From NCBI GenBank assembly GCA_019637105.1, contig JAHBWF010000029.1:1-60813 (forward strand): a stretch of DNA of 60,813 nt, given 5' to 3'. The notes beneath the pieces are model-generated. The model made no database searches, was not told the DNA's origin, and saw only the letters and a list, made by a program, of their open reading frames with translations. The position numbers and the translations under genes are program-made. This DNA is from Labilithrix sp. (GTDB taxonomy: Bacteria > Myxococcota_A > Polyangia > Polyangiales > Polyangiaceae). Below are positions 1 through 60,813 of the stretch, piece after piece. The stretch's first letter is position 1, and each line of letters starts with the position of its first letter.

Positions 1-1542
1 GGCCTCCGCGGGGGAGCCTCCCACGGCGGCGACCCGCGCGCGCGCCGCGGCCTCGCGCTCGCGATCGGCGTCTCGCCGCGCGCGCTGGCGTCGCCACGAG
101 CGGATCCCGATCCAGGTCGCGAACGGGAACGGCAGGACCATCGCGAGGCCGCCGAGGACGATCTCCGGCGAGGCCATCGTCTCGGGGATGGGCTCCTGCG
201 GCGCCGAGTAGTCGCCAGACAGCGTGTACGGGAAGACGACCTGCGTGAGCCCGCGCCACCAGACGCGCAGCGCGCCGCCGACACGGTGAAGCCCGTCGGC
301 GTGCACGAGCGGGTTGTTCAGCGGATCCCTCGGCAGCGTCGGCTGCGCGTACCAGCGCAGCACGGCGGCGAAGGCGCGGCCGCCGAGGCCCTTGTGGGCG
401 TTCGCCTCGACGGAGAGCTCCTGCGGGATCGGCGCCGGGAACATCCTCCGCCGCGCCTCGACGTAGAGCACGAACGCGGCGCCCGCGGCGACGAACGCGA
501 CGACGGCGCGGAGCCATCGGCGCGGCTTGTCGGGGTGCGTGTTCGGCGCGAGCAGGAGCGCGCCGAGCGGGAGGAGCGGGACGCAGCAGAGGGCGCTCTC
601 CTTCGAGTACAGGCCGAAGAGCGAGCCGAAGAACGCCCCGAGCGCCATCCAGGGGAGCTTCCAGGTGAGCGCGAGGAGCGCGAGGAGCGTCCCGGTCGCG
701 CCCAGCACGTCGGCGATGCCGACGACGCCGCTCACGGCCTCGGTGAGGAGCGCGCTCGCGGTGAACGCCGCGCCGGCGATCCACGCCACGCCGCGCCGCT
801 TCGTCAACGCGAAGGCGAGCACGCACACGAGCGCGCCGTTGACGCCGTGCAAGAGGACGTTCACCCAGTGGTGGAGGAACGGCGTCTGATCCCGCGCGCC
901 GAGCCCCCAGAGCGCGCGCCACACGAGGTTCGGGATCGGGCGGTACGAGCCGATGCTGCGCTCGGGGCCGAGGCCCCAGAAGTCGCGGTAGAACGCGTCG
1001 ACCCAGCGGAACTTGGGCTCGGGGTCCGCGATGCTCCGCACGAAGGGGTTCGCGAGGAGGGCCTCTTGCTCGTCGAAGATGAAGTTGGTCCGCGTCGGGT
1101 GCCGCGTGAAGAGGAGCATCGACAAAAAGCAGTAGGGCACGAGCGCGAGCCCGAACGAGGGATCGTCGCCGAGGAAGTAGTCGTGGATCCACTGCCGGAA
1201 CGTGACGATGAACTTCGGCTTCTCCTCGACGATCTCCGGCGCGGGCGGCGAGACGTCCCGAACGACGGCCGCCGAGGCGACGGCCTCCCCACCCGACGCC
1301 GCCGACGCGCCGTACGCCGCCGACGCGCCCGTCTCCTCGCCGTACGCCGGCGACGCGCAGGCCTCCCCACCCGACGCCGCCGACGCGCCGTACGCCGGCG
1401 ACGACGCGACGGCGCCGAAGGCCGGAGCCTCCGCCGCGCCGGGGGCCTCTCTTCCGCCCGAGCTCGGGCCCCCGTCCCGCGCGGGGTCGCCGGCCGGATC
1501 CCCCCCGAGCCGTCGCTCGTCGTTCTCGGCCTCGGGCGGCAC
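1..1542 (-). CDS. TMTC-like membrane glycosyltransferase, 3' end outside window
   Basis: This is a polytopic membrane protein read leftward and cut by the window edge, so its C-terminus is missing (TPRs would be expected there). About 120 N-terminal residues are Ala/Gly/Ser/Pro-rich. A first membrane segment follows, then an FDEQEALLANPFV loop that resembles the YDD/FDDxxxxxxNP loop of TMTC/PMT-type (GT-C fold) O-mannosyltransferases, then many hydrophobic helices. I infer a lipid-sugar-dependent glycosyltransferase or related GT-C protein. The start is taken as GTG at 1542, 14 nt after the stop of the upstream reductase, so the two are probably cotranscribed. The N-terminal extension contains a 78-bp-period DNA repeat. 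The fold class is fairly secure; substrate and exact family are not. Confidence 0.7.
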   Translation of the reverse strand, partial: MPPEAENDERRLGGDPAGDPARDGGPSSGGREAPGAAEAPAFGAVASSPAYGASAASGGEACASPAYGEETGASAAYGASAASGGEAVASAAVVRDVSPPAPEIVEEKPKFIVTFRQWIHDYFLGDDPSFGLALVPYCFLSMLLFTRHPTRTNFIFDEQEALLANPFVRSIADPEPKFRWVDAFYRDFWGLGPERSIGSYRPIPNLVWRALWGLGARDQTPFLHHWVNVLLHGVNGALVCVLAFALTKRRGVAWIAGAAFTASALLTEAVSGVVGIADVLGATGTLLALLALTWKLPWMALGAFFGSLFGLYSKESALCCVPLLPLGALLLAPNTHPDKPRRWLRAVVAFVAAGAAFVLYVEARRRMFPAPIPQELSVEANAHKGLGGRAFAAVLRWYAQPTLPRDPLNNPLVHADGLHRVGGALRVWWRGLTQVVFPYTLSGDYSAPQEPIPETMASPEIVLGGLAMVLPFPFATWIGIRSWRRQRARRDADREREAAARARVAAVGGSPAEA

Positions 1543-1556
1543 GTCCCCTGCCCCGT

Positions 1557-2396
1557 CTACTTCCCGAGCTCCGCGACGATCGCCGGCGGCGGCGGCGGCT
1601 CGTCGTCGGGGATGACCCAGTTGTCGCCCCAGAGGTGCGCGCCGCCGTCGATGTACCAGCACTCGCCGGTGACGAAGAACGCGGCGTCCGACGCGAGGTA
1701 CACGATGAGCTCGGCGACCTCGCCCGCGGTGCCGAGGCGCTTCATCGGCGTCTTCTTGCGGCTCGCCTCGACGAGCTCCGGCGGGTACTGATCGGTGCCG
1801 GTCGTGCGGATGACGCCCGGCGCGACCGCGTTGAGCTGGATGTTGTGCTGCGCCCACTCGACGGCGAGCGTGCGCGTCATGTTCTCGACGCCCGCGCGCG
1901 CCGCGCCCGTGTGGACCATCCCCGGGAAGCCGCGGGCGATGTTCGCGATGACGTTGACGACGCGCCCGCGACGCGACGGGATCATGTGCTTGATCGCCAC
2001 CGCCTGCGTCATGAAGAACGTGCCGTTGAGGTTGTTGCGGACGACCGCCTCCCACCCGCGCGGCGAGAGCGTCTCGGCGGCGGTCGGGAACTGACCGCCC
2101 GCGTTGTTCACGAGGATCGTCGCGCGCCCCAGCTTCTCGCCGACCGCGTCGACGAACGCCCCGATCTGCTCGTGCTCGCGGATGTCGCACGGCGCCGAGA
2201 ACAGCTCGACGCCCGGCACGCGGTCGCGGAGGGCGGCCTCCGCGGCCGCGAGCTTGTCGGCGCTCCGCCCGCAGATCGCCACCTTCGCGCCGAGCTCGCC
2301 GAGCGAGCGCGCGGTGGCGAGGCCGATGCCGCTGCCGCCGCCGGTCACGATGGCGACGTGACCGTCGAAGAGGCCCTTGCGGAAGATGCTCGCCAT
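1557..2396 (-). CDS. SDR-family trans-2-enoyl-CoA reductase-like (PECR-like) oxidoreductase
   Basis: A 279-residue short-chain dehydrogenase/reductase. The N-terminal Rossmann motif TGGGSGIG and the NNAGG motif are clear. The usual YxxxK active-site motif is replaced by HTGAARAGV, as in peroxisomal trans-2-enoyl-CoA reductase (HSGAARAGV) and the related 2,4-dienoyl-CoA reductases. The GGQF and GWEAV...NLNGTFF segments also look PECR-like. The likely reaction is NADPH-dependent reduction of an enoyl-CoA in fatty-acid metabolism; that is family inference. A strong ribosome-binding site (AGGAGGG) lies 7 nt before the ATG. It sits 21 nt after the acetyltransferase gene and 14 nt before the membrane protein, which suggests one operon. 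Confidence 0.85.
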   Translation of the reverse strand: MASIFRKGLFDGHVAIVTGGGSGIGLATARSLGELGAKVAICGRSADKLAAAEAALRDRVPGVELFSAPCDIREHEQIGAFVDAVGEKLGRATILVNNAGGQFPTAAETLSPRGWEAVVRNNLNGTFFMTQAVAIKHMIPSRRGRVVNVIANIARGFPGMVHTGAARAGVENMTRTLAVEWAQHNIQLNAVAPGVIRTTGTDQYPPELVEASRKKTPMKRLGTAGEVAELIVYLASDAAFFVTGECWYIDGGAHLWGDNWVIPDDEPPPPPAIVAELGK

Positions 2397-2417
2397 GGTC
2401 TGACCCTCCTTTCTCCC

Positions 2418-3041
2418 TCAGGCGACGCGAACGACGTCGCCCTCGCCGTCCGCCGACGGCTCCTTGATCAGCGTGCGGCCGCACGCGCAAGCGCCGCGCC
2501 GCTCGCCCTCGTCGAGGCGAACGCGCTTGCCGCACGAGCACACCCACGCGCGGACGCGCGCGGGGTTGCCCATCACGAGCGCGTGGTCGGGGACGTCCTT
2601 CGTGACGACCGAGCCGGAGGCGACCATCGCCCACCGGCCGATCGTCACGCCGCACACGATCGTCGAGTTCGCGCCGAGCGCCGCGCCCGCCTTGACGAGC
2701 GTCGGCGTGATCGCCCAGTCGTCGGCGCCCTTCAGCGACATGTCCGGGTTCACCGCCCGCGGGATCTTGTCGTTGGTGAAGCAGACGTGAGGCCCGACGA
2801 AGACGCCGTCTTCGATCGTCACGCCCGAGTACACCGAGGCGTTGTTCTGGATCTTGACGTTGTCCCCGATGGTGACGTCGCTGTCGACGTAGATGCCCTT
2901 GCCGAGGACGCAGCCCTTGCCGATGCGGACGTTCTCTCGGATCTGGCAGAAGAGCCAGACCTGGGTGCCGTCACCGAGCTCGGCCTTGTCGGAGACGACG
3001 GACGAAGGATGTACGCGCGCAGCCATCGGGGCCGTCAGCAT
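2418..3041 (-). CDS. WbpD/WlbB-type sugar N-acetyltransferase with Cys-rich tail
   Basis: A left-handed beta-helix acyltransferase built of hexapeptide repeats (IGKGCVLGKG, IGDNVKIQNNASV, IEDGVFVGPHVCF). The FTNDKIPRA segment and the GNPAR end of the helix are typical of UDP-2-acetamido-3-amino-glucuronate N-acetyltransferases and related 3-N-acetyltransferases, which modify nucleotide sugars for surface polysaccharide. After the helix comes a tail with CSCG and CACG pairs, resembling a small zinc ribbon. ATG starts are possible at 3041 and 3026; the latter begins MAARVHPSS like many homologues. A GTG at 3047 is also in frame. It is first in a leftward set with the reductase and the glycosyltransferase, consistent with glycan work, although the reductase does not obviously fit. 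Confidence 0.85.
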   Translation of the reverse strand: MLTAPMAARVHPSSVVSDKAELGDGTQVWLFCQIRENVRIGKGCVLGKGIYVDSDVTIGDNVKIQNNASVYSGVTIEDGVFVGPHVCFTNDKIPRAVNPDMSLKGADDWAITPTLVKAGAALGANSTIVCGVTIGRWAMVASGSVVTKDVPDHALVMGNPARVRAWVCSCGKRVRLDEGERRGACACGRTLIKEPSADGEGDVVRVA

Positions 3042-3135
3042 AGTCACGATCAGGCCGATTTTTCCAGGCGCCCGGACGCTTCCCCGCCGCGCGCCGGCGC
3101 TCGGGAGCCCGCGATCTCCGCCGGCTCCGCCGGCC

Positions 3136-3927
3136 TCAGTCGGCGGCGGAGACCGTGGGCAGGCGAGAGGCCCGCCGCGAGACCGCCTCCCGCGCGAGCT
3201 CGTCGGCGCGCTCGTTCAACGGCACGCCGGCGTGGCCGGGCACGTAGACCAGCCGCCAGCCGCTGCGGCTGGCCAGCGCGCTCTTCACGTTCGCGATCAG
3301 CTCCTGGTTGGCCTTCGCCTTCCAGCCCTTCGTCAAGACGCCGATCGAGTACTGGCTGTCCGTGTGCACGACGAACGGCGCGCCGCGCGGGACGATCTCG
3401 GCCGCGCGGAGGATCGCCGTGAGCTCGGCGATGTTGTTCGTGGCGGTGCCGAGGTACTCGTAGCCCTCGAGCCGCGTCTCGCCGTCGGGCGCGACGAGGA
3501 CGATCCCGAGGCCGGCGGGTCCAGGGTTGCCCGAGCACGCGCCGTCCGCGTAGACCGTCCACGCGTCCTTCGGCACGGCGCCGGGCGCCAGCGCCTTGGT
3601 CGCGGCGTCCGCCTTGCGCGCGTTGCTGCGCTCTTCCTTCTCCTTCCTGGCCGGCGCCTTCGCGACCTCCGCGCCGGCGACGACCGCGTCGTCGGGGAGG
3701 AGCGCCTCGCCCGGGATGCGCTCGAGGTTCCGCTCGCCGGCGCGGTACGCGCGCGGATCGCTCGCCTTGTAGCGGATCTCGACGCGTCCCCCGTCGGCGT
3801 CGAACGAGCCGTCGGGCTTCACGCGGGCGAGGACCTTCTGGCCACGCAGGACGGCTCGGATCCAGGGCACGACCGACTCGTAGGCGATCGCCGCGCGCGC
3901 CTCAAGCCGCAGCGGCGCGGTGGCCAC
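3136..3927 (-). CDS. rnhA: ribonuclease HI with 120-residue N-terminal extension
   Basis: The C-terminal half (residues about 121-255) is a complete RNase H domain. The catalytic carboxylates are visible: Asp128 in YADGACSGNPGP, Glu168 in NNIAELTAI, Asp190 in HTDSQYSIGV and Asp242 in NERADELA, with His232 in the GHAG loop. It should cut the RNA strand of RNA:DNA hybrids. The first 120 residues are not part of the usual ~155-residue enzyme. They hold a short mixed alpha/beta stretch (1-80) and a Lys/Glu/Ala linker; I do not recognise a hybrid-binding motif there. The start is GTG at 3927; a nearby ATG is out of frame. Confidence 0.93.
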   Translation of the reverse strand: MATAPLRLEARAAIAYESVVPWIRAVLRGQKVLARVKPDGSFDADGGRVEIRYKASDPRAYRAGERNLERIPGEALLPDDAVVAGAEVAKAPARKEKEERSNARKADAATKALAPGAVPKDAWTVYADGACSGNPGPAGLGIVLVAPDGETRLEGYEYLGTATNNIAELTAILRAAEIVPRGAPFVVHTDSQYSIGVLTKGWKAKANQELIANVKSALASRSGWRLVYVPGHAGVPLNERADELAREAVSRRASRLPTVSAAD

Positions 3928-3980
3928 GGCTCATCCCGTGTCGCAGCGACGGACGCCGATGCGCTATCGTCTTCGCCCCC

Positions 3981-5519
3981 ATGGCAACCCGCGAACGTCC
4001 CCGCCCCGTGGTGTTGATGATCCTCGACGGCTTCGGCGAGCGCTCGGAGGTCGACGCCAACGCCGTCCGCCTCGCGAAGACGCCGGCGCTCGACGCGCTC
4101 CAGGCGCGCTACCCGCACGGTCTGATCGGGACGAGCGGACCCGACGTCGGCCTTCCGCCCGGACAGATGGGCAACAGCGAGGTCGGCCACCTCAACTTCG
4201 GCGCGGGGCGCATCGCGCTGATGGACATCATGCGCATCGACGCCGCCGTCGCGGACGGCTCGCTCGGGAAGAACCCGGTCATCCAGGACGTGCTCCGGCA
4301 CGCGAAGGCCGCCGGCGGCAGGCTCCACCTCCTCGGCCTCGTGTCCGACGGCGGGGTCCACAGTCACATCGACCAGCTCTTCGCGCTCGTCGACACGGCC
4401 CACGCGGCGGGCGTCCCGGTCGTCGTCCACGCGTTCCTCGACGGACGCGACGTGATGCCGGGCACGGCTCCGGGCTACCTCGCGCGCCTCGAGGAGAAGC
4501 TCGCGGGGAAGGGCGTGATCGGCACGGTCAGCGGACGCTACTGGGCGATGGATCGCGACAACCGATGGGAGCGCGTGGAGAAGGCCTACCGGGCGATCGT
4601 GAACGCGGACGCGCCGCGCCGCCCCGACGCCGTCTCCGGCGTGAAGGAGAGCATCTCCGCGGGCAAGAGCGACGAGTTCGTCGAGCCGTTCGTGGTCGGC
4701 GACTACGCCGGCGTCGACTCGAGCAAGGACTCCGCCCTCCACTTCAACTTCCGGCCCGACCGCGCCCGCGAGCTCACGCGCGCGCTCGCCACCGAGGGCT
4801 TCACCGAGTTCACGCGCGAGGCGAAGCCGCCCTTCGCCGCCTACGCCTGCATGACGACGTACGACTCGAAGCTCGCGCTCCCGATCGCCTTCCCCAAGGA
4901 GACCTACCCGGACATCTTCCCGGAGGTGATCGCGCGCGCCGGGCTCAAGCAGTTCCGCTGCGCCGAGACCGAGAAGTACGCGCACGTGACCTACTTCTTC
5001 AACGGCGGACGCGAGGAGGCCTTCGAGGGCGAGGAGCGCCGGATGATCCCGTCGCCGAAGGACGTGGCGACGTACGATCAGAAGCCGGAGATGGCCGCGG
5101 CCGGCGTCGCGGACGCCGTCGTCGCCGCCGTGGAGTCGGGGACGTTCGACTTCATCGTCGTGAACTTCGCGAACCCCGACATGGTGGGACACACCGGCGT
5201 CCTCGACGCGGCCGTGACGGCCGTCGAGGTCGTCGACGCCGGCATCGGCCGCATCGCCGACGCCGTCCGGGCGAAGGGCGGCGCGCTCTTCATCACGGCC
5301 GACCACGGCAACTGCGAGCTGATGATCGATCCGGAGACGGGCAGGCCGCACACGGCGCACACGCTCTTCCCGGTGCCGCTCATCTACGTCGACGACGCGA
5401 ACCGCGGCGCGAAGATCCGCGCCCAGGGCAGGATCTGCGACGTCGCCCCGACGATGCTCGAGCTGATGGGCCTGCCGATCCCCGCGGCCATGACGGGGGT
5501 CTCGCTCTTCGCGAAGTAG
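3981..5519 (+). CDS. gpmI: 2,3-bisphosphoglycerate-independent phosphoglycerate mutase
   Basis: A 512-residue enzyme of normal length for GpmI, which interconverts 3- and 2-phosphoglycerate in glycolysis using two Mn ions. The alkaline-phosphatase-fold signatures are present: MILDGFG near residue 13, the phosphorylated serine Ser66 in GQMGNSEVGHLN, the VSDGGVHSH and DGRDV loops of the transferase domain, and the metal ligands in NFANPDMVGHTG and TADHGNCE followed by HTAHT. Its upstream neighbour rnhA is divergent. The kinase gene begins 48 nt downstream, and the shared strand permits cotranscription. Confidence 0.97.
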   Translation: MATRERPRPVVLMILDGFGERSEVDANAVRLAKTPALDALQARYPHGLIGTSGPDVGLPPGQMGNSEVGHLNFGAGRIALMDIMRIDAAVADGSLGKNPVIQDVLRHAKAAGGRLHLLGLVSDGGVHSHIDQLFALVDTAHAAGVPVVVHAFLDGRDVMPGTAPGYLARLEEKLAGKGVIGTVSGRYWAMDRDNRWERVEKAYRAIVNADAPRRPDAVSGVKESISAGKSDEFVEPFVVGDYAGVDSSKDSALHFNFRPDRARELTRALATEGFTEFTREAKPPFAAYACMTTYDSKLALPIAFPKETYPDIFPEVIARAGLKQFRCAETEKYAHVTYFFNGGREEAFEGEERRMIPSPKDVATYDQKPEMAAAGVADAVVAAVESGTFDFIVVNFANPDMVGHTGVLDAAVTAVEVVDAGIGRIADAVRAKGGALFITADHGNCELMIDPETGRPHTAHTLFPVPLIYVDDANRGAKIRAQGRICDVAPTMLELMGLPIPAAMTGVSLFAK

Positions 5520-5567
5520 CCGCGTGGTGGGCGTCGAGCGAGACAAAGCCCGGAGGGCCGTCCGGTC

Positions 5568-7043
5568 ATGAGCGAGGTCCGCTTCGGCGGCTACCGCGTC
5601 GCCGGCACGATCGGCGCGGGCGCCCTCTCGACGATCTTCAAGGCGGTCCAGGAGCCGCTCGGGCGCGTCGTCGCGCTGAAGACGCTGAACACGCAGATCG
5701 CGCCGACCTCGTCCTTCGGCGATCAGCTCGACCGCGAGGCGAAGATCCTCGCCGACCTCGCGCACCCGAACGTCGTCCTGCTCCTCGAGGCGAGCCGCAC
5801 GGCCTCCGGACGGCCGTACGTAGTGCTCGAGTGGGTCGACGGCCCCTCGCTGGAGGACGTGCTCGCCGCCGCGACCGCGGACGCCGCGGCGCGGCGCGGG
5901 CGCGACAAGGCCTCGCGCCCGAAGCTCGGCGTCCCGGCGGCGCTCGCGGTCGCGTGCGGCGTCTGCTCCGCGCTCGAGCACATCCACGAGCGCGGGGTCG
6001 TCCACCGCGACGTCAAGCCGAGCAACGTGCTCCTGTCGCGGACCGGCCACGTGAAGGTGATCGACTTCGGCATCGCGCAGCGGCCGCGCACCGCGAGCAT
6101 GAGCGACACGCTCGGCACCGAGGGGATCACCGCCTCGGGACGCATGGCGCCGGAGCAGATCAAGGACGCCTTCGGGACGCCCGCGTACATGTCCCCCGAG
6201 CAGATCCTCGGCGACTTCGTCGACGGCCGGAGCGATCTCTTCTCGCTCGGCGTCGTCCTCTACCAGATGCTGAGCGGCTCTCGACCGTTCGAGGCGCCCG
6301 GCGCCGACGACTCCAAGCGGAGCGCCGCGCAGCGGATCCGGCGCGACGCTCCTGCGCCGCTCCGCGAGCGCGCGCCTCACTGCCCGCGCGCGGTCGAGCG
6401 GATCGTGATGCGCCTGCTCGAGAAGTCCCCGAACGATCGCTACCCGTCCGCCGGCGTCGTCAAGGAGCGACTCGAGGCCGCGCTGAGGGCGGAGACGCGC
6501 GAAGATCCGGCGGCGCTCCTCCGCCAGGCGCTCGTCGATCACGGCTTCGGATCGAAGGACCAGGCGAAGGACGCGCGGAGCGACCCCGCGTCGCGCCCCA
6601 TCGGGCGCCCGCCGGCGCGCCCGACGAGCAGCCCGCGCATCACGTCCCGGCGATCGATCGGGCTCGGCCGCGCGCTGCTCGGCTTCGCCGTCGTGACGGC
6701 GCTCTTCACCGCGGGCGCCGTCGCGAACGAGAGCCGCGGCGCCCGGGCGCGCGACGCCCGCTCCGCCGGCGCGCGCGCGCTCGAGCTCGCGCCGGAGCAC
6801 GCCGGCGGGCTGCGCGTCGTGGCGACGCCGTGGGCGCACGTCCGCGTCGACGGGCAGCTCGTCGAGACGACGCCCTTCGCCCGCCCGATCCCGCTCGGGG
6901 CGGGCAGACACTTCGTCACGCTCTCGCACCCCGACGCTCCCTCGTCGGTCGAGCGGGAGGTCGACATCGTCGCGGGCGAGATCGTGACGCTCGACGTCAC
7001 GATGAACGTCTCGCCGGAAGACGCCGGAAAGGACGCACCATGA
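5568..7043 (+). CDS. membrane Ser/Thr protein kinase with PEGA domain
   Basis: A Hanks-type kinase of 491 residues. The glycine loop IGAGALSTIFKA is near residue 15, followed by Lys38 in VALK, the catalytic loop HRDVKPSN (146-153) and DFG (167-169). The P+1 loop GTPAYMSPEQ ends at 212. The activation segment is longer than usual and holds a second, upstream copy of the APE-type motif (MAPEQI at 193-198, MSPEQI at 208-213). A linker leads to one membrane helix (about 364-386), then a PEGA-like domain (about 414-455) expected on the periplasmic side. The stop overlaps the start of the LysM gene (ATGA), implying coupled translation. Its substrates are unknown. Confidence 0.93.
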   Translation: MSEVRFGGYRVAGTIGAGALSTIFKAVQEPLGRVVALKTLNTQIAPTSSFGDQLDREAKILADLAHPNVVLLLEASRTASGRPYVVLEWVDGPSLEDVLAAATADAAARRGRDKASRPKLGVPAALAVACGVCSALEHIHERGVVHRDVKPSNVLLSRTGHVKVIDFGIAQRPRTASMSDTLGTEGITASGRMAPEQIKDAFGTPAYMSPEQILGDFVDGRSDLFSLGVVLYQMLSGSRPFEAPGADDSKRSAAQRIRRDAPAPLRERAPHCPRAVERIVMRLLEKSPNDRYPSAGVVKERLEAALRAETREDPAALLRQALVDHGFGSKDQAKDARSDPASRPIGRPPARPTSSPRITSRRSIGLGRALLGFAVVTALFTAGAVANESRGARARDARSAGARALELAPEHAGGLRVVATPWAHVRVDGQLVETTPFARPIPLGAGRHFVTLSHPDAPSSVEREVDIVAGEIVTLDVTMNVSPEDAGKDAP

Positions 7044-7951
7044 AGCTACGATCGTTGGTCCTGGGCGGGCTGTCGGCGGCGCTGCTCCTCGCGCCGTCCG
7101 ACGCGGACGCGTTCGGCCACGTCGTCTCGCAGGGCGAGACGCTCGCCCAGATCGCGATCCGCTTCTACGGCTCGCCCCGCTTCGAGGCGGCGATCGCCGG
7201 CGCGAACGCGCTCGACGCGCACGGAGGGAGCGCCATCGTCACGGGGCAGCCGCTCGAGATCCCGGCGCCCGCGCACTACCGCGTGAAGGAGGGCGAGACG
7301 TGGTTCGGGCTCGCCCGCGAGTTCCTCGGCGACCCGCGGCGCGCCGACACGCTCGCGCGCGCGAACGGCGCGGTCGCGTGGGTGCCGCCGGTGGTGAACC
7401 AAGAGGTCGAGATCCCGGCCGTGGTGGCGCACATCGCCGCGGACCACGAGACCATGCCGGTGCTCGCGCAGCGGTACCTCGGCGATGCCAACAAGGCGTG
7501 GGAGCTCGACGTCTACAACGGGCGCGACGGCAAGCAGAAGCTCCTCCGTGGCGACGTCGTCCTCGTTCCGCTGATCGATCTCTCGCTGACCGAGGAGGGC
7601 AAGAAGGCCGCCCGCGCCGCGGCCGAGCGCACCCGGACCGAGGGCGGCGGCCAGGCCTACGAGGCGCAGCGCCGGGCCGAGGCCGACATCCCGCCGCTCC
7701 TCGCCGACGTCCGCGCCGGGCGCTACGTCGACGCGGTCGCCAAGGGCAACCGCCTGCTCGGGTCGGGCGAGCTCACGCGCCCGCAGCTCGCCGCCATCCA
7801 CCGCGCGCTGCTCGAGGCGTACGTCGCCCTCGAGGCCGGCGGCCTCGCGGCCGGGGCTTGCTCGGCGTGGCGGACGAACGCCGGCGGCGAGGTCCGGCTC
7901 GACGCCCGCTCCGTCTCGCCGAAGATCCGCGCCGCCTGCGGCGCGCGATGA
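7040..7951 (+). CDS. secreted LysM-domain protein
   Basis: A 303-residue protein with a signal peptide (MKLRSLVLGG, Ala-rich hydrophobic core, cleavage near SDADA-F). Three LysM-like units follow: VVSQGETLAQIAIRFYGS, YRVKEGETWFGLAREFLGD and a third around HETMPVLAQRYLGD. LysM domains bind N-acetylglucosamine-containing glycans such as peptidoglycan. The C-terminal third is helical, with a tetratricopeptide-like segment. The ATG overlaps the kinase stop, so kinase and LysM protein are made together. A periplasmic wall-binding partner for the kinase PEGA domain is an attractive inference but is not shown. Confidence 0.88.
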   Translation: MKLRSLVLGGLSAALLLAPSDADAFGHVVSQGETLAQIAIRFYGSPRFEAAIAGANALDAHGGSAIVTGQPLEIPAPAHYRVKEGETWFGLAREFLGDPRRADTLARANGAVAWVPPVVNQEVEIPAVVAHIAADHETMPVLAQRYLGDANKAWELDVYNGRDGKQKLLRGDVVLVPLIDLSLTEEGKKAARAAAERTRTEGGGQAYEAQRRAEADIPPLLADVRAGRYVDAVAKGNRLLGSGELTRPQLAAIHRALLEAYVALEAGGLAAGACSAWRTNAGGEVRLDARSVSPKIRAACGAR

Positions 7952-8056
7952 GGCCCCGGCGCTCGCGCGGGAGCGCGACGGACGAACGACGGCCGCGCCG
8001 CGCTCGCGCGGAAGAAGAGCGAGCGCCCTCCGCGTCGCCCGCGATAAGATGAGCCC

Positions 8057-9259
8057 GTGGACGCGCCCGTGAAGCGGATCGTCGCCGACAAGTACGAGGT
8101 CCTCGGCGTCCTCGGCGAGGGCGGCACCGGGGTCGTGCACGACGCGATCCGGACGAGCGACAAGACGCCGGTCGCGCTCAAGGTGATGCACGACGCGCTC
8201 GCCGGCGACAAGCAGATCCGCGGGCGCTTCCAGCGCGAGGCGGCGATCCTCCGGCGCCTCGAGGGCGAGCACGTCTGCCCGATCCTCGACTTCGGAGAGG
8301 TGCCGGGAGAAGAGCCCGGCACGAGCCTGCTCTACATCGCGCTGCCGAAGATCATCGGGGAGTCGCTCGCCGCCGTCCTCGAGGAGGGCCCGATCGACGT
8401 CGAGCGCGCGCTCGACGTCATGCTCCAGGTGCTCGAGGCGCTCGAGTCGGCGCACGGGCAGGGCGTGATCCACCGCGACCTCAAGCCGGCGAACGTCCTC
8501 CTCGAGCACGGCACGAAGGCCGTCGTCGTCGACTTCGGCATGTCGAAGATCATCACCGGGTCCGGCCTCGGGACGACGAACCTCACGACGCACAACATGG
8601 TGTTCGGGACGCCCGAGTACATGTCGCCCGAGCAAGCGCGCGGCGACGAGCTCGACGCGCGCTGCGACGTCTACGCCGCCGGCGTGATCCTCTACGAGAT
8701 GCTGACGGGCGCGCCGCCGTTCACCGGCGCGACGCCGCTCAGCGTCCTCACCGCGCACCTCACGAGCGACCTCGAGCCGCCGAGCAAGCGGCCGGCGGCG
8801 GCCGGACGCGTGACGCCGGCGCTCGAGGCCGTCGTCCTCGCCGCCCTCGCGCGCGAACGCGACGAGCGCTATCCGTCGGCGAGCGCGTTCGCCGCCGCGA
8901 TCAAGCACGCGCGCGCCGCCCCGGACGACGTCGCCTCGCTGAAGCCGGAGTCGTTCTCGGCGTCGCCGCCCGGGACCGACGCGTTCGCGGCGACGATGCC
9001 GGCCGCCGTCGTCGGCGACGGACCGGTCGACGTGACCGGCCCGACGCTCATCAACGACCGCCCGCTGGTCGCGTCCACGCCGCCGCCGCGCCTCAGCGCG
9101 AAGCCCTCGCGGCCGCCGCCTTCGAGCAAGCCCGCCGGCCTGCCGTCGCGGCCGCCGCCGGCCGAGCCCGCCTCGAGCACGCGCGCGTGGATCGCCGTCT
9201 GGGTGCTGGTCGGGCTCGCGAGCATCGCGGTCGGCGTCTATTTCGCGCTCCGGCACTGA
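8057..9259 (+). CDS. membrane-anchored Ser/Thr protein kinase
   Basis: A 400-residue Hanks kinase with a GTG start. The glycine loop LGEGGTGVV is at residues 19-27, then Lys42 in VALKVM, HRDLKPANV (139-147) and DFGMSK (159-164). The GTPEYMSPEQ loop and the RYPSA region end the kinase domain near residue 280. A Pro/Ser-rich linker leads to a single C-terminal helix (about 376-398) with almost nothing beyond it, so it is a tail-anchored cytoplasmic kinase with no periplasmic sensor. It follows the LysM gene by 105 nt on the same strand and may belong to the same regulatory group as the PEGA kinase. Confidence 0.93.
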   Translation: MDAPVKRIVADKYEVLGVLGEGGTGVVHDAIRTSDKTPVALKVMHDALAGDKQIRGRFQREAAILRRLEGEHVCPILDFGEVPGEEPGTSLLYIALPKIIGESLAAVLEEGPIDVERALDVMLQVLEALESAHGQGVIHRDLKPANVLLEHGTKAVVVDFGMSKIITGSGLGTTNLTTHNMVFGTPEYMSPEQARGDELDARCDVYAAGVILYEMLTGAPPFTGATPLSVLTAHLTSDLEPPSKRPAAAGRVTPALEAVVLAALARERDERYPSASAFAAAIKHARAAPDDVASLKPESFSASPPGTDAFAATMPAAVVGDGPVDVTGPTLINDRPLVASTPPPRLSAKPSRPPPSSKPAGLPSRPPPAEPASSTRAWIAVWVLVGLASIAVGVYFALRH

Positions 9260-9287
9260 TCGCGCGCCGCGACCTCCCGCCTCGCGG

Positions 9288-10223
9288 TCAGGCCCCCGCC
9301 CACGCGCGCGGCATCGCCCACGGCGTCCTCCTCCACGCGCTCGGAGGACGGAGCCGCGCCGCGACCTCGCGCGCCGTGAGCGGCCCCGAGCCCTCCGCCA
9401 CGAGACCGAGCCCGCGCGCGAGCGCGCCGACGATCGCCTCCGGCGCGACGCCCGCCGCGGCGAGCTCGCGCGTCGTCGCGCCCGGCGTCCGCTTGGCGAG
9501 CCGCGCGCCGTCCGGCGCGACGACGAGCGGCACGTGCGCGTACGCCGGCGCCGACGGGTAGCCGAGCAGGCGCATGAGCAAGAGCTGCCGCGCCGTGGAG
9601 CCGAGCAGATCGTCCGCGCGGACGACGTGGCTCACGCCCATCTCGGCGTCGTCGATCGCGACGACGAGCTGGTAAGCGAAGACGCCGTCCCCGCGGCGGA
9701 GGACGAAGTCGCCCACGACGCGCGCCACGTCCTCCTCGATCGCGCCGCGCACGCCGTCCTCGAACGCGACGCGCGCGTCCTTTGGCACGCGCAGGCGCGT
9801 GGCCGGCAGACGTTTGAAGTCGCGATCGCGCCGCGCGTCCCGGCAGGTGCCGGGGTAGATCGTCTCGCCGCTCTCCTCGCCGGCGTGCGGCGCGCTCGCC
9901 GCGCGCGCGATCTCCGCCCGCGAGCAGTCGCACGGGTACGTGAGCCCCGCGGCGTCGAGGCGCGCGAGCGCCGCCTCGTAGGCGGCCGTCCGCGACGACT
10001 GCGCGATCGGCCCCTCGTCCCAGTCGAGGCCGAGCCAGGCGAGGTCCGCGACGATCCGCTCGGCCGATCCGGCGACCACGCGCGGCGTGTCCACGTCCTC
10101 GACGCGCAGGACCGTCCGGCCGCCCGCGCTCCGCGCCAGCGCCCACGACGCGAGCGCGGTCCACGCTCCGCCGAGGTGGAGATCGCCGGTCGGCGACGGC
10201 GCGAACCGCGTCGTGATCGTCAC
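9288..10223 (-). CDS. gluQ: glutamyl-Q tRNA(Asp) synthetase
   Basis: A 311-residue truncated glutamyl-tRNA synthetase paralogue that attaches glutamate to the queuosine base of tRNA(Asp). FAPSPTGDLHLGG carries the HIGH-type motif, RVEDVDTPR the glutamate-binding segment, and LAKRT the degenerate KMSKS. The zinc ligands are visible as a CDC pair followed by YPGTC. The anticodon-binding half present in GltX is absent, which separates it from the full gltX at 45 kb. The start is GTG at 10223. It lies 164 nt downstream of egtD on the same strand. Confidence 0.93.
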   Translation of the reverse strand: MTITTRFAPSPTGDLHLGGAWTALASWALARSAGGRTVLRVEDVDTPRVVAGSAERIVADLAWLGLDWDEGPIAQSSRTAAYEAALARLDAAGLTYPCDCSRAEIARAASAPHAGEESGETIYPGTCRDARRDRDFKRLPATRLRVPKDARVAFEDGVRGAIEEDVARVVGDFVLRRGDGVFAYQLVVAIDDAEMGVSHVVRADDLLGSTARQLLLMRLLGYPSAPAYAHVPLVVAPDGARLAKRTPGATTRELAAAGVAPEAIVGALARGLGLVAEGSGPLTAREVAARLRPPSAWRRTPWAMPRAWAGA

Positions 10224-10386
10224 GCGGCGCCCTCCGTCCCGTCCGGCGCGCGCGCGGCGGCGGCCCGCGCGCCGGTCGACTCGTCCACGCCGCGACGCGC
10301 CATGGCGCGATGATACCGCGCGATCGAGCGGCGCCGTCGAGCGCGGCCGCGGCCCGAGCCCCGGCCGCGCTCGCCGAGGGCCCCGC

Positions 10387-11379
10387 TCAGGCCGGCGCGC
10401 GGAGGAGCAGGACGGCGAACCGCCGCGCGCCGTCGAGCCACGAGTCGGTGAGCACGAGCCCCGCGGAGCGCGCGAGCCGCTCGGCCGACGCCAGATCGTA
10501 CTTGTACGAGCGCTCGGTGCAGATCGACTCGCCGTCCTCGAACGTGAAGACCTCTCCCCCGAGGCGCACCTCCTGGCGGCGTGCGCTGACGAGGTGCATC
10601 TCGATGCGCCCGGGGGCCGGCGCGTAGAACGCGTAGTGATGGAAGGCGTCGAGATCGAAGTCGGCGCCGAGCTCGTCGTTCATCCGGCGGAGGACGTTCT
10701 TGTTGAACGTCGCCGTGACGCCGCGCGCGTCGTTGTACGCGGCGTGGAGCTTCGCGGGGTCCTTCTTCAGGTCGACCCCGAGGAGCACGAGCCCGCCCGG
10801 GCCGGCGGCGCGGCGGAAGCGCGCGAGCAAGCCCTCCGCCTCGGCGGGATCGAAGTTGCCGATGGTCGAGCCGGGGAAGTAGACGACGGTGCGCGCGCGC
10901 GGCTCGGCGTCGGGGAGCGGCAGCTCCACGCTGAAGTCCCCCGCGAAGGGCGTCACCCGCAGCCACGGCAGCTCGACGCGGAGCTGCGCCGCGGCCTGCT
11001 CGAGGTGCTCGCCGGCGATGTCGACGGGCACGTACCCGACGCATCGCTCGGGGCCCAGCGCGCGGAGGAGCAGGCGGGTCTTGGTCCCGCTGCCCGCCCC
11101 GGGCTCGACGACGCGGCACGGCCCGCCGGCCGCGAGGCGCGACGCGATCGCGCCGGCCTCGGCCTCGAGGATCGAGCGCTCGGTGCGCGTGACGTAGTAC
11201 TCGGGCAGCTCGCAGATCGCGTCGAAGAGGCGGGAGCCTTCGGTGTCGTAGAAGTACTTCGGCGAGAGCCGCTTCGGCGTCGCGCGGAGCCCGGAGAGGG
11301 CGTCGGCCCGGAAGGCGGCGGAGGGCTCGAGCGGAGCGCGCGCGGGGCCGTTTTCGTTGGAGCCGTCGAGCGGAGTCAT
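10387..11379 (-). CDS. egtD: L-histidine N-alpha-methyltransferase of ergothioneine synthesis
   Basis: A 330-residue EgtD (family about 320), which trimethylates histidine to hercynine with S-adenosylmethionine. Supporting motifs are LSPKYFYDTEGSRLFDAI near the N-terminus, the SAM-binding VVEPGAGSGTKT, the family hallmark PGSTIGNF, and SYKYD near the C-terminus. A longer in-frame reading exists upstream, but the ATG at 11379 overlaps the egtB stop (ATGA). That overlap fixes the start and shows translational coupling. With egtB it forms a two-gene ergothioneine operon. Confidence 0.95.
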   Translation of the reverse strand: MTPLDGSNENGPARAPLEPSAAFRADALSGLRATPKRLSPKYFYDTEGSRLFDAICELPEYYVTRTERSILEAEAGAIASRLAAGGPCRVVEPGAGSGTKTRLLLRALGPERCVGYVPVDIAGEHLEQAAAQLRVELPWLRVTPFAGDFSVELPLPDAEPRARTVVYFPGSTIGNFDPAEAEGLLARFRRAAGPGGLVLLGVDLKKDPAKLHAAYNDARGVTATFNKNVLRRMNDELGADFDLDAFHHYAFYAPAPGRIEMHLVSARRQEVRLGGEVFTFEDGESICTERSYKYDLASAERLARSAGLVLTDSWLDGARRFAVLLLRAPA

Positions 11380-12671
11380 ACGATGTCCTTCGCAAGGCGA
11401 ATGCCGGTGAACTGCCACGCCGCGCTCGGCGGGAAGAAGTTGCGATAAGTCGCACGCACGTGGTCCCGCGGCGTGGCGCACGACCCGCCGCGGAGGACCA
11501 TCTGGCTGACCATGAACTTGCCGTTGTACTCGCCGAACGCGCCCGGGAGCGGCGTGAAGCCCGGGTACGGCGCGTAGGCGCTGCCGGTCCACTCCCACGC
11601 GTCGCCGAAGAGCTGCGCCACGCCCGCGCCGGGCCGCGCGGCGCGCGGGTGGAGCGCGTCGTCCTCCATGAAGGCGCCGTCGATCGCGTCGCGAGCGGCG
11701 GGCCCCGCGGCCGGGCTCCGCTCCGCGCCGCCGCGCTGCGCGGCGACCTCCCATTCTGCCTCACGAGGCAGCCTTGCCCCCGCCCAGCGCGCGTAGGCGT
11801 CGGCTTCGTAGAGCGTGACGTGGCACACGGGCTCGCTCGTCACGAGGTCGCGCCTGCCGCCGAGGGTGAAGACGGTCCGCGCGTCGAGATCCCAGTACGC
11901 CGGCGCGCGGCGGCTCTCCGCGTTGACCCACGCCCAGCCGTCGGAGAGCCACAGCTCGGGCCGCGCGTAGCCTCCGTCCTCGATGAACGCGAGGTACTCG
12001 CCGCACGTCACGAGCCTCGAGGCGAGCTCGAACGGCGCGACGAAGACCTCGTGCCGCGGGCGCTCGTTGTCGAACGCGAACGAGGACGCGCCGTGCCCGA
12101 TCGACGCGAGCCCGCCGCCGAAGCGACGCCACGCGAGCGCGCCGGCGCCGCCGCTCTCCGCCGGCGCCGGGCCGGCGCGGTACGCCGGCGCCAGGGGGTT
12201 CGCGCCGAAGAGGTGCTTCACGTCCGTGAGGAGGAGCTCCTGGTGCTGCTCCTCGTGGTTCTTCCCGAGCTCGAGCGCGTCGGCGATCTCGGCGAGCCGC
12301 GGCGAGCCCTCGAGGTCGGCGAGCCGAGCGTCCACCGCGCTGCGGTAGGCGACGACCTCGGCCGCGGTCGGGCGGGTGAGCATCCCGCGCCGGTCGCGGG
12401 GGTGACGCGATCCCACGCTCTCGTAGTACGAATTGAAGAGGTAGTCGTAGGCCTCCGAGACCGGGGGAACGCCGAGCGGGCGGAGCACGAAGCGCTCGAA
12501 GAACCACGTCGTGTGCGCGAGGTGCCACTTCACGGGGCTCGCGTCGGGCATCGACTGCACGACCCAGTCCTCGATCTCGAGCGGCTGCGCGAGCCGCATC
12601 GTGGCTCGGCGAGCGGCGAGCACCCGTGCTACGAGTCCGCGCTCCGAGCCGCTACGTCCGCCCGCCGTCAT
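11376..12671 (-). CDS. egtB: ergothioneine sulfoxide synthase (non-heme iron)
   Basis: A 431-residue EgtB with an N-terminal DinB-like domain and a C-terminal FGE-sulfatase/C-type-lectin domain. The iron ligands are the His in WHLAHTTWFFE (residues 49-59) and the two His of HEEQHQE. The lectin half shows GGDS-family features such as WVNAESR...PAYW, LPREAEWE and the GDAWEWTGSAY signature. It joins hercynine to a thiol (gamma-glutamylcysteine or cysteine) using O2. The ATG at 12671 is chosen because the reading upstream begins only at TTG and adds a non-homologous segment. No egtA, egtC or egtE lies nearby, so the thiol donor is open. Confidence 0.94.
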   Translation of the reverse strand: MTAGGRSGSERGLVARVLAARRATMRLAQPLEIEDWVVQSMPDASPVKWHLAHTTWFFERFVLRPLGVPPVSEAYDYLFNSYYESVGSRHPRDRRGMLTRPTAAEVVAYRSAVDARLADLEGSPRLAEIADALELGKNHEEQHQELLLTDVKHLFGANPLAPAYRAGPAPAESGGAGALAWRRFGGGLASIGHGASSFAFDNERPRHEVFVAPFELASRLVTCGEYLAFIEDGGYARPELWLSDGWAWVNAESRRAPAYWDLDARTVFTLGGRRDLVTSEPVCHVTLYEADAYARWAGARLPREAEWEVAAQRGGAERSPAAGPAARDAIDGAFMEDDALHPRAARPGAGVAQLFGDAWEWTGSAYAPYPGFTPLPGAFGEYNGKFMVSQMVLRGGSCATPRDHVRATYRNFFPPSAAWQFTGIRLAKDIV

Positions 12672-12924
12672 CCGCCCCGAATAGACGCGTAGACTTTCAG
12701 CGACAAGACCGATCTGGCTCGCTCGCCGCAGTTCCTTTGAACTCCAATCATCCAACCGCAGCTCGCAAACACGATCCGTTCCTTACGGCCGCCCGAGCGC
12801 CGTGGTGCGTTGCCGCACGGGCGTCGTCGGCCAATCCTCGCGCGGAGCGGAGGCCGCGCGCGCGCCGGTCCCCGGAGCTCGAGCAGCGCGCCGCCGGATC
12901 GCGTAAGAACCCCGGACGCCTCGT
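12672..12924. other. intergenic region between divergent egtB and the 197-residue protein gene
   Basis: This 253-bp gap separates two divergent genes and must hold both promoters. It is slightly less GC-rich near 12690-12780. I see no convincing promoter pair, RNA gene or repeat. Small reading frames in it lack any recognisable features. Confidence 0.5.
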
Positions 12925-13518
12925 ATGACCGTGTCGCGCCGAAAGATGATCGCCGTGGCGGCGGGCGCGCTGCTCGTCCCCGGCGCGGCCTTCGCGCTGC
13001 TGTTCCGGCCGTATCCCCCCGATCGCACCCCGGAGGGCGCGTACATGCGCGTCGCGCGCAGCGTCGGCAGCGACGATCCGGCCGGCTTCTTCGCCTACCT
13101 CGAGACGGAGGCCCAGTGGGCTTGCTACACGCTCCGCGACGTCCGGCGGAAGGCGCGCGACCGGGTGAACGCGAGCTACCCCGAGCCGCAGCGGAGCGAG
13201 CTCGCCCTCGCCTACGCCCCGTTCGCCGACGCCCCCGACGGGAGCGACGTCTTCGCGCACCTCTACCGGACGCGCCGGTGGTCTCGACGCCTGCGCAAGG
13301 ACATGTCCGGCGTCGCGCGCGTCGACGTCGAGGGCGAGCGGGCCAGCGTGATCACCGTCCAGGGCACGCGCTGGCCGTTCCGCAGGCGTGACAACGGCAT
13401 CTGGGGCCTCACGATCTTCACGGCCGAGCTGGTCGCCGACGCCGAGAAGGCGACCCGCGACCTCGCCGTGGTCGAGGCCGCCGCCGCGGACTACGACAAG
13501 CTCCGCTCCCAGCGCTGA
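12925..13518 (+). CDS. membrane-anchored or secreted protein of unknown function
   Basis: A 197-residue protein with an Arg/Lys-rich start and one hydrophobic segment (about residues 8-27) that is either a signal peptide or an anchor, followed by a soluble domain of about 165 residues. The soluble part has WACYTLRDVRRKARDRV and a mixed alpha/beta pattern, resembling small NTF2-like or DUF-type domains, but I do not recognise the family. No lipobox cysteine is present. The start is ATG. Codon use and composition match the surroundings. It converges on the flavoenzyme gene 52 nt downstream. Confidence 0.75.
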   Translation: MTVSRRKMIAVAAGALLVPGAAFALLFRPYPPDRTPEGAYMRVARSVGSDDPAGFFAYLETEAQWACYTLRDVRRKARDRVNASYPEPQRSELALAYAPFADAPDGSDVFAHLYRTRRWSRRLRKDMSGVARVDVEGERASVITVQGTRWPFRRRDNGIWGLTIFTAELVADAEKATRDLAVVEAAAADYDKLRSQR

Positions 13519-13570
13519 CGGGCCGACGCCCGCGCGCGCCTCACCGGCCGCGGCGACGCGCGCGCCGGTC

Positions 13571-15823
13571 TCAGGCCGGGCGCGGCGGGAGCGGACGGAC
13601 GATGCCGTACTGGCTCGGGATGAACACGTCGCGAAAGCCCTGCTCGATCGCCGCGCCGAGCGTGAAATGCGGGTTGGCGAGGTGCGGCCGCGCGAGCGCG
13701 CAGAGGTCGGCGCGCCCCGAGAGGATGAGCGTGTTGATCTGATCGGCGCTCGAGACGTTGCCCACGGTGATGGTCGGGATCTTCACCTCGTTCTTCACCA
13801 TGTCCGACCAGTAGGCCTGGTACATGCGCCCGTAGAACTTCGGCCGCGAGTCGGGCGTGGTCATCCCGCACGAGACGTCGACGACGTCGGTGCCGCGCTC
13901 CTTCAACGCGCGCGCCAGCGCGATCACGTCCTCGTCCTCGACGCCTCCCGGGAGCCAGTCGGTCGCGGAGATGCGCACGCTGAGCGGCTTGTGCTTCGGC
14001 CAGGCCGCGCGCACGGCCTCGAGCACCTCGAGCGGGTAGCGCATCCGCCCCTCACGCGAGCCGCCGTACGCGTCGGAGCGGACGTTGGTGAGCGGCGAGA
14101 TGAAGCTCGCGAGGAGGTAGCCGTGCGCCATGTGGACCTCGAGCAGGTCGAAGCCCGCCTCGTCGGCCCACGTCGCGGCGCGCACGTAGTCGGCCTTCAC
14201 CGCGTCCATGTCGGCGCGGTCCATCTCGCGCGGGACCTGGCTGTCCGGGTAGTACGGCAGCGGAGACGCGCTCATGATCGGCCAGTTGCCGGTCTCGAGC
14301 GGACGATCGCTGCCCTCCCACATCACCTTCGTCGAGGCCTTGCGGCCGGCGTGACCGAGCTGCATCCCGATCTTCGAGGCGGTCCGCTCGTGCACCGCCG
14401 AGACGATGCGCTGCCAGGCCGCCCGGTGCTCCGGCAGGTACATCCCCGCGCAGCCCGGCGAGATCCGGCCCTCGCGCGAGACGTCGGTCATCTCGCACAT
14501 CACGAGGCCGGCGCCGCCCATCGCCCGCGCGAGGTAGTGCGCGAAGTGGAAATCGTTCGGCAGCCCGTCGACCGCCGAGTACATGCACATCGGCGAGACG
14601 ACGACGCGGTTCGGGAGCTCGAGGCCGCGCAAGGACAGCGGCGTGAACATCGCCGGCGCGCCCGGCTTCGCCCCGAGGACGCGCTCCTCGTGCCAGGAGC
14701 GCACGTGCTCGGCGAACGCCGTGTCGCGGAGCTTCAGGTTGTCGAACGTGATCCGCTTGCTGCGTGTGAGCAGGCTGAACGCGAACTGCGCGGGCTCGAG
14801 ATCGCGGTAGCGCTTCACGTTCTCGAACCAGAGCAGGCTGTCCTGCGCGGCCTTCTGCGTGCGCTCGACGATCGGCCGGCGCTCCTCCTCGTAGGCCTCG
14901 AGCGCGCGCGGGATGCTCGTCGGGTGCTCGAGCAGCGCCTTCACGAGCGCGATCGAGTCCTCCATCGCCATCTTCGTCCCCGAGCCGATCGAGAAGTGCG
15001 CCGTGTGCGCCGCGTCGCCCATGAGGACGACGTTCTCGTGGCTCCACCTCTCGTTCTTCACGGTGGGGAACTGCACCCACTGCGAGCGGTTCGCGAGGAG
15101 GCGCTCGCCGCCGAGGTGCGCCCCGAAGAGCTTCTCGAGGTACGCGATGCTCTCCTCCGTCGACGTCCGGTCGAGGCCGGCGGCGCGGAACGACGCCTCG
15201 TCGCACTCGGCGATGAACGTGCTCGTGTCCTCGTCGAAGCGGTAGGCATGCGCCTGGAACATGCCGTGCTCGTTCTCTTCGAAGTAGAAGGTGAACGCGT
15301 CGAACTTCTTCTTCGTCCCGAGCCACATGTAGCGCGCGCGCCGGAGATCGATCGACGGCTTGAACGCGTCCGCGAAGCGGTCCCTGATCCTGCTCTTCAC
15401 GCCGTCGCAGGCGATGACGAGATCGGCGCCGCCGAGCCGGCTCACGACCGCCTCGTGGTCGTCGACCTCCGTGTCGAACACGAGCTTCACGCCGAGCTCG
15501 CGGCAGCGCTCTTGGAGGATGACGAGGAGCTCCTTCCGCGCGATGCCGGAGAAGCCGTGACCGCCCGAGCGCAGGCGCGCGCCCTTGTAGTGGATGTCGA
15601 TCGCGTCCCAGTGGGCGAAGCTCTTCGTGATCGACTCGTGCGTGGGCCGGTCGTTCTCCTCGAGGTAGGAGAGCGTCTCGTCGGAGAACACGACCCCCCA
15701 GCCGAAGGTGACCCCCGGCGCGTTGCGCTCGACGACGGTGATCTCCGCGTCGGGCCGTGCCTTCTTGTAGAGGAGCGCGAAGTAGAGACCCGCGGGGCCG
15801 CCGCCGATGCACACGATCTTCAT
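13571..15823 (-). CDS. fused flavin monooxygenase / old yellow enzyme (salicylyl-CoA 5-hydroxylase type)
   Basis: A 750-residue two-domain flavoprotein. Residues about 1-375 are a group A FAD monooxygenase (CIGGGPAGLYFALL at the start; the GD motif in VLMGDAAHTAHFSIGSG). Residues about 385-750 are an NADH:flavin oxidoreductase of the old yellow enzyme family (LPNRVVVSPMCMYS, QLGHAGRK, HMAHGYLL). This fusion is known from 2-aminobenzoyl-CoA monooxygenase/reductase and is annotated as bifunctional salicylyl-CoA 5-hydroxylase/oxidoreductase. Both act on aryl-CoA thioesters and dearomatise or hydroxylate the ring. No aryl-CoA ligase or thioesterase is adjacent, so the substrate is unassigned. Length matches the family. 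Confidence 0.93.
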   Translation of the reverse strand: MKIVCIGGGPAGLYFALLYKKARPDAEITVVERNAPGVTFGWGVVFSDETLSYLEENDRPTHESITKSFAHWDAIDIHYKGARLRSGGHGFSGIARKELLVILQERCRELGVKLVFDTEVDDHEAVVSRLGGADLVIACDGVKSRIRDRFADAFKPSIDLRRARYMWLGTKKKFDAFTFYFEENEHGMFQAHAYRFDEDTSTFIAECDEASFRAAGLDRTSTEESIAYLEKLFGAHLGGERLLANRSQWVQFPTVKNERWSHENVVLMGDAAHTAHFSIGSGTKMAMEDSIALVKALLEHPTSIPRALEAYEEERRPIVERTQKAAQDSLLWFENVKRYRDLEPAQFAFSLLTRSKRITFDNLKLRDTAFAEHVRSWHEERVLGAKPGAPAMFTPLSLRGLELPNRVVVSPMCMYSAVDGLPNDFHFAHYLARAMGGAGLVMCEMTDVSREGRISPGCAGMYLPEHRAAWQRIVSAVHERTASKIGMQLGHAGRKASTKVMWEGSDRPLETGNWPIMSASPLPYYPDSQVPREMDRADMDAVKADYVRAATWADEAGFDLLEVHMAHGYLLASFISPLTNVRSDAYGGSREGRMRYPLEVLEAVRAAWPKHKPLSVRISATDWLPGGVEDEDVIALARALKERGTDVVDVSCGMTTPDSRPKFYGRMYQAYWSDMVKNEVKIPTITVGNVSSADQINTLILSGRADLCALARPHLANPHFTLGAAIEQGFRDVFIPSQYGIVRPLPPRPA

Positions 15824-16021
15824 GGGAGCGAGCTTTCCTTCTCGCCGACGCCTCTACCATCTCGCCCGCGCGCGGGCGAGCCGGATGGCTCCCGTGAAGC
15901 CCCGCCGCTCGGGCTCGCCGCCGCTCGGGCTCGGCCGCGGTCTCGGACGGTCGCGCGCGCCGCGAAAAGGACGGCCGCGCCCTTAACTCCCCTCGCCGAC
16001 GGACGTTGCCCGTCCATCGGT

Positions 16022-16057
16022 CCCGGGCCGAGAAGTGGGTGACTCTCTCGGCCCGGG
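16022..16057. terminator. perfect 12-bp inverted repeat, terminator-like hairpin
   Basis: CCCGGGCCGAGA (16022-16033) and TCTCGGCCCGGG (16046-16057) are exact inverted copies around a 12-nt loop. The hairpin lies just 3' of the small leftward gene ending at 16079 and upstream of the leftward flavoenzyme gene. A transcription terminator, perhaps working in both directions, is the simplest reading. No U-run follows on either side. Confidence 0.6.
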
Positions 16058-16078
16058 GCTCGACTCTCGTTCTCCGTC

Positions 16079-16366
16079 CTAGGCGGCGACGAGCCGGCGG
16101 AGCTGAACGCGCATCAGGTCGAAGCTGGGCGCGTTGAGCCCGCGAGCGCGGCGCAACAGGAACAGAGCATGGTGTACCTCCGCCTCATCTGGCTCGTCCT
16201 TGTCTCCGTCGAGGAGGTTGCGATCCCGGGCGAGCGAATACGCCGCCGTGAGCTCGTCACCTCCCGCCGAGTCCAAATAGGCCAGTGCCTCTTCGAGCGT
16301 GACCGCCTCGAGAGACGTGATGATTGGAGCCCCCGCGTACTCGCGGGAACGTGTTGAGAGGGCCAT
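16079..16366 (-). CDS. small hypothetical protein (95 aa)
   Basis: A 95-residue protein with a helical, acidic composition (TLEEALAYLDSAGGDELTAA, then a DGDKDEPDEAE stretch). It has no signal peptide, cysteine motif or recognised domain. The reading frame is open from ATG to the stop just before a strong hairpin at 16022-16057, which supports its being a real transcription unit. The surrounding sequence is less GC-rich than the rest of the window, and third codon positions here are less GC-biased, so recent acquisition or a fast-evolving orphan gene is possible. Confidence 0.55.
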   Translation of the reverse strand: MALSTRSREYAGAPIITSLEAVTLEEALAYLDSAGGDELTAAYSLARDRNLLDGDKDEPDEAEVHHALFLLRRARGLNAPSFDLMRVQLRRLVAA

Positions 16367-16652
16367 CCATTACCTCGTGGGCTGCTACACGCAGCCGATT
16401 CATCGTGACAACGCCGGGGCACCCGTCCCCGACGGTGGCTTGAGAGGCTCTCCGCTCGCTCGGGTCGGCACCGTCGGTTTCTTGGACCTCGTAGGTGTGA
16501 CCGTCGCTCGCCTCGAGCGCTCCGTTGACATGCGCCAGACGCGCGGACGCGCTGACGCCGAATCGCGCGACGTCCGTCGTGAGCTCGATGGGACTCACGA
16601 ACGTCCCATCGTGGCCACGCGCACGCCTGCTCGCTTCCACAGCGCTGCCCAT
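16257..16652 (-). CDS. possible small protein overlapping the 95-aa gene (weak)
   Basis: An open frame of 131 residues from ATG at 16652. Its middle (FVSPIELTTDVARFGVSASA, then HVNGALEASDGHTYEVQETD) reads like protein, but the end is basic and runs over the 5' part of the 95-residue gene in another frame. It could be a remnant of a gene that once continued into that neighbour. I see no ribosome-binding site and no family. It is listed because nothing else explains this lower-GC segment. Confidence 0.2.
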   Translation of the reverse strand: MGSAVEASRRARGHDGTFVSPIELTTDVARFGVSASARLAHVNGALEASDGHTYEVQETDGADPSERRASQATVGDGCPGVVTMNRLRVAAHEVMDGPLNTFPRVRGGSNHHVSRGGHARRGTGLFGLGGR

Positions 16653-17176
16653 CGCGGAGGCGCGCTGTGGGTTCGTATCGTGGTTGTCGTTTCGGCTTTC
16701 GCCGTGTCTCGTGCCATCTCGTCGTGCAGGGCCGGTACTGTCGCCTCGTGCACGGAAGGTTCCCCGCGGGTCCCGCCGCGTGGGGCCTCGCTCGATGCTG
16801 GACCGGGTAACGATGTGAGCGTCGGCTTCGCTCCGTACGAGCGGCGCCTCCCACCGTTGCCAGCAATCGTTCGGCATTACCCTCCCAGGTCGCTTTCGGC
16901 TGTTGAGCTCGAGGGCTGAAGAATCACCCCACGCTCCGGTAAAGCTACGATCGCACTTTTGAACTGACCACTTTTCTTGCGCATTTCGGGGGGGCGATGT
17001 AGGCGGACCGCCGCCCGGCAGGCCACCTGCCCTCTCCTCGCTCGACACCCCCGCTCCTTCGGCTCGCCTCGCCGGGGCCCGGCGGGAGCATCGCCCGAGA
17101 CGACCGCGTGACTCTTCGGCCAGGGGTGAGCGACGAAGCACTACCGTCGGAGGGAGCAAGAGGCAGGCCCAACCGA
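16653..17176. other. gene-poor, lower-GC interval
   Basis: About 520 bp with no convincing gene. Open frames on both strands here are Arg/Ser-rich shadows without motifs. Base composition is visibly less GC-rich than the flanks (for example around 16920-16990), unlike the nearly uniform window. It may be decayed or acquired DNA. Confidence 0.45.
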
Positions 17177-18871
17177 TCACCTCGGTGCGGCGAGCGCGTC
17201 GACCTCCAGCCACCGCACCATCATGCTGCCGGCGTGTTGGGCGTAATCGATCCGGAGCTGCCAGTCGACGGGGCTTCCTGGCACCGCGCCGCGCACCGCC
17301 ACAGGATCGAGGAAGAGGTGGCTCGGGCCGGGATCGAATTGATGGCGCAAGACGAACGCGAGCGCGCGACGGAGCTCACGGTCGACGAGGACGAGCTCGT
17401 CGTCGCGCGCGCCCCGCCCCGCGAGGCGTTCGCGCACGAGCACGTCGAGGAGCGCCCCGGCGGCCTCGCCGCGGCTCGACGCCGGCGTGACACGCGGCGA
17501 CACGAGCGGCCCCAGCCCGAACGCGCCGTCCGCGTCGAACGGGGTCTCGTCCGCGTCCTGCTGGAGGCGCCGCTGGTACTCGTGCCAGCGCGCGCAGAAG
17601 GCCAGCGCTTCGCGATCCGGAGCGCGGTCCCAGAGCTCCGCGACGGCCTGGCAGGTCCAGTGCTCCTCGCTGAAGTAGTAGCGGCTCCCGAAGAAGCTCC
17701 AGCCGCTGCCCGAGAGGCGCGCGAGGCCGCGCCGCGCGGCCTCGAGATCGGCGGGATCGCCCGTGATGCGGTGCGCCCGCGCGAGCGCGAGCGTCGCCTC
17801 GCCGCTGAAGTAGAGGAACTGGACGTCGATCGGCCGCCTCGTCACGCGGTTGAACTGGTGCTGGAACTCGCCGTCGGGCCGCTGCTGGCTCCGCAGGAAG
17901 GCCGCGAGCTGGGCGACGGCGGGGCGGTAGGCGCCGTCGGCGCCGGTCCGCACGACCTCCGTGAACGCGATCAAGGCGAGCGCGCTCGAGCCGATCTCGG
18001 CGATCTCGCCCTCCTCGCAGACGCAGCGCTGGTCGCCGCAGTCGCGCATCATCGCGTCGCGCAGGCGCGCCGCCGCGCGGAGCGTGGCGTAGCGGACGAA
18101 CGGATCGTCGAGCACCGACGCCGCCTGCGCGAGGAAGAACGTCGAGCCGGAGTGCCGCGGCCAGTTGTAGCCGGGCAGGGTCGTGTTCGTCGACGCGTCG
18201 ATCATGTAGCGGAAGCGCCCGTCGTCGTCGACGGCGCGCGCGAGGTGGGTCCCGGCCTCGCGCACGCCTCGGAGGACGACCTCGCGCGAGAGGGTCGCCT
18301 CGGTGACGCGCTCCGGGCTCGGCGCGGCGGCGCGGGCCTCGTCGCGCGCGCCGGGCGGCACGCGGCGCTCGAAGCGCACCCGCGTGAGCTTCGCCCGCTC
18401 GGCGATCTCCTGCGCCCGGACGCCGAGCTGCTCGGAGAGGACGTGGAGGACCGTCGCGCGATGCGTCCCCCAGCCGAAGCTCGCCGCCGTCCAGAGGTGC
18501 GCGCGGTCGTAGGCCTGGAGCGCCAGGAGGTCGTCGACCGTCGCGTACGCGACCTCGCCGTCGAGCTCGGCCCTCACGCCGTCGCGCCCCGGCACGAGCC
18601 CGAGCGTGAAGAGGAAGGGTTGCGCGCAGAGGGGCGCCTCGCCGGTGACGACCTCGTGGACCGCGACCACGTCTGGTGACGGCCTGGGTCCCGCCGCGTC
18701 GCCCGGCGCGCGCACGAAGCGCCCGACGCGCGCGCCGTCCTTCCACCAGCTCTCGACGACGACCTCGCGCGGCGGCGCGGACAGCGAGAACCAAGCCCGA
18801 ACGCCGACGCACAGGACGACGAGGAGCGCGGCGTAGACGCCGAGCAGGCGCCCGAGCGCGCGCCGGCTCAT
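17177..18871 (-). CDS. membrane-anchored alpha/alpha-toroid (six-hairpin) protein of unknown function
   Basis: A 564-residue protein with one N-terminal membrane helix (about residues 9-28) and a large periplasmic part. From about residue 200 it has repeated helical hairpins with LPGYNWPRHSGSTFFLAQAA and EIGSSALALIAFTEV, the style of six-hairpin glycosidase-like or terpene-cyclase-like toroids seen in polysaccharide-modifying enzymes; the family is not certain. Cysteines cluster as CGDQRCVC near residue 290. The ATG overlaps the stop of the 155-residue membrane protein gene by 4 nt (ATGA), so the two are translated together. A role at the envelope is likely. Confidence 0.75.
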   Translation of the reverse strand: MSRRALGRLLGVYAALLVVLCVGVRAWFSLSAPPREVVVESWWKDGARVGRFVRAPGDAAGPRPSPDVVAVHEVVTGEAPLCAQPFLFTLGLVPGRDGVRAELDGEVAYATVDDLLALQAYDRAHLWTAASFGWGTHRATVLHVLSEQLGVRAQEIAERAKLTRVRFERRVPPGARDEARAAAPSPERVTEATLSREVVLRGVREAGTHLARAVDDDGRFRYMIDASTNTTLPGYNWPRHSGSTFFLAQAASVLDDPFVRYATLRAAARLRDAMMRDCGDQRCVCEEGEIAEIGSSALALIAFTEVVRTGADGAYRPAVAQLAAFLRSQQRPDGEFQHQFNRVTRRPIDVQFLYFSGEATLALARAHRITGDPADLEAARRGLARLSGSGWSFFGSRYYFSEEHWTCQAVAELWDRAPDREALAFCARWHEYQRRLQQDADETPFDADGAFGLGPLVSPRVTPASSRGEAAGALLDVLVRERLAGRGARDDELVLVDRELRRALAFVLRHQFDPGPSHLFLDPVAVRGAVPGSPVDWQLRIDYAQHAGSMMVRWLEVDALAAPR

Positions 18872-19335
18872 CTCCGCTCCTTCTTCTCGCCGCGCTCGTC
18901 CGCCGCCGGCGTCGAGCGCTCCGCGGGCCTCGCGCGCGGGCCGATCCACGCGAGCTCGACGGCGGGGAGCACGACGACGTACGGGAGGACGAGCGCGCCG
19001 ACGAGGCCGAAGATGATCGCGCCGTTGGCGCCGACCTGCCCGTAGACGCCGCCGATCCACCCCGCCGTCGTCACGATCGCCGCGAACAGCGCGAGGCCGA
19101 TCGCGAGGACGAGCGCCGACGCCGCGCGGGTGAGCGGCTCGGCGATCGGCGCCTTGGCGAGGAGCGTGAGGCCCGACGAGCCGAGGAGGAGGCCGACGGC
19201 GACCGCGCCCGTGTCGACCACCCACCACCGCGTCGGGAGGAGGCGGAAGACGCCGATGACGGCGAACGCCGCGACCGCCAGGTTGGCGATACCGAAGCCG
19301 ATGCGCGCGCGCCGATCCCTCGTCTCGATGGTCAT
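18868..19335 (-). CDS. four-helix integral membrane protein of unknown function
   Basis: A 155-residue protein with four hydrophobic helices (around residues 12-30, 38-58, 68-95 and 102-125) and a short charged cytoplasmic tail ending EKKERR. I do not recognise the family. The ATG at 19335 is preferred; the longer in-frame reading upstream is low-complexity shadow of the Ser/Gly lipoprotein gene on the other strand. It overlaps the toroid protein gene by 4 nt and is probably its membrane partner. Confidence 0.75.
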   Translation of the reverse strand: MTIETRDRRARIGFGIANLAVAAFAVIGVFRLLPTRWWVVDTGAVAVGLLLGSSGLTLLAKAPIAEPLTRAASALVLAIGLALFAAIVTTAGWIGGVYGQVGANGAIIFGLVGALVLPYVVVLPAVELAWIGPRARPAERSTPAADERGEKKERR

Positions 19336-19558
19336 CGGGCTCGGTTCTACCGCACCGGCGCCGCCGGGCCGAGGGGGACGTCGCCGCGTCGCCGACGACG
19401 CGCCGGTCGGGCTCACGAGGGGCCCTCGGCGTCGGCGATGACGCGGCCGGCGACGTCCTTTCGGCTCGTTGGCGGCGCGCGCGCGAGGCACCCGACGTGC
19501 AGCTCGCGAGGGCATCCCCTCGACGTGAGGGGTGCTTATCCACTCGCCAGGAGCCGAC

Positions 19559-20251
19559 ATGCGCCGTTCCTTCAACGCCTCTCTCTCCGTTCTTTTGCTC
19601 GCCACCGTCGCGGCCTGCTCGACGACCGTGAACAACGGCGAGGGCACGTCCTCCGGATCCTCCGGCTCTTCCGGATCCTCCGGCTCTTCCGGATCCTCCG
19701 GCTCTTCCGGATCCCCGGACCCGTCGCTCCCGCCGCCGTCGACCGCGGTGATCGAGGTCGCCGGCTCGTGCGCGCCGTTCTCCGCGTGCGGAGGCTCCCC
19801 GCAGGGCACGTACGACTACACGAGCGGCTGCGTCGACGACGTCTTCGCGAGCGCGCGCGAGCAGTGCCCGTCGCTCGACACGACGAACGCGAAGGTCACG
19901 GCCGTCGGCTCTCTCTACTTCAAGGACGGCGCGCTCTCCCGCAGGGCGACGGTCCGGATCTCCGGAACGATCGTCGTCCCGGCGGCCTGCTCCGCCGGCC
20001 GGTGCGCCGCGCTCGCGGACGCGTACAAGAGCGCGTTCGGCTCCATCTCGTGCACGGGGACGGCCGACTGCGTGTGCACGATCGAGAGCGAAGAGAGCGC
20101 CAACAGCGCCACCACCTTCACCGTGACCGGGAACAACGTCACGACCGGCGACGGCGAGACCTACGCGTTCTGCGACGAGGGTGACACGCTCGAGTACAGC
20201 GGGAGGAGCGCCGGCTCCGAGGAGGGCGTCTGGACGCTGAAGAGGCGCTGA
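19559..20251 (+). CDS. lipoprotein with Ser/Gly repeat linker
   Basis: A 230-residue lipoprotein. The signal peptide ends in a lipobox VAAC at residue 20. Then comes a linker made of GSSGSS repeats encoded by 18-bp DNA repeats (19652-19714), followed by a Cys-rich domain (eight or more Cys, in spacing that suggests disulfides). The ATG at 19559 is chosen over an upstream in-frame codon because it begins the signal peptide directly. Function is unknown; this architecture is common among myxobacterial outer-membrane lipoproteins. It converges with the MBOAT gene. Confidence 0.82.
   Translation: MRRSFNASLSVLLLATVAACSTTVNNGEGTSSGSSGSSGSSGSSGSSGSSGSPDPSLPPPSTAVIEVAGSCAPFSACGGSPQGTYDYTSGCVDDVFASAREQCPSLDTTNAKVTAVGSLYFKDGALSRRATVRISGTIVVPAACSAGRCAALADAYKSAFGSISCTGTADCVCTIESEESANSATTFTVTGNNVTTGDGETYAFCDEGDTLEYSGRSAGSEEGVWTLKRR
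19652..19714 (+). repeat. 18-bp tandem repeat, 3.5 copies, coding Ser/Gly linker
   Basis: Unit TCCGGATCCTCCGGCTCT occurs three times in exact register and is followed by a half unit. It encodes GSSGSS in the lipoprotein linker. The perfect identity of the copies points to recent slippage or expansion. Confidence 0.95.
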
Positions 20252-20302
20252 CGCGCGGCCGAGCTCCGGGGCGACGCGGGAGAGGGCCGAGGCGCGAGCC
20301 GC

Positions 20303-21877
20303 TCAGAACTGACCGTAGATGAACGGCTCCGCCTTGGCGCCGGCGGCGAAGTGGAGCACGTACGCGCACCCCGCGAGCACCACGCCTTGGACGACCGCCG
20401 GGCTCTGCACGAACGTGCCCCGGACGCGCTCGTAGATCGAGCGCGGGACGAAGTGCGTCACGAGCCCGAGCGCGAGGACGAGGAGGATCCGCGGCGTGAG
20501 GTTCGGCGCCCCCTCGGAGAGCTTGCCCATGCGCTCGAGCATGAGCGTGGCGTGCGCGAACGTCGGCGCGCGGAAGAAGATCCACGCGAAGCAGACGAAG
20601 TGGAACGTCGCGAGCACGGCGACCGCGCGCCCCGGCGTCATCACGACGGGCGGGCGCGTGACCTCCGCCCCGCCGGCGACCGGATCGTTCGGCTTCGCGC
20701 GGGCCGCGTCGGGCGCCGGCGCCGCGCGGTACGGCGCGCCGAGCGGCTGCATCGGGCGCCGCGCCTGACGGGCCCGCTGCCACGCGCGGTTCACCGCCAG
20801 CGCTCCGCCGTGGAGCGCGCCCCAGATGACGAAGTTCCAGGAGGCGCCGTGCCACAGGCCGCCGAGCACCATCGTGAGGAGGAGGTTCCGGTAGGTCTTC
20901 CAGGTGCCGCCGCGGTTCCCGCCGAGCGTCACGTACAGGTAGTCGCGGAGCCACGTCGAGAGCGAGATGTGCCAGCGGCGCCAGAACTCCTGGAGATCGG
21001 CCGACGTGTACGGCGCGTCGAAGTTCCGCGGCAGCTCGTAGCCGAAGAGCTTCGCGCTGCCGATCGCCACGTCGCTGTAGCCGGAGAAGTCCGCGTAGAT
21101 CTTGATCGCGTACGCGTAGACGCCGACGAGCACCTCGAGCGACGTGTAGCGCTCGGGGTTGTCGAACACGCGGTTGACGAGGTTCAGGCCGAGGTAGTCG
21201 CCGATGACGATCTTCTTCATCAGCCCGGTCGCGATCAAGAACAGCCCCTCGGCGCGCGTCGCGTCGCTCGCGACGGGCTCGGCGGCGAGCTGCGGGAGCA
21301 TCGACTTCGGCCGCACGATCGGGCCCGCGACGAGGTGCGGGAAGAACGCGACGAAGAGGAGGTAGTCGAGGTAGCGATCGGCCGGCGGGATCTCGCGGCG
21401 GTAGACGTCGATCGTGTAGCTCATCGTCTCGAACGTGAAGAACGAGATGCCGAAGGGCAGGACCAGCCGGAGGTGCGTCGGCGAGAGCTCGACGCCGAGC
21501 CACGCGGCCACCTGGGCCACGGAGTCCACGGCGAAGTTGAAGTACTTGAAGACCGAGAGGACGCCCAGGTAGTAGAAGACCGACGCGAGCAGGAGCGCTT
21601 TGCGCGTGGTGGGGTCCTCCGTGCGCCCCAGCGCGCGGCCGATCCAGAAGTCGAGCGTGCTGCCGACGAAGATGATCCCGACGCAGAGGATCGTCCAGCC
21701 GAGCGGCCCGAAGGGGACGTCTTGCTCGCGCGCGGAGTCGTAGGTCCCGACGAAGTAGAAGACGTAGCTCGCCGCCATCAAGAACAGCGGCCGCAGGAAC
21801 GACCGCCGGCGCAGCGCCCAGAACGCCACGTACGTGACGAGGAGAAAGACGCCGTAGACGGGGCTGTTGAAGAGCAT
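20303..21877 (-). CDS. MBOAT-family O-acyltransferase (AlgI/PatA-like)
   Basis: A 524-residue polytopic protein of the membrane-bound O-acyltransferase family. The hallmarks are LPFGISFFTFETMSYTIDVYR, FFPHLVAGPIVRP, EFWRRWHISLSTWLRDYLY and the catalytic-His region LWHGASWNFVIWGALHG. Such proteins carry acetyl groups from the cytoplasm to an acceptor that modifies alginate, peptidoglycan or other envelope glycans. Close by are two SGNH hydrolases (22635 and 29029) of the kind that complete acetyl transfer in Pat and Alg systems. The 195-residue membrane protein gene ends 35 nt upstream and is likely cotranscribed. Confidence 0.93.
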   Translation of the reverse strand: MLFNSPVYGVFLLVTYVAFWALRRRSFLRPLFLMAASYVFYFVGTYDSAREQDVPFGPLGWTILCVGIIFVGSTLDFWIGRALGRTEDPTTRKALLLASVFYYLGVLSVFKYFNFAVDSVAQVAAWLGVELSPTHLRLVLPFGISFFTFETMSYTIDVYRREIPPADRYLDYLLFVAFFPHLVAGPIVRPKSMLPQLAAEPVASDATRAEGLFLIATGLMKKIVIGDYLGLNLVNRVFDNPERYTSLEVLVGVYAYAIKIYADFSGYSDVAIGSAKLFGYELPRNFDAPYTSADLQEFWRRWHISLSTWLRDYLYVTLGGNRGGTWKTYRNLLLTMVLGGLWHGASWNFVIWGALHGGALAVNRAWQRARQARRPMQPLGAPYRAAPAPDAARAKPNDPVAGGAEVTRPPVVMTPGRAVAVLATFHFVCFAWIFFRAPTFAHATLMLERMGKLSEGAPNLTPRILLVLALGLVTHFVPRSIYERVRGTFVQSPAVVQGVVLAGCAYVLHFAAGAKAEPFIYGQF

Positions 21878-21912
21878 GGAGCGCTCCGGCGAGGGGAGCG
21901 GCCCCGGTTATC

Positions 21913-22500
21913 TCAGCGCCGGCGTCGAATGGGCAAGGAGAAGGAGACGACGACCGCGAAGGCCGCGCTCGCCGCGAGGATCGGACCGGAGAGCGCCGGC
22001 CCGGCGCCTCGACCGTACGCGCTCGAGAGCGCGAGCAGGAGCGTGGCCAAGCTGACGAAGAAGACGAGCGCCCAGAGCAGCAAGGGTCCCCACCGCCGGA
22101 GGTAGCGGGTCACGACCGCGAACGTGCCTCCGACGAGCGCGCCGACGGCCGCCGCGGTGACGTACGCGACGCCGAACGAGACGGCGAGGTCGACCCCCCG
22201 GGCCTCGGCCACGGCGAGGACGGGGCGCGCGAGCGCCGCCGGCGCGAGCGCGTGGACCGAGCCGAGCGCGGCGAGGCCGCCCGCGAAGCCGGCGATGCCG
22301 CCCGAGACCGCAGGCGACATGCGATCGTCCGGTATGACAAAAACGCCCAGCGGCTCCGGCTCCTGGTCCTCCCGTGCCTCGGTCCGCTCCGCGATCGCGC
22401 GGTCGATGTCCTCCTGCTCGACGCGCCGGTGGCGCCGTCGAACGAGGCGAATCGGGTGGTTCGTCGTCCCGAGCTCGTCGTTTTCGGAGATCCTCGCCAT
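21913..22500 (-). CDS. four-helix membrane protein upstream of MBOAT gene
   Basis: A 195-residue protein with a charged N-terminal 60 residues (RRRHRRVEQEDIDRAIAERT) and four membrane helices after it. No family is recognised. The ATG at 22500 begins a plausible cytoplasmic tail; the longer in-frame reading reaches into the divergent hydrolase promoter and is rejected. It lies 35 nt upstream of the O-acyltransferase gene on the same strand, and divergent from the SGNH gene, so it is a candidate accessory subunit of an acyl-transfer system. Confidence 0.75.
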   Translation of the reverse strand: MARISENDELGTTNHPIRLVRRRHRRVEQEDIDRAIAERTEAREDQEPEPLGVFVIPDDRMSPAVSGGIAGFAGGLAALGSVHALAPAALARPVLAVAEARGVDLAVSFGVAYVTAAAVGALVGGTFAVVTRYLRRWGPLLLWALVFFVSLATLLLALSSAYGRGAGPALSGPILAASAAFAVVVSFSLPIRRRR

Positions 22501-22634
22501 GGGTTCGTTCGGGCGGAGCGCCCGTCCTCTCGTCGGGCTCAAGCACGGTCCGAGCCACCGCTCGCGCTGGATTCCGCCCCGGCGCGACCTGCGGCGGAGT
22601 TGCTGCGGGCCGCCGCGCGTTCTATTCGTCGAAC

Positions 22635-24107
22635 GTGGCTCACCCCCTGGGCGGAAAGACGTCGATCGCCGTCGGCGTGATGCTCGTGCTCCTCGCGGTC
22701 CCGTACGCGACGCCGCGGCTCGCGCGCTACCGCGTCGCGCGCGCGCCCTGGGACAAGGCCGACGTAGCCGCCGAGGCCGCGGAGATCGCGGAGGCCGCGA
22801 AGAGCCCCGCGGCGGCGCCGACACAGGGCGAGACGTCGCTCGCCGCGTCGAAGAACGAGGCGACCGTCACCAACGCGCTCCCCGAAGGCCCGGCGCTCGC
22901 GCAGCCCTCCGCGGCGAACCTCGCGAAGACCAAGGGCTCGATCGCCGTCGACGATCCGTCGGGCCACGCGCTCGACGCCTTCTACGCGCGGCTCGACCGG
23001 ACGAAGAAGAAGGAGGCCGGCGCGGTGACGCGCATCCTCCACTACGGCGACAGCGTGCTGACGAGCGACTACGTCTCGGGGACGATGCGCCGGAAGATGC
23101 AGGCCGAGTTCGGCGACGCCGGGCACGGCTTCATCCTCGTGGCGAAGCCGTGGGACTGGTACTTCCACAACGACGTCGTCCAGGGCGCGACCGAGGGCTG
23201 GAGCTCGAGCCGCGTCACCGGCCCGTTCGTGAAGGACCTGATGTACGGGCTCGGCGGCGTCAGCTTCACGGGCTCGGCCGGCGCGCGCTCCTGGTACGGG
23301 ACCGGCACCGGACAGACCTACGGCAAGAAGGTCTCGCGCTTCGACGTCTACTACCTCGAGACGCCGAACGGCGGCGACGTCGACCTCGAGGCGCAGATCA
23401 ACGGCGAGCGGAAGACCGAGCGCTTCTCGACCAAGGGCGAGACGAAGACGTCGCGCGTGAAGTCGTTCGCCGTGCCCGACGGCGAGGCGAAGATGACGCT
23501 CAAGGTGGTGAGCGGCGCGCCGCGCCTCTTCGGCGTCGCGCTCGAGCGCGACACGCCGGGCGTCGTCTACGACTCGCTCGGCGCCAACGGCGGGCGCGGC
23601 GAGCTCCTCGGCGCGATGGACGCGGCGCACTGGAAGGAGCAGATGGACCTGCGCGACCCCGCGCTCGTCATCCTCCACTACGGCACGAACGAGAGCGAGA
23701 TGGGCGTGCTCAACAAGGAGGCGTACCAGAAGACGCTCCGCGCCCTCGTCGAGAAGGTCAAGTCGGCCGCCCCGAAGGCGTCGGTCCTCGTCGTCGCCCC
23801 GCTCGATCGCGCCGAGAAGAACGAGTCGACCGGCGCCCTCCGCACGAAGCCGATCATCAAGCACCTCGTCGAGTCGCAGAAGAAGGTCGCCGCCGAGGCC
23901 GGGGTGGGCTTCTGGAACACCTACGAGGCGATGGGCGGGGAAGGCGCGATGGCGAGCTGGGTGAAGAAGGGGCTCGCGGGGAGCGACCTCACCCACCCGT
24001 CGCCGCAGGGCGGCGAGATCCTCGGCGACCTCCTCTTCAAGGCGCTGACGAGCGGCTACGAGGCCTGGCCGGGCGCGAAGACCGGCGGCGCGGCGCCGAC
24101 CAACTGA
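22635..24107 (+). CDS. secreted/anchored SGNH (GDSL) hydrolase, paralogue 1
   Basis: A 490-residue protein with one N-terminal hydrophobic segment and an Ala-rich linker, then an SGNH domain. Block I is HYGDSVLTSDYVSGTMRRKM, the Gly block is LGANGGRGELL, the Asn block is LHYGTNESEMG, and the catalytic Asp-His block is DLTHPSPQG. About 140 residues lie between block I and the Gly block, forming a beta-rich insert (LYGLGGVSFTG, EAQINGERK). That recalls the carbohydrate-binding insert of peptidoglycan O-acetylesterases. The start is GTG at 22635. It is divergent from the 195-residue/MBOAT pair and is likely part of an envelope O-acetylation system. Confidence 0.88.
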   Translation: MAHPLGGKTSIAVGVMLVLLAVPYATPRLARYRVARAPWDKADVAAEAAEIAEAAKSPAAAPTQGETSLAASKNEATVTNALPEGPALAQPSAANLAKTKGSIAVDDPSGHALDAFYARLDRTKKKEAGAVTRILHYGDSVLTSDYVSGTMRRKMQAEFGDAGHGFILVAKPWDWYFHNDVVQGATEGWSSSRVTGPFVKDLMYGLGGVSFTGSAGARSWYGTGTGQTYGKKVSRFDVYYLETPNGGDVDLEAQINGERKTERFSTKGETKTSRVKSFAVPDGEAKMTLKVVSGAPRLFGVALERDTPGVVYDSLGANGGRGELLGAMDAAHWKEQMDLRDPALVILHYGTNESEMGVLNKEAYQKTLRALVEKVKSAAPKASVLVVAPLDRAEKNESTGALRTKPIIKHLVESQKKVAAEAGVGFWNTYEAMGGEGAMASWVKKGLAGSDLTHPSPQGGEILGDLLFKALTSGYEAWPGAKTGGAAPTN

Positions 24108-24269
24108 CGCCGCCCCGTCCCGTCTACACGCCAGGAATCACGGTGGATTGTCGGCGCCTCGCCGCGATCCGGCGGGCCGCTCCTGGAAAATCGTCCGGGG
24201 CGTGCTTTACACCCGTGCCCCGTGCCTGCGTCTACGGTCCAGAACGCTGCACCAGACCAGGGAGCTCCG

Positions 24270-25445
24270 ATGAAACGACTTACTTCCTTCCGACTGTCTC
24301 TCGCCGTCACCGCGTCGCTCGGCGCCATCTCCGCGCTCGTCGCGTGCGGCGGCATCTCCGATCCCACGCGCGGCTCGTCGACCGAGCGGGTCGCCACCGT
24401 GTCGGGCGCCCTGACGGGGGCGAGCATCCCGTCGAACACGCGCGTCGCGCTCGTGTGGAGGGTCGGCGCCACGACCGCCGTGGCCCCGGGCAACGACGTC
24501 GCGGTCGTGAACGGCAAGTTCACGATGGACCTCTCGATCCCCCCGGAGAGCTACTTCGCGTCGGCGGAGAGCGACTACGACAGCCTGAGCAGCGGCTCGG
24601 CGCCTGCGCCGACGGACGACACCGTCACGCCGGGCTCGGGCACGAGCAGCAGCGGCAGCAACGGCGGCGACGACCCCAGCAGCGGGGGCGGCGCGAGCAG
24701 CAGCGGGAGCCGCGGCGGCGGCTTCGCGTTCAACACCCAGCTCGCGCCCCGCGACACCGTCGGCGGACAGATCACGAAGCCGCTCAGCGCGGCGATCGCC
24801 GGCTTCGTCGTCTACGTCGACACGAACGGGAACGGCAAGCTCGATCTCGAGGGTCCGTACGCGAACCCGATCGACGAGGTCATCGGCGGCAACGACGAGC
24901 TCCTCCTCGCCTACCTGCGCGACGGCGGGGCGCTCGACTACGAGAAGCTCCGCGATCGCTCGGGGATCCTGCCCGCGGCGGGGTACAACCTCGCCTGGGA
25001 AGAGGGGCGGTGGCTCCCGCTCCACGTCGTCGAGCTGAAGCTCTCGACGCGCACCAAGCTCCCGGGCGCGATCTGTTCGTCGAGCGCCATCGTGTCGAGC
25101 TCCGCGGAGCCGTCGCCCGCGGCGCCCGACCCGGACGACGGCTCGAGCTCGGGAGGGAGCTCCGGCGGATATCACCCGTCGCCGGACGATCCGCGCCTCA
25201 AGTGCTCCAGCGACGGCTACAGCTACACGTACGAGCCCGACCCCGACGATTGCTGGACGCCGTCTCCCGCTCCGGTCGGTCTCTGCGCGGGAGCGTACTC
25301 GGACGAGAAGCCCGCCCCGTACGGATGCGGAGGTGGGTGGGGCGGCGCCGGGATCGACCCCGACCAGCCCGTCCCGCTCGGGTGGCCGTGCCCCGTCGGC
25401 GGCGGCGCGATCGACGGCGGCGCCGCGCCCGACGCCGGCCAGTGA
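24270..25445 (+). CDS. lipoprotein with Ser/Gly-rich linkers
   Basis: A 391-residue predicted lipoprotein with lipobox LVAC (Cys about residue 27). Residues about 42-105 form a beta-rich unit (VSGALTGASIPSNTRVALVW). A linker of Gly/Ser/Asp is followed by a second unit with YVDTNGNGKLD, an EF-hand-like Ca-loop, and later a Pro/Asp/Ser-rich C-terminus with paired cysteines. The ATG at 24270 starts the signal peptide; an upstream in-frame ATG adds a non-signal segment. It ends 16 nt before the ECF sigma gene on the same strand, so it may be the first gene of that operon. The function is unknown. Confidence 0.82.
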   Translation: MKRLTSFRLSLAVTASLGAISALVACGGISDPTRGSSTERVATVSGALTGASIPSNTRVALVWRVGATTAVAPGNDVAVVNGKFTMDLSIPPESYFASAESDYDSLSSGSAPAPTDDTVTPGSGTSSSGSNGGDDPSSGGGASSSGSRGGGFAFNTQLAPRDTVGGQITKPLSAAIAGFVVYVDTNGNGKLDLEGPYANPIDEVIGGNDELLLAYLRDGGALDYEKLRDRSGILPAAGYNLAWEEGRWLPLHVVELKLSTRTKLPGAICSSSAIVSSSAEPSPAAPDPDDGSSSGGSSGGYHPSPDDPRLKCSSDGYSYTYEPDPDDCWTPSPAPVGLCAGAYSDEKPAPYGCGGGWGGAGIDPDQPVPLGWPCPVGGGAIDGGAAPDAGQ

Positions 25446-25461
25446 CGGCCGGACCGACGAC

Positions 25462-25983
25462 GTGCTGTCGCGTGGACTCTCCGCGAGCGAGGTGAGCGAC
25501 GTGTACCACCGCTACGGAGCGCTCCTCGAGCGGCGCTGCAGGCTCCTCATGCGCGATCACGCGCTGGGAGAGGACGCGCTCCAGGAGCTCCTCGCCGCGC
25601 TGCTCCGTCGCGGTCAGCCGCTCCGCGAAGCCGCCTCTCCCTACCGCTGGCTGTGCCGCGCCGCCGATCGGACGTGCCTCGATCTCCTGCGGCGCGGCAA
25701 GCGGGTCCGGGAGGCGCTGTCGAGCGACGGGCTCGAGTCGCTCGATCCCCTCGGGCCCGCGCCCGGCGTCGACGCCGAGGCGCGGCTCGCCGCGCTCGAG
25801 TCGCTCGCGCTGCTCGACGACGAACAGCAGACCCTCGCGATCATGCTCTTCGTCGACGGGATGAGCCAGGGCGACGCCGCGGCGGAGCTCGGCGTCTCGC
25901 GGGTGACGGTCAACAAGCGGACGCAACGGATCCGCTCGCAGCTCGGCCTGTCGTCGCACGCGAGCACGGAGGCTCCGTCATGA
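25462..25983 (+). CDS. ECF-type RNA polymerase sigma factor
   Basis: A 173-residue sigma-70 family protein lacking regions 1 and 3. Region 2 is YHRYGALLERRC...HALGEDALQELLAALLRRG and region 4 is LLDDEQQTLAIML...GMSQGDAAAELGVSRVTVNKR, a good helix-turn-helix. The GTG at 25462 is preferred; a later GTG at 25501 would remove helix 1 of region 2. The stop overlaps the start of the next gene (ATGA), the usual arrangement for sigma and anti-sigma. Which promoters it recognises cannot be told from this window. Confidence 0.9.
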   Translation: MLSRGLSASEVSDVYHRYGALLERRCRLLMRDHALGEDALQELLAALLRRGQPLREAASPYRWLCRAADRTCLDLLRRGKRVREALSSDGLESLDPLGPAPGVDAEARLAALESLALLDDEQQTLAIMLFVDGMSQGDAAAELGVSRVTVNKRTQRIRSQLGLSSHASTEAPS

Positions 25984-26768
25984 CCCATCATCCGAGCAGC
26001 CTCGACCTCGAAGCGTTCGCGTGCGGCGAGACGGAGGACCTCCTCGAGCCTCACCTCGCGGAGTGCGACCGCTGCAGCGCGTTCGTGGAGCGCGTCCGCG
26101 GCGCGCTCGCGGCGGGCCCCTCGCGCGCGCGGGCCGACGACGTCGTCGCCCGCGTCGCGGCGCAGGATCGCGAGCGCGCGAGCCGCGCGGGCGAAGGCGG
26201 TCCCCGAGCCGAGCCGCAGACCCGAGCGCGCGACGCCGCGCGCCGGCGCGGGTGGATGAAGGCGAGCACCGTCGCCGTCCCGCTCGCCGCGGCCGCCGCG
26301 CTCCTCCTGCTCCTGCGCTCGCCGTCCACGAAGGACGCGCTCGCGCCGGCCGCGCCGACCGCAGAGCGGCCGAGCGCGCCCGTCGTGACCCGCGATCCCG
26401 ACCCCGAGACGACGTTCAAGGGAGGGATCCAGGTCGCGGTGATCCGCGAGCGCGCCGGCGAGCAGGCGCGCTTCACCGGCGTCGTGCGGATCCGGCCGGG
26501 CGATCGCCTGCGCGTCGAGGTTGCGCTCGACCGGGAGCAGGCCATACTCGCCGCCGTGATGGGCGACGACGCGAGCTGGGTGGAGCTCATGTCCGAGGGG
26601 GTCCGCCGGCCGGGGACGCACTTCTCGGAGCGGTCCGCGCGCGTCGACGCCTCGCCGATGCAGGGGACGGTCCTGGTCGGCTCACCGGAGGCCGTAGCGC
26701 GCGCCCGGAGCGAGCGGCGCTTCGAGGGGGTCTCCGCCGTGCGCGTCGAGTGGGAGCGGTCGCCTTGA
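25980..26768 (+). CDS. membrane zinc-finger anti-sigma factor
   Basis: A 262-residue protein. The cytoplasmic part has HLAECDRC (His25, Cys29, Cys32), the HxxxCxxC core of zinc-associated anti-sigma domains. A Lys/Arg-flanked membrane helix lies at about 96-112. The periplasmic part (120-262) is beta-rich, with VRIRPGDRLRVEVALDRE, similar in style to DUF4384-type domains that accompany caspase proteins; that resemblance is my reading. Its start overlaps the sigma stop, and its stop overlaps the TTG of the caspase gene (TTGA). It should hold the sigma factor at the membrane until a periplasmic signal arrives. Confidence 0.88.
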   Translation: MTHHPSSLDLEAFACGETEDLLEPHLAECDRCSAFVERVRGALAAGPSRARADDVVARVAAQDRERASRAGEGGPRAEPQTRARDAARRRGWMKASTVAVPLAAAAALLLLLRSPSTKDALAPAAPTAERPSAPVVTRDPDPETTFKGGIQVAVIRERAGEQARFTGVVRIRPGDRLRVEVALDREQAILAAVMGDDASWVELMSEGVRRPGTHFSERSARVDASPMQGTVLVGSPEAVARARSERRFEGVSAVRVEWERSP

Positions 26769-28351
26769 CCTCGCGGCCCCTCCGCCGGGTCGCGGCCGCG
26801 CTCGCCGCGATCGGGCTCGCCTGCGTCTCGGCCGACGCGCTCGCCGAGCCCGTGCGCATCCTCGTCTCGGCGGGGAACAAGCTCGGGCTCCCCGCGGAGC
26901 GGCCCCTCAAGTTCGCCGACAACGACGCGAAGCGCGTGCGCGACGTCATGGTGTCGCTCGGCGGCGTGCGGAGCGAGCACGCCTTCTTCCTGAACGAGCC
27001 GAACCGCGGCGCCCTCTTCGCGGCGATCGATCGGGCGAAGGCGGAGGCGCAGCGCCACCGCGCCGAGGAGGTCACCCTCGTCTTCTACTTCAGCGGCCAC
27101 GGCGATCGCGACGCGCTCCACCTCGGAGCCGATCGCGTCCTCGTCTCCGAGCTGTCCTCGAAGCTCGCCGAGGTCCCGGCCGGACTGCGCATCGCGGTGA
27201 CCGACGCCTGTCGCGCCACGCGCGAGAAGGGCTTCACGGCCGACGAGCCCTTCTCGATCTCCGCCACGATGATCCCGCAGGCGTCCGGGCAGGTGTGGCT
27301 GCACGCGTCGAGCGACGGCGAGGCGGCGCAGGAGTCCGACGAGCTCCAGGGCGCGATCTTCACCCACGCGTGGCTCAGCGGGCTCCGCGGCGCGGCCGAC
27401 ACCAACGGCGACGCGCGCGTCACGCTCGACGAGAGCTTCGCGTTCGCGCACTCGCAGACGCTGATCCGCTCGGCGAAGAGCAGCGGCGTGATGCAGAAGC
27501 CCGAGGCCGTGATGACCCTGCGGGAGGCCGCGCCGGTGGTCCTCACGCAGACGAGCGCGCGCGTGGCGAGCGTCACCCTCCCGCGCGCGCGCGACACGCA
27601 CTTCCTCGTCTACTCCGCCGGCGCGAAGAGCGTCCTCTCGGAGCTCTGGGGCTCGCCGGATCGCGCCCTCACGCTGCGCGTCCCTCCCGGTCGCTACGTC
27701 GTCCACCGCCGAGCCGGCGCGGCCGGCTCCGTCGCGCAGATCGCGATCGCCGAGGGCGAGTCGCGAAGGCTCGAGGAGCGCGACTTCACCGCGAGCTCGC
27801 TCGAGGTCGTCGCGAGGAAAGGCGACGACCCCGATCGCGCCGAGCCGGCGCCGGCCGCGCCGCGCCACGAGCTCTCCGCCGGCTACGACGCCGGCGTGAA
27901 CGCGCGCACCGGGTTCGTGCACGGCCCGCGCGCGACGTACGCGCACGCGTGGAGGTGGCTGGCGCTCACCGTCGGGGGCGGCGCGGAGCTCACCGGACGC
28001 TCGCTGGCCGACAAGGACGAGTCGCTCGTGGGCGGCTACGGGCGCGCCGGGGTCGAGCTGCGCCTGCCCGCCGGCGCGTTCACCTTCCGCGCGGGCGCCG
28101 GCGGTCGCGCCGGCCTGGTCGTCCAGACGGTCGCGCCCACGGGCGCCGCCGCGGCCTCCGGCGCGGCCTCGGAGACGAAGAGCGCGTTCGCGTTCGGGCC
28201 CGAGGTCGTGGTCGCCGGCCGCCTCGCGCTGTCGCGGGCGTGGTTCGCCGATCTGTCCGCGACCGGCGGCGTGTCCTTCCTCCGGGAAGAGGGCGCGCTC
28301 ACGGGGATCTCCGGCGCCGTCGGGGCGCTCGCGCTCGGCGCCCGGTTCTGA
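26765..28351 (+). CDS. secreted caspase-like (C14) protease fused to a beta-barrel-like domain
   Basis: A 528-residue protein. The signal peptide ends near SADALA-E (27-28). A caspase-fold domain follows (about 30-255), with the His in FYFSGHGD (His112) and the Cys in VTDACR (Cys149), the catalytic dyad of metacaspase/caspase-like peptidases. Residues about 290-340 form a short beta unit. The last ~190 residues are Gly/aromatic alternating strands ending in Phe (GARF), the pattern of a beta-barrel outer-membrane domain. Start: TTG at 26765 overlaps the anti-sigma stop and has GGGAG about 9 nt upstream; GTG at 26750 is the alternative. I infer a periplasmic or outer-membrane protease controlled by the linked sigma factor. 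Confidence 0.85.
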   Translation: MTSRPLRRVAAALAAIGLACVSADALAEPVRILVSAGNKLGLPAERPLKFADNDAKRVRDVMVSLGGVRSEHAFFLNEPNRGALFAAIDRAKAEAQRHRAEEVTLVFYFSGHGDRDALHLGADRVLVSELSSKLAEVPAGLRIAVTDACRATREKGFTADEPFSISATMIPQASGQVWLHASSDGEAAQESDELQGAIFTHAWLSGLRGAADTNGDARVTLDESFAFAHSQTLIRSAKSSGVMQKPEAVMTLREAAPVVLTQTSARVASVTLPRARDTHFLVYSAGAKSVLSELWGSPDRALTLRVPPGRYVVHRRAGAAGSVAQIAIAEGESRRLEERDFTASSLEVVARKGDDPDRAEPAPAAPRHELSAGYDAGVNARTGFVHGPRATYAHAWRWLALTVGGGAELTGRSLADKDESLVGGYGRAGVELRLPAGAFTFRAGAGGRAGLVVQTVAPTGAAAASGAASETKSAFAFGPEVVVAGRLALSRAWFADLSATGGVSFLREEGALTGISGAVGALALGARF

Positions 28352-28412
28352 CGTCTCGGGCGCTCGGACGTAGCGCTGTGGCGCCGGCCCGCGTCCGTGT
28401 ATCGTTCGGATC

Positions 28413-28931
28413 GTGGCGCAATCGAGGCCCCCGGCGCGTTCTTCCAAGCGACCCTCCCAGACGCCGTCGGCGTCCCGCAGCACGAAGCCGGAGGCCGCGC
28501 GAGCGACGAAGGGGCCTCCGCGCCGCGCGACCCTCGAGGTCCAGCTGGCGTGGCTCGAGGACGAGGGCGCCCACGCGACGGCGCGCGCGCCCGCGGCGCC
28601 GCCGGCGCAGGCGGAGCCGGCCGAGGAGGAGCGCGCGGCGACCTCGGGGCGCGTCGAGCCTCTCGCGCCGCCGCCCTCGTCGCGCAAGCGGCCTCCGCGG
28701 CTGCCGGGCGCCGCCCGGACGCTTCCGCCGATGCCGGTCGTCTCGACCACGGAGCGCCCCCCGCCCCGTCGCCACGCGACCATGGAAGTGGAGATGAGCT
28801 GGCTCGAGCTCGTGGACGAGAAGACCGGCGCGGGGAGCGCGCGCCCGACGAAGCGACCGCGCGCCCCCAGCACGCGCCCGCCCGCCGGCGCGAGCGCGAG
28901 GTCGCGGCGGCCCCCTTCGACCGAGGAGTGA
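28413..28931 (+). CDS. small disordered protein with duplicated WLE motif
   Basis: A 172-residue, Arg/Pro/Ala-rich protein, almost wholly disordered. Two short segments stand out as conserved-looking: RRATLEVQLAWLE at 37-49 and RRHATMEVEMSWLE at 119-132. They share the pattern (R)AT(L/M)EV(Q/E)(L/M)xWLE, amid a low-complexity background. No signal peptide or membrane helix is seen. The start is GTG at 28413, and the gene follows the caspase gene by 61 nt. The motifs look like docking or phosphorylation peptides, but no family is known to me. Confidence 0.6.
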   Translation: MAQSRPPARSSKRPSQTPSASRSTKPEAARATKGPPRRATLEVQLAWLEDEGAHATARAPAAPPAQAEPAEEERAATSGRVEPLAPPPSSRKRPPRLPGAARTLPPMPVVSTTERPPPRRHATMEVEMSWLELVDEKTGAGSARPTKRPRAPSTRPPAGASARSRRPPSTEE

Positions 28932-29028
28932 ACCGGTCGCGCGAGCGGACGCGGCGCTCGGACGTCCTCCTCGCGCGCCGTGCCTCACCCGCGCGACGCG
29001 CCCCGGCGGTCTGGCCGGGCGCTCGGCG

Positions 29029-30447
29029 TCACGGCTCGTCGAGGCCGTCCGCCGGCGGGAGCGGCAGGTCGCGCGACACGCCGCCGGGCGGCGGCGAATC
29101 CGCCGGTGGCGGCACGCGCGAGGGCGGCAAGCCGGCGTCGCGCCGCCAGCCCGCGTAGGCGCGCATCAGATCGGCCGCGAACGAGCCGCCGAGCTGCGCG
29201 TAGCCTTCCCGTGTAAGATGCACGCGATCCTTCTGCGCGCGCGGCGGGGCCTCGGCGGCCCAGGCGGCGATCGAGCCTTCGCCGCCCATCGCCGCGAGCT
29301 GATCGTAGAACGCGCAGCCCGCGGCCTCCGCCACGCGCCGCTGCGCGGCGATGATCTCGGAGATCTTCGCGGCGGTCACCCAGCCGTCCTTCGTCTCGAT
29401 CGCGCGATCCGGCGGCCCGAGCATGAGGCACGACGCGCTCGGCACCGCGCGCGCGACGCGACCGAGCGCGTCGACGAGCTGTCGCTCGTAGACGTGCTGC
29501 GCCATGTCGACGTCGGTCGACTCGTTCGTGCCGTAGGCGAACACCACGAGCGAGGGCGCGCGGTGCTTGAGCTGCTCGGCCCAGTGCTGCTCGTTCCACG
29601 AGAGCGCCGTCGTGATCCGCGCCCCGTTGATGCCGAGCGCGTCGAGCACGATCCCGTGCTGCAGGCGCTCGAGCGACATGCCGAAGACGCGGACGTCGCC
29701 GTCGCCCACGGCGCGGACCTCGACCTGGTGGATCGAGCTCTCGGCGACGTCGAAGGCGCGGAACGCGGACGACGACCGCTCGCCGCGGGTCGAGACCCGC
29801 ACGACGCGGACGCCGTCGACGAAGACGTCGAACGCTCCGCCGCTCGGCTGCTCGAGGTACGCGAGCTCCGCGCGGGAGGTCTTGGCGGTCAAGTCCGCCC
29901 ACGCGCGCGCGCCGCGCTGGCGCGTGAAGAGGCCGATGCCGGAGAGCCCGTACAGGCCGTCCCCGACGAGCCTGCCGCGCTCGAGCTTCCCCTTCTCGGG
30001 CGCCCATTCCGTCGACATCCCGACGCGCACGCCGTCCTGGAGCCAGCGCTTCCACGGCCGCCCGATCGCGACGAACCCGCGCCCGCCGTCGCCGAAGCGG
30101 GTCTGGAGCGCGCGCCGAACCGCGGCGGTCTGGATGTCCGCGGCGGTGTGGGAGTCGCCGAACTGCGTGATGCGCACGTCGTCCTGCGCCTGCCCCGACT
30201 CGAGGCGCGCGAGGGACTCGAAGAAGCGACGGAGGGCGGCGGGCCGCTCGAGCGCGCCGACGACCGACTGGCCCCGCGGCGAGACGACGTCGACCGGCTC
30301 GGTGGCGATGGGGCGGTCGCCCCCCGCGCCCGCGCCCGCCTTGCCGCCGAGGCCGTCGAGCGGCGACGTCTTCGGCTTGGCGACGGCCTCGCCGCACGCG
30401 AGCGCAGGCAACAGGGCGAGGATCGGGAGGAGACGGCGCACCAGCAC
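29029..30447 (-). CDS. SGNH (GDSL) hydrolase, paralogue 2
   Basis: A 472-residue exported protein related to the hydrolase at 22635. It has a hydrophobic leader ending PALACGEAVA, and then FGDSHTAADIQTAAVRRALQ (block I), LGINGARITTAL (Gly block), VFAYGTNESTD (Asn block) and DRVHLTREGYAQLGG (catalytic Asp/His). The inserted beta-rich region between blocks I and II is shared with paralogue 1. The C-terminal tail is Pro-rich. GTG starts are possible at 30459, 30447 and 30441; 30447 has GGGAC upstream. The divergent gene pair at 30655 codes for membrane proteins. It is likely an envelope glycan esterase or acetyltransferase. Confidence 0.87.
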   Translation of the reverse strand: MLVRRLLPILALLPALACGEAVAKPKTSPLDGLGGKAGAGAGGDRPIATEPVDVVSPRGQSVVGALERPAALRRFFESLARLESGQAQDDVRITQFGDSHTAADIQTAAVRRALQTRFGDGGRGFVAIGRPWKRWLQDGVRVGMSTEWAPEKGKLERGRLVGDGLYGLSGIGLFTRQRGARAWADLTAKTSRAELAYLEQPSGGAFDVFVDGVRVVRVSTRGERSSSAFRAFDVAESSIHQVEVRAVGDGDVRVFGMSLERLQHGIVLDALGINGARITTALSWNEQHWAEQLKHRAPSLVVFAYGTNESTDVDMAQHVYERQLVDALGRVARAVPSASCLMLGPPDRAIETKDGWVTAAKISEIIAAQRRVAEAAGCAFYDQLAAMGGEGSIAAWAAEAPPRAQKDRVHLTREGYAQLGGSFAADLMRAYAGWRRDAGLPPSRVPPPADSPPPGGVSRDLPLPPADGLDEP

Positions 30448-30654
30448 CAAGTGTCCCACATCGATGCGCGGAGACAAAAAGTTTGTCCCGCCGCGACGTG
30501 CGTACGCGCGCCTCCGCGGCAGGCGGCGCCCGCGTCCGGGGCGACGAGGCCGCGCGCGTCGGGCGACGAGCTCGACCGCTCCTCGGCGCGGGCCGACGAG
30601 CCCGCGCCACCGCAGAACGGTGCGCGCGGGCGAAAGATTGTCTAGCGTGGGCTC
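30448..30654. promoter_or_regulatory. divergent intergenic region with small palindrome
   Basis: This 207-bp gap separates paralogue 2 (leftward) from the HTTM pair (rightward). GACAAA-AAG-TTTGTC at 30473-30487 is an exact 6-bp inverted repeat in an AT-rich spot. It lies 26 bp before the GTG chosen for the leftward hydrolase and could be an operator. No other feature is seen. Confidence 0.3.
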
Positions 30655-31284
30655 GTGGAGGGAGACGAGGAGCCGCGGGAGAGCGACCGTCGCGCGCCCG
30701 GCGCCGAGGAGGCGCCGCCCGACGGCGCGGGCGCGACGACGCGGACCTCGGGGCTCCCGTCGCTCCCGGCGGCGGGGACCGGGAAGAACCACCGGATCCT
30801 CTTCGCGCTCCTCTGGCTCGCCGTCCAGGCGACGCTGATCGTCACCGCGGGGCGGCGGAGCGACGGCGCGTTCGGGTTCCGTATGTTCAACGAGTCGTCC
30901 ACGATCAAGCTCGCCCTCTACCGCGAGCTCGAGCGCGATCCCGGCGGCCCCCGCGCGCGGGTGCCCGTCGAGGGCGGCGTCTGGATCGCGCGCGCGAGCG
31001 ACGGAACGAACCACCGGATGTCCTGGTACGACCGCGTCCCGACGCCGTTCTGGGCCTTCGATCAGGAGATGCCCGCGTCCTACGGAGCGGCGGCGCAGCT
31101 CGAGCGCCTCCAGCGGGCGCTCGACGACCTCGCGACGCACGTCTCCGCGGCGGACGACCTCGAGACGCGTCGCTTCGTGCTCGACGTGACGGTCCGGCGG
31201 AACGGCCGCGAGCCGGTCGTCCACCAGCTCACGAGCCGCGAGCGCGAGGCGTGGACGCCGCGCCGCGCCGACGGAGCGCCGTAG
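30655..31284 (+). CDS. single-pass membrane protein, partner of HTTM protein
   Basis: A 209-residue protein with an acidic, disordered N-terminus (about 45 residues), one membrane helix (about 48-65) and a periplasmic domain of about 140 residues with FRMFNESSTIKLALYRELER and DGVWIARASDGTNHRM-like segments. The start is GTG at 30655. The next gene begins directly after the stop codon (31285), which implies coupling. Small proteins of this type often precede HTTM genes in bacteria, so a shared complex is likely, but the family is not known to me. Confidence 0.78.
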   Translation: MEGDEEPRESDRRAPGAEEAPPDGAGATTRTSGLPSLPAAGTGKNHRILFALLWLAVQATLIVTAGRRSDGAFGFRMFNESSTIKLALYRELERDPGGPRARVPVEGGVWIARASDGTNHRMSWYDRVPTPFWAFDQEMPASYGAAAQLERLQRALDDLATHVSAADDLETRRFVLDVTVRRNGREPVVHQLTSREREAWTPRRADGAP

Positions 31285-32385
31285 ATGCTCGCCGCGCTCG
31301 CGCGCTTTCGAGACGAGCTCGAAGACGGGTACGTGCTCGGCCCCGTGCGCGCGGCCGTCGGCGCGCTGCTCGGCTGGCACGCGCTCGTGGCCGCGGAGGA
31401 GCTCGCCAAGATCGGGTACTTCGGCGACACCTTCCACGTCGCGATGATCCCCGAGGCGCTCGTCCCCGCGCCGCGCGTCTACGCGGTCGTGCTCGCGGCG
31501 CGCGTCTGCCTCGCGGTGATGGTCGCGATCGGCGTCTGGGCGCGGCCGGCGCTCGCGGTGAGCGCGGCGCTCGGGCTCTGGCTCCTGCTCTGCGATCGCA
31601 ACCAGTTCCACCACAACCGCTACTCGCTCTACGCCTACGCGCTGCTCCTCTCGCTCACGCCGTGCGATCGGTCGTGGCGGGCGACCGAGCCGGCCGTGCC
31701 CGCGCCGCGGCTCGGCCCGTGGTGGGGCGTCCGCCTCGCGCAGCTCCAGGTGTCGCTCGTCTACCTCGCGTCCGGCGGCTCGAAGCTGCTCGACCCCGAC
31801 TGGCGCGACGGGCTGGTCCTCGGCGATCGGATCGCCCGCTACGCGCACGTCGCGATCGCGAAGGGGGTGCCGCCGGCCGTCGTCGATCTCCTCGCGCGGC
31901 CCGACTTCGCGAGCGCGACGGCGAAGCTCGCCATCATGACCGAGCTCGTCCTGTGCATCGCGCTCTGGCTCCGTCCCACGCGCGTCGTCGCGCTCTGGTG
32001 GGGCGTCTGGTTCCACGTCGTCATCCAGGCGACGTCGAAGGTCGAGACGTTCAGCGTCCTCGCGCTCTCGCTCTACGGCGTGTTCGTCACGCCGGACTAC
32101 CGCGCCCGGAGGCTCCGCTTCGATCCGTCACGCTTCTGGGGCAAGCTCGCCGGGGTCGTCGTCCCGGCCCTCGACTGGTTCGCCCGCTTCCAGGTGGAGC
32201 CGTGGGAGCCGGACGATCAGCGCGGCCACTCGGTCGTGCTCGTCCGGCGCGACGGCGAGCGCGCGACCGGCGTGCGCGCCGTCGCGATGATCGCGCGCTG
32301 CGTCCCGCTGCTCTTCCCGCTCTGGGCCCCGATCGCGCTCCTGGCGAGCTTCACGCGACGCGGCGACCTGACGACGCGGGGCTAA
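31285..32385 (+). CDS. HTTM-domain membrane protein (VKGC-like)
   Basis: A 366-residue polytopic protein. The YLASGGSKLLDPDWRDG motif and the NQFHHNRYSLYAYALLLSL segment are hallmarks of HTTM (horizontally transferred transmembrane) domains, the membrane part of vitamin-K-dependent gamma-carboxylase. Bacterial members are mostly of unknown function. The histidine pair in FHHN lies at a site expected to matter. It starts at ATG immediately after the preceding small gene and has no gene on its strand directly downstream. Confidence 0.88.
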   Translation: MLAALARFRDELEDGYVLGPVRAAVGALLGWHALVAAEELAKIGYFGDTFHVAMIPEALVPAPRVYAVVLAARVCLAVMVAIGVWARPALAVSAALGLWLLLCDRNQFHHNRYSLYAYALLLSLTPCDRSWRATEPAVPAPRLGPWWGVRLAQLQVSLVYLASGGSKLLDPDWRDGLVLGDRIARYAHVAIAKGVPPAVVDLLARPDFASATAKLAIMTELVLCIALWLRPTRVVALWWGVWFHVVIQATSKVETFSVLALSLYGVFVTPDYRARRLRFDPSRFWGKLAGVVVPALDWFARFQVEPWEPDDQRGHSVVLVRRDGERATGVRAVAMIARCVPLLFPLWAPIALLASFTRRGDLTTRG

Positions 32386-32478
32386 GTGACCGCTTCGCGA
32401 GCTGAAATTCGATCGAGCTTCACGCTCGTTGATGTTGGCGGCGCGGGAGGGACGAGACGCGCGGAGCGGCGGCGAGCG

Positions 32479-33249
32479 TCAGCGGAGGGTGGCGGCGATG
32501 AGGGTGACGTTCGAGTTGCCCTGATCGTACTTCTGGAGCATCGTCCAGCGGATCGTGAGCGGCGTGTCCGTCGTGACGTGATGCGCGAGCGCGAATCGGT
32601 AGTCGGCGTTGCCCGACGCGAAGTCGAACGTCGCCGACCGGACGATCGCGTCGTCTCCCTCGCCGAGGGTGACGACGAGCTCCGCCCTCGCGCGGTGCAG
32701 CCCCGCGTAGAGCACGAGCTCGCTGGTCTTCGGGGTCAATGGAACGCCCAAGGTGAAGGTCACGCGGCTGTCCCTCGAATAGACGCCGTGGAGCGTCCCC
32801 TGCGACTCCTCCGTCGGCGTGCCCTGCGACCACGTGATCTTGATCCGGCTGTCCGACATCGTCCGGAGGTTGATGCCTCCCGACGGGACGGCGACCTGGA
32901 AGGTCGGGATCGCGCCGACGAAGCCCGCGTGCTGGTTGTAGGCGTTCGTGTTGGCGTTCAGCCCCCAGTGCGCCCACCCGGCCGTCCCCTCGACGTCGAG
33001 CGCGAGCTCGGATCCGGGCGTCGTCGTCGTCAGCGTGAGGCCGTTCACGCCGGCGTCGGGGGCGTCGTCGACCCCGTCGTTCGCGTCGGCGGGGACGCTC
33101 CCCGCGTCGAGCTCGAGGCCCGAGTCCGCGAGGTCCGCGCCGCCCGGCCCCGCGTCCGAAGAGGCGACGTCCGACGCGGCGCCCGTGATGCCGAGCCCAC
33201 ACGCGGCCGTCGTCGCGATCACCAGGATCGTCACGAATCGAGCGGACAC
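32479..33249 (-). CDS. predicted lipoprotein with Asp/Ala-rich linker
   Basis: A 256-residue protein starting at GTG, with a hydrophobic leader and lipobox TAAC (Cys17). An Asp/Ala-rich linker (residues 25-65) precedes a beta-rich domain of about 180 residues (GLNANTNAYNQHAG, GINLRTMSDSRIKITW, YDQGNSNVTLIAA). The family is not recognised. It converges on the HTTM gene across a 93-bp gap. Start: GTG at 33249 has GGGAGGA just upstream, tightly spaced. The longer in-frame reading upstream is low-complexity. Confidence 0.72.
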   Translation of the reverse strand: MSARFVTILVIATTAACGLGITGAASDVASSDAGPGGADLADSGLELDAGSVPADANDGVDDAPDAGVNGLTLTTTTPGSELALDVEGTAGWAHWGLNANTNAYNQHAGFVGAIPTFQVAVPSGGINLRTMSDSRIKITWSQGTPTEESQGTLHGVYSRDSRVTFTLGVPLTPKTSELVLYAGLHRARAELVVTLGEGDDAIVRSATFDFASGNADYRFALAHHVTTDTPLTIRWTMLQKYDQGNSNVTLIAATLR

Positions 33250-33335
33250 TCCTCCCAGTCTACCAAGGCTGGCGCGGCCGGCGACCCTCGCGGGACGCGC
33301 CCATCGACCTACCCCGGCGACGCGTCCCGTGGGAT

Positions 33336-35240
33336 TCACCCCCACTCGGTGCGCTGGACCACCGGCAGCTGGAGGGCGCGCTCGCGATCCAGGTCGAGGT
33401 TTCCGACGTGGAGGCAGAGCGGGGTCTGCACCCATTTGTAGATCGACTGCGTGAAGAGGCGGGCGAAGCGGGACGCCCAGACCGCGATCGCCGCCTCGTC
33501 GTGCTCCGGGAACATCGTCACGAGCACCTCGCGCACCTCGCCCGGCGACATCTTCTCGCCGGCGTAGAGGGCGAAGCAGGCGTCGAGCACCGGGAACGGC
33601 ATGAGGTCACGCTCGTCCTCCTGGTCCTCGGCGAGCTCCGCGGAGGCGGGCTTCTGCAGCGTGAGGACGAAGCCCGGCATCTTCGTCTTCTCGATGATGT
33701 AGTCGAGGAGGTAGCCCACGACGGTCTTCGGCACGTTCGCGATCACGCTGAGCGCGCCTTCCATGTCGCCGCCGATGGTCGTGTAGCCGACCGCCTTCTC
33801 GCTCATGTTGCTCGTCTGGAGGAACAGCCCGCTCGCCGAGTTCGTCCAGGTCCACATGCGCTCCGCGCGGATGCGGGCCTGCACGTTCTGGCGCGCCATC
33901 TTTCCGAGCGTCTCGCCGGGCTGGAGCATCTGCTCCACCGCGCGGAGCTCCGCCTCGAACGCGTCGTCGATCGGGACGATCGCGAGCGGCGCGTCGAGGT
34001 CCTTCGCGGCCTGCACCGCCGCGGCCTGGGTCTCCTTCGACGAGTACCGCGACGGCATGAAGAACGCGCGGAGGATCTGGCGCGCCTTCTCCCGCTCGCC
34101 CTCCTCGCCGAGGTGGCCGAAGCGCCGGTGGATCCAGCGACGCGCGACGTAGAGGCAGAGCAGGCTGTCGCGGCCGCCGGAGAGCGCGACGCCGATGGTC
34201 TGGAAGGCGCCGACCTTCTCGAAGTAGTCGCCGACCCCGAGCGCCAGCGCGTCGAGCAGGTCTTCGCAGAAGTCCTCGCGCGGCGTCGTCGACGGGGCCG
34301 GGCCGGGCAGGAAGAAGCTCCGGTTCGCGGGGATCGGGTACGCGAGGCGCTCGCGGTCGCCGGTCTTCGACTTCACCGCCACGCGGTGGATCTCGGGGCT
34401 CGTGGCGGCGAACGTCTCCTGGTCGGCGCGCCAGGTCGTGTTCTCCTGGCGGAGACGACGCGTGCGGTCGAGGTCGACGTTCACCGCCCCGAAGCCCTCC
34501 TGGTAGCGAGGGCGCTCGAAGACGATGCGCCCGTTCTGCGCGACGAAGCCGCCGCCGTCGAACACGAGGCCGTCGTTCGCGCCGACGAGGTTCGAGTAGA
34601 CGACGGTGCACTGGTTGTCGCCCGCGCGCGTCGCGATCATCTCGCGGCGCGTCGCCATCACGCCGAGCCGGTACGGCGACGCCGAGATGTTCACCACGAC
34701 CTCGGCGCCCGCGTAGGAGCGCCGCCGCATCGGCCCGTCGGGCGACCAGAGGTCCTCGCAGACCTCGAGCGCGAGGCCGCCGAAATCGAAGTCGAAGACC
34801 AGGTCGCCGAACGGCACGCCTCGCACCTGGTCGACGAGCCCGGGCGTCCCGCGCGCGAAGACCCGCGCCTCGTAGAAGACGTTGTACGTCGGGAGCTTCT
34901 CCTTCGGGACGACGCCGACGACGGCGCCCCCGTGGACGAGCGCCGCCGAGTTGTAGAGGTGCGCCCCTCGCTCGACGGTGAGGCCGAGCACGAACACGGA
35001 CGCGAGGTCCCTCGTCTCCCTCGCGAAGCGCTCGAGCTCGGCCCACTGGGCGTCGACGAACGCGCGCCACTGGACGAGGTCCTCCGGGGAGTAGCCGGCG
35101 ATGAGCTGCTCGGGGAGCGCCACGAGCGTCGCGCCGTCGTCGGCCGCGCGCCGCGCGATCTCGACGGCGCGGTCGACGTTCGAGCGGACCGCCCCGACGG
35201 TGGTGTTCACGTTCGCGACGGCGATGCGGATGAGCCTCAT
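33336..35240 (-). CDS. nadE: glutamine-dependent NAD+ synthetase
   Basis: A 634-residue two-domain enzyme. Residues about 1-280 are a nitrilase-type glutaminase with the Glu-Lys-Cys triad in LPEQLIAGYSPED, PKEKLPTYNVFYE and LEVCEDLW. The C-terminal half is the ATP-pyrophosphatase synthetase, with the PP-loop ALSGGRDSLLCL. It makes NAD+ from nicotinate adenine dinucleotide, ATP and glutamine. The ATG at 35240 begins MRLIRIAVANVNTTVG, typical of the nitrilase start; the in-frame extension upstream is dropped. nadD, the preceding step in the pathway, is also in this window at 58 kb, but not linked. Confidence 0.96.
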   Translation of the reverse strand: MRLIRIAVANVNTTVGAVRSNVDRAVEIARRAADDGATLVALPEQLIAGYSPEDLVQWRAFVDAQWAELERFARETRDLASVFVLGLTVERGAHLYNSAALVHGGAVVGVVPKEKLPTYNVFYEARVFARGTPGLVDQVRGVPFGDLVFDFDFGGLALEVCEDLWSPDGPMRRRSYAGAEVVVNISASPYRLGVMATRREMIATRAGDNQCTVVYSNLVGANDGLVFDGGGFVAQNGRIVFERPRYQEGFGAVNVDLDRTRRLRQENTTWRADQETFAATSPEIHRVAVKSKTGDRERLAYPIPANRSFFLPGPAPSTTPREDFCEDLLDALALGVGDYFEKVGAFQTIGVALSGGRDSLLCLYVARRWIHRRFGHLGEEGEREKARQILRAFFMPSRYSSKETQAAAVQAAKDLDAPLAIVPIDDAFEAELRAVEQMLQPGETLGKMARQNVQARIRAERMWTWTNSASGLFLQTSNMSEKAVGYTTIGGDMEGALSVIANVPKTVVGYLLDYIIEKTKMPGFVLTLQKPASAELAEDQEDERDLMPFPVLDACFALYAGEKMSPGEVREVLVTMFPEHDEAAIAVWASRFARLFTQSIYKWVQTPLCLHVGNLDLDRERALQLPVVQRTEWG

Positions 35241-35729
35241 TCGACGATTACCCGGGCGCAGAGGACGGGGGAGATGCGAAGGCGGGGCCAACCGTTCTCT
35301 GGTTCGAGAGGTCCCGCCGCGCCACGCCGGCGCCGGGGATGCTCTAGCGGCGGACGTAGGCGATGACGAGAGAAAGGAAAGGGCACGAGGAGAAATACGG
35401 GATATCGGGCGGAGTTGAGCGCCTCGCGGCGCCGCCGAGCGCGTCCGGCGGGCGCCGCGCCCGGGAGCGAACGCGAGCGCCACGCGCTTCGAGCGCTACG
35501 CCGGGCCGCGCGGGCGAGGTGGGCTCATCGATGATCCGGATCGGCGCTGGGGACGCGACGCGCCGCGATCGAATCGTACGCACACAATGTCGTGACGACG
35601 AAAAGACGAACCATTTCAAGCCCCATCGGCGCACGACGGACGCGCCGAGGCTTGGCACTTCGCGTGCTCCACCTTTCGTCGGCGCGCGGCCCGGGACGAG
35701 GGGGCCGCGCCCGGCGGAAGGAGAGCGAG
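35241..35729. other. intergenic interval without recognised gene
   Basis: A 489-bp gap between the divergent nadE and repeat-lipoprotein genes. A leftward frame (35344-35658) is open, but it has an Arg/Ala-rich, motif-free composition and is judged non-coding. The promoter for the lipoprotein gene should lie near 35560-35720, where the sequence becomes less GC-rich. No hairpin or repeat stands out. Confidence 0.5.
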
Positions 35730-36773
35730 ATGAAGAGGCTCGACGTGCGATGGATCATTGGCTGCGCGCTCGGCGCGTTCGTCGCGGGCAGCGTGGGCTG
35801 CGCGCCGGTCGCCATGCCCGAGGAGAAGGGGAGGACCCAGCAGAAGCAGCTCGCGCCGCGCGCGATGATCGCGACGAAGGCGTCCGCGTCCACACGGAGC
35901 GCCTTCGGCATCTCCGAGTGGCGGCTCTTCCGCGGCAAGAGCAGCGTCTACCTCACCGGCTACGACGGCGCGGGCAAGGCCGTGAAGGGCGTCTCGGTCG
36001 CGTTCACCGGATCGAAGAAGGGCGCCCGCCTCCGCGGGCGCATCCACGACGGGACGAGGTACAGCGCGTACTACGCGTACGGGGCGAAGAGCGTCAGCCA
36101 GAGCCCGGCGCTGGCCCGCGGCTCGGAGGCCTTCTTGAAGCAGGCGCTCTCCGACGTCGGCGGCCTCCGCCGCTTCGTGGCGGGCGCGTCGGGCGCTCGG
36201 ACGACGCTCGACTCCGGCTGCGCCGGCGACCTGCTCGCGATCCTCCTCGACGCGATGCAGTGCCTGCAGGCGCAGGGCAACACGCCGGCGGGCCAGCAGC
36301 TCTGCGTCAACGCCGCGATCGCCGCGCAGCAGGCTGGCCAGAGCTGCCAGGGCACCGGGACGATCGATCCGACCGGCGGCGCGGGCTCGGGAGGCAGCGA
36401 TCCCTTCAATCCTCCGTTCGATCCGAACGATCCGTTCGGGGGCTTCGACCCGAACAACCCGTCCGGCAACGTCGATCCGAACAACCCGTCCGGCAACGTC
36501 GATCCGAACGATCCGTTCGGGGGCTTCGACCCGAACAACCCGTCCGGCAACTTCGACCCGAACGATCCGTTCGGCGATCAGAGCTGCTCCTCGTGCAACG
36601 GCGCCGGGGGCGACATCTACGGCGACCCGTACAACGGGGACATCGGCTACTACGGCGACAACGACGGCTGGGGTGGCGGCTACGACAACGCCGGGGGCGG
36701 CGGCTACGACAACGGCTACGACAACGCCGGGGGCGGCGGCTACGACAACGGCGGCGGCTACGACAACGAGTGA
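35730..36773 (+). CDS. lipoprotein with DPNxP and GGYDN repeats
   Basis: A 347-residue lipoprotein with lipobox VGC (Cys24). A small soluble domain (about 45-200) with two Cys pairs is followed by tandem DPN(N/D)P(F/S)G repeats (about residues 230-280) and then GGGYDNG-type repeats to the end. The repeat tail is Asn/Asp/Gly-rich and probably extended, perhaps binding calcium or surface partners. A good ribosome-binding site (GGAAGGAGAG) precedes ATG at 35730. Function is unknown. Confidence 0.82.
   Translation: MKRLDVRWIIGCALGAFVAGSVGCAPVAMPEEKGRTQQKQLAPRAMIATKASASTRSAFGISEWRLFRGKSSVYLTGYDGAGKAVKGVSVAFTGSKKGARLRGRIHDGTRYSAYYAYGAKSVSQSPALARGSEAFLKQALSDVGGLRRFVAGASGARTTLDSGCAGDLLAILLDAMQCLQAQGNTPAGQQLCVNAAIAAQQAGQSCQGTGTIDPTGGAGSGGSDPFNPPFDPNDPFGGFDPNNPSGNVDPNNPSGNVDPNDPFGGFDPNNPSGNFDPNDPFGDQSCSSCNGAGGDIYGDPYNGDIGYYGDNDGWGGGYDNAGGGGYDNGYDNAGGGGYDNGGGYDNE
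36418..36572 (+). repeat. coding tandem repeats (DPN(N/D)P...) in lipoprotein
   Basis: Near-identical 27-30-bp units (GATCCGAACGATCCGTTCGG and variants) encode Asp-Pro-Asn motifs. A second set of units codes GGGGYDNG at 36670-36770. Both are inside the lipoprotein gene. Confidence 0.85.
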
Positions 36774-36860
36774 TCGTCGACGGCTCGAAGCGGAGCGCGG
36801 CGGCTCGCGGGGCCGGTCCGCGCGCGACGCGACGCGCCTGACGCGGGCGGTGAGGCCCGG

Positions 36861-37793
36861 TCACCGCCCGCGCCGTGAGGACCTCGTCCTGGCGCCGCGG
36901 GCGACGCCTTCGCTTCGGAGGAAATCGACGAAGGCGCGCAACGTCGGCGGGACCTGCGTCCGGCTCGGGTAATAGAGGTAGAGGCCGGGGAACGCCGGCG
37001 ACCACGGCTGGAGGACGCGGACCAGGCGACCTTCGCGGATCAGCTCCTCGATGCGCGGCTCGAAGACGTACGCGACGCCGAGGCCTCCGAGCGCGGCGAG
37101 GATCGCGAGCTCGACGTCGGTCGCGATGAGCGGCCCGTCGACGGCGATCTCGAAGGGCTTCTTGTTCCGCTCGAACTCCCAGCGGTAGAGGTTCCCGTCC
37201 GTCGGCATCCGGATGTTGATGCATCGGTGGCGGTGGAGATCGCGCGGCGTCTTCGGGACGCCGTGGCGGGCGAAATACGCCGGCGCGCCGACGGCCATCA
37301 TCTCGAAGTCTCGACCGAGCTTCACGGCGACCATGTCCTTCTCGAGGCGCTCCCCGATGCGGACGCCGGCGTCGTAGCGGCCCTTCACGATGTCGGAGAG
37401 CGCGTCCTCGATCGTCACGTCGACGACGACGTCGGGGTGAGCGTCGTGAAAGCGCCCGAGGAGCGGGCCGAGGAGCCCGATCGCGAGGCGCGGCACGTTG
37501 AGGCGGAGCGTGCCGGCGACGCGCCCGCGCGAACGCGTCACCTCGCCGAGGGCGCCGTCGAGCTCGCTCATCGCCGGCGCGAGGCGCTCGAGGAGGCGCG
37601 CGCCCGCTTCGCTCGTCGCGACGCTCCGGGTCGTGCGGTTCAGGAGGCGGACGCCGAGGCGCTCCTCGAGCCCGCGCATCGTCTGGCTCAGCGCCGAAGG
37701 CGACACGCGGAGGTGCGCCGCCGCGCGCGCGAAGCTCCCGTGCTCGACGATCGCCATGAAGGCCCTGAGGTCCGCGAAGTCGCGCCCGCGCAT
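36861..37793 (-). CDS. LysR-family transcriptional regulator
   Basis: A 310-residue regulator. The N-terminal helix-turn-helix (DLRAFMAIVEHGSFARAAA, then SPSALSQTMRGLEERLGVRLLNRTTR) and a C-terminal co-inducer-binding domain are of usual LysR size. The ATG at 37793 begins MRGRDFADLRAF; the upstream in-frame extension reaches into the divergent gene and is rejected. It is divergent from an aldo-keto reductase with a palindrome between them, which suggests autoregulation and control of the reductase in response to a small molecule. Confidence 0.95.
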   Translation of the reverse strand: MRGRDFADLRAFMAIVEHGSFARAAAHLRVSPSALSQTMRGLEERLGVRLLNRTTRSVATSEAGARLLERLAPAMSELDGALGEVTRSRGRVAGTLRLNVPRLAIGLLGPLLGRFHDAHPDVVVDVTIEDALSDIVKGRYDAGVRIGERLEKDMVAVKLGRDFEMMAVGAPAYFARHGVPKTPRDLHRHRCINIRMPTDGNLYRWEFERNKKPFEIAVDGPLIATDVELAILAALGGLGVAYVFEPRIEELIREGRLVRVLQPWSPAFPGLYLYYPSRTQVPPTLRAFVDFLRSEGVARGARTRSSRRGR

Positions 37794-37794
37794 T

Positions 37795-37812
37795 ATGTAC
37801 GATTTACTACAT
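37795..37812. promoter_or_regulatory. candidate LysR operator, ATGTA-N8-TACAT palindrome
   Basis: An exact 5-bp inverted repeat with an 8-bp spacer lies between the LysR start (37793) and the aldo-keto reductase start (37870). LysR regulators bind partial dyads of this size in divergent promoters, so it is a good operator candidate. It is AT-rich against a GC-rich background. Confidence 0.5.
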
Positions 37813-37869
37813 GACCCAATTCGATTCGGAAGGATTCTCGACGGCGCGCGAGGACCGTAGCGTCGGGGC

Positions 37870-38943
37870 ATGAACACGACGCTCTCCCTCGACAGGTACC
37901 GCCTCCTCGGCCGCTCCGGCCTCCGCGTCTCTCCGCTCGCGCTCGGCGCGATGACCTTCGGCTCCGACTGGGGCTGGGGCGCCGACGGCGACGAGACGCG
38001 CCGGATCTTCGACGCCTACGTCGACCGCGGCGGCAACTTCATCGACACGGCGAACCAGTACACGAACGGCTCGTCGGAGAAGCTCCTCGGCGAGATCGCC
38101 GAAGGCAAACGCGAGCGCCTCGTCGTCGCGACGAAGTACACGATCGCGACGCGCCCGAGGGATCCGAACTCGGGCGGCAACCACAAGAAGAGCATGGTGC
38201 GCTCGGTCGAGCAGAGCCTCGGCCGCCTCCGCACCGACTACGTCGATCTGCTCTACCTCCACGCGTGGGACTTCACGACGCCGGTCGAGGAGATCCTCCG
38301 CGCGATGGACGACCTCGTCCGCGCCGGCAAGGTCCTCTACGTCGGCATCTCCGACGCGCCTGCGTGGCAGGTGTCGCGGATGCAGGCGATCGCGGACCTG
38401 CGCGGGTGGTCGCCGCTCGTCGCGCTCCAGATCGAGTACAGCCTCGTCGAGCGCACCGTCGAGCGCGACCTCCTCCCGATGGCGAAGGAGATGGGGCTCG
38501 GCGTCCTGCCGTGGTCGCCGCTCGCGAGGGGGGTCTTGACCGGCAAGTACACGAAGGCCGATCTCGACGCCGGGCAAGGCGTCGGCGTCCCGGCCGGCAC
38601 GCGGAAGAACGTCGCCGCGGCGGCCGGCTCGCTCACCGAGCGCGGCCTGGCGCTCGCCGACGTCGTGAAGGACGTCGCCGGCGAGCTCGGCAAGACGCCG
38701 AGCCAGGTCGCGATCGCGTGGACGCTGAAGCACCCCGCCGTCACGGCGCCGATCGTCGGCGCGCGCACCGAGCAGCAGCTGCTCGACGACCTCGGCGCGC
38801 TCGACGTCCGCCTCGAAGGCGAGCACCTCACGCGCCTCGAGCGCGCGAGCGCGATCGAGCGCGGCTTCCCGCACGACTTCCTCGAGCGCCCGATGACGCG
38901 GTCGCTGATCTTCGGCGACGCGGCGATCGAGCAGCGCCGCTGA
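37870..38943 (+). CDS. aldo/keto reductase
   Basis: A 357-residue NAD(P)H-dependent (beta/alpha)8-barrel reductase. The catalytic tetrad is visible as Asp in NFIDTANQYTNG with the Tyr of the same segment, Lys in VATKYT and His in YLHAWD. C-terminal cofactor residues lie around PIVGARTEQQL. It resembles the general stress/YhdN-type group rather than a named biosynthetic enzyme. It is likely controlled by the divergent LysR regulator. Confidence 0.93.
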   Translation: MNTTLSLDRYRLLGRSGLRVSPLALGAMTFGSDWGWGADGDETRRIFDAYVDRGGNFIDTANQYTNGSSEKLLGEIAEGKRERLVVATKYTIATRPRDPNSGGNHKKSMVRSVEQSLGRLRTDYVDLLYLHAWDFTTPVEEILRAMDDLVRAGKVLYVGISDAPAWQVSRMQAIADLRGWSPLVALQIEYSLVERTVERDLLPMAKEMGLGVLPWSPLARGVLTGKYTKADLDAGQGVGVPAGTRKNVAAAAGSLTERGLALADVVKDVAGELGKTPSQVAIAWTLKHPAVTAPIVGARTEQQLLDDLGALDVRLEGEHLTRLERASAIERGFPHDFLERPMTRSLIFGDAAIEQRR

Positions 38944-38968
38944 GCGCGAGGCGGCGGCGCGCGCTCCC

Positions 38969-39436
38969 CTACGCGCCCTCGACCTCGCCGTGCGCGGGCC
39001 GGCGCCGATGCGCCTCTTCGACGAGCCCTTTGAGGTTGTTCAACGCCAGGCGCCAGCCGCCTTCGGCGTGCGCGCGCGCGGCCTTCGACACGTTCGCGTC
39101 CTGAACGACCGCGACCCGCGTACCGCCCGCGTCGTCCCCGAGCTCGATCGTGACCCGGTGGACGTTGTCGACGTGGAGCACGTCCCTGGAGTGCGGATCG
39201 ACGAACGCGTACTCGAGCAGGCGTTCGTCCTCGACGCGGTGGACGAAGCCCTCGACGCGCGTACGCCAGCCGGCCACCGCGAACCTCCAGACGAAGGGCC
39301 GACCGACGCGCCACGCCGCGACGACCTCCTCGACGGGCATGATCTTCGTGATGGTCTCGGGCGCGAGCAGCGCGTCCCACACGGCTCGCCGAGGGGCGGC
39401 GACGAGCACGGACGCGCGCGCGACGAGGTTCTCCAT
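38969..39436 (-). CDS. SRPBCC (START/AHSA1-like) domain protein
   Basis: A 155-residue single-domain protein of the helix-grip fold. It has ASVLVAAPRRAVWDALLAPETITKIMP at the start, a central VAGWRTRVEGFVHRVEDERLLEY, and a C-terminal helix with GGWRLALNNLKGLVE, all typical of the AHSA1/polyketide-cyclase group. Ligand and role are unknown. The ATG at 39436 is chosen; the long in-frame reading upstream is a shadow of the beta-propeller gene. Confidence 0.88.
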   Translation of the reverse strand: MENLVARASVLVAAPRRAVWDALLAPETITKIMPVEEVVAAWRVGRPFVWRFAVAGWRTRVEGFVHRVEDERLLEYAFVDPHSRDVLHVDNVHRVTIELGDDAGGTRVAVVQDANVSKAARAHAEGGWRLALNNLKGLVEEAHRRRPAHGEVEGA

Positions 39437-39534
39437 GCACGAAAGGCTATCGCCGTTCGCGGGCGGCGGGAGCGACTTCCGCGTACGCGGACGCACGCAC
39501 GCGGGAGGCGCTCGGCGCCTCGGACGGCGCGGCG

Positions 39535-40593
39535 TCAGGGCCGCGGAGACGCGCGGTGCGGGCGGCGGATCCAGCCGTCGATCTTCGCGCGCGCCGCCGC
39601 GGGATCGCCGCCCGTCCCCTCGAAGCCGACGAGGTAGACGTGGTCGTCGTACCAGCCGGTCACCAGCGCGCGCTTGCCGTCCGGGAAGACGGCGAGCCCG
39701 CTGCCGCGGTCCATCCCGGGCACCGTGTACACGCGCGCGGTCCAGTCCTCGGTGTCCACGACCGACACGCTGTTCGTCTCTCCGCCGTAGTCCGCCGACC
39801 ACACCCAGCGACCGTCGCGCGAGACCTCGAGCGACTTCGGCGAGCTGCCGACGTGCAGCGTGTGCACGACCTTCTCGGTCGCCACGTCGAGCGCGTGCAG
39901 CATCGAGTCGTGGTAGCAGGACACGAAGAGCAGCCTGTCGTCCGGAGACAGCGTCAGGTGACGCGGGATCGCGCACGCCGGGAGGGTGTGCCGATCCTCC
40001 ATGTCCGGCCCGCGGAACACGTCGATCGAGGCGCTGTTGAAGTTGGCCGCGAAGAGGACGCCGTCGCGCGTCATCGCCATGCCGCGCGGGTTCAGGCCGG
40101 TGGTCGCGAGCGTGCGGATCGCCTTGCCCGTCGCGATCTCGATCTGCGTCACCGACTTGCCCGACCAGTTCGCGGCGAAGAGGTGCCTCCCGTCGGGAGA
40201 CTGCACGAGGATCTTCGGGTGCGGGCCGGTCGCGATCTCGCGCGTCACCTTGCGCGTCGCGAGGTCGATGAACTGGACGCTGTTGCGGAGGAAGTTCGAC
40301 GCGTAGATCGTCGAGCCGTCGGCGGAGAGCACGCTCTCCACGACGTTGCCGGGCACGTTGATCGTCGCCTCGTGCTCCAGGGTGGTCGCGTCGAAGACGT
40401 CGATGTTTTTCCCGTTCGCCTGGCCGAAGTTCGTCACGTAGGCGCGCTTGCCGTCGGGCGAGAGGATGACGCCCTTCGGCATCGATCCCGTCGAGGCGAC
40501 GGCCTGCACCTCGAGGCGCGGCGGCTGGGCGCGCGCGCCCGGCGCGACGGTGGCCGCGAGGAGCGCGGCGAGGAGGGTCGCTGGGAGCCTCAC
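39535..40593 (-). CDS. secreted YVTN-type beta-propeller protein
   Basis: A 352-residue exported protein (signal peptide, cleavage near PGARA-Q). It is made of about seven propeller blades with SPDGKRAYVTN, SADGSTIYASN, SPDGRHLFAAN and similar YVTN-type units. Such proteins are usually surface or periplasmic scaffolds or enzymes of the 6-phosphogluconolactonase/YncE style. No catalytic residues are identifiable. The downstream gene on the same strand is 98 nt away. Confidence 0.9.
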   Translation of the reverse strand: MRLPATLLAALLAATVAPGARAQPPRLEVQAVASTGSMPKGVILSPDGKRAYVTNFGQANGKNIDVFDATTLEHEATINVPGNVVESVLSADGSTIYASNFLRNSVQFIDLATRKVTREIATGPHPKILVQSPDGRHLFAANWSGKSVTQIEIATGKAIRTLATTGLNPRGMAMTRDGVLFAANFNSASIDVFRGPDMEDRHTLPACAIPRHLTLSPDDRLLFVSCYHDSMLHALDVATEKVVHTLHVGSSPKSLEVSRDGRWVWSADYGGETNSVSVVDTEDWTARVYTVPGMDRGSGLAVFPDGKRALVTGWYDDHVYLVGFEGTGGDPAAARAKIDGWIRRPHRASPRP

Positions 40594-40737
40594 GTCCCGT
40601 TGTGTAGCGTCTACGTCGGTCGCCGCGCAACCGGAGGACGCCTCGGGTCGCGCGGCGCCGCCCTCTCGGTCAAGCGCGCGACGCCGTCGAGCACGGAGCC
40701 TCGTGCCCTGAGCCCATGGTTCGCCGGGCTCGGGACG

Positions 40738-42330
40738 CTAGCCGCCGACGATGCGCACGGCGCCGAGGCGGATCGCGTGTTCGAGCCAGCTCCCGATCCG
40801 CGCCTGGGGATCGCGCGCGTCGACGACGGGGGCCAGGCCGAGCTCGACCATCTCGTCCAGCGCCGGCTGGCTGCTCGTCCCGACGCCGTCGTAGAGCGCG
40901 CTCTTCATCGACATCGCGATCTGAGGCATGCCCGCGGGCGGCGCGGGCGGCGCCTTCACCTTCGCGGCGTCGATGCAGTCCGATACGTCGTTGGTCGCGG
41001 TCATGCGCTTCGTGAGGCTGGCGACGTCCCAACGCGTCCGCAGCGTGGCCGCGATCGACGAGTGCTCGAGCTGCGTCTTGCAGACGTAGCCCTTCTTCAC
41101 CGTCGGACCGATGACGAACGCCGGGACCCGGAAGCCGAGCTGCTCGAACTCGTCGTCGTCGTCGACCGTCTTCGGCGGCGGGACGTGGTCGTAGAACCCG
41201 CCGTTCTCGTCATAGGTGACGATGAGGAGCGTCTTCGGCCAGAGCGGGCTCTCGGCGAGCGCCTTGTAGACGCTCGCGATGAACGCCTGGCCCCGAAGGA
41301 TGTTGTGCGACGGATGGTCGTCGCTCGCCGTGTAGTCGGGATCGATCATCGAGAACGACGGGAGCGTCCCGTTCTTGGCGGCGTCGAAGAACTGGCCGAT
41401 CGGCGCGCTCGTCCCGTTGAGCGCCTTCGTCGGGAAACCGCCGAGGACCCAGGTCGTGATGCCGGCCGCGTAGTTCTTCGCCGAGAGGCCCTTGTCCTTC
41501 AGGACGTCCCAGATCGTCTTGGGCGCGATGAAGAGCGGCGTGTTGTTCTTCCGACCCTTCGACGTCGTCGCGTGCAGGTAGAAGCGGTTCGGCCAGGTCG
41601 GTCCCATCACGCTCGAGAACCAGCGATCGCAGACGGCGAAGTTGTCCGCGAACCAGTAATAGAGCGGGATCTGGCTCCGGTCGTGGTAGCCCATCGCCTC
41701 CTCCTCGGAGGCTCCCGCGTGCGCCTTGACGAAGCCGTCGTTGAGCCCGCCGTTGAACTGGGCGCGCGCCGCGTCCCAGCCGTGGGGCGGATCCTCCGGC
41801 GTGAAGTTCGACATCTTGAAGACGGCGACCGACGATCCGTCGGGAGCGGGGTTCGACTCGGTCCCCTTGAGGCCGTCGACCGTCGCCTTGCTCGCGTACG
41901 CCGCGTCGGTCGAGAGCGCGCCGAGGAAGTGGTCGAACGAGCGGTTCTCCATCATCAGGACGACGATGTGCTCGATCCCCGCGAGGAGCTCCTTGGGCGA
42001 GAGCTTCGGCGGCTCGGGGAGCGACACGTCCGCGCCCGCGTCCGAGGGGGGCGCGACGCCGGAGGGCGAGCCTCCGGACGGCGGCGGCTCCACCCCGCGC
42101 GGATCGGGCTCCGCGCCGAGCGGCCCTTCGCCGCCCGCTTCGCTCCCGCACCCCATGGCGACCGCGCCGATCCCGAGACCGATGCCCTGAAGCGCGGCGC
42201 GACGCGTGAGCCGATCGCTCCCGGACGTACCGCTCTCCGACCCCTCGACACGTTTCGCTCGCCGCACGGCGCGGAACCTACCGTGCGCGGCCCCCGCGCG
42301 CACGACATTCCCGAGGCAGAGACGTGACAT
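40738..42330 (-). CDS. Tat-exported phosphoesterase/phospholipase C-type lipoprotein
   Basis: A 530-residue protein of the non-specific phospholipase C/acid phosphatase family. The VVLMMENRSFDHFLGAL motif and YDENGGFYDHVPPP, the metal-binding signatures, are intact. The leader contains TRRAALQGIGLGIGAVAMGC, a twin-arginine signal with a lipobox-like Cys at its end, so it should be exported folded and lipid-anchored. The true start could be a GTG nearer the Arg pair. The substrate (phospholipid or phosphomonoester) is not certain. Confidence 0.9.
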   Translation of the reverse strand: MSRLCLGNVVRAGAAHGRFRAVRRAKRVEGSESGTSGSDRLTRRAALQGIGLGIGAVAMGCGSEAGGEGPLGAEPDPRGVEPPPSGGSPSGVAPPSDAGADVSLPEPPKLSPKELLAGIEHIVVLMMENRSFDHFLGALSTDAAYASKATVDGLKGTESNPAPDGSSVAVFKMSNFTPEDPPHGWDAARAQFNGGLNDGFVKAHAGASEEEAMGYHDRSQIPLYYWFADNFAVCDRWFSSVMGPTWPNRFYLHATTSKGRKNNTPLFIAPKTIWDVLKDKGLSAKNYAAGITTWVLGGFPTKALNGTSAPIGQFFDAAKNGTLPSFSMIDPDYTASDDHPSHNILRGQAFIASVYKALAESPLWPKTLLIVTYDENGGFYDHVPPPKTVDDDDEFEQLGFRVPAFVIGPTVKKGYVCKTQLEHSSIAATLRTRWDVASLTKRMTATNDVSDCIDAAKVKAPPAPPAGMPQIAMSMKSALYDGVGTSSQPALDEMVELGLAPVVDARDPQARIGSWLEHAIRLGAVRIVGG

Positions 42331-42411
42331 CGCTGCGCGTGACCGGCGGCGACGCTCCGCGTGACGCCGCCCGCCGGGCGGCCTCGCGATCCACGCGGAC
42401 CGAGGGCGCCG

Positions 42412-43155
42412 TCAGGGCGCGTTCACGACGATCGCGCGCACCGGATCGGGCGGCGCGACGCTCGCCTCGACGACGTCGGCGATCGTTCGGTAGCGCCGGT
42501 AGAACTTCGTCACCTTGACGACGTAGTCGCGCGTCTGCGCGTACGGCGGGATCCCTTTGTGCTGGATCACGGCGTTCTCGCCCGCGTTGTACCCGGCGAC
42601 CGTGAAGTCGAGGTCGCCGTTGAACATGTTCGCGAGCAGGCGCAAGTAGCGCACGCCGCCGAAGATGTTCTCGCGCGGATCGTTGATGTCCTTCACGCCG
42701 AGGCGCTCGGCCGTCTCGGGCATGAGCTGCATCAGGCCCCGCGCGCCGGCGTAGCTCACCGCGCGCGGGTCGTAGTCGCTCTCCACCTTGATGATCGCGC
42801 GGACGAGCTGCTCGGGGATCTGGTAGAGGGTCGCCGCCTGCCGAATGTGCTCGTCGTAGCGAGAGTAGCGCGCGACGTCGCGATCCTGGGGAGCGAAGGG
42901 CACGACGCCGGGGCGGACGGCGCCGGGCGCGGGGTGCTTCGGCTCGCTCTTGATGTAGAGCTTCGCGTTCGGGGCGCCGGGCTTGCTCGTGAAGTGCACG
43001 ACGCCGTCCGCGTCCGTGTACGAGTAGATGGTGTCCGCGGCGGCCGTCAGCGGCAGCCCGAGGACCACACCGACACCGAGCGCGGTCGCGCGGAGCGCCC
43101 GGGGCCAGGTGCACGGTTCCGCGAGCTTCGTCATCGTCGACCGATCGTGCAGCAT
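42412..43155 (-). CDS. lytic transglycosylase with DUF4124-like N-terminal segment
   Basis: A 247-residue exported enzyme. The signal peptide is followed by YSYTDADGVVHFTSKP, a DUF4124-type segment, then a Slt (MltC/E-type) lysozyme fold. The catalytic Glu is in KVESDYDPRAVSYAGARGLMQLMPET and the later motif is VAGYNAGENAV. It cleaves peptidoglycan between MurNAc and GlcNAc. An alternative ATG 21 nt downstream (43134) is possible. Upstream is a perfect hairpin and a dispersed repeat (43205-43332). Confidence 0.94.
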   Translation of the reverse strand: MLHDRSTMTKLAEPCTWPRALRATALGVGVVLGLPLTAAADTIYSYTDADGVVHFTSKPGAPNAKLYIKSEPKHPAPGAVRPGVVPFAPQDRDVARYSRYDEHIRQAATLYQIPEQLVRAIIKVESDYDPRAVSYAGARGLMQLMPETAERLGVKDINDPRENIFGGVRYLRLLANMFNGDLDFTVAGYNAGENAVIQHKGIPPYAQTRDYVVKVTKFYRRYRTIADVVEASVAPPDPVRAIVVNAP

Positions 43156-43204
43156 CCGTCCCCGTCATGCAACTTACCTCGGGACGGCGCGGCGCATTCC
43201 GCCA

Positions 43205-43232
43205 GAGCGCATTTCGTCACCGAAATGCGCTC
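43205..43232. terminator. perfect 12-bp stem hairpin, terminator-like
   Basis: GAGCGCATTTCG-TCAC-CGAAATGCGCTC is an exact 12-bp inverted repeat with a 4-nt loop. It lies between two divergent genes (the transglycosylase and the 164-residue protein), where a terminator is not expected, and touches the left end of the dispersed repeat. A regulatory hairpin or a repeat-associated structure is an alternative. Confidence 0.5.
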
Positions 43233-43332
43233 GTCGGGCGGCCGAGACCATGAACGGACGTCCGGGGTCGCGCCGAAATCCGGCGCGGTCGCTCCCCGGG
43301 CGAGCCTGATTTCGGCCTGCCACGGTCGTGAA
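43231..43332 (+). repeat. dispersed intergenic repeat, copy A
   Basis: This segment matches 58800-58893 at roughly four in five positions, with the same order of landmarks: CGTCGGG, CCATGAACGGACG, a GCCG-AATC unit, CCCCGGG-CGAGCCTG and TTTCGGCC. Inside it, GCCGAAATC and GATTTCGGC form an inverted pair. Reading frames are not conserved between the copies, so it is not a gene. Confidence 0.75.
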
Positions 43333-43360
43333 ATGCGTTCTAGAGTCGGCGCCTCGGCGC

Positions 43361-43855
43361 ATGGATTGGCAGATCCCGCTCCTCGTGTCGGCCGTCACCT
43401 TCGCGGCGTTCTTGATCTTCCGGGTGCGGCCCGCGGTGACGCCGCGGGCGCGCGCGACCGCGGCGGCCCTGACCGGCGCCAAGAAGCGCATCGAGGAGGC
43501 GAAGGACGACGCGGCGCGCGCGATCGCGCTGGCCGACGCCGCGGACGCGTGCGCGGCGCTCGGGCGGACGAACGGCGCGGTCGGCTATTATCTGCGCGCC
43601 CTGCGCTCGGATCCTCGCTCCACGCGGATCGTGGAGCGCACGGCAGCGGGGCTCGCGCGGCGCCCCGGCGCCCTCGAGCGCCTCATGTGGCGTCACCTCG
43701 CCGTGCACTCCTGGGAGGGCGAGCACCGCGACGCCGCGCTCGCGAGCCTCCGCGCGCTCGCGGGTGTCTACGCGGGGCGACGGCGCCATCGCCTGCGAGC
43801 GGAGGCGATCGCGCACGCGCTCGCGGCGCTCGACGCCGAGCGCTCGGGAGGCTGA
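43361..43855 (+). CDS. membrane-anchored helical (TPR-like) protein
   Basis: A 164-residue protein starting at ATG 43361 (MDWQIPLLV). One N-terminal membrane helix precedes an all-alpha region with ADAADACAALGRTNGAVGYY and similar paired helices, resembling tetratricopeptide repeats. An in-frame ATG at 43328 would fall within the dispersed repeat and is less likely. Function is unknown. Confidence 0.68.
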   Translation: MDWQIPLLVSAVTFAAFLIFRVRPAVTPRARATAAALTGAKKRIEEAKDDAARAIALADAADACAALGRTNGAVGYYLRALRSDPRSTRIVERTAAGLARRPGALERLMWRHLAVHSWEGEHRDAALASLRALAGVYAGRRRHRLRAEAIAHALAALDAERSGG

Positions 43856-43901
43856 GCCCGACCCGGAGGAGCTCCAGGACGACCTCGGTACCCTGCGGCG
43901 C

Positions 43902-45023
43902 TCAGCTCTTCTTCGACGGGAACGTCCAGAAGCGCTCGAGGCGTCTTCGACGGCTCCGCACGATCATCACGATCATGAAGACGAAGAGGACGGCGAACAC
44001 GACCGCCGCGGTCCGCTCGACGACCTGGGCGAGCGCCTCGCGCTGCTCCTGCTCGCGGAGCCACGCCTCCGCGCCCGCGGGCAGATCGCTCGCCCACACG
44101 TGGAGCGGCGTCGCCTTGCGGTTGCGGAGCGCGAGCCAGTCCATCAAGGCGGCCACCGTCACGTGGACCAAAAAGCCCTGGTAGATGCTCTTCGTCTTCA
44201 TCGAGAGCGATCCGAGCGCGATGCCCGCGATGATCGCGCCGCACGCCTCGAGGTAGGGCTTGCCGTAGTGGATCATGCAGTACGGCACGGCCATCACGAA
44301 GATCGCGCCCGACCCGAAGCTCCGGCGAAGCGCGCCGAGCCAGAAGCCGCGGAAGAACATCTCGAGCGCGAAGAACTGCGCGAAGTACATCGCCTCCCAC
44401 ACGAGGAAGTCGAACCAGCTCCGCGACGACTGCTTGTAGAACGGGTAGTACGTGCCGAAGTCGGGGCTCTTCGCGACGACCAGCATCGCCGGGAGGACGA
44501 ACGCCAAGAAGAGGCCGTAGATCCACGCGTGATCGAAGAAGCCCTTCGTGCGGAGCCCGAGGTCGAGCAGGCTGTCCTTCGGGAAGAAGAGCTTCCACAG
44601 CGGGAACGGCAGGACGTAGCCGAAGATGCGCGTCCCGGCCCACCAGGAGAAGCCGTAGAGGTCGTCGTACTTCGCGAACTGCATCCCCGGGTGCTTCGCG
44701 TCGAGCCGCGCGAGGAGCGGCGAGATCGTCGACTCGAAGTACTGCCGGCCGCCGTAGTACTCCTGCATCGTCAGGATGAGCGCGACGAGGACGAGCGCGA
44801 TGAACGGACGGTGATCCATCCGGCCCTTCGCGTGGACCTCGGCGCGGAGGCGGAGCGAGTCCTCGTCCAGCTCCCGCCACGTGTCGCGGAAGAAGAGCCA
44901 GACGAGCACGAGGATGGCGGCGAGCGCCGGGATCGGCAGAAGCGCCTTGTAGTCCTCGACGAAGCCCGCGAGGCCCGTGAGCTCCTTCGCCGGGGGGAGC
45001 CGCCCCGGCCCCAGGAGGCTCAT
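43902..45023 (-). CDS. CPBP-family intramembrane metalloprotease
   Basis: A 373-residue polytopic protein. The CPBP (Abi/Rce1-like) motifs are FALEMFFRGFWLG, PYCMIHYGKP and GFLVHVTVAALMD. The usual EExxxR pair is here reduced to a single Glu with Arg, but the two His-bearing helices are intact. These enzymes process membrane proteins or prenylated or peptide substrates. The ATG at 45023 shares one base with the gltX stop (TGATG); a TTG 3 nt upstream is not used. gltX and this gene are translated together. Confidence 0.88.
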   Translation of the reverse strand: MSLLGPGRLPPAKELTGLAGFVEDYKALLPIPALAAILVLVWLFFRDTWRELDEDSLRLRAEVHAKGRMDHRPFIALVLVALILTMQEYYGGRQYFESTISPLLARLDAKHPGMQFAKYDDLYGFSWWAGTRIFGYVLPFPLWKLFFPKDSLLDLGLRTKGFFDHAWIYGLFLAFVLPAMLVVAKSPDFGTYYPFYKQSSRSWFDFLVWEAMYFAQFFALEMFFRGFWLGALRRSFGSGAIFVMAVPYCMIHYGKPYLEACGAIIAGIALGSLSMKTKSIYQGFLVHVTVAALMDWLALRNRKATPLHVWASDLPAGAEAWLREQEQREALAQVVERTAAVVFAVLFVFMIVMIVRSRRRRLERFWTFPSKKS

Positions 45024-46474
45024 CAAGCAGGGCTCGCGCTCGCGTCGGCGATCTCGGCGCCGCGCGAGAGCCGCGCGAGCGACGCGTCACGCCCGAGCAC
45101 GAAGAGCACCTGGTACAGGCCGGGGCTCGCGCTCCGTCCGGTGAGCGCGACGCGCGCGGGCTGAGCGACGTCCTTGATCTGCAGGCCCGCCGCCTCGAGG
45201 TGCGCGTTCGCCCTGGCCTCGAGCGCGGCCTCGGTCCACTCGTCGGCGCCGGCGAGCGCGTCGCGGAGGCCGCGGAGGCGCGCGGCGGCGTCCTTCACGA
45301 GGAACTTCTTCTGCGCCTTTTCGTCCATCACCGGCGCGTCGCGGAAGAAGTAGTCGAGCATGTCGGCGGCCTCGACGAACGTGCGCGCGCGCTCGCGCAC
45401 GGTGTAGAGCGCGCGCGTCACGGCCTCCTTGGTGACGCCGGAGAGGCCGCGCTGCGCGAGGAACGGGAGCACGCTCTCGGCGTAGTCGGAGGCGGGGAGC
45501 AGGCGCTCGGACTTGAGGTGCTCGTGGTCGATCGAGAGGAACTTCTTGTCGTCGAACTTCCCGTCGCCGCGCCCGCAAGCCTCCCAGGAGAACGCCTGGA
45601 CGAGCTCGTCCCGCGAGAAGATCTCCTGATCGCCGAACGACCAGCCGAAGCGCGCGAGGTAGTTCAGGACGGCCGCGGGCGCGTAGCCCTTGTCGCGGTA
45701 CTCGGTGACGCTCACCGCGCCGTGGCGCTTCGAGAGGCGCTCGCCGTTCGGCGCGAGCATCATCGGCAGGTGCGCGAACTCGGGCACCGGCGCGCCGAGC
45801 GCCTGGTAGAGGAGGATCTGCGGCGGCGTGTTGATCATGTGGTCGCGACCGCGCGCGACGAGCGTGATGCCCATCGTGACGTCGTCGACGACGGCGCCGA
45901 AGTTGTAGAGCGGGACGCCGTCCGACCGCATGATGACGAAGTCCTGGTTCTCGACGTTGGGCGTGGTGACCTCGCCGAAGACCTTGTCGACGTACGTGAC
46001 CGCGCCGTCGCGGGGCGCCTTGAACCGCACGACGTGCCTCTCGTCCGGCTCGCCTCTGCGATCGCGGCAGGTGCCCGGGTACTTGAACTGCGCCTTCGGA
46101 TCCCGCTTCTTGAGGGCCTCGCGCTGCGCGTCGAGCTCCTCCTTCGTGCAGTAGCAACGAAAGGCGTGGCCGCTCGCGATGAGCCTGTCCGTGTGCTCCT
46201 TGTAGATCGCCAGCCGCTCGGTCTGCATGTACGGGCCGTGCGCGCCGCCCACGCCGGGTCCCTCGTCCCACGACAGGCCGAGCCAGCGCAGGCTCTCGAG
46301 GATGATCTCGCGGCTCGCGTCCGTGGAGCGCTCGCGATCGGTGTCCTCGATGCGGAGGACGAACGTGCCGCCCGTCTTGCGCGCCCAGAGCCAGTTGAAG
46401 AGCGCCGTGCGGACGCCGCCGATGTGGAGGTAGCCCGTGGGGGAGGGCGCGAACCTGAGCCGAGGCTTCGTCAT
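45023..46474 (-). CDS. gltX: glutamyl-tRNA synthetase
   Basis: A 483-residue full-length class I synthetase, charging tRNA(Glu). The HIGH motif is in FAPSPTGYLHIGG, the glutamate-binding RIEDTDRERS follows, and the KMSKS-type motif is LSKRHG. The C-terminal anticodon-binding domain is present, unlike in gluQ at 9.3 kb. The ATG at 46474 is preferred to the GTG 12 nt upstream. The CPBP protease gene is directly coupled downstream. Confidence 0.97.
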   Translation of the reverse strand: MTKPRLRFAPSPTGYLHIGGVRTALFNWLWARKTGGTFVLRIEDTDRERSTDASREIILESLRWLGLSWDEGPGVGGAHGPYMQTERLAIYKEHTDRLIASGHAFRCYCTKEELDAQREALKKRDPKAQFKYPGTCRDRRGEPDERHVVRFKAPRDGAVTYVDKVFGEVTTPNVENQDFVIMRSDGVPLYNFGAVVDDVTMGITLVARGRDHMINTPPQILLYQALGAPVPEFAHLPMMLAPNGERLSKRHGAVSVTEYRDKGYAPAAVLNYLARFGWSFGDQEIFSRDELVQAFSWEACGRGDGKFDDKKFLSIDHEHLKSERLLPASDYAESVLPFLAQRGLSGVTKEAVTRALYTVRERARTFVEAADMLDYFFRDAPVMDEKAQKKFLVKDAAARLRGLRDALAGADEWTEAALEARANAHLEAAGLQIKDVAQPARVALTGRSASPGLYQVLFVLGRDASLARLSRGAEIADASASPA

Positions 46475-46526
46475 CTTCGAGCGCACACGAGTAGCAGGGT
46501 CGTGACCGTCTGGTCGAGATCAGCCG

Positions 46527-46967
46527 TCAGACCGGGACCGGGCCGCCGAACGCGCCGAGCGCCCGCGCGATCCAGTAGGCGACGTCGGCCACGAGGACGA
46601 CGGCGACGAACGCGACCGCGGCGCGCCCCCATCGCGCGCGGAAGAGGGCCCACGGCGCTCCGAACCGGGCCGCCGCCGCGATCGTCGCGATCGCGAGGAC
46701 GGCCTGGCAGAGCGCCGTCGGCACGGCGAGCGCGTGCATCGCCAGCGACGCCCCGAGCGCCCCGTCCGCGAGGAGGTGGAACGCGCGCGTCATGCCGCAG
46801 CCCGGGCAAGGGACGTGGAAGAGCTGCGCCGTCGGGCACCGCGCCGCGCCGAGAAAGAAGGGCAACGCGGCGATCCCCCAGGCGAAGGCGACGAGCGCCG
46901 CCGCTCGCGCCGCGCGCGCGGGGCGGCCTTTTTGAGGGAGCGCCGCTGGTCGCGTCGACGAATTCAT
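46527..46967 (-). CDS. DUF2752 membrane protein
   Basis: A 146-residue protein with three membrane helices and the DUF2752 signature CPGCGMTRAFH after the first helix. Family members are small inner-membrane proteins of unknown role. It ends 52 nt upstream of gltX on the same strand and may be cotranscribed with it. Confidence 0.9.
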   Translation of the reverse strand: MNSSTRPAALPQKGRPARAARAAALVAFAWGIAALPFFLGAARCPTAQLFHVPCPGCGMTRAFHLLADGALGASLAMHALAVPTALCQAVLAIATIAAAARFGAPWALFRARWGRAAVAFVAVVLVADVAYWIARALGAFGGPVPV

Positions 46968-47037
46968 GGGAGGCTCGAGCCTCGGTCAACGTAACAGCAG
47001 CATCCCACTTCGACCCCCACGTTCATCAGAGGCGGAC

Positions 47038-47646
47038 ATGAACCAGCACGGAAGCATTCAGGCGGCGGGCGGATACGGGCCGCCGGGCGGCGGGGGCTAC
47101 GGACCGCCGGGCGGCGGAGGTTACGGACCGCCGGGCGGCGGAGGTTACGGTGGGCCGCCGGGCGGCGGAGGTTACGGACCGCCGGGCGGCGGAGGTTACG
47201 GCGGACCGCCGGGCGGCGGAGGCTACGGACCGCCGGGCGGCGGAGGTTACGGCGGACCCCCGCCCGCCGGCGGTGGACCGCCCGGCTACGGACCGCCTCC
47301 CCCAGGCGGCTTCGGCCCGCCGCCGGGACCGAGCGGCTTCGGCGGACCGCCGATGGGCCCGATGACGAACGAGCCGTCGAACGGCCTCGCGATCGGCGCG
47401 CTGGTCGTCGGCATCCTCGCCATCCCCGGCGCGTGCTGCTGCTACTCGTCGATCCCGCTGGGCATCGCGGCGATCATCATGGGCGTCATCGCGATGAACA
47501 AGGCGAAGGAGTCGCCGCACACCCACGGCGGCCGCGGGATGGCGATCGGCGGCCTCGTCTGCGGCGCCATCGGCCTCGTCATGACGATCCTCGCCTTCGC
47601 GCTCGGCATGGGCATGTCGATGATGCAGGAGCTGCAGAACCACTGA
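47038..47646 (+). CDS. DUF4190 membrane protein with GGGYGPPG repeats
   Basis: A 202-residue protein. Residues about 10-115 are Gly/Pro/Tyr repeats (GGYGPPGGG units). The C-terminal part has two membrane helices with LAIGALVVGILAIPG and GRGMAIGGLVCGAIGLV, the DUF4190 pattern. The repeat arm is disordered and likely cytoplasmic or exposed. The ATG at 47038 is chosen over the longer frame. It converges with the next lipoprotein gene. Confidence 0.9.
   Translation: MNQHGSIQAAGGYGPPGGGGYGPPGGGGYGPPGGGGYGGPPGGGGYGPPGGGGYGGPPGGGGYGPPGGGGYGGPPPAGGGPPGYGPPPPGGFGPPPGPSGFGGPPMGPMTNEPSNGLAIGALVVGILAIPGACCCYSSIPLGIAAIIMGVIAMNKAKESPHTHGGRGMAIGGLVCGAIGLVMTILAFALGMGMSMMQELQNH
47070..47275 (+). repeat. coding GGCGGAGGTTAC-type tandem repeats
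   Basis: Near-identical short units encode GGGYGPPG and GGGYGGPP in the DUF4190 protein. The copies differ by few bases, which points to recent expansion. Confidence 0.9.
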
Positions 47647-47684
47647 GGGCCGCGCCCGAGCAACCTCGACACGGAGGTCGGGGC

Positions 47685-47715
47685 GGGCCGACCCGCACGA
47701 AGCGGGCCTCGGCCC
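47685..47715. terminator. bidirectional terminator-like hairpin
   Basis: GGGCCGA-CCCGC and GCGGG-CC-TCGGCCC can form a 12-bp stem with a 2-nt bulge and a 5-nt loop. It lies between convergent genes (47646 and 47747), the expected place for a shared terminator. Confidence 0.6.
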
Positions 47716-47746
47716 ACCCGTACCCCGAGCGAGGGCGCGCGGCCGC

Positions 47747-48271
47747 TCACCAGCGGTTGCACGTGCGCGAGGCGAGCACCGGGCTGACGATCGTGTCGCA
47801 GCGCACGCGCACGCTCGCGAGCATCCACTCGACGCTCGGCTGAGCGCGCGTGAAGGCCTCCTTCGCGCCGCCGGCCTCGACGAGGAAGAGCCTGCCCTGC
47901 GCGGGGTAGATCGTGACCCAGTACACGAAGGGCTTGTCGTCCTCGTCGTGACCGAACTTGAGCAGCTTGCCCTTCGTCCCGTCGCGCGAGGCGACGTCGG
48001 CGGCGTCGAGCAGCGCGTAGCCCGAGACGTCGCGGAGCTGGAGCGTCAGCGCCTGCGTCCAGAAGGCGAGGTCGCCGCGCTTCTCGTCCTCGACCACGCG
48101 GACGGCGACGACGACGCCCTCGGGCGTGGTCGCGCGGTACTCGTACGAGGTCGACGACTGGTTCTCGAGCGGGATGAAGCCGGGCGCGGTCTTGACGTCG
48201 AACGGGCGCCCGCAGGCCGTCGCGAGGAGCGCCGCTCCGGCGACGAGGATCGTGGCGAGCGCGCGCTTCAT
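47747..48271 (-). CDS. small lipoprotein of unknown function
   Basis: A 174-residue lipoprotein with lipobox TAC (Cys20, in ALLATACG). The rest is a mixed alpha/beta domain (TPEGVVVAVRVVEDEKRG, WTQALTLQLRDVSGYALL) ending in a Cys pair. The ATG at 48271 overlaps the stop of the DUF4349 gene (ATGA), so the two lipoproteins are coupled. The family is not recognised. Confidence 0.82.
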   Translation of the reverse strand: MKRALATILVAGAALLATACGRPFDVKTAPGFIPLENQSSTSYEYRATTPEGVVVAVRVVEDEKRGDLAFWTQALTLQLRDVSGYALLDAADVASRDGTKGKLLKFGHDEDDKPFVYWVTIYPAQGRLFLVEAGGAKEAFTRAQPSVEWMLASVRVRCDTIVSPVLASRTCNRW

Positions 48272-49230
48272 TTCTCCTCCGAGAGCGAGAGGAGCGACGC
48301 CAGGTTCAAGGCGCCGAGCCACGGGAACGGCAGGCGCGCACGCGTCACCTCGATCCGCGAGCCGCGCGGCGCGAAGGTGACCGTGATCGTCGAGAAGGCG
48401 ACGCGATCCTTCAGCACCTTCATCCGCCCCTCGAGGCGTTCGAGCTCCTCGGTCACGCGGTGCAGCTCCTTCTCGATCTCGAGCGCGTCCTTCACGCTCG
48501 CCTTGGTGAGCAGCTCGGTGAGGCGTTGCTGCATCGCGCGCGCGTTCTTGATGCGGATCTCGAGGTCGACGTGCTCGTCGGTCACGTCCTGGGCGTCGAT
48601 CTCGCGGTGGAGGACGTCGCCGACCTTGTCGACCGCCGCGAGCGTCGTCTCGAAGCGCCCGCGCGGGACGCGCACGGTGATCTCGCGATCCTTCTTCTGT
48701 CCGAGGTAGCCGCCGTTGTCGCGCGCGATCTTCTCGACGGCGGTGAGGCCCTGATCGACCTGGTAGACGGCCATCGTGAAGCGCGCCGTGTAGATCACGA
48801 GGTCACGGCTCTGCGCGGGCTCCTCCGTAGGATCCGGCTTCGGAGCCTTCTTCGCGTCCGAAGGGGAGGACGCCTGCGGCTGCTGGGGCGGCGCGGCGGG
48901 CGCCGGCGTCGCCGCCTTGCGGGGCGCGCTCGAGCCGCCCGCCGATCCCGTGGAGGCGATCGAGAGGGGGATCGGGACGGTGCGCTCGACGTGCATCTCC
49001 CCCCGGACCAGCTCCCCCCGGAGCGGGTCGCTGTCGAAGTCCACTCGGTTCGAGGACGCTTCGTACGCCGCCCCGGCGCCGCGCCTCGCCTCGTGCGAGG
49101 GGTAGCCGCCCGCGGGCGTCTCCGGGTGAGCCGCGGCGGTCCGCTCCGCGCCCCCGCACCCGGCGAGGGCGGCGAGGGCCAGGAGCGCCGTCATCGCGGC
49201 GCCCGCGAGGGATGTGAACCGTGATCTCAT
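48268..49230 (-). CDS. DUF4349 lipoprotein with coiled coil
   Basis: A 320-residue lipoprotein with lipobox LAGC (Cys25). A Pro/Ala linker (about 95-140) leads to a DUF4349 domain: DLVIYTARFTMAVYQVDQGL, EIDAQDVTDEHVDLEIRIKN and an elongated coiled coil (LLTKASVKDALEIEKELHRV). A C-terminal hydrophobic segment follows. Family members are membrane- or wall-associated and of unknown role. It overlaps the small lipoprotein gene. Confidence 0.9.
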   Translation of the reverse strand: MRSRFTSLAGAAMTALLALAALAGCGGAERTAAAHPETPAGGYPSHEARRGAGAAYEASSNRVDFDSDPLRGELVRGEMHVERTVPIPLSIASTGSAGGSSAPRKAATPAPAAPPQQPQASSPSDAKKAPKPDPTEEPAQSRDLVIYTARFTMAVYQVDQGLTAVEKIARDNGGYLGQKKDREITVRVPRGRFETTLAAVDKVGDVLHREIDAQDVTDEHVDLEIRIKNARAMQQRLTELLTKASVKDALEIEKELHRVTEELERLEGRMKVLKDRVAFSTITVTFAPRGSRIEVTRARLPFPWLGALNLASLLSLSEEK

Positions 49231-49489
49231 GAGTCCTCCAGGTCGACGAGAACGACGAAGGCCCCCACAACGCCCGAGCTCCAGCCGACCTTACAGGCGC
49301 CCGTCAGGCAGCCCCGCCGTCCCTCGACGGTCGACCCGCCGCGGCGCGGATCCTTGGGCCGCCGAGGGCCGCTCCCCCCCGGTCGAGGCGCGCCGGCGGC
49401 CCGGCCTGCTTGCGGAGGCCGACCAGACTGCGCTAAGGAGGTAGACCCTTTAGCCGCGCGAGTCATCTCGCGCACCCTCGGAGCAAGCC

Positions 49490-49927
49490 ATGAAGAGCCC
49501 CATCGCGGCCGTGAAAGAGACGTTCGGTGACAAGGCGAAGCTCGTCGCCGAGCTCGAGAAGCTCACCAAGGGCGACGACCTCTGGGTCTCGCGCCTGAAC
49601 GCGAAGAAGGGCCTGGCCCACGTCTCCAACGCCAAGCTCCTCCGCCTCCACAAGACCTTCACGGCCGTGAAGGAGAAGTTCGGGACGCGCGCGAAGCTCA
49701 TCGACGCGATCGCCGAGATCGAGAAGCGCACGAAGGACGAGGGCTACAAGACCCGCCTCGGCGCCTACCCGGTCCCGCGCCTCTGGGACATGTACCAGTC
49801 GGCGTCGAAGCGCGTCGCCGGCGCCGAGAAGGCGGCGAAGAAGGCCGCGGCGAAGCCGAAGACCGAGAAGAAGGCCGCCCCGAAGAAGGCCGCCTCGGCC
49901 AAGAAGACGGCCGCCAAGAAGGCCTGA
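49490..49927 (+). CDS. duplicated small protein with histone H1-like tail
   Basis: A 145-residue protein. Residues 8-55 and 60-105 are tandem copies of one ~50-residue unit: AAVKETFGDKAKLVAELEKL aligns with TAVKEKFGTRAKLIDAIAEI at a 52-residue shift. The C-terminal 35-40 residues are Lys/Ala/Pro-rich with KKAAAKP- and KKTAAKK-type runs, as in histone H1 tails and bacterial H1-like proteins. A nucleoid-associated role is inferred from the tail; the folded repeat unit is not one I can name. The ATG follows GGAG by 6 nt. Confidence 0.82.
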   Translation: MKSPIAAVKETFGDKAKLVAELEKLTKGDDLWVSRLNAKKGLAHVSNAKLLRLHKTFTAVKEKFGTRAKLIDAIAEIEKRTKDEGYKTRLGAYPVPRLWDMYQSASKRVAGAEKAAKKAAAKPKTEKKAAPKKAASAKKTAAKKA

Positions 49928-50040
49928 GTCCACGCCGACCGCGCCCTCGCGGCGCGCGTCTGCCCGCGGCCGCGTCGTCTGCTCCGGCAGCCACGCGGCC
50001 GCGCCGCATTTCGGCGCCCCCGGTCGAGAGACGCGCGGGC

Positions 50041-51126
50041 TTACGCCGAGCGGCGACGACGGACCGCCGCGAGCGCGAGCGCCGCGCCGAGCGCCAGGGC
50101 CGACGCGGAGCCGGAGCCGTTCGCGGGCGACGCGCTGCAGCCCGACTGCATCACGATCTGCTGGCGGCGACGCTTCTTCTTCTTCTTCGGCGTCTCCTCG
50201 TCCTCGTCCTCGTCTTCGAGGTCGTCCAGATCCTCGTCGTCCGTCGGATCCACCTCGTCGTCCGTCGTCACGGGCCCGGCTTGATCGTCGGCGGAGCCGG
50301 AGCCCACGACGACCGCGCCGCCCGACTGCGTCGCGAGCCAGTCGATGTAGCTCGCCACGCGCGTGTAGACGCCCGGCGCGTTGGCGCGCGCGCAGCCGTC
50401 CCCGAAGCTCACGATGCCGACCTGGACCGGCGACTGGCCGACCATCATGAAGAGCGGGCCGCCGCTGTCGTTCTGGCACGCGTCCTTGCCGCCCTGAGGG
50501 AGCCCGGCGCAGATCATGTTCGCCGTCACGCCGCCCATCTGGGACATCTGCTGGTTGCAGAGGTCGTGCGCGACGACGGGGACCGTGACCTGCTGGAGCG
50601 TGTTGCTCCGCTGGCCGCCCTCCGACGTGTTGCCCCAGCCGACCGCGGTGACGGGCGTGCCCGTGCCCACGGAGCTCCACTCGCTCATCGTGACGAGGCG
50701 CGCGCGCGGGTGGTTGCTCGGCTGCGCGAGGCGGAGCAGCGCGATGTCGTGATCCATCGACGCGTCGGTGAAGCCCGAGTGCTTGATGGCCTGGGTCACG
50801 GCGATCCGCTCGCCCGGACCCGAGCTCATGACCTCGCGTCCGAAGATCACCTGCGTGATCCCGCCGTTCGCGCTCGTGCCCTCGAGGCAGTGCGCGGCCG
50901 TGAGCACCCAGCTCGGGGCGACGAGCGTCCCTCCGCAGCCCTCGCCCATCGATCCGTGGACGAGCTGCACCATCCCGGGCCACGAGGCGAGCTTCGCGTT
51001 CGACCCGCCGACGATCGACTCGGTGCTGGTCACGCGATCCTCGCTGGCCCCCGTGCTTCCTTCGTCGAGCGCGCTGCATCCGGTGACCGCTCCGACGAGG
51101 ACCAGGGCCGCGATCGTGCTCTTCAT
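50041..51126 (-). CDS. trypsin-like serine protease with MYXO-CTERM tail
   Basis: A 361-residue exported protease of the S1 family. The leader carries a lipobox-like VTGC. The catalytic triad is LTAAHC, DHDIALL and CQNDSGGPL; the mature start is IVGGSNA. After the domain come an acidic run (DDEDLDDLEDEDEDEE), a Lys/Arg run (KKKKKRRRQQ), and a sorting tail GCSASPANGSGSASALALG... RRRR typical of MYXO-CTERM proteins, which are trimmed and retained at the cell surface. It is probably surface-bound, for predation or matrix turnover. ATG at 51126. Confidence 0.94.
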   Translation of the reverse strand: MKSTIAALVLVGAVTGCSALDEGSTGASEDRVTSTESIVGGSNAKLASWPGMVQLVHGSMGEGCGGTLVAPSWVLTAAHCLEGTSANGGITQVIFGREVMSSGPGERIAVTQAIKHSGFTDASMDHDIALLRLAQPSNHPRARLVTMSEWSSVGTGTPVTAVGWGNTSEGGQRSNTLQQVTVPVVAHDLCNQQMSQMGGVTANMICAGLPQGGKDACQNDSGGPLFMMVGQSPVQVGIVSFGDGCARANAPGVYTRVASYIDWLATQSGGAVVVGSGSADDQAGPVTTDDEVDPTDDEDLDDLEDEDEDEETPKKKKKRRRQQIVMQSGCSASPANGSGSASALALGAALALAAVRRRRSA

Positions 51127-51484
51127 GGCGAGGCATCTAACAAGCCGCGTGCCAGGGGTGGACGACGCCGAACCCACGCCATTTCTCGGATCTCCTACCC
51201 TGATCGTGGATCGCCGAGGCCTGATCATGAGCGTCCGCGGAGCGGAGCGGCCTGGGCCGCCCGGGGAGCGCGAGGGCCGCATTTCGGATCTCGTTCGCGC
51301 GCGCATTGGGTAGGCTGCGGGGCTCGAAGAGTCGCTCGCCAGGGCCATCCCCGACGCGCGACGTCGTCCCGAGCGCCGAGACGACGCGGAGGACCGCCGG
51401 CCAACCCCGGTCCCCGTGCTCGACCCGACCCGTTCCACGCCGTGCCGCCCCCCAGAGCGGCACCCCTGCCCTCCGAGGACCGAG
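51127..51484. other. intergenic interval, possible diverged repeat
   Basis: This 358-bp gap separates divergent genes. At about 51226-51287 the order CATGA..GTCCG, CCCGGG.., GAGGG and ATTTCGG vaguely resembles the dispersed repeat at 43231 and 58800, but the match is too loose to call. No gene is evident. Confidence 0.3.
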
Positions 51485-51994
51485 ATGCCCGAAGCCACGC
51501 TCCGCCACGAGATCGAGACCGACGAGGATACGTTCTGGTCGAAGATCGTCTTCGACGAGGGGTTCAACAAGAAGCTCTACGAGGGCGCGCTCAAGTTCCC
51601 GGGCTGGAAGCTCCTCGACGCCAAGGAGGACGGCGACAAGATCGTCCGCCGCGTCCAGGTCGATCCGCCCGTCGGCGACCTGCCCGGCCCGGTCAAGAAG
51701 GTCATCGGCGACCGCCTCGCGTACACGGAGGAGGGGACGTTCGACAAGAAGACGAAGCGCTACTCCTTCAAGGTCACGCCGAGCACCATGGCGGAGAAGA
51801 CGAAGGTGAGCGGCGAGCTCTGGGTCGAGAAGATCGGGGACAAGAAGATCCGGCGCATGTGCCGCATCTCCGTCGAGGTGAAGGTCTTCATGGTCGGCGG
51901 CATGGTCGAGGACCGGATCATGTCGGACCTCCGCTCGTCGTACGACAACAGCACCGCCTTCACGAACCAGTACATCAAAGAGAACGGGCTGTAG
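51485..51994 (+). CDS. DUF2505 protein
   Basis: A 169-residue single-domain protein with the pattern of the DUF2505 family (SRPBCC-like): LRHEIETDEDTFWSKIVFDE, FKVTPSTMAEKTKVSGELWV and EVKVFMVGGMVEDRIM near the end. Its role is unknown; the fold suggests a hydrophobic-ligand pocket. The ATG at 51485 lies well inside a longer frame that is otherwise low-complexity. Confidence 0.88.
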   Translation: MPEATLRHEIETDEDTFWSKIVFDEGFNKKLYEGALKFPGWKLLDAKEDGDKIVRRVQVDPPVGDLPGPVKKVIGDRLAYTEEGTFDKKTKRYSFKVTPSTMAEKTKVSGELWVEKIGDKKIRRMCRISVEVKVFMVGGMVEDRIMSDLRSSYDNSTAFTNQYIKENGL

Positions 51995-52140
51995 GCCCGA
52001 CGCTCGCCGCCCCCGCGCGCCGAACGCCGACGCCGTCCCGCCCGCCGACGACGCGCTCCCGCGACCCGGTGACGCCGCGCCGCGCGTCGACGAACGAGCT
52101 CGGCGGCGACCTGACGTCGATAAAACGTCGCGATTTCAGC

Positions 52141-52170
52141 GATCTACGGTCCTTTACGGATCTTTACCGG
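52141..52170. promoter_or_regulatory. 10-bp phased triple repeat upstream of LTxxQ lipoprotein
   Basis: Three adjacent 10-bp units, GATCTACGGT, CCTTTACGGA and TCTTTACCGG, share TTAC(G/C)G or TACGG in phase. They sit 57-86 bp before the lipoprotein start in an unusually AT-rich spot. Helically phased sites suggest a regulator array or UP-like promoter element. Confidence 0.35.
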
Positions 52171-52226
52171 CGCGGAGGAAGCGAAAGACGCGGCGCGCAC
52201 GTCATACTCGAGCGGAGGTCATTTCG

Positions 52227-53165
52227 ATGAAGCTCGTTCGAAGCATCGCGTTCTCTCTTTCGGTCGCCGGCGTGTCGGTCTTCGCGGTCGCGTGCGGCGG
52301 CACGGTCGAGTCTCCCCAGACGAGCGCCAGCGCGGCGACCAAGGCGCCGATCGGCACGAACACGCACGGCGTCGTGAGGCTCGTCGGTGACGCGCTCGGC
52401 GAGGTCCCGCTCCGCGCCGACCAGCGCGCCGAGATCGAGAAGCTCGCGGCCGAGGCCGAGGCGCGCCACGCGCCGATGTCCGACGCCAGGAAGGAGCTGA
52501 TGACGACCCTCGCGGACCAGATCGAGGCCGGCGCGATCGATCGGACCGCCCTCCAGCCGAAGATCGACAAGGTCACGACCGACTTCGAGAAGATCCGCGC
52601 CGACGACCGCGCCGCGCTCACCAAGCTGCACGGTCTGCTCGACGCCGAGCAGCGGAGCGCCTTCGTCGACGCGCTCGAGAAGCAGCTGAAGGCGAAGCAC
52701 GGCGAGCGCGCCGAGCACGTGAAGGGCGGCTTCGGGAAGCTGAAGCAGCTGGCCGACGACCTGAAGCTCACCGACGATCAGCGGAGCCAGATCCGCGACG
52801 TCATGCGCGAGGCCCGCAAGGAGGGCCACGACGCCAAGGACGGCGCGAACGCCGAGGGCTGGAAGCACCGCGCGCGCGGCGAGCGCGGGGCGTCGCACTC
52901 CGAGTGGAAGCGCGGCGGTCCTCGTCACGGCGACGGACCGCACGCGGGGAAGCGATCGCTCGAGGCCTTCCGCGCGGACACGTTCGATCTCGACAAGGTC
53001 GCGCCGCCGCACGACGCCAAGGCGACGGCGCGCTTCGGCGTCGACCGGCTGAGCGGGTTCGCCGAGAAGGTGCTCCCGATCCTCACGCCCGAGCAGCGCA
53101 AGATCGCGGCCGACAAGGTCCGCGCGATGGCCGCGAGCGGCGACGCGACGCTCCTCGGTCGCTGA
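52227..53165 (+). CDS. Spy/CpxP-like (LTxxQ) lipoprotein with His-rich region
   Basis: A 312-residue lipoprotein with lipobox VAC (Cys23). It is all-alpha and holds several LTxxQ-type motifs: LRADQRAEIEKL, LDAEQRSAFVDAL, LTDDQRSQIRDV and LTPEQRKIAADKV. Such motifs define the periplasmic chaperones Spy and CpxP. A Lys/Arg/His-rich loop (HRARGERGASHSEWKRGG, then more His) might bind metals such as zinc or copper. A stress-binding or chaperone role is inferred. ATG at 52227 follows GGAGG by 8 nt. Confidence 0.85.
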   Translation: MKLVRSIAFSLSVAGVSVFAVACGGTVESPQTSASAATKAPIGTNTHGVVRLVGDALGEVPLRADQRAEIEKLAAEAEARHAPMSDARKELMTTLADQIEAGAIDRTALQPKIDKVTTDFEKIRADDRAALTKLHGLLDAEQRSAFVDALEKQLKAKHGERAEHVKGGFGKLKQLADDLKLTDDQRSQIRDVMREARKEGHDAKDGANAEGWKHRARGERGASHSEWKRGGPRHGDGPHAGKRSLEAFRADTFDLDKVAPPHDAKATARFGVDRLSGFAEKVLPILTPEQRKIAADKVRAMAASGDATLLGR

Positions 53166-53378
53166 CGCGCGGGCTCGTCGTCCCGTCCCCTCCCGAAGCG
53201 CCGCCCGGCCTCGCGCCGGCGGCGCTTCGTCGTGGGTCGAGCGCGGCCGGCGTCCCGGTCGCCTCGAGCGAGCTCGTCCACGTGGCTCGCCGCCGGAGAC
53301 GCTGCCGGAGCGCGCGGCGACGGCCGCGGCGCGTCGACCCGCTAACGCTCCGCCCGGCAGTTCGCCTATACATCGCGC

Positions 53379-54134
53379 ATGGCGACGAGGAGCGCGCGGC
53401 GACGTCTCGGCGTCCTCGCCGCGGCGTGGGCGATCTGCCGCAAGGACGTGCGCATCGAGCTCCGGACCCGCGAGGTCCTGGCGACCGCGGGCGTCTTCGC
53501 GATCGTCGTCGGCGTGCTCGCGAGCATGACGTACTTCGTCCACCCGAAGTACAACCGCGCGACCGCCGCCGGCACCATCTGGATCGCCGTCTTCTTCGCG
53601 TCCGTCCTCTCGTTCAGCCGCATCTGGCAGCGCGAGCGCGACGAGTCGGCGCTAACGGCGCTGCTCGTCTCGCCGATCGCGCGGGCGTCGATCTTCCTCG
53701 GCAAGGCGCTCGCGACGTTCGGGACGATCCTCCTCGTCGAGCTGCCGCTGATCGCGCTGTCGATGTTCCTCTTCGCCATCGACTTCTCGCCGCCGGACGA
53801 CGCGCTCCGCGATCCCCGCGCGACGCACGACCCCGCGACGGTGCACGCGCTCGCGTTCGCGGCGCTGATGGTCATGGGCACGGCCGCGCTCGCGCTGATC
53901 GGCACGCTCTTCGGCGTCATGACGGTGCGGACCCGCGCGCGCGATCTCGTCCTCGCGATCGTCCTCTTCCCGCTCCTGTCGCCCGTGCTCGTGTGCGGCG
54001 TCGCCGGGACGCGCAACGCCTTCGAGACGCAGCCCTTCGACGACTACAGCGGCTTCCTCGGGCTGATGGGCCTCTTCGTCTTCGTCGGCCTCGCGATGGG
54101 CGTGGCGCTCTTCGGCGCGCTCGTCGACGAGTAG
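53379..54134 (+). CDS. ccmB: CcmB-type heme exporter permease (orphan)
   Basis: A 251-residue polytopic protein with six hydrophobic helices and the CcmB pattern KDVRIELRTREV, FSRIWQRERDESALTALLVSP and IFLGKALATFG. CcmB is the membrane half of the CcmAB cytochrome c maturation exporter. No ccmA, ccmC or other ccm gene lies nearby, so its ATPase partner is elsewhere. The assignment is by motif; a general ABC-2 permease is the alternative. Confidence 0.85.
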   Translation: MATRSARRRLGVLAAAWAICRKDVRIELRTREVLATAGVFAIVVGVLASMTYFVHPKYNRATAAGTIWIAVFFASVLSFSRIWQRERDESALTALLVSPIARASIFLGKALATFGTILLVELPLIALSMFLFAIDFSPPDDALRDPRATHDPATVHALAFAALMVMGTAALALIGTLFGVMTVRTRARDLVLAIVLFPLLSPVLVCGVAGTRNAFETQPFDDYSGFLGLMGLFVFVGLAMGVALFGALVDE

Positions 54135-54173
54135 CTCGACCGGCGCGCGGCGAGCGCGACGCGCCGGCGTCGT

Positions 54174-55454
54174 TCAGGTGGCGATCTGCGTGGCGACGAG
54201 GGCCGCGTGCGCGTCGAGCGCGTGGGGATCGAACGGCAACCCGCAGACCTCGCCCGTGGCCCAGACGCCGTCCGCGATCCGGCCGTCGTCCGTGCGCACG
54301 ACGAACCCGCGCGGCGCGTGGACGAGCGCCGCGCCGGCCTGCTGGCAGAGCTCGAAGGCCGGCGAGCGCGCGGCGTCGACGAGGACGGCGTCGGCGTCGA
54401 CGGCGCGCTCCTTCGTCGCGGTGCGGACGCGCACGCCCTTCGCGCGGCCGCTCCCGCGTACGGCGAGCGGCTCGCCGTGGAGCACGGTGACCTCGGCGCG
54501 CGCGGACGCGACGCGAGCGGCGCGCGCGAACGACTCTCCGAACGGTCCTCCGCCGTCCGGGACGACGACGACGATCCGCTCGCCCACGAGCACGCCGCGG
54601 GAAAGGAGCCAGCCGGCGGCCCGCGCGCTCATCACGTTGGGCACGTCGTTGCCTTCGAAGGCGAGCGCTCCGTCGTGCGCGCCGCAGGCGAGGACGAGGG
54701 CGCGCGCCTCGACGATCTCGGCGCCCTCCTCGCCGGCGACGAGAAGGTCGCGGCCGTAGACGGCCCCCGCGGTCGTGCGCGAGCGCACGCGGATCGCGCC
54801 CGACGCGACGCCCGACGCGAACGCGGCCGAGATCGGCTCGAACGCGGCCGCGTCCTCGGCCGCGAGCGCCGTGATCCCGCCGCCGGGCGTGAGCTGATCG
54901 TCGAGCACCTCGACGGCGCGGTCCGCCCGCGCGAGGCGCGCGGCCACGGCCATCCCCGCGGGGCCTGCGCCGACGACGACGACGTCGGCGCGGCGGCGCG
55001 AAGCCGGTCGCGGCGCCGCGGGCTCGAGCGGGAGCTTGCCGAGCCCGGCGACGCGGCGCGCGAACCCCTGCATGATCGTCTGGATCCCGGGCACGCCCGC
55101 GAACAGCTCGTGGTGGTTCATCCCCTCCGGGAAGAACCAGTCGGTCATGCGCAGCAGATCGGCGTCGCGCGGGCCGAGGCGGTTCTGCGTGACGACCGCG
55201 ACGCCGTCCTCGGCCGGCACGAGGCACGTCATGACGTTGGGCGCGTCGTCCACGCGCGCGAGGCACCCGTCGCACGCGCCCCGCATGCACGCCGGGCCGC
55301 GCGGACGGTGGAACTTGGGGCTCCGCGCGATGGTCGTCTTCCCCGCGGCGACGAGCGCGGCGGCGAGCGGCTCGCCGCGCTCCGCCTGGAGCCGCTCGCC
55401 GTCGAGCGTGAACGTGACCGGGTTCGCGAGCGTCCGGATGCGGGAAGACGGCAT
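54174..55454 (-). CDS. ferredoxin-domain FAD oxidoreductase, sarcosine oxidase alpha-like
   Basis: A 426-residue protein. Residues about 1-100 form a [2Fe-2S]-type domain with CMRGACDGC and a later MTC, as at the start of sarcosine oxidase alpha subunits and in HcnA-type proteins. The rest is a FAD/NAD(P)-binding fold with VVVVGAGPAGMAVAARLA and a second Rossmann motif. It is much shorter than full sarcosine oxidase alpha, lacking the C-terminal folate-binding half. No beta subunit gene is adjacent. It is probably an amine or opine/proline dehydrogenase part. ATG at 55454. Confidence 0.8.
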   Translation of the reverse strand: MPSSRIRTLANPVTFTLDGERLQAERGEPLAAALVAAGKTTIARSPKFHRPRGPACMRGACDGCLARVDDAPNVMTCLVPAEDGVAVVTQNRLGPRDADLLRMTDWFFPEGMNHHELFAGVPGIQTIMQGFARRVAGLGKLPLEPAAPRPASRRRADVVVVGAGPAGMAVAARLARADRAVEVLDDQLTPGGGITALAAEDAAAFEPISAAFASGVASGAIRVRSRTTAGAVYGRDLLVAGEEGAEIVEARALVLACGAHDGALAFEGNDVPNVMSARAAGWLLSRGVLVGERIVVVVPDGGGPFGESFARAARVASARAEVTVLHGEPLAVRGSGRAKGVRVRTATKERAVDADAVLVDAARSPAFELCQQAGAALVHAPRGFVVRTDDGRIADGVWATGEVCGLPFDPHALDAHAALVATQIAT

Positions 55455-55599
55455 GGTGGGCGCCTGACGATCGGGGGGACGTCGTCCGAGGCGGCGACAC
55501 TCTACTTCCATCCCGGCGTCCAGCACGAGCCCCGGCGTCCAGCGCGGCGCGCCGTTCCCGCCGGCTGAGCTCGCCCCGCGGCGGCCGAGGACAGGCGGG

Positions 55600-57297
55600 T
55601 CACTCGAGCGGGCAGGACGGGTCCGGCGCGATCGACAGATCGTCGAGGTCGAAGTGCGCGGGCGCGCAGTCGCCGTCCCACGTCGGGGCGGGCGCGAGAT
55701 CGATCTGCACCCCGGTCTCACGCCCCCACGAGTGGCTCGGGAGGCAGAACACGGCCTCCGTCCACGCCGGCGCCGGCGGCAAGCGCCGCCTCCCGCTCGC
55801 GCCGACCTCGCCGGCGGTCACGTCGACGAGCGCCGGTGTGGAGAGGCGGTACCAGAGCTTGAGCGCCGCGCCGCCGGCCGCGTCGGCGGGGCGGGGCGGG
55901 ACGTGGAGCATGGTCGACCCCCAGCTCACCTCCTCGCGCGCGTCACAAGGCGCCTCGAGCCGGAGGAACGCGACGCCGGAGTGGGCGGAGATCGGCTCGC
56001 GCACGACGGCGACGCGGTGAGGTGTGCCCTGCCAAGGCGAGACCGGACCGCGAAGCTCGAAGCCGCCGTCGCCGACGCCCTCGGTGCGGCACGACGGCTC
56101 GGAACGAAGGACGAAGTCGTCGACCTGAACGGCGTTGCGGTCCCCCGGACAAGGGAGCGCGGCTTCGACGCCGAGCCGGAGCGCGAGCCCCGACGTCGAT
56201 CGGGGCAAGCAGACGACCACGTCCTCCCGCGCGCCCGTCCCGCGCACCTGGGCGACGCGCGCGCCGTCGACCTCCACGTAGGTGAGCTCGTCGCGCGTCC
56301 CCTCCAGCGAGAAGGCGACGGCCGGACGCGTCAAATGCTCCGGGACGGACATCGACGTCGTCATGACGGCCGGCTGGCCGGGCGCGCACGCCCGCACGAG
56401 GCGTCCCAGGCGCGTCCCGCCCTCCTCGATCACGTTGCCGTTCCAATCGTCCGCGCTCCAGCCGCCCTGCTCGAAGTCGCCGTTCGTCACGATCCCCGGG
56501 CGCGGGCACGCCGGCGACGGGACGAACCGCGCGCGTCCGATCAGGGCGTCCTCTCGCTCGCCCCCGGCCGTCCCCGCCGGGTAGGCGCGGAGGCCGAACG
56601 TGAGCGACCGCCCGAACGCCCGCTCCCCGAGGCAGATCCTCCGAGTCGTGGTCTGTCCGCCTTGAGAGAAGAACGCCTGGTCGGCCAGCCACCCGTCGAA
56701 GACGATCGACAGCCATCGGCGCGCGTTCGCGCAAGCCCCGCCGCGGACGCAGTCGAGCTCGAGCTCCAGCGCCAGCGGCTCCGCGTCGGCGTACGCCGGC
56801 ATCTCGAACGTCTGGAAGACCTCGCCGAAGCCGCTGAAGCGCGCCCAGCCGCCCCTGCGTCCGACCACGGTCGATCGGTCCACTCGCGCCTGCCCGCGCT
56901 CGCGCCAGGCGTCCAGCTCGGGACGGCTGAACTCGGGATCGACCGGGCCGCCCGTGAAATGGCAAGCGCCGCCCGGGATCCGCGAGTACCCGACGACGCA
57001 CACGCACACCGCACGCCCCGACGCGTCGCTGCAGCGCTCGTGCGCGCCGCAGCTCGTCTCGCCGCACGCGGGGGCGCAGAACCCGTTCCCGTCGTTGTCC
57101 TGGTAGCCGGCCGCGCACGCCGCGCACGCCGGCCCCGCGTACCCCGGCTCGCACACGCAGGCCGGTCGAAGCCCGGCGATCGAGCACGTCCCGTGCATAT
57201 TGCATTGGGTCTCGAGGCACGACGGCCCCTCGCCGGGGATGTTCGAACACGCCGCGACCACCCCGACGACGAACAGCGCTGCGCCGAGCCGGTTCAT
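55600..57297 (-). CDS. EGF-like/multidomain lipoprotein
   Basis: A 565-residue lipoprotein with lipobox VAAC (Cys17). Residues 25-110 hold two EGF-like Cys-rich modules (CNMHGTCSIAGLRPACVCEPGYAG, with the calcium-binding style of EGF units). The remaining 450 residues are beta-sandwich-like units rich in GDFE, VDGARVAQV and DFVLR, reminiscent of carbohydrate-binding modules. A surface adhesion or glycan-binding role is inferred. The ATG at 57297 begins a good signal peptide. Confidence 0.85.
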   Translation of the reverse strand: MNRLGAALFVVGVVAACSNIPGEGPSCLETQCNMHGTCSIAGLRPACVCEPGYAGPACAACAAGYQDNDGNGFCAPACGETSCGAHERCSDASGRAVCVCVVGYSRIPGGACHFTGGPVDPEFSRPELDAWRERGQARVDRSTVVGRRGGWARFSGFGEVFQTFEMPAYADAEPLALELELDCVRGGACANARRWLSIVFDGWLADQAFFSQGGQTTTRRICLGERAFGRSLTFGLRAYPAGTAGGEREDALIGRARFVPSPACPRPGIVTNGDFEQGGWSADDWNGNVIEEGGTRLGRLVRACAPGQPAVMTTSMSVPEHLTRPAVAFSLEGTRDELTYVEVDGARVAQVRGTGAREDVVVCLPRSTSGLALRLGVEAALPCPGDRNAVQVDDFVLRSEPSCRTEGVGDGGFELRGPVSPWQGTPHRVAVVREPISAHSGVAFLRLEAPCDAREEVSWGSTMLHVPPRPADAAGGAALKLWYRLSTPALVDVTAGEVGASGRRRLPPAPAWTEAVFCLPSHSWGRETGVQIDLAPAPTWDGDCAPAHFDLDDLSIAPDPSCPLE

Positions 57298-57424
57298 GGC
57301 GCGGGAGAGTCAAGCACGCGCGGGCTCGTCGGGCCATGGGAGGCCTCACGCCGCGGCCGACTGCGCGGCGCGACGGACGGCGCTTTACTTTCGATCTCTG
57401 GGTCGGGAGACTGTCGGGAACGCG

Positions 57425-58036
57425 ATGCGGCTCGGTCTGCTCGGTCCAGCCGGTGGGGACGTCGGCGCGCTCGGACGCGCCGCCGAGTTCCTCTTGAACG
57501 GGGTCCGCGTCCATCGCGCGATTTACATCGGCAACGACGGCGCGCTCGATCGCGCGGTGGCGGCGTGGGCGCGGAAGCTCGTCGGGGACGATCCGAGCGA
57601 CGAGGGGGCGTGGACGCGCGCGGCGACCGTCGCGCTGAAGGGGACGCCGCAGGTGATCGATCGCTTCGTCGCCACCGAGCGCGCCCGCCTCCGGTTGAAG
57701 GCGCTCGAGGCGCTGCCCGAGCACGTCGCGCGGACGATCGAGATGGTGGGCGATCGCGTCGCCGTGCTCGTCTACGACAAGGCAGAGCTCGACGAGGAGG
57801 ACATCGTCGCGGCGAACATCTTGCTTTACGGCAAGAGCGAGGGTCCGCAGATCCGCAAGATCGGCGCGCGGTGGTTCGTCACGCCCGGGCCGATCGGGTC
57901 GCGCGGCGGGGGCCTCGCGGTGCTCGACGACGAGCAAGAGGAGGTCGTCGTGACCGTCTACGACGCGGCCGGGAGACCGACGCATCGCGAGGCGCTCGGC
58001 TCGCCGCCCGCGAACCCGCGCGCGGAGGACCTTTGA
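57425..58036 (+). CDS. degenerate metallophosphoesterase-like protein
   Basis: A 203-residue protein with a Gly-rich start (LGLLGPAGGDVGALGRAAEFL) and an end with RWFVTPGPIGSRGGGLAVLDDE, both placed as in YfcE-like phosphoesterases (PGSxGxxR). The usual metal-binding Asp and His residues of the first and second motifs are not evident, so it may be an inactive relative or a distinct family. The ATG at 57425 is preferred. Its stop overlaps the TTG of the next gene (TTGA), so it is coupled with nadD. Confidence 0.65.
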   Translation: MRLGLLGPAGGDVGALGRAAEFLLNGVRVHRAIYIGNDGALDRAVAAWARKLVGDDPSDEGAWTRAATVALKGTPQVIDRFVATERARLRLKALEALPEHVARTIEMVGDRVAVLVYDKAELDEEDIVAANILLYGKSEGPQIRKIGARWFVTPGPIGSRGGGLAVLDDEQEEVVVTVYDAAGRPTHREALGSPPANPRAEDL

Positions 58037-58773
58037 GCGCGGGCGGCACGCGGGGCGCGGGCGGCACGCGGGGCGCGGGCGGCACGCGGGGCGCGGGCGG
58101 CGCCCAGGACCCGAGCGGTCCCGAGGGCACGAACGCCCCCGAGGGCAAGAGCAGCGCGCGGGGCGCGGGCAGCGCGCGGGGCGCGGGCGGCGCGCGGGGC
58201 GCGGACGCGCCGATCGTCGGCGTGTTCGGCGGAAGCTTCAACCCGCCGCACCTCTCGCACGTGCTGGCGCTCGCGGTCGTCCTGGCGCGGTTCGACGTCG
58301 AGCGGATCCTCGTCGTGCCGACCTTCCAGCATCCGTTCGCGAAGTCGCTCGCGCCGTACGACGATCGCGTGGCGATGTGCGAGCTCGCGATGGGCTGGCT
58401 GCCTCGCGTCGAGGTCTCGCGCGTCGAGGAGGAGCTCGGCGGCGAGAGCCGAACGCTCCGCACGATCGAGCATCTTCGCGCGCGTCATCCGGACAAACCG
58501 CTGCGGTTCATCCTGGGCGCCGACATCATGATGGAGTCGTCGAAGTGGCACGCCTTCGATCGCGTCGCGGCGCTCGCCCCGCCGATCGTCCTCGGCCGCG
58601 TGGGGGTCGACTATCCGAACGCGCCGGCGCCCGTTCTGCCGGACATCTCGAGCACCGAGGTCCGCGCGCGGCTCGCCCGCGGCGACCTCGCGGGCCTCGA
58701 CGAGCTCGTCCCGCCGGCGGTCATCGACTACGCGCGCTCCCGCGTCCTCTACGCCGATCCTCCGGCGCGTTAG
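58033..58773 (+). CDS. nadD: nicotinate-nucleotide adenylyltransferase with repeat N-terminus
   Basis: A 246-residue protein. Residues from about 60 are NadD: GVFGGSFNPPHLSHVLAL holds the HxGH-type nucleotidyltransferase motif (here HLSH), followed by VPTFQHPFAKS and DISSTEVRARLARGDL near the end. It makes NaAD from NaMN and ATP. The first ~58 residues are GAGGTR-type and GA-rich repeats, made by 18-bp DNA repeats, and are unlike any NadD. The TTG at 58033 is the only workable start that I see; it overlaps the preceding stop. Confidence 0.9.
   Translation: MSAGGTRGAGGTRGAGGTRGAGGAQDPSGPEGTNAPEGKSSARGAGSARGAGGARGADAPIVGVFGGSFNPPHLSHVLALAVVLARFDVERILVVPTFQHPFAKSLAPYDDRVAMCELAMGWLPRVEVSRVEEELGGESRTLRTIEHLRARHPDKPLRFILGADIMMESSKWHAFDRVAALAPPIVLGRVGVDYPNAPAPVLPDISSTEVRARLARGDLAGLDELVPPAVIDYARSRVLYADPPAR
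58042..58095 (+). repeat. 18-bp tandem repeat in nadD N-terminus, 3 copies
   Basis: GGCGGCACGCGGGGCGCG occurs three times exactly at 58042, 58060 and 58078. A related, less exact set (GCGCGGGGCGCGGGC) follows at about 58157-58205. Both encode Gly/Ala-rich runs before the enzyme domain. Confidence 0.93.
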
Positions 58774-58799
58774 AGCGCCTCTCGTCCCGGACGACGCGC

Positions 58800-58893
58800 T
58801 CGTCGGGAGCCGAGAGCCATGAACGGACGCCCGGGAATCGAGCCGGAATCGGGCTCGGTGGCGCCCCGGGGCGAGCCTGCTTTCGGCCGGCCA
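58800..58893 (+). repeat. dispersed intergenic repeat, copy B
   Basis: This is the partner of the copy at 43231-43332, in the same orientation. It falls in the gap between nadD and the Rossmann/DUF2520 gene. It carries CGTCGGG, CCATGAACGGACG, CCCCGGGGCGAGCCTG and TTTCGGCC in the same order. Its central inverted pair is less perfect than in copy A. Confidence 0.75.
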
Positions 58894-58972
58894 GGGACGG
58901 CCACGGGGCGTGAACGGGCCCTCGGGCGCCCGGGAGGAGGCTCGTGACGATCCGGGTTAGGATGCTCCCACG

Positions 58973-59842
58973 ATGAAGGTCTTCATCCTCGGCGCCGGCA
59001 AGGTCGGTCGCGCCCTCGCCGCCGCGCTCAAGAAGCGCGGCACCCCCGTGACGCTCCGCCCGGCGCGCAAGGGCGTCCCCACGACGCGCATCGACGCGTC
59101 GATCCTCGTCCTCGCGCTCCGTGACCGGCAGCTCGGGCCGGTCGCGGCGGACCTCGCGACGTCCGGCGTCGTGCCGCGCAACGCCGTGGTCGTCCACAAC
59201 GCCGGCTCGCTCCCGGCCGAGGCGCTCGAGCCGCTCCGCGGCGTCTGCGCCGGCATCGCCCAGATGCACCCGATGATCGCGTTCGCGTCGACGAAGTCGT
59301 TCCCCACGCTCGCGCGCGGTCACGTGCACGTGAAGGGAGAGCCCGTCGCCGAGAAGCGCGCGCGCGCCGTCGCGAAGCGGCTCGGCATGACCCCGCGCAC
59401 GTTCGCGGAGCTCGACACCGTCGGCTACCACGCCGCGGCCGGCCTCGTGGCCAACGGCGCGGCGGCGCTCGCGGCGATCGGCGCGGAGCTGCTCGTGGTC
59501 TCGGGCGTCCCGCGCGCGCAGGCGCCCAAGATGCTCGGGCCGCTCCTCCGCAGCGTCGCCGAGAACGTCGAGGCGCTCGGCTTCCCCGAGGCGCTCACCG
59601 GCCCCGTCCGCCGCGGCGACGCCGGCGCCATCGCGCGCCAGATCGAGCTCTTGGGCGAGCGCCTCCCGAGCGCGCTCCCGCTCTTCATCGCGAGCGGCCT
59701 CGCGCAGCTCCCGATCGCGGAGCGCATCGGCGACGCCCCGAAGGAGCAGATCGCCCAGGTCGGCGACGTGCTCCGTCGCGCGTTGCGTCCATCGGCGCGG
59801 GGGGCGCCGGCACACGCACATGCACGCCGATCCCGAAAATGA
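58973..59842 (+). CDS. Rossmann-like and DUF2520 domain protein
   Basis: A 289-residue oxidoreductase-like protein. It has an N-terminal NAD(P)-binding motif (FILGAGKVGRALAAALKKRG, GxGxxG type) and a C-terminal all-alpha DUF2520 domain, the layout of the pyrroline-5-carboxylate reductase/ketopantoate reductase-like group. HNAGSLP and MHPMIAF sit at expected active-cleft positions. Reaction and substrate are unknown. ATG at 58973. Confidence 0.9.
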   Translation: MKVFILGAGKVGRALAAALKKRGTPVTLRPARKGVPTTRIDASILVLALRDRQLGPVAADLATSGVVPRNAVVVHNAGSLPAEALEPLRGVCAGIAQMHPMIAFASTKSFPTLARGHVHVKGEPVAEKRARAVAKRLGMTPRTFAELDTVGYHAAAGLVANGAAALAAIGAELLVVSGVPRAQAPKMLGPLLRSVAENVEALGFPEALTGPVRRGDAGAIARQIELLGERLPSALPLFIASGLAQLPIAERIGDAPKEQIAQVGDVLRRALRPSARGAPAHAHARRSRK

Positions 59843-60139
59843 CGCCTGGAGCGCACGCGGCGCGTGCATGGGTTGACGGTCGCGCTCCACTTCGCGGCGA
59901 GCTCCGCTCAACCTCTGCAATCTCGCCAGGTTGGGGTTCGTCTCCGGCGACCGCTCGATGTGGAGCGTCCCTTGCATGACTGAAGTCAACTTCGGCGCCG
60001 CGCGCGTGGTTTTTCGCACGAAACCTCGCGGGTCGGCTCCGAGGGACGCGGGCCCGACCCCAGCCATGGACGTAACCTGTCGATATCAGACCCCTCTCGA
60101 GGGGTCCGCGAGAGCAGGCATGGAAATGGGGCCGTCGCC
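59843..60139. other. intergenic interval without gene
   Basis: A 297-bp gap of mildly lower GC with nothing recognised. Short open frames on both strands lack features. Confidence 0.5.
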
Positions 60140-60813
60140 TTGAACAGGGCCATTCTTCGAGTAGGTTTCGACGGCTTGGCACTCGCAGCCCCCCTCGCCC
60201 TGGTCTCCGCTTCCAGCACTCGAGCGTTCGTCGATTTCGACGAGCGCATCGTGTCGGCGCAAGCGGGCGTCGTCGTCGTCCGTGCCTCCTCCGAGCTGCA
60301 CGCACCGCTCGTCGCCCACGCTTCGCGCCGGCTGCGCACGAGCGGTTTTCTCCCCGTCGACGCCGCGGTCCGCTCCGGCGCGCCCCTCTTCCGCGAGGTC
60401 GCGATGCACCTCGGGCTCGCGGCGGTGCCGGTCGATCCGTCGGCGTGCGCCGACGCGATCGGCGAGGCCGCCGCCGCGCAGCGCGCGGCGATCGTCGCTC
60501 CCCTGCCGGCCGACGGCACGTGGGACCGCGCGGTCGCGAGCGAGCTCGCGAAGAACGCGCGGCTGCTCGTCGTGTTCGTCACGGCGGGCGAGCCGCCGGC
60601 GCTCGGCGACGCGAGCAGCGTCTTCGACGTCGCCGCCGAGCTCGGCGCGACCGACAAGCTTCGCTGGCTCTCGGCGATCGCCGAGGAGGCGCAGAGCGTC
60701 CTGCCCGCCACCGATCTCCGCTCGCTCGAGGCGTGGTGGGCGAAGGCGCGCCGGGTGGTCCCCGCGGCCGCGCCGTCGTTCGACGATCTCGACGCGACCG
60801 CCCGCGCGGTCCT
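60140..60813 (+). CDS. partial protein of unknown function, 3' end outside window
   Basis: The reading frame is open from a TTG at 60140 to the window edge (224 residues seen). It starts with NRAILRVGFDGLALAAPLAL and later has DERIVSAQAGVVVVRASSEL and LLVVFVTAGEPPALG, alternating strands and helices like an alpha/beta domain. No signal motif or named family can be assigned. GGGG about 10 nt upstream supports the start. The missing 3' part may decide its function. Confidence 0.6.
   Translation, partial: MNRAILRVGFDGLALAAPLALVSASSTRAFVDFDERIVSAQAGVVVVRASSELHAPLVAHASRRLRTSGFLPVDAAVRSGAPLFREVAMHLGLAAVPVDPSACADAIGEAAAAQRAAIVAPLPADGTWDRAVASELAKNARLLVVFVTAGEPPALGDASSVFDVAAELGATDKLRWLSAIAEEAQSVLPATDLRSLEAWWAKARRVVPAAAPSFDDLDATARAV

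Follow-up and report, generated by a model that had tools for sequence, protein, structure and literature searches.

Organization of the operon

The window analyzed here, a whole stretch of 60,813 nucleotides from Labilithrix sp., contains an operon of four genes that encode a lipoprotein, an ECF sigma factor, an anti-sigma factor, and an exported caspase. The positions of these genes and of three shorter features within or upstream of them are collected in Table 1.

Table 1 Genes and sequence features of the caspase operon (positions in the window).
Feature	Position	Strand	Remarks
Promoter-like site GTGCTTTACA-N15-TGCGTC, putative autoregulatory ECF promoter	24202..24232	+	Alignment of upstream regions; genome pattern searches
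Lipoprotein gene, first in operon	24270..25445	+	Lipobox ...LVAC, Cys26 (by eye and script)
ECF sigma factor (regions 2 and 4)	25462..25983	+	GTG start; Pfam PF04542 4.9e-08, PF08281 1.3e-07
Anti-sigma	25980..26768	+	ATG start; zinc motif, one membrane helix, β-domain (alignment, model)
Exported caspase (Peptidase_C14)	26765..28351	+	TTG start; Pfam, AlphaFold2, Foldseek
Caspase residues 148–157: catalytic Cys and R-x-K-G loop, putative self-processing site	27206..27235	+	
Caspase residues 212–223 (DTNGDARVTLDE): EF-hand-type loop between two helices	27398..27433	+	

The sigma and anti-sigma genes overlap by the sequence ATGA and the anti-sigma and caspase genes by TTGA; the lipoprotein gene is separated from the sigma gene by 16 nt. 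The original prediction was confined to the last three genes (25462..28351), and its coordinates, reading frames, and 4-nt overlaps agree with ours. So does its assignment of the ECF sigma factor, in which both Sigma70_r2 and Sigma70_r4_2 exceed the Pfam cut-off. That three-gene layout is real and kept in relatives, but the account missed the lipoprotein gene and promoter-like site, which sit just upstream, as well as a Lys-Gly (K-G) motif shared by the anti-sigma and the caspase. The locus is thus a real and conserved arrangement, and it is richer than first described, since it comprises a fourth gene, its own promoter-like site, and a candidate cleavage site.

Among 14 close loci in which the genes were placed (the window counted), the 4-nt overlap recurs between sigma and anti-sigma genes in 12 and between anti-sigma and caspase genes in 11. 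For these counts, a script chose the start codon nearest the homologous start; those of distant members were picked by eye. Because the overlaps recur and 86 of 101 loci have a sigma gene in the vicinity of the caspase gene, the layout is more than a product of chance. The operon is very likely a signaling module.

GDSL-type hydrolases (PF13472) flank the operon at 22374–24107 (+) and in an ORF at 29029–32016 (−), whose domain spans ~29197–29652. An MBOAT acyltransferase is encoded at 20303–21877 (−), and together these genes perhaps mark a neighborhood for polysaccharide O-acylation. After the caspase gene lies a small ORF (28413–28931, +) that contains two copies of a motif like ATLEVQLAWLE/ATMEVEMSWLE and yields no Pfam or NCBIfam match at E <= 1. 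An HTTM-domain protein (PF05090, 2.8e-14) is encoded further downstream at 31285–32385 (+).

Predicted structure of the exported caspase

The caspase matches Peptidase_C14 (PF00656) at 8.5e-12, over the Pfam cut-off, and weakly matches C25. CHAT is not matched by Pfam at E <= 1 and appears in one of 31 relatives. No other C14 protein is matched in the source genome at E <= 0.001; the closest named record belongs to a Labilithrix sp. assembly, with 91% identity over the best caspase segment. An N-terminus that resembles a signal peptide by eye is followed by a caspase domain (residues ~28–263), a β-sandwich (~268–335), and an eight-stranded barrel (367–527). The barrel strands in the AlphaFold2 model comprise residues 367–379, 383–395, 399–413, 417–436, 439–458, 470–488, 493–508, and 511–527. 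Foldseek matches the protein to OmpA, Ail, OmpX, and NspA on one side and to caspases and MALT1 on the other.

Eight long C-terminal strands and a terminal aromatic residue (Phe in the window) identify the barrel as OmpA-like. Phe is the last residue in 51 of 95 complete family ORFs, and OMP_b-brl is matched in just 3 of the 31 relatives, the window not among them. Since the barrel is even-stranded and OmpA-like, the N-terminal caspase domain is predicted to face the periplasm.

The catalytic residues His112 (SGHGD) and Cys149 (DAC) are invariant in 100 of 100 aligned family ORFs (L071 is left out of these conservation counts). Three acidic residues are predicted to line the S1 pocket: Asp54 (98 of 100, Glu in two), Asp147 (100 of 100), and Glu186 (97 of 100). 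They were paired by sequence position alone with the S1 acids of MALT1, which are Asp365, Asp462, and Glu500 (PMC4357240). The caspase fold and PF00656 match, the His-Cys dyad, and the acidic S1 residues place the protein in family C14. Because the S1 residues are acidic and conserved, comparison with MALT1 and metacaspases (PMC4357240) predicts a pocket that accepts Arg or Lys at P1, with cleavage after these residues.

The EF-hand-type loop is flanked in the model by helices 198–210 and 221–240, and its residues Asp212, Asp216, and Glu223 are present in 98, 91, and 100 of the 100 ORFs, respectively. A requirement for calcium is described as widespread, but not universal, among metacaspases (PMC4357240), and is plausible here, where the lipoprotein family, too, has a YxDxNGNGxLD stretch.

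The original prediction had proposed an intact His-Cys dyad, a barrel-like C-terminus, and a location outside the cytosol. The first two are borne out by the alignment, the model, and the Foldseek matches, and the third is supported by the signal-peptide-like N-terminus and the predicted outer-membrane barrel. The three findings on which that prediction hung all came out in its favor: the C-terminus is predicted to be a barrel, the dyad lies in a caspase fold, and the triad of genes is present in relatives. Its interpretation is nonetheless supported in part only: a surface caspase sits less well with a protease domain that would face the periplasm, and predation or envelope stress as the trigger is still a conjecture.

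Anti-sigma factor and lipoprotein

The anti-sigma carries the zinc motif HxxxCxxC (H25, C29, C32) and one membrane helix (residues 80–113 in the model), in keeping with its earlier description as a membrane zinc anti-sigma. Its linker contains K147-G148, and the periplasmic β-domain starts at ~147. The sigma factor, with regions 2 and 4, and the adjacent HxxxCxxC anti-sigma with a single membrane helix thus constitute a Class I ECF sigma/anti-sigma pair. A wider set of 44 anti-sigmas (window counted) was aligned from 45 sigma–anti-sigma–caspase loci, leaving out L105 and L122, in which the wrong gene or no gene was picked. The zinc motif is present in 14 of 14 close anti-sigmas and in 24 of the wider 44.

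It had been suggested that the periplasmic domain resembles those associated with caspases. DUF4384 is matched in 13 of the 44 anti-sigmas, and the term occurs in three papers on caspase homologs, which lends the suggestion some support; the window's anti-sigma, counted among the 44, has no Pfam match at E <= 1.

The lipoprotein contains the stretch DTNGNGKLDL, and the family consensus from an alignment of 34 members has the stretch YxDxNGNGxLD. A single-sequence profile found 14 ORFs, the window's own among them. An iterated profile, built on the same loci that were later counted, placed relatives in 46 of 101 loci; 44 of these share the strand of the caspase, and two lie on the opposite strand. 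A lipobox with a placed start is present in 41 of the 44. In 13 of 14 close loci, the relative precedes the sigma gene; in many of the remaining loci, it follows the caspase gene. Throughout the phylum, the window type of lipoprotein was found in 43 of 282 genomes. All 34 genomes with a best lipoprotein match of E <= 1e-12 have the caspase, and the eight caspase-less genomes hold weak matches; this co-occurrence is not an independent test because the profile was trained beside caspases.

Two further arrangements were observed. One locus (L200, genome G045) has the lipoprotein, sigma, and anti-sigma genes and no caspase within an 11 kb stretch. Six loci (L046, L056, L059, L061, L062, L064) have the order caspase, a Cys-rich and mostly lipoprotein-like gene, sigma, anti-sigma. 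The intervening gene differs from the window lipoprotein; its lipobox is clear by eye in four of the six and doubtful in L062, and its start was not placed in L064.

Conservation across Myxococcota

A search of relatives matched the caspase at E <= 1e-5 in 22 of 59 genomes (own counted). At E <= 1e-20, it was matched in 103 of 282 Myxococcota genomes, or about a third. Gene neighborhoods were analyzed in two sets. The first consists of 41 loci: the window and 40 stretches (L032–L071) behind 50 caspase matches, after the window's own match and eight weak or short ones were left out and one pair was merged. A sigma gene of the same family lies near the caspase in 34 of these at E <= 1e-18, and three more matches are weak. 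The second set is a non-random sample of 60 stretches (L102–L161), hand-picked at one per genome from mostly strong matches. It comprises 45 loci with sigma upstream on the same strand, six with caspase first, one divergent, and eight in which no sigma gene was found. A contig end falls within 752 bases upstream in six of these eight; the other two (L113 and L129) have a caspase and room on both sides, and no sigma gene was found within ~4 kb.

Both sets together give the 86 of 101 loci cited above, so that the neighborhood check proposed with the original prediction finds the triad kept across Myxococcota. Of the loci counted, 15 had served to train the sigma profile and 14 the anti-sigma profile. 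The loci were picked by caspase, which makes these linkage counts one-sided. Loci L066, L067, and L068 encode a more distant caspase type with DACNS and with ARKPGG replacing R-x-K-G; their upstream sigma matches are weak. In L129, a lipoprotein gene lies downstream of the caspase, and an upstream ORF on the opposite strand resembles a TonB-dependent receptor by eye.

A Lys-Gly motif shared by caspase and anti-sigma

The catalytic cysteine of the caspase is followed by a loop (A-C149-R-A-T-R153-E-K155-G156-F) that opens a low-confidence stretch of the model (residues 152–170). Arg153, Lys155, and Gly156 are found in 85, 94, and 100 of 100 family ORFs, and a full R-x-K/R-G within 16 residues of the catalytic Cys in 80 of 100. 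A related motif lies in the anti-sigma linker, which is otherwise variable in length and sequence. Position 147 is basic in 43 of 44 anti-sigmas (Lys in 39, Arg in 4), Gly148 is present in 42, and Lys147-Gly148 is invariant in the 14 close members. Arg145 occurs in 38 of the 44. The window is an exception, and its pair shares K-G only: P3 is Arg153 in the caspase versus Thr145 in the anti-sigma. The shared motif and the acidic, conserved S1 residues therefore lead us to propose that this caspase recognizes both the loop and the linker.

For comparison, we collected 21 anti-sigma-like matches from 17 genomes that lack this caspase at E <= 1e-20 (a twenty-second locus, L237, gave no match and was left out). 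R-x-K/R-G within 50 residues past the membrane helix is present in 35 of 44 caspase-linked anti-sigmas versus 0 of 21 controls. The corresponding figures past the helix are 37 of 44 versus 5 of 21 for bare K-G and 42 of 44 versus 8 of 21 for K/R-G. On these sequence counts, the wider control cuts both ways: the longer motif is absent from it and bare K-G is not. Three of the five K-G controls (L224–L226) have the same linker letters, and for the majority of the 21 the similarity is confined to the zinc finger and helix. The only strong control matches (L219, L220, and L221) all lack the motif, and none is a clean sigma-linked anti-sigma. Some other C14 protein is encoded in 12 of the 17 control genomes. 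R-x-K/R-G occurs in 0 of 34 lipoproteins of these operons and, outside the loop, 128 times in 64,760 residues of caspase ORFs read stop to stop. The Arg-x-basic pattern showed no significant covariation over 57 caspase/anti-sigma pairs (41, 11, 3, 2; Fisher p 0.32). The K-G motif could also be structural or serve another protease.

Seven anti-sigma loci have no caspase gene in the fetched stretch, and six of them keep the K-G pair; such caspases are encoded elsewhere in the genomes of these six. This observation would suit a scheme in which the anti-sigma is itself the sensor, by way of its DUF4384-like domain, and a housekeeping pathway of the DegS/RseP type cuts it, with the caspase and lipoprotein as envelope-stress response genes. 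Standard regulated intramembrane proteolysis of this kind needs no operon-encoded protease. We nevertheless consider the scheme improbable: the caspase accompanies sigma and anti-sigma genes in most loci, a one-sided count in loci picked by caspase, and in 11 of 14 close loci its translation is coupled to that of the anti-sigma.

A promoter-like site upstream of the operon

The promoter-like site is kept in seven of seven aligned upstream regions, window counted, one of them with variants; the upstream region of L036 has two mismatches to the search pattern. Within the window, the site is the sole match at up to three mismatches, with 0.12 expected. When up to one mismatch was allowed, seven of eight genomes (own counted) contained exactly one site, in all seven before the lipoprotein gene. 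The site upstream of the operon in genome G006 has two mismatches. The reversed pattern used as a control gave one match in total at up to one mismatch; at two mismatches, the added matches do not exceed this control except in genome G021. From its sequence and location, the site is a putative autoregulatory ECF promoter. Since it occurs once per genome, before the operon, the main target of the sigma factor would be its own operon if this is indeed its promoter. The caspase would then be both a part and a product of the circuit.

Such a circuit recalls Fec-type systems (FecI-FecR-FecA), in which an ECF sigma factor, a single-pass inner-membrane anti-sigma with a periplasmic β-domain, and an outer-membrane barrel are encoded in one cluster. 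The window has the same kinds of parts, likewise in one cluster. The barrel and lipoprotein might detect something at the outer membrane and relay the signal by physically contacting the anti-sigma, leaving the caspase as output only, with another substrate. A sigma factor that seems to drive mainly its own operon, with the caspase among few products if the promoter is real, fits this arrangement, as do caspase and anti-sigma motifs that do not covary. However, Pfam matches no TonB-dependent receptor among the operon proteins, in which respect the operon departs from the Fec type, and no FecR at E <= 0.01 among the 44 anti-sigmas. Contact signaling also leaves the strongly kept basic-Gly pair of the linker unexplained, and we regard it as rather unlikely.

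Positive feedback would equally fit the all-or-none outcome of a device for programmed death or developmental lysis, in which a self-amplifying switch makes a caspase that digests its own cell envelope. An autolytic role has been suggested for metacaspases of M. xanthus, with the operon pointed to (PMC3501461). An outer-membrane anchor and a periplasmic protease domain would be unusual for an enzyme that carries out cell death in the cytosol, and Pfam recognizes no lytic gene in the operon. As the principal explanation, lysis appears very unlikely, yet it is compatible with, rather than exclusive of, cleavage of the anti-sigma by the caspase.

Proposed mechanism

It is tempting to speculate that the operon is a self-activating envelope-signaling system of four genes in which the caspase cuts its own anti-sigma; we give this reading a little less than an even chance. 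At rest, the zinc anti-sigma would hold the ECF sigma factor at the inner membrane. The caspase would be exported and anchored by its barrel in the outer membrane with the protease domain in the periplasm, where the lipoprotein probably assists it as a sensor or regulator. An envelope signal would activate the caspase, perhaps through Ca2+ at the EF-hand-type loop and a self-cut after Lys155. Acting as a site-1 protease, the active enzyme would cleave the anti-sigma linker behind Lys147, close to the outer face of the inner membrane; site-2 and cytosolic proteases would then release the sigma factor. The freed sigma factor would transcribe mainly its own operon, such that the switch amplifies itself and yields more envelope caspase, which is at the same time its output.

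This reading is supported by the kept triad, the S1 acids, the linker and loop motifs and their contrast with the controls, the single promoter-like site per genome, and the precedent of Csx29 (discussed below). It is weakened by Thr145 in the window, the lack of covariation, the imperfect controls, K-G kept without a nearby caspase, the 128 motif copies elsewhere, the zinc motif in 24 of 44 anti-sigmas, and loci L113 and L129. Of the single mechanisms, we favor the caspase as site-1 protease, although its odds fall somewhat short of even. In its fullest form, this reading makes the caspase, tethered to the outer membrane, a site-1 protease dedicated to its own anti-sigma; K-G would mark both the self-processing loop and the linker, and activation would be read out across Myxococcota as transcription of a self-amplifying caspase operon. 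We hold this version tentatively, with more doubt than confidence.

The role of bacterial caspases outside phage defense is a long-standing question. Myxobacteria, which are predatory and lyse during development, lend themselves well to its study. If the proposal is true, a caspase opens a transcription switch across the envelope, and just four genes supply its substrate, a possible site of cleavage, and a promoter that could serve as a reporter. A few point mutations would then suffice to test what activates a bacterial caspase and what it cuts. Should the cleavage step prove wrong, the module still assigns these caspases a defined location, partner proteins, and a mode of regulation in roughly one third of the Myxococcota genomes sampled.

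Relation to known systems

Compared with Fec-type clusters, the window replaces the TonB-dependent receptor with an eight-stranded barrel and caspase, adds a lipoprotein, and has, in relatives, a DUF4384-like rather than a FecR domain. The proposed cascade resembles RseA/DegS/RseP of the sigma-E system, in which a periplasmic protease cuts the anti-sigma and an intramembrane protease follows; here, the proposed site-1 protease is an operon-encoded cysteine caspase instead of a PDZ serine protease. Metacaspases and orthocaspases (C14B) share with the window caspase the His-Cys dyad and acidic S1 residues, and a preference for Arg or Lys and a need for calcium are to be expected. The window caspase differs in its outer-membrane barrel, EF-hand-type loop, and R-x-K-G loop after the catalytic Cys, features that in our judgment are unusual among C14 proteins.

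Proteases have been linked to ECF sigma factors before. Carboxypeptidase, subtilase, and CHAT proteins are described beside ECF54 (PMC8999054). In a published model, caspase-like Csx29 cuts Csx30 and relieves inhibition of an ECF sigma factor (PMC10028731). The likeness of this Csx29–Csx30–CASP-sigma system to our proposal is a caspase-clan protease that cuts an ECF sigma inhibitor. Csx29 is an RNA-triggered CHAT protease of a CRISPR system, whereas the window caspase is exported, predicted to be membrane-anchored, and a member of family C14.

The original prediction held that no system of this exact layout had been characterized. In the accessible literature and its open text, as distinct from subscription papers and supplements that may catalog the layout, we found no description of an exported barrel caspase with its own anti-sigma. 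Sigma-linked myxobacterial metacaspases, however, were reported in 2012: in M. xanthus, four of the five metacaspase genes share an operon with a sigma-70 factor, and similar operons occur in Anaeromyxobacter, Haliangium, Sorangium, Ralstonia, and Fibrobacter (PMC3501461). In the accessible part of that report, these operons are not credited with an anti-sigma, a barrel, a lipoprotein, a promoter, or a cleavage motif. As in the window, a metacaspase is found in a predicted operon with a sigma-70 factor, a likeness of layout alone. The operon is less unprecedented than was originally held, since sigma-linked metacaspases are known in myxobacteria.
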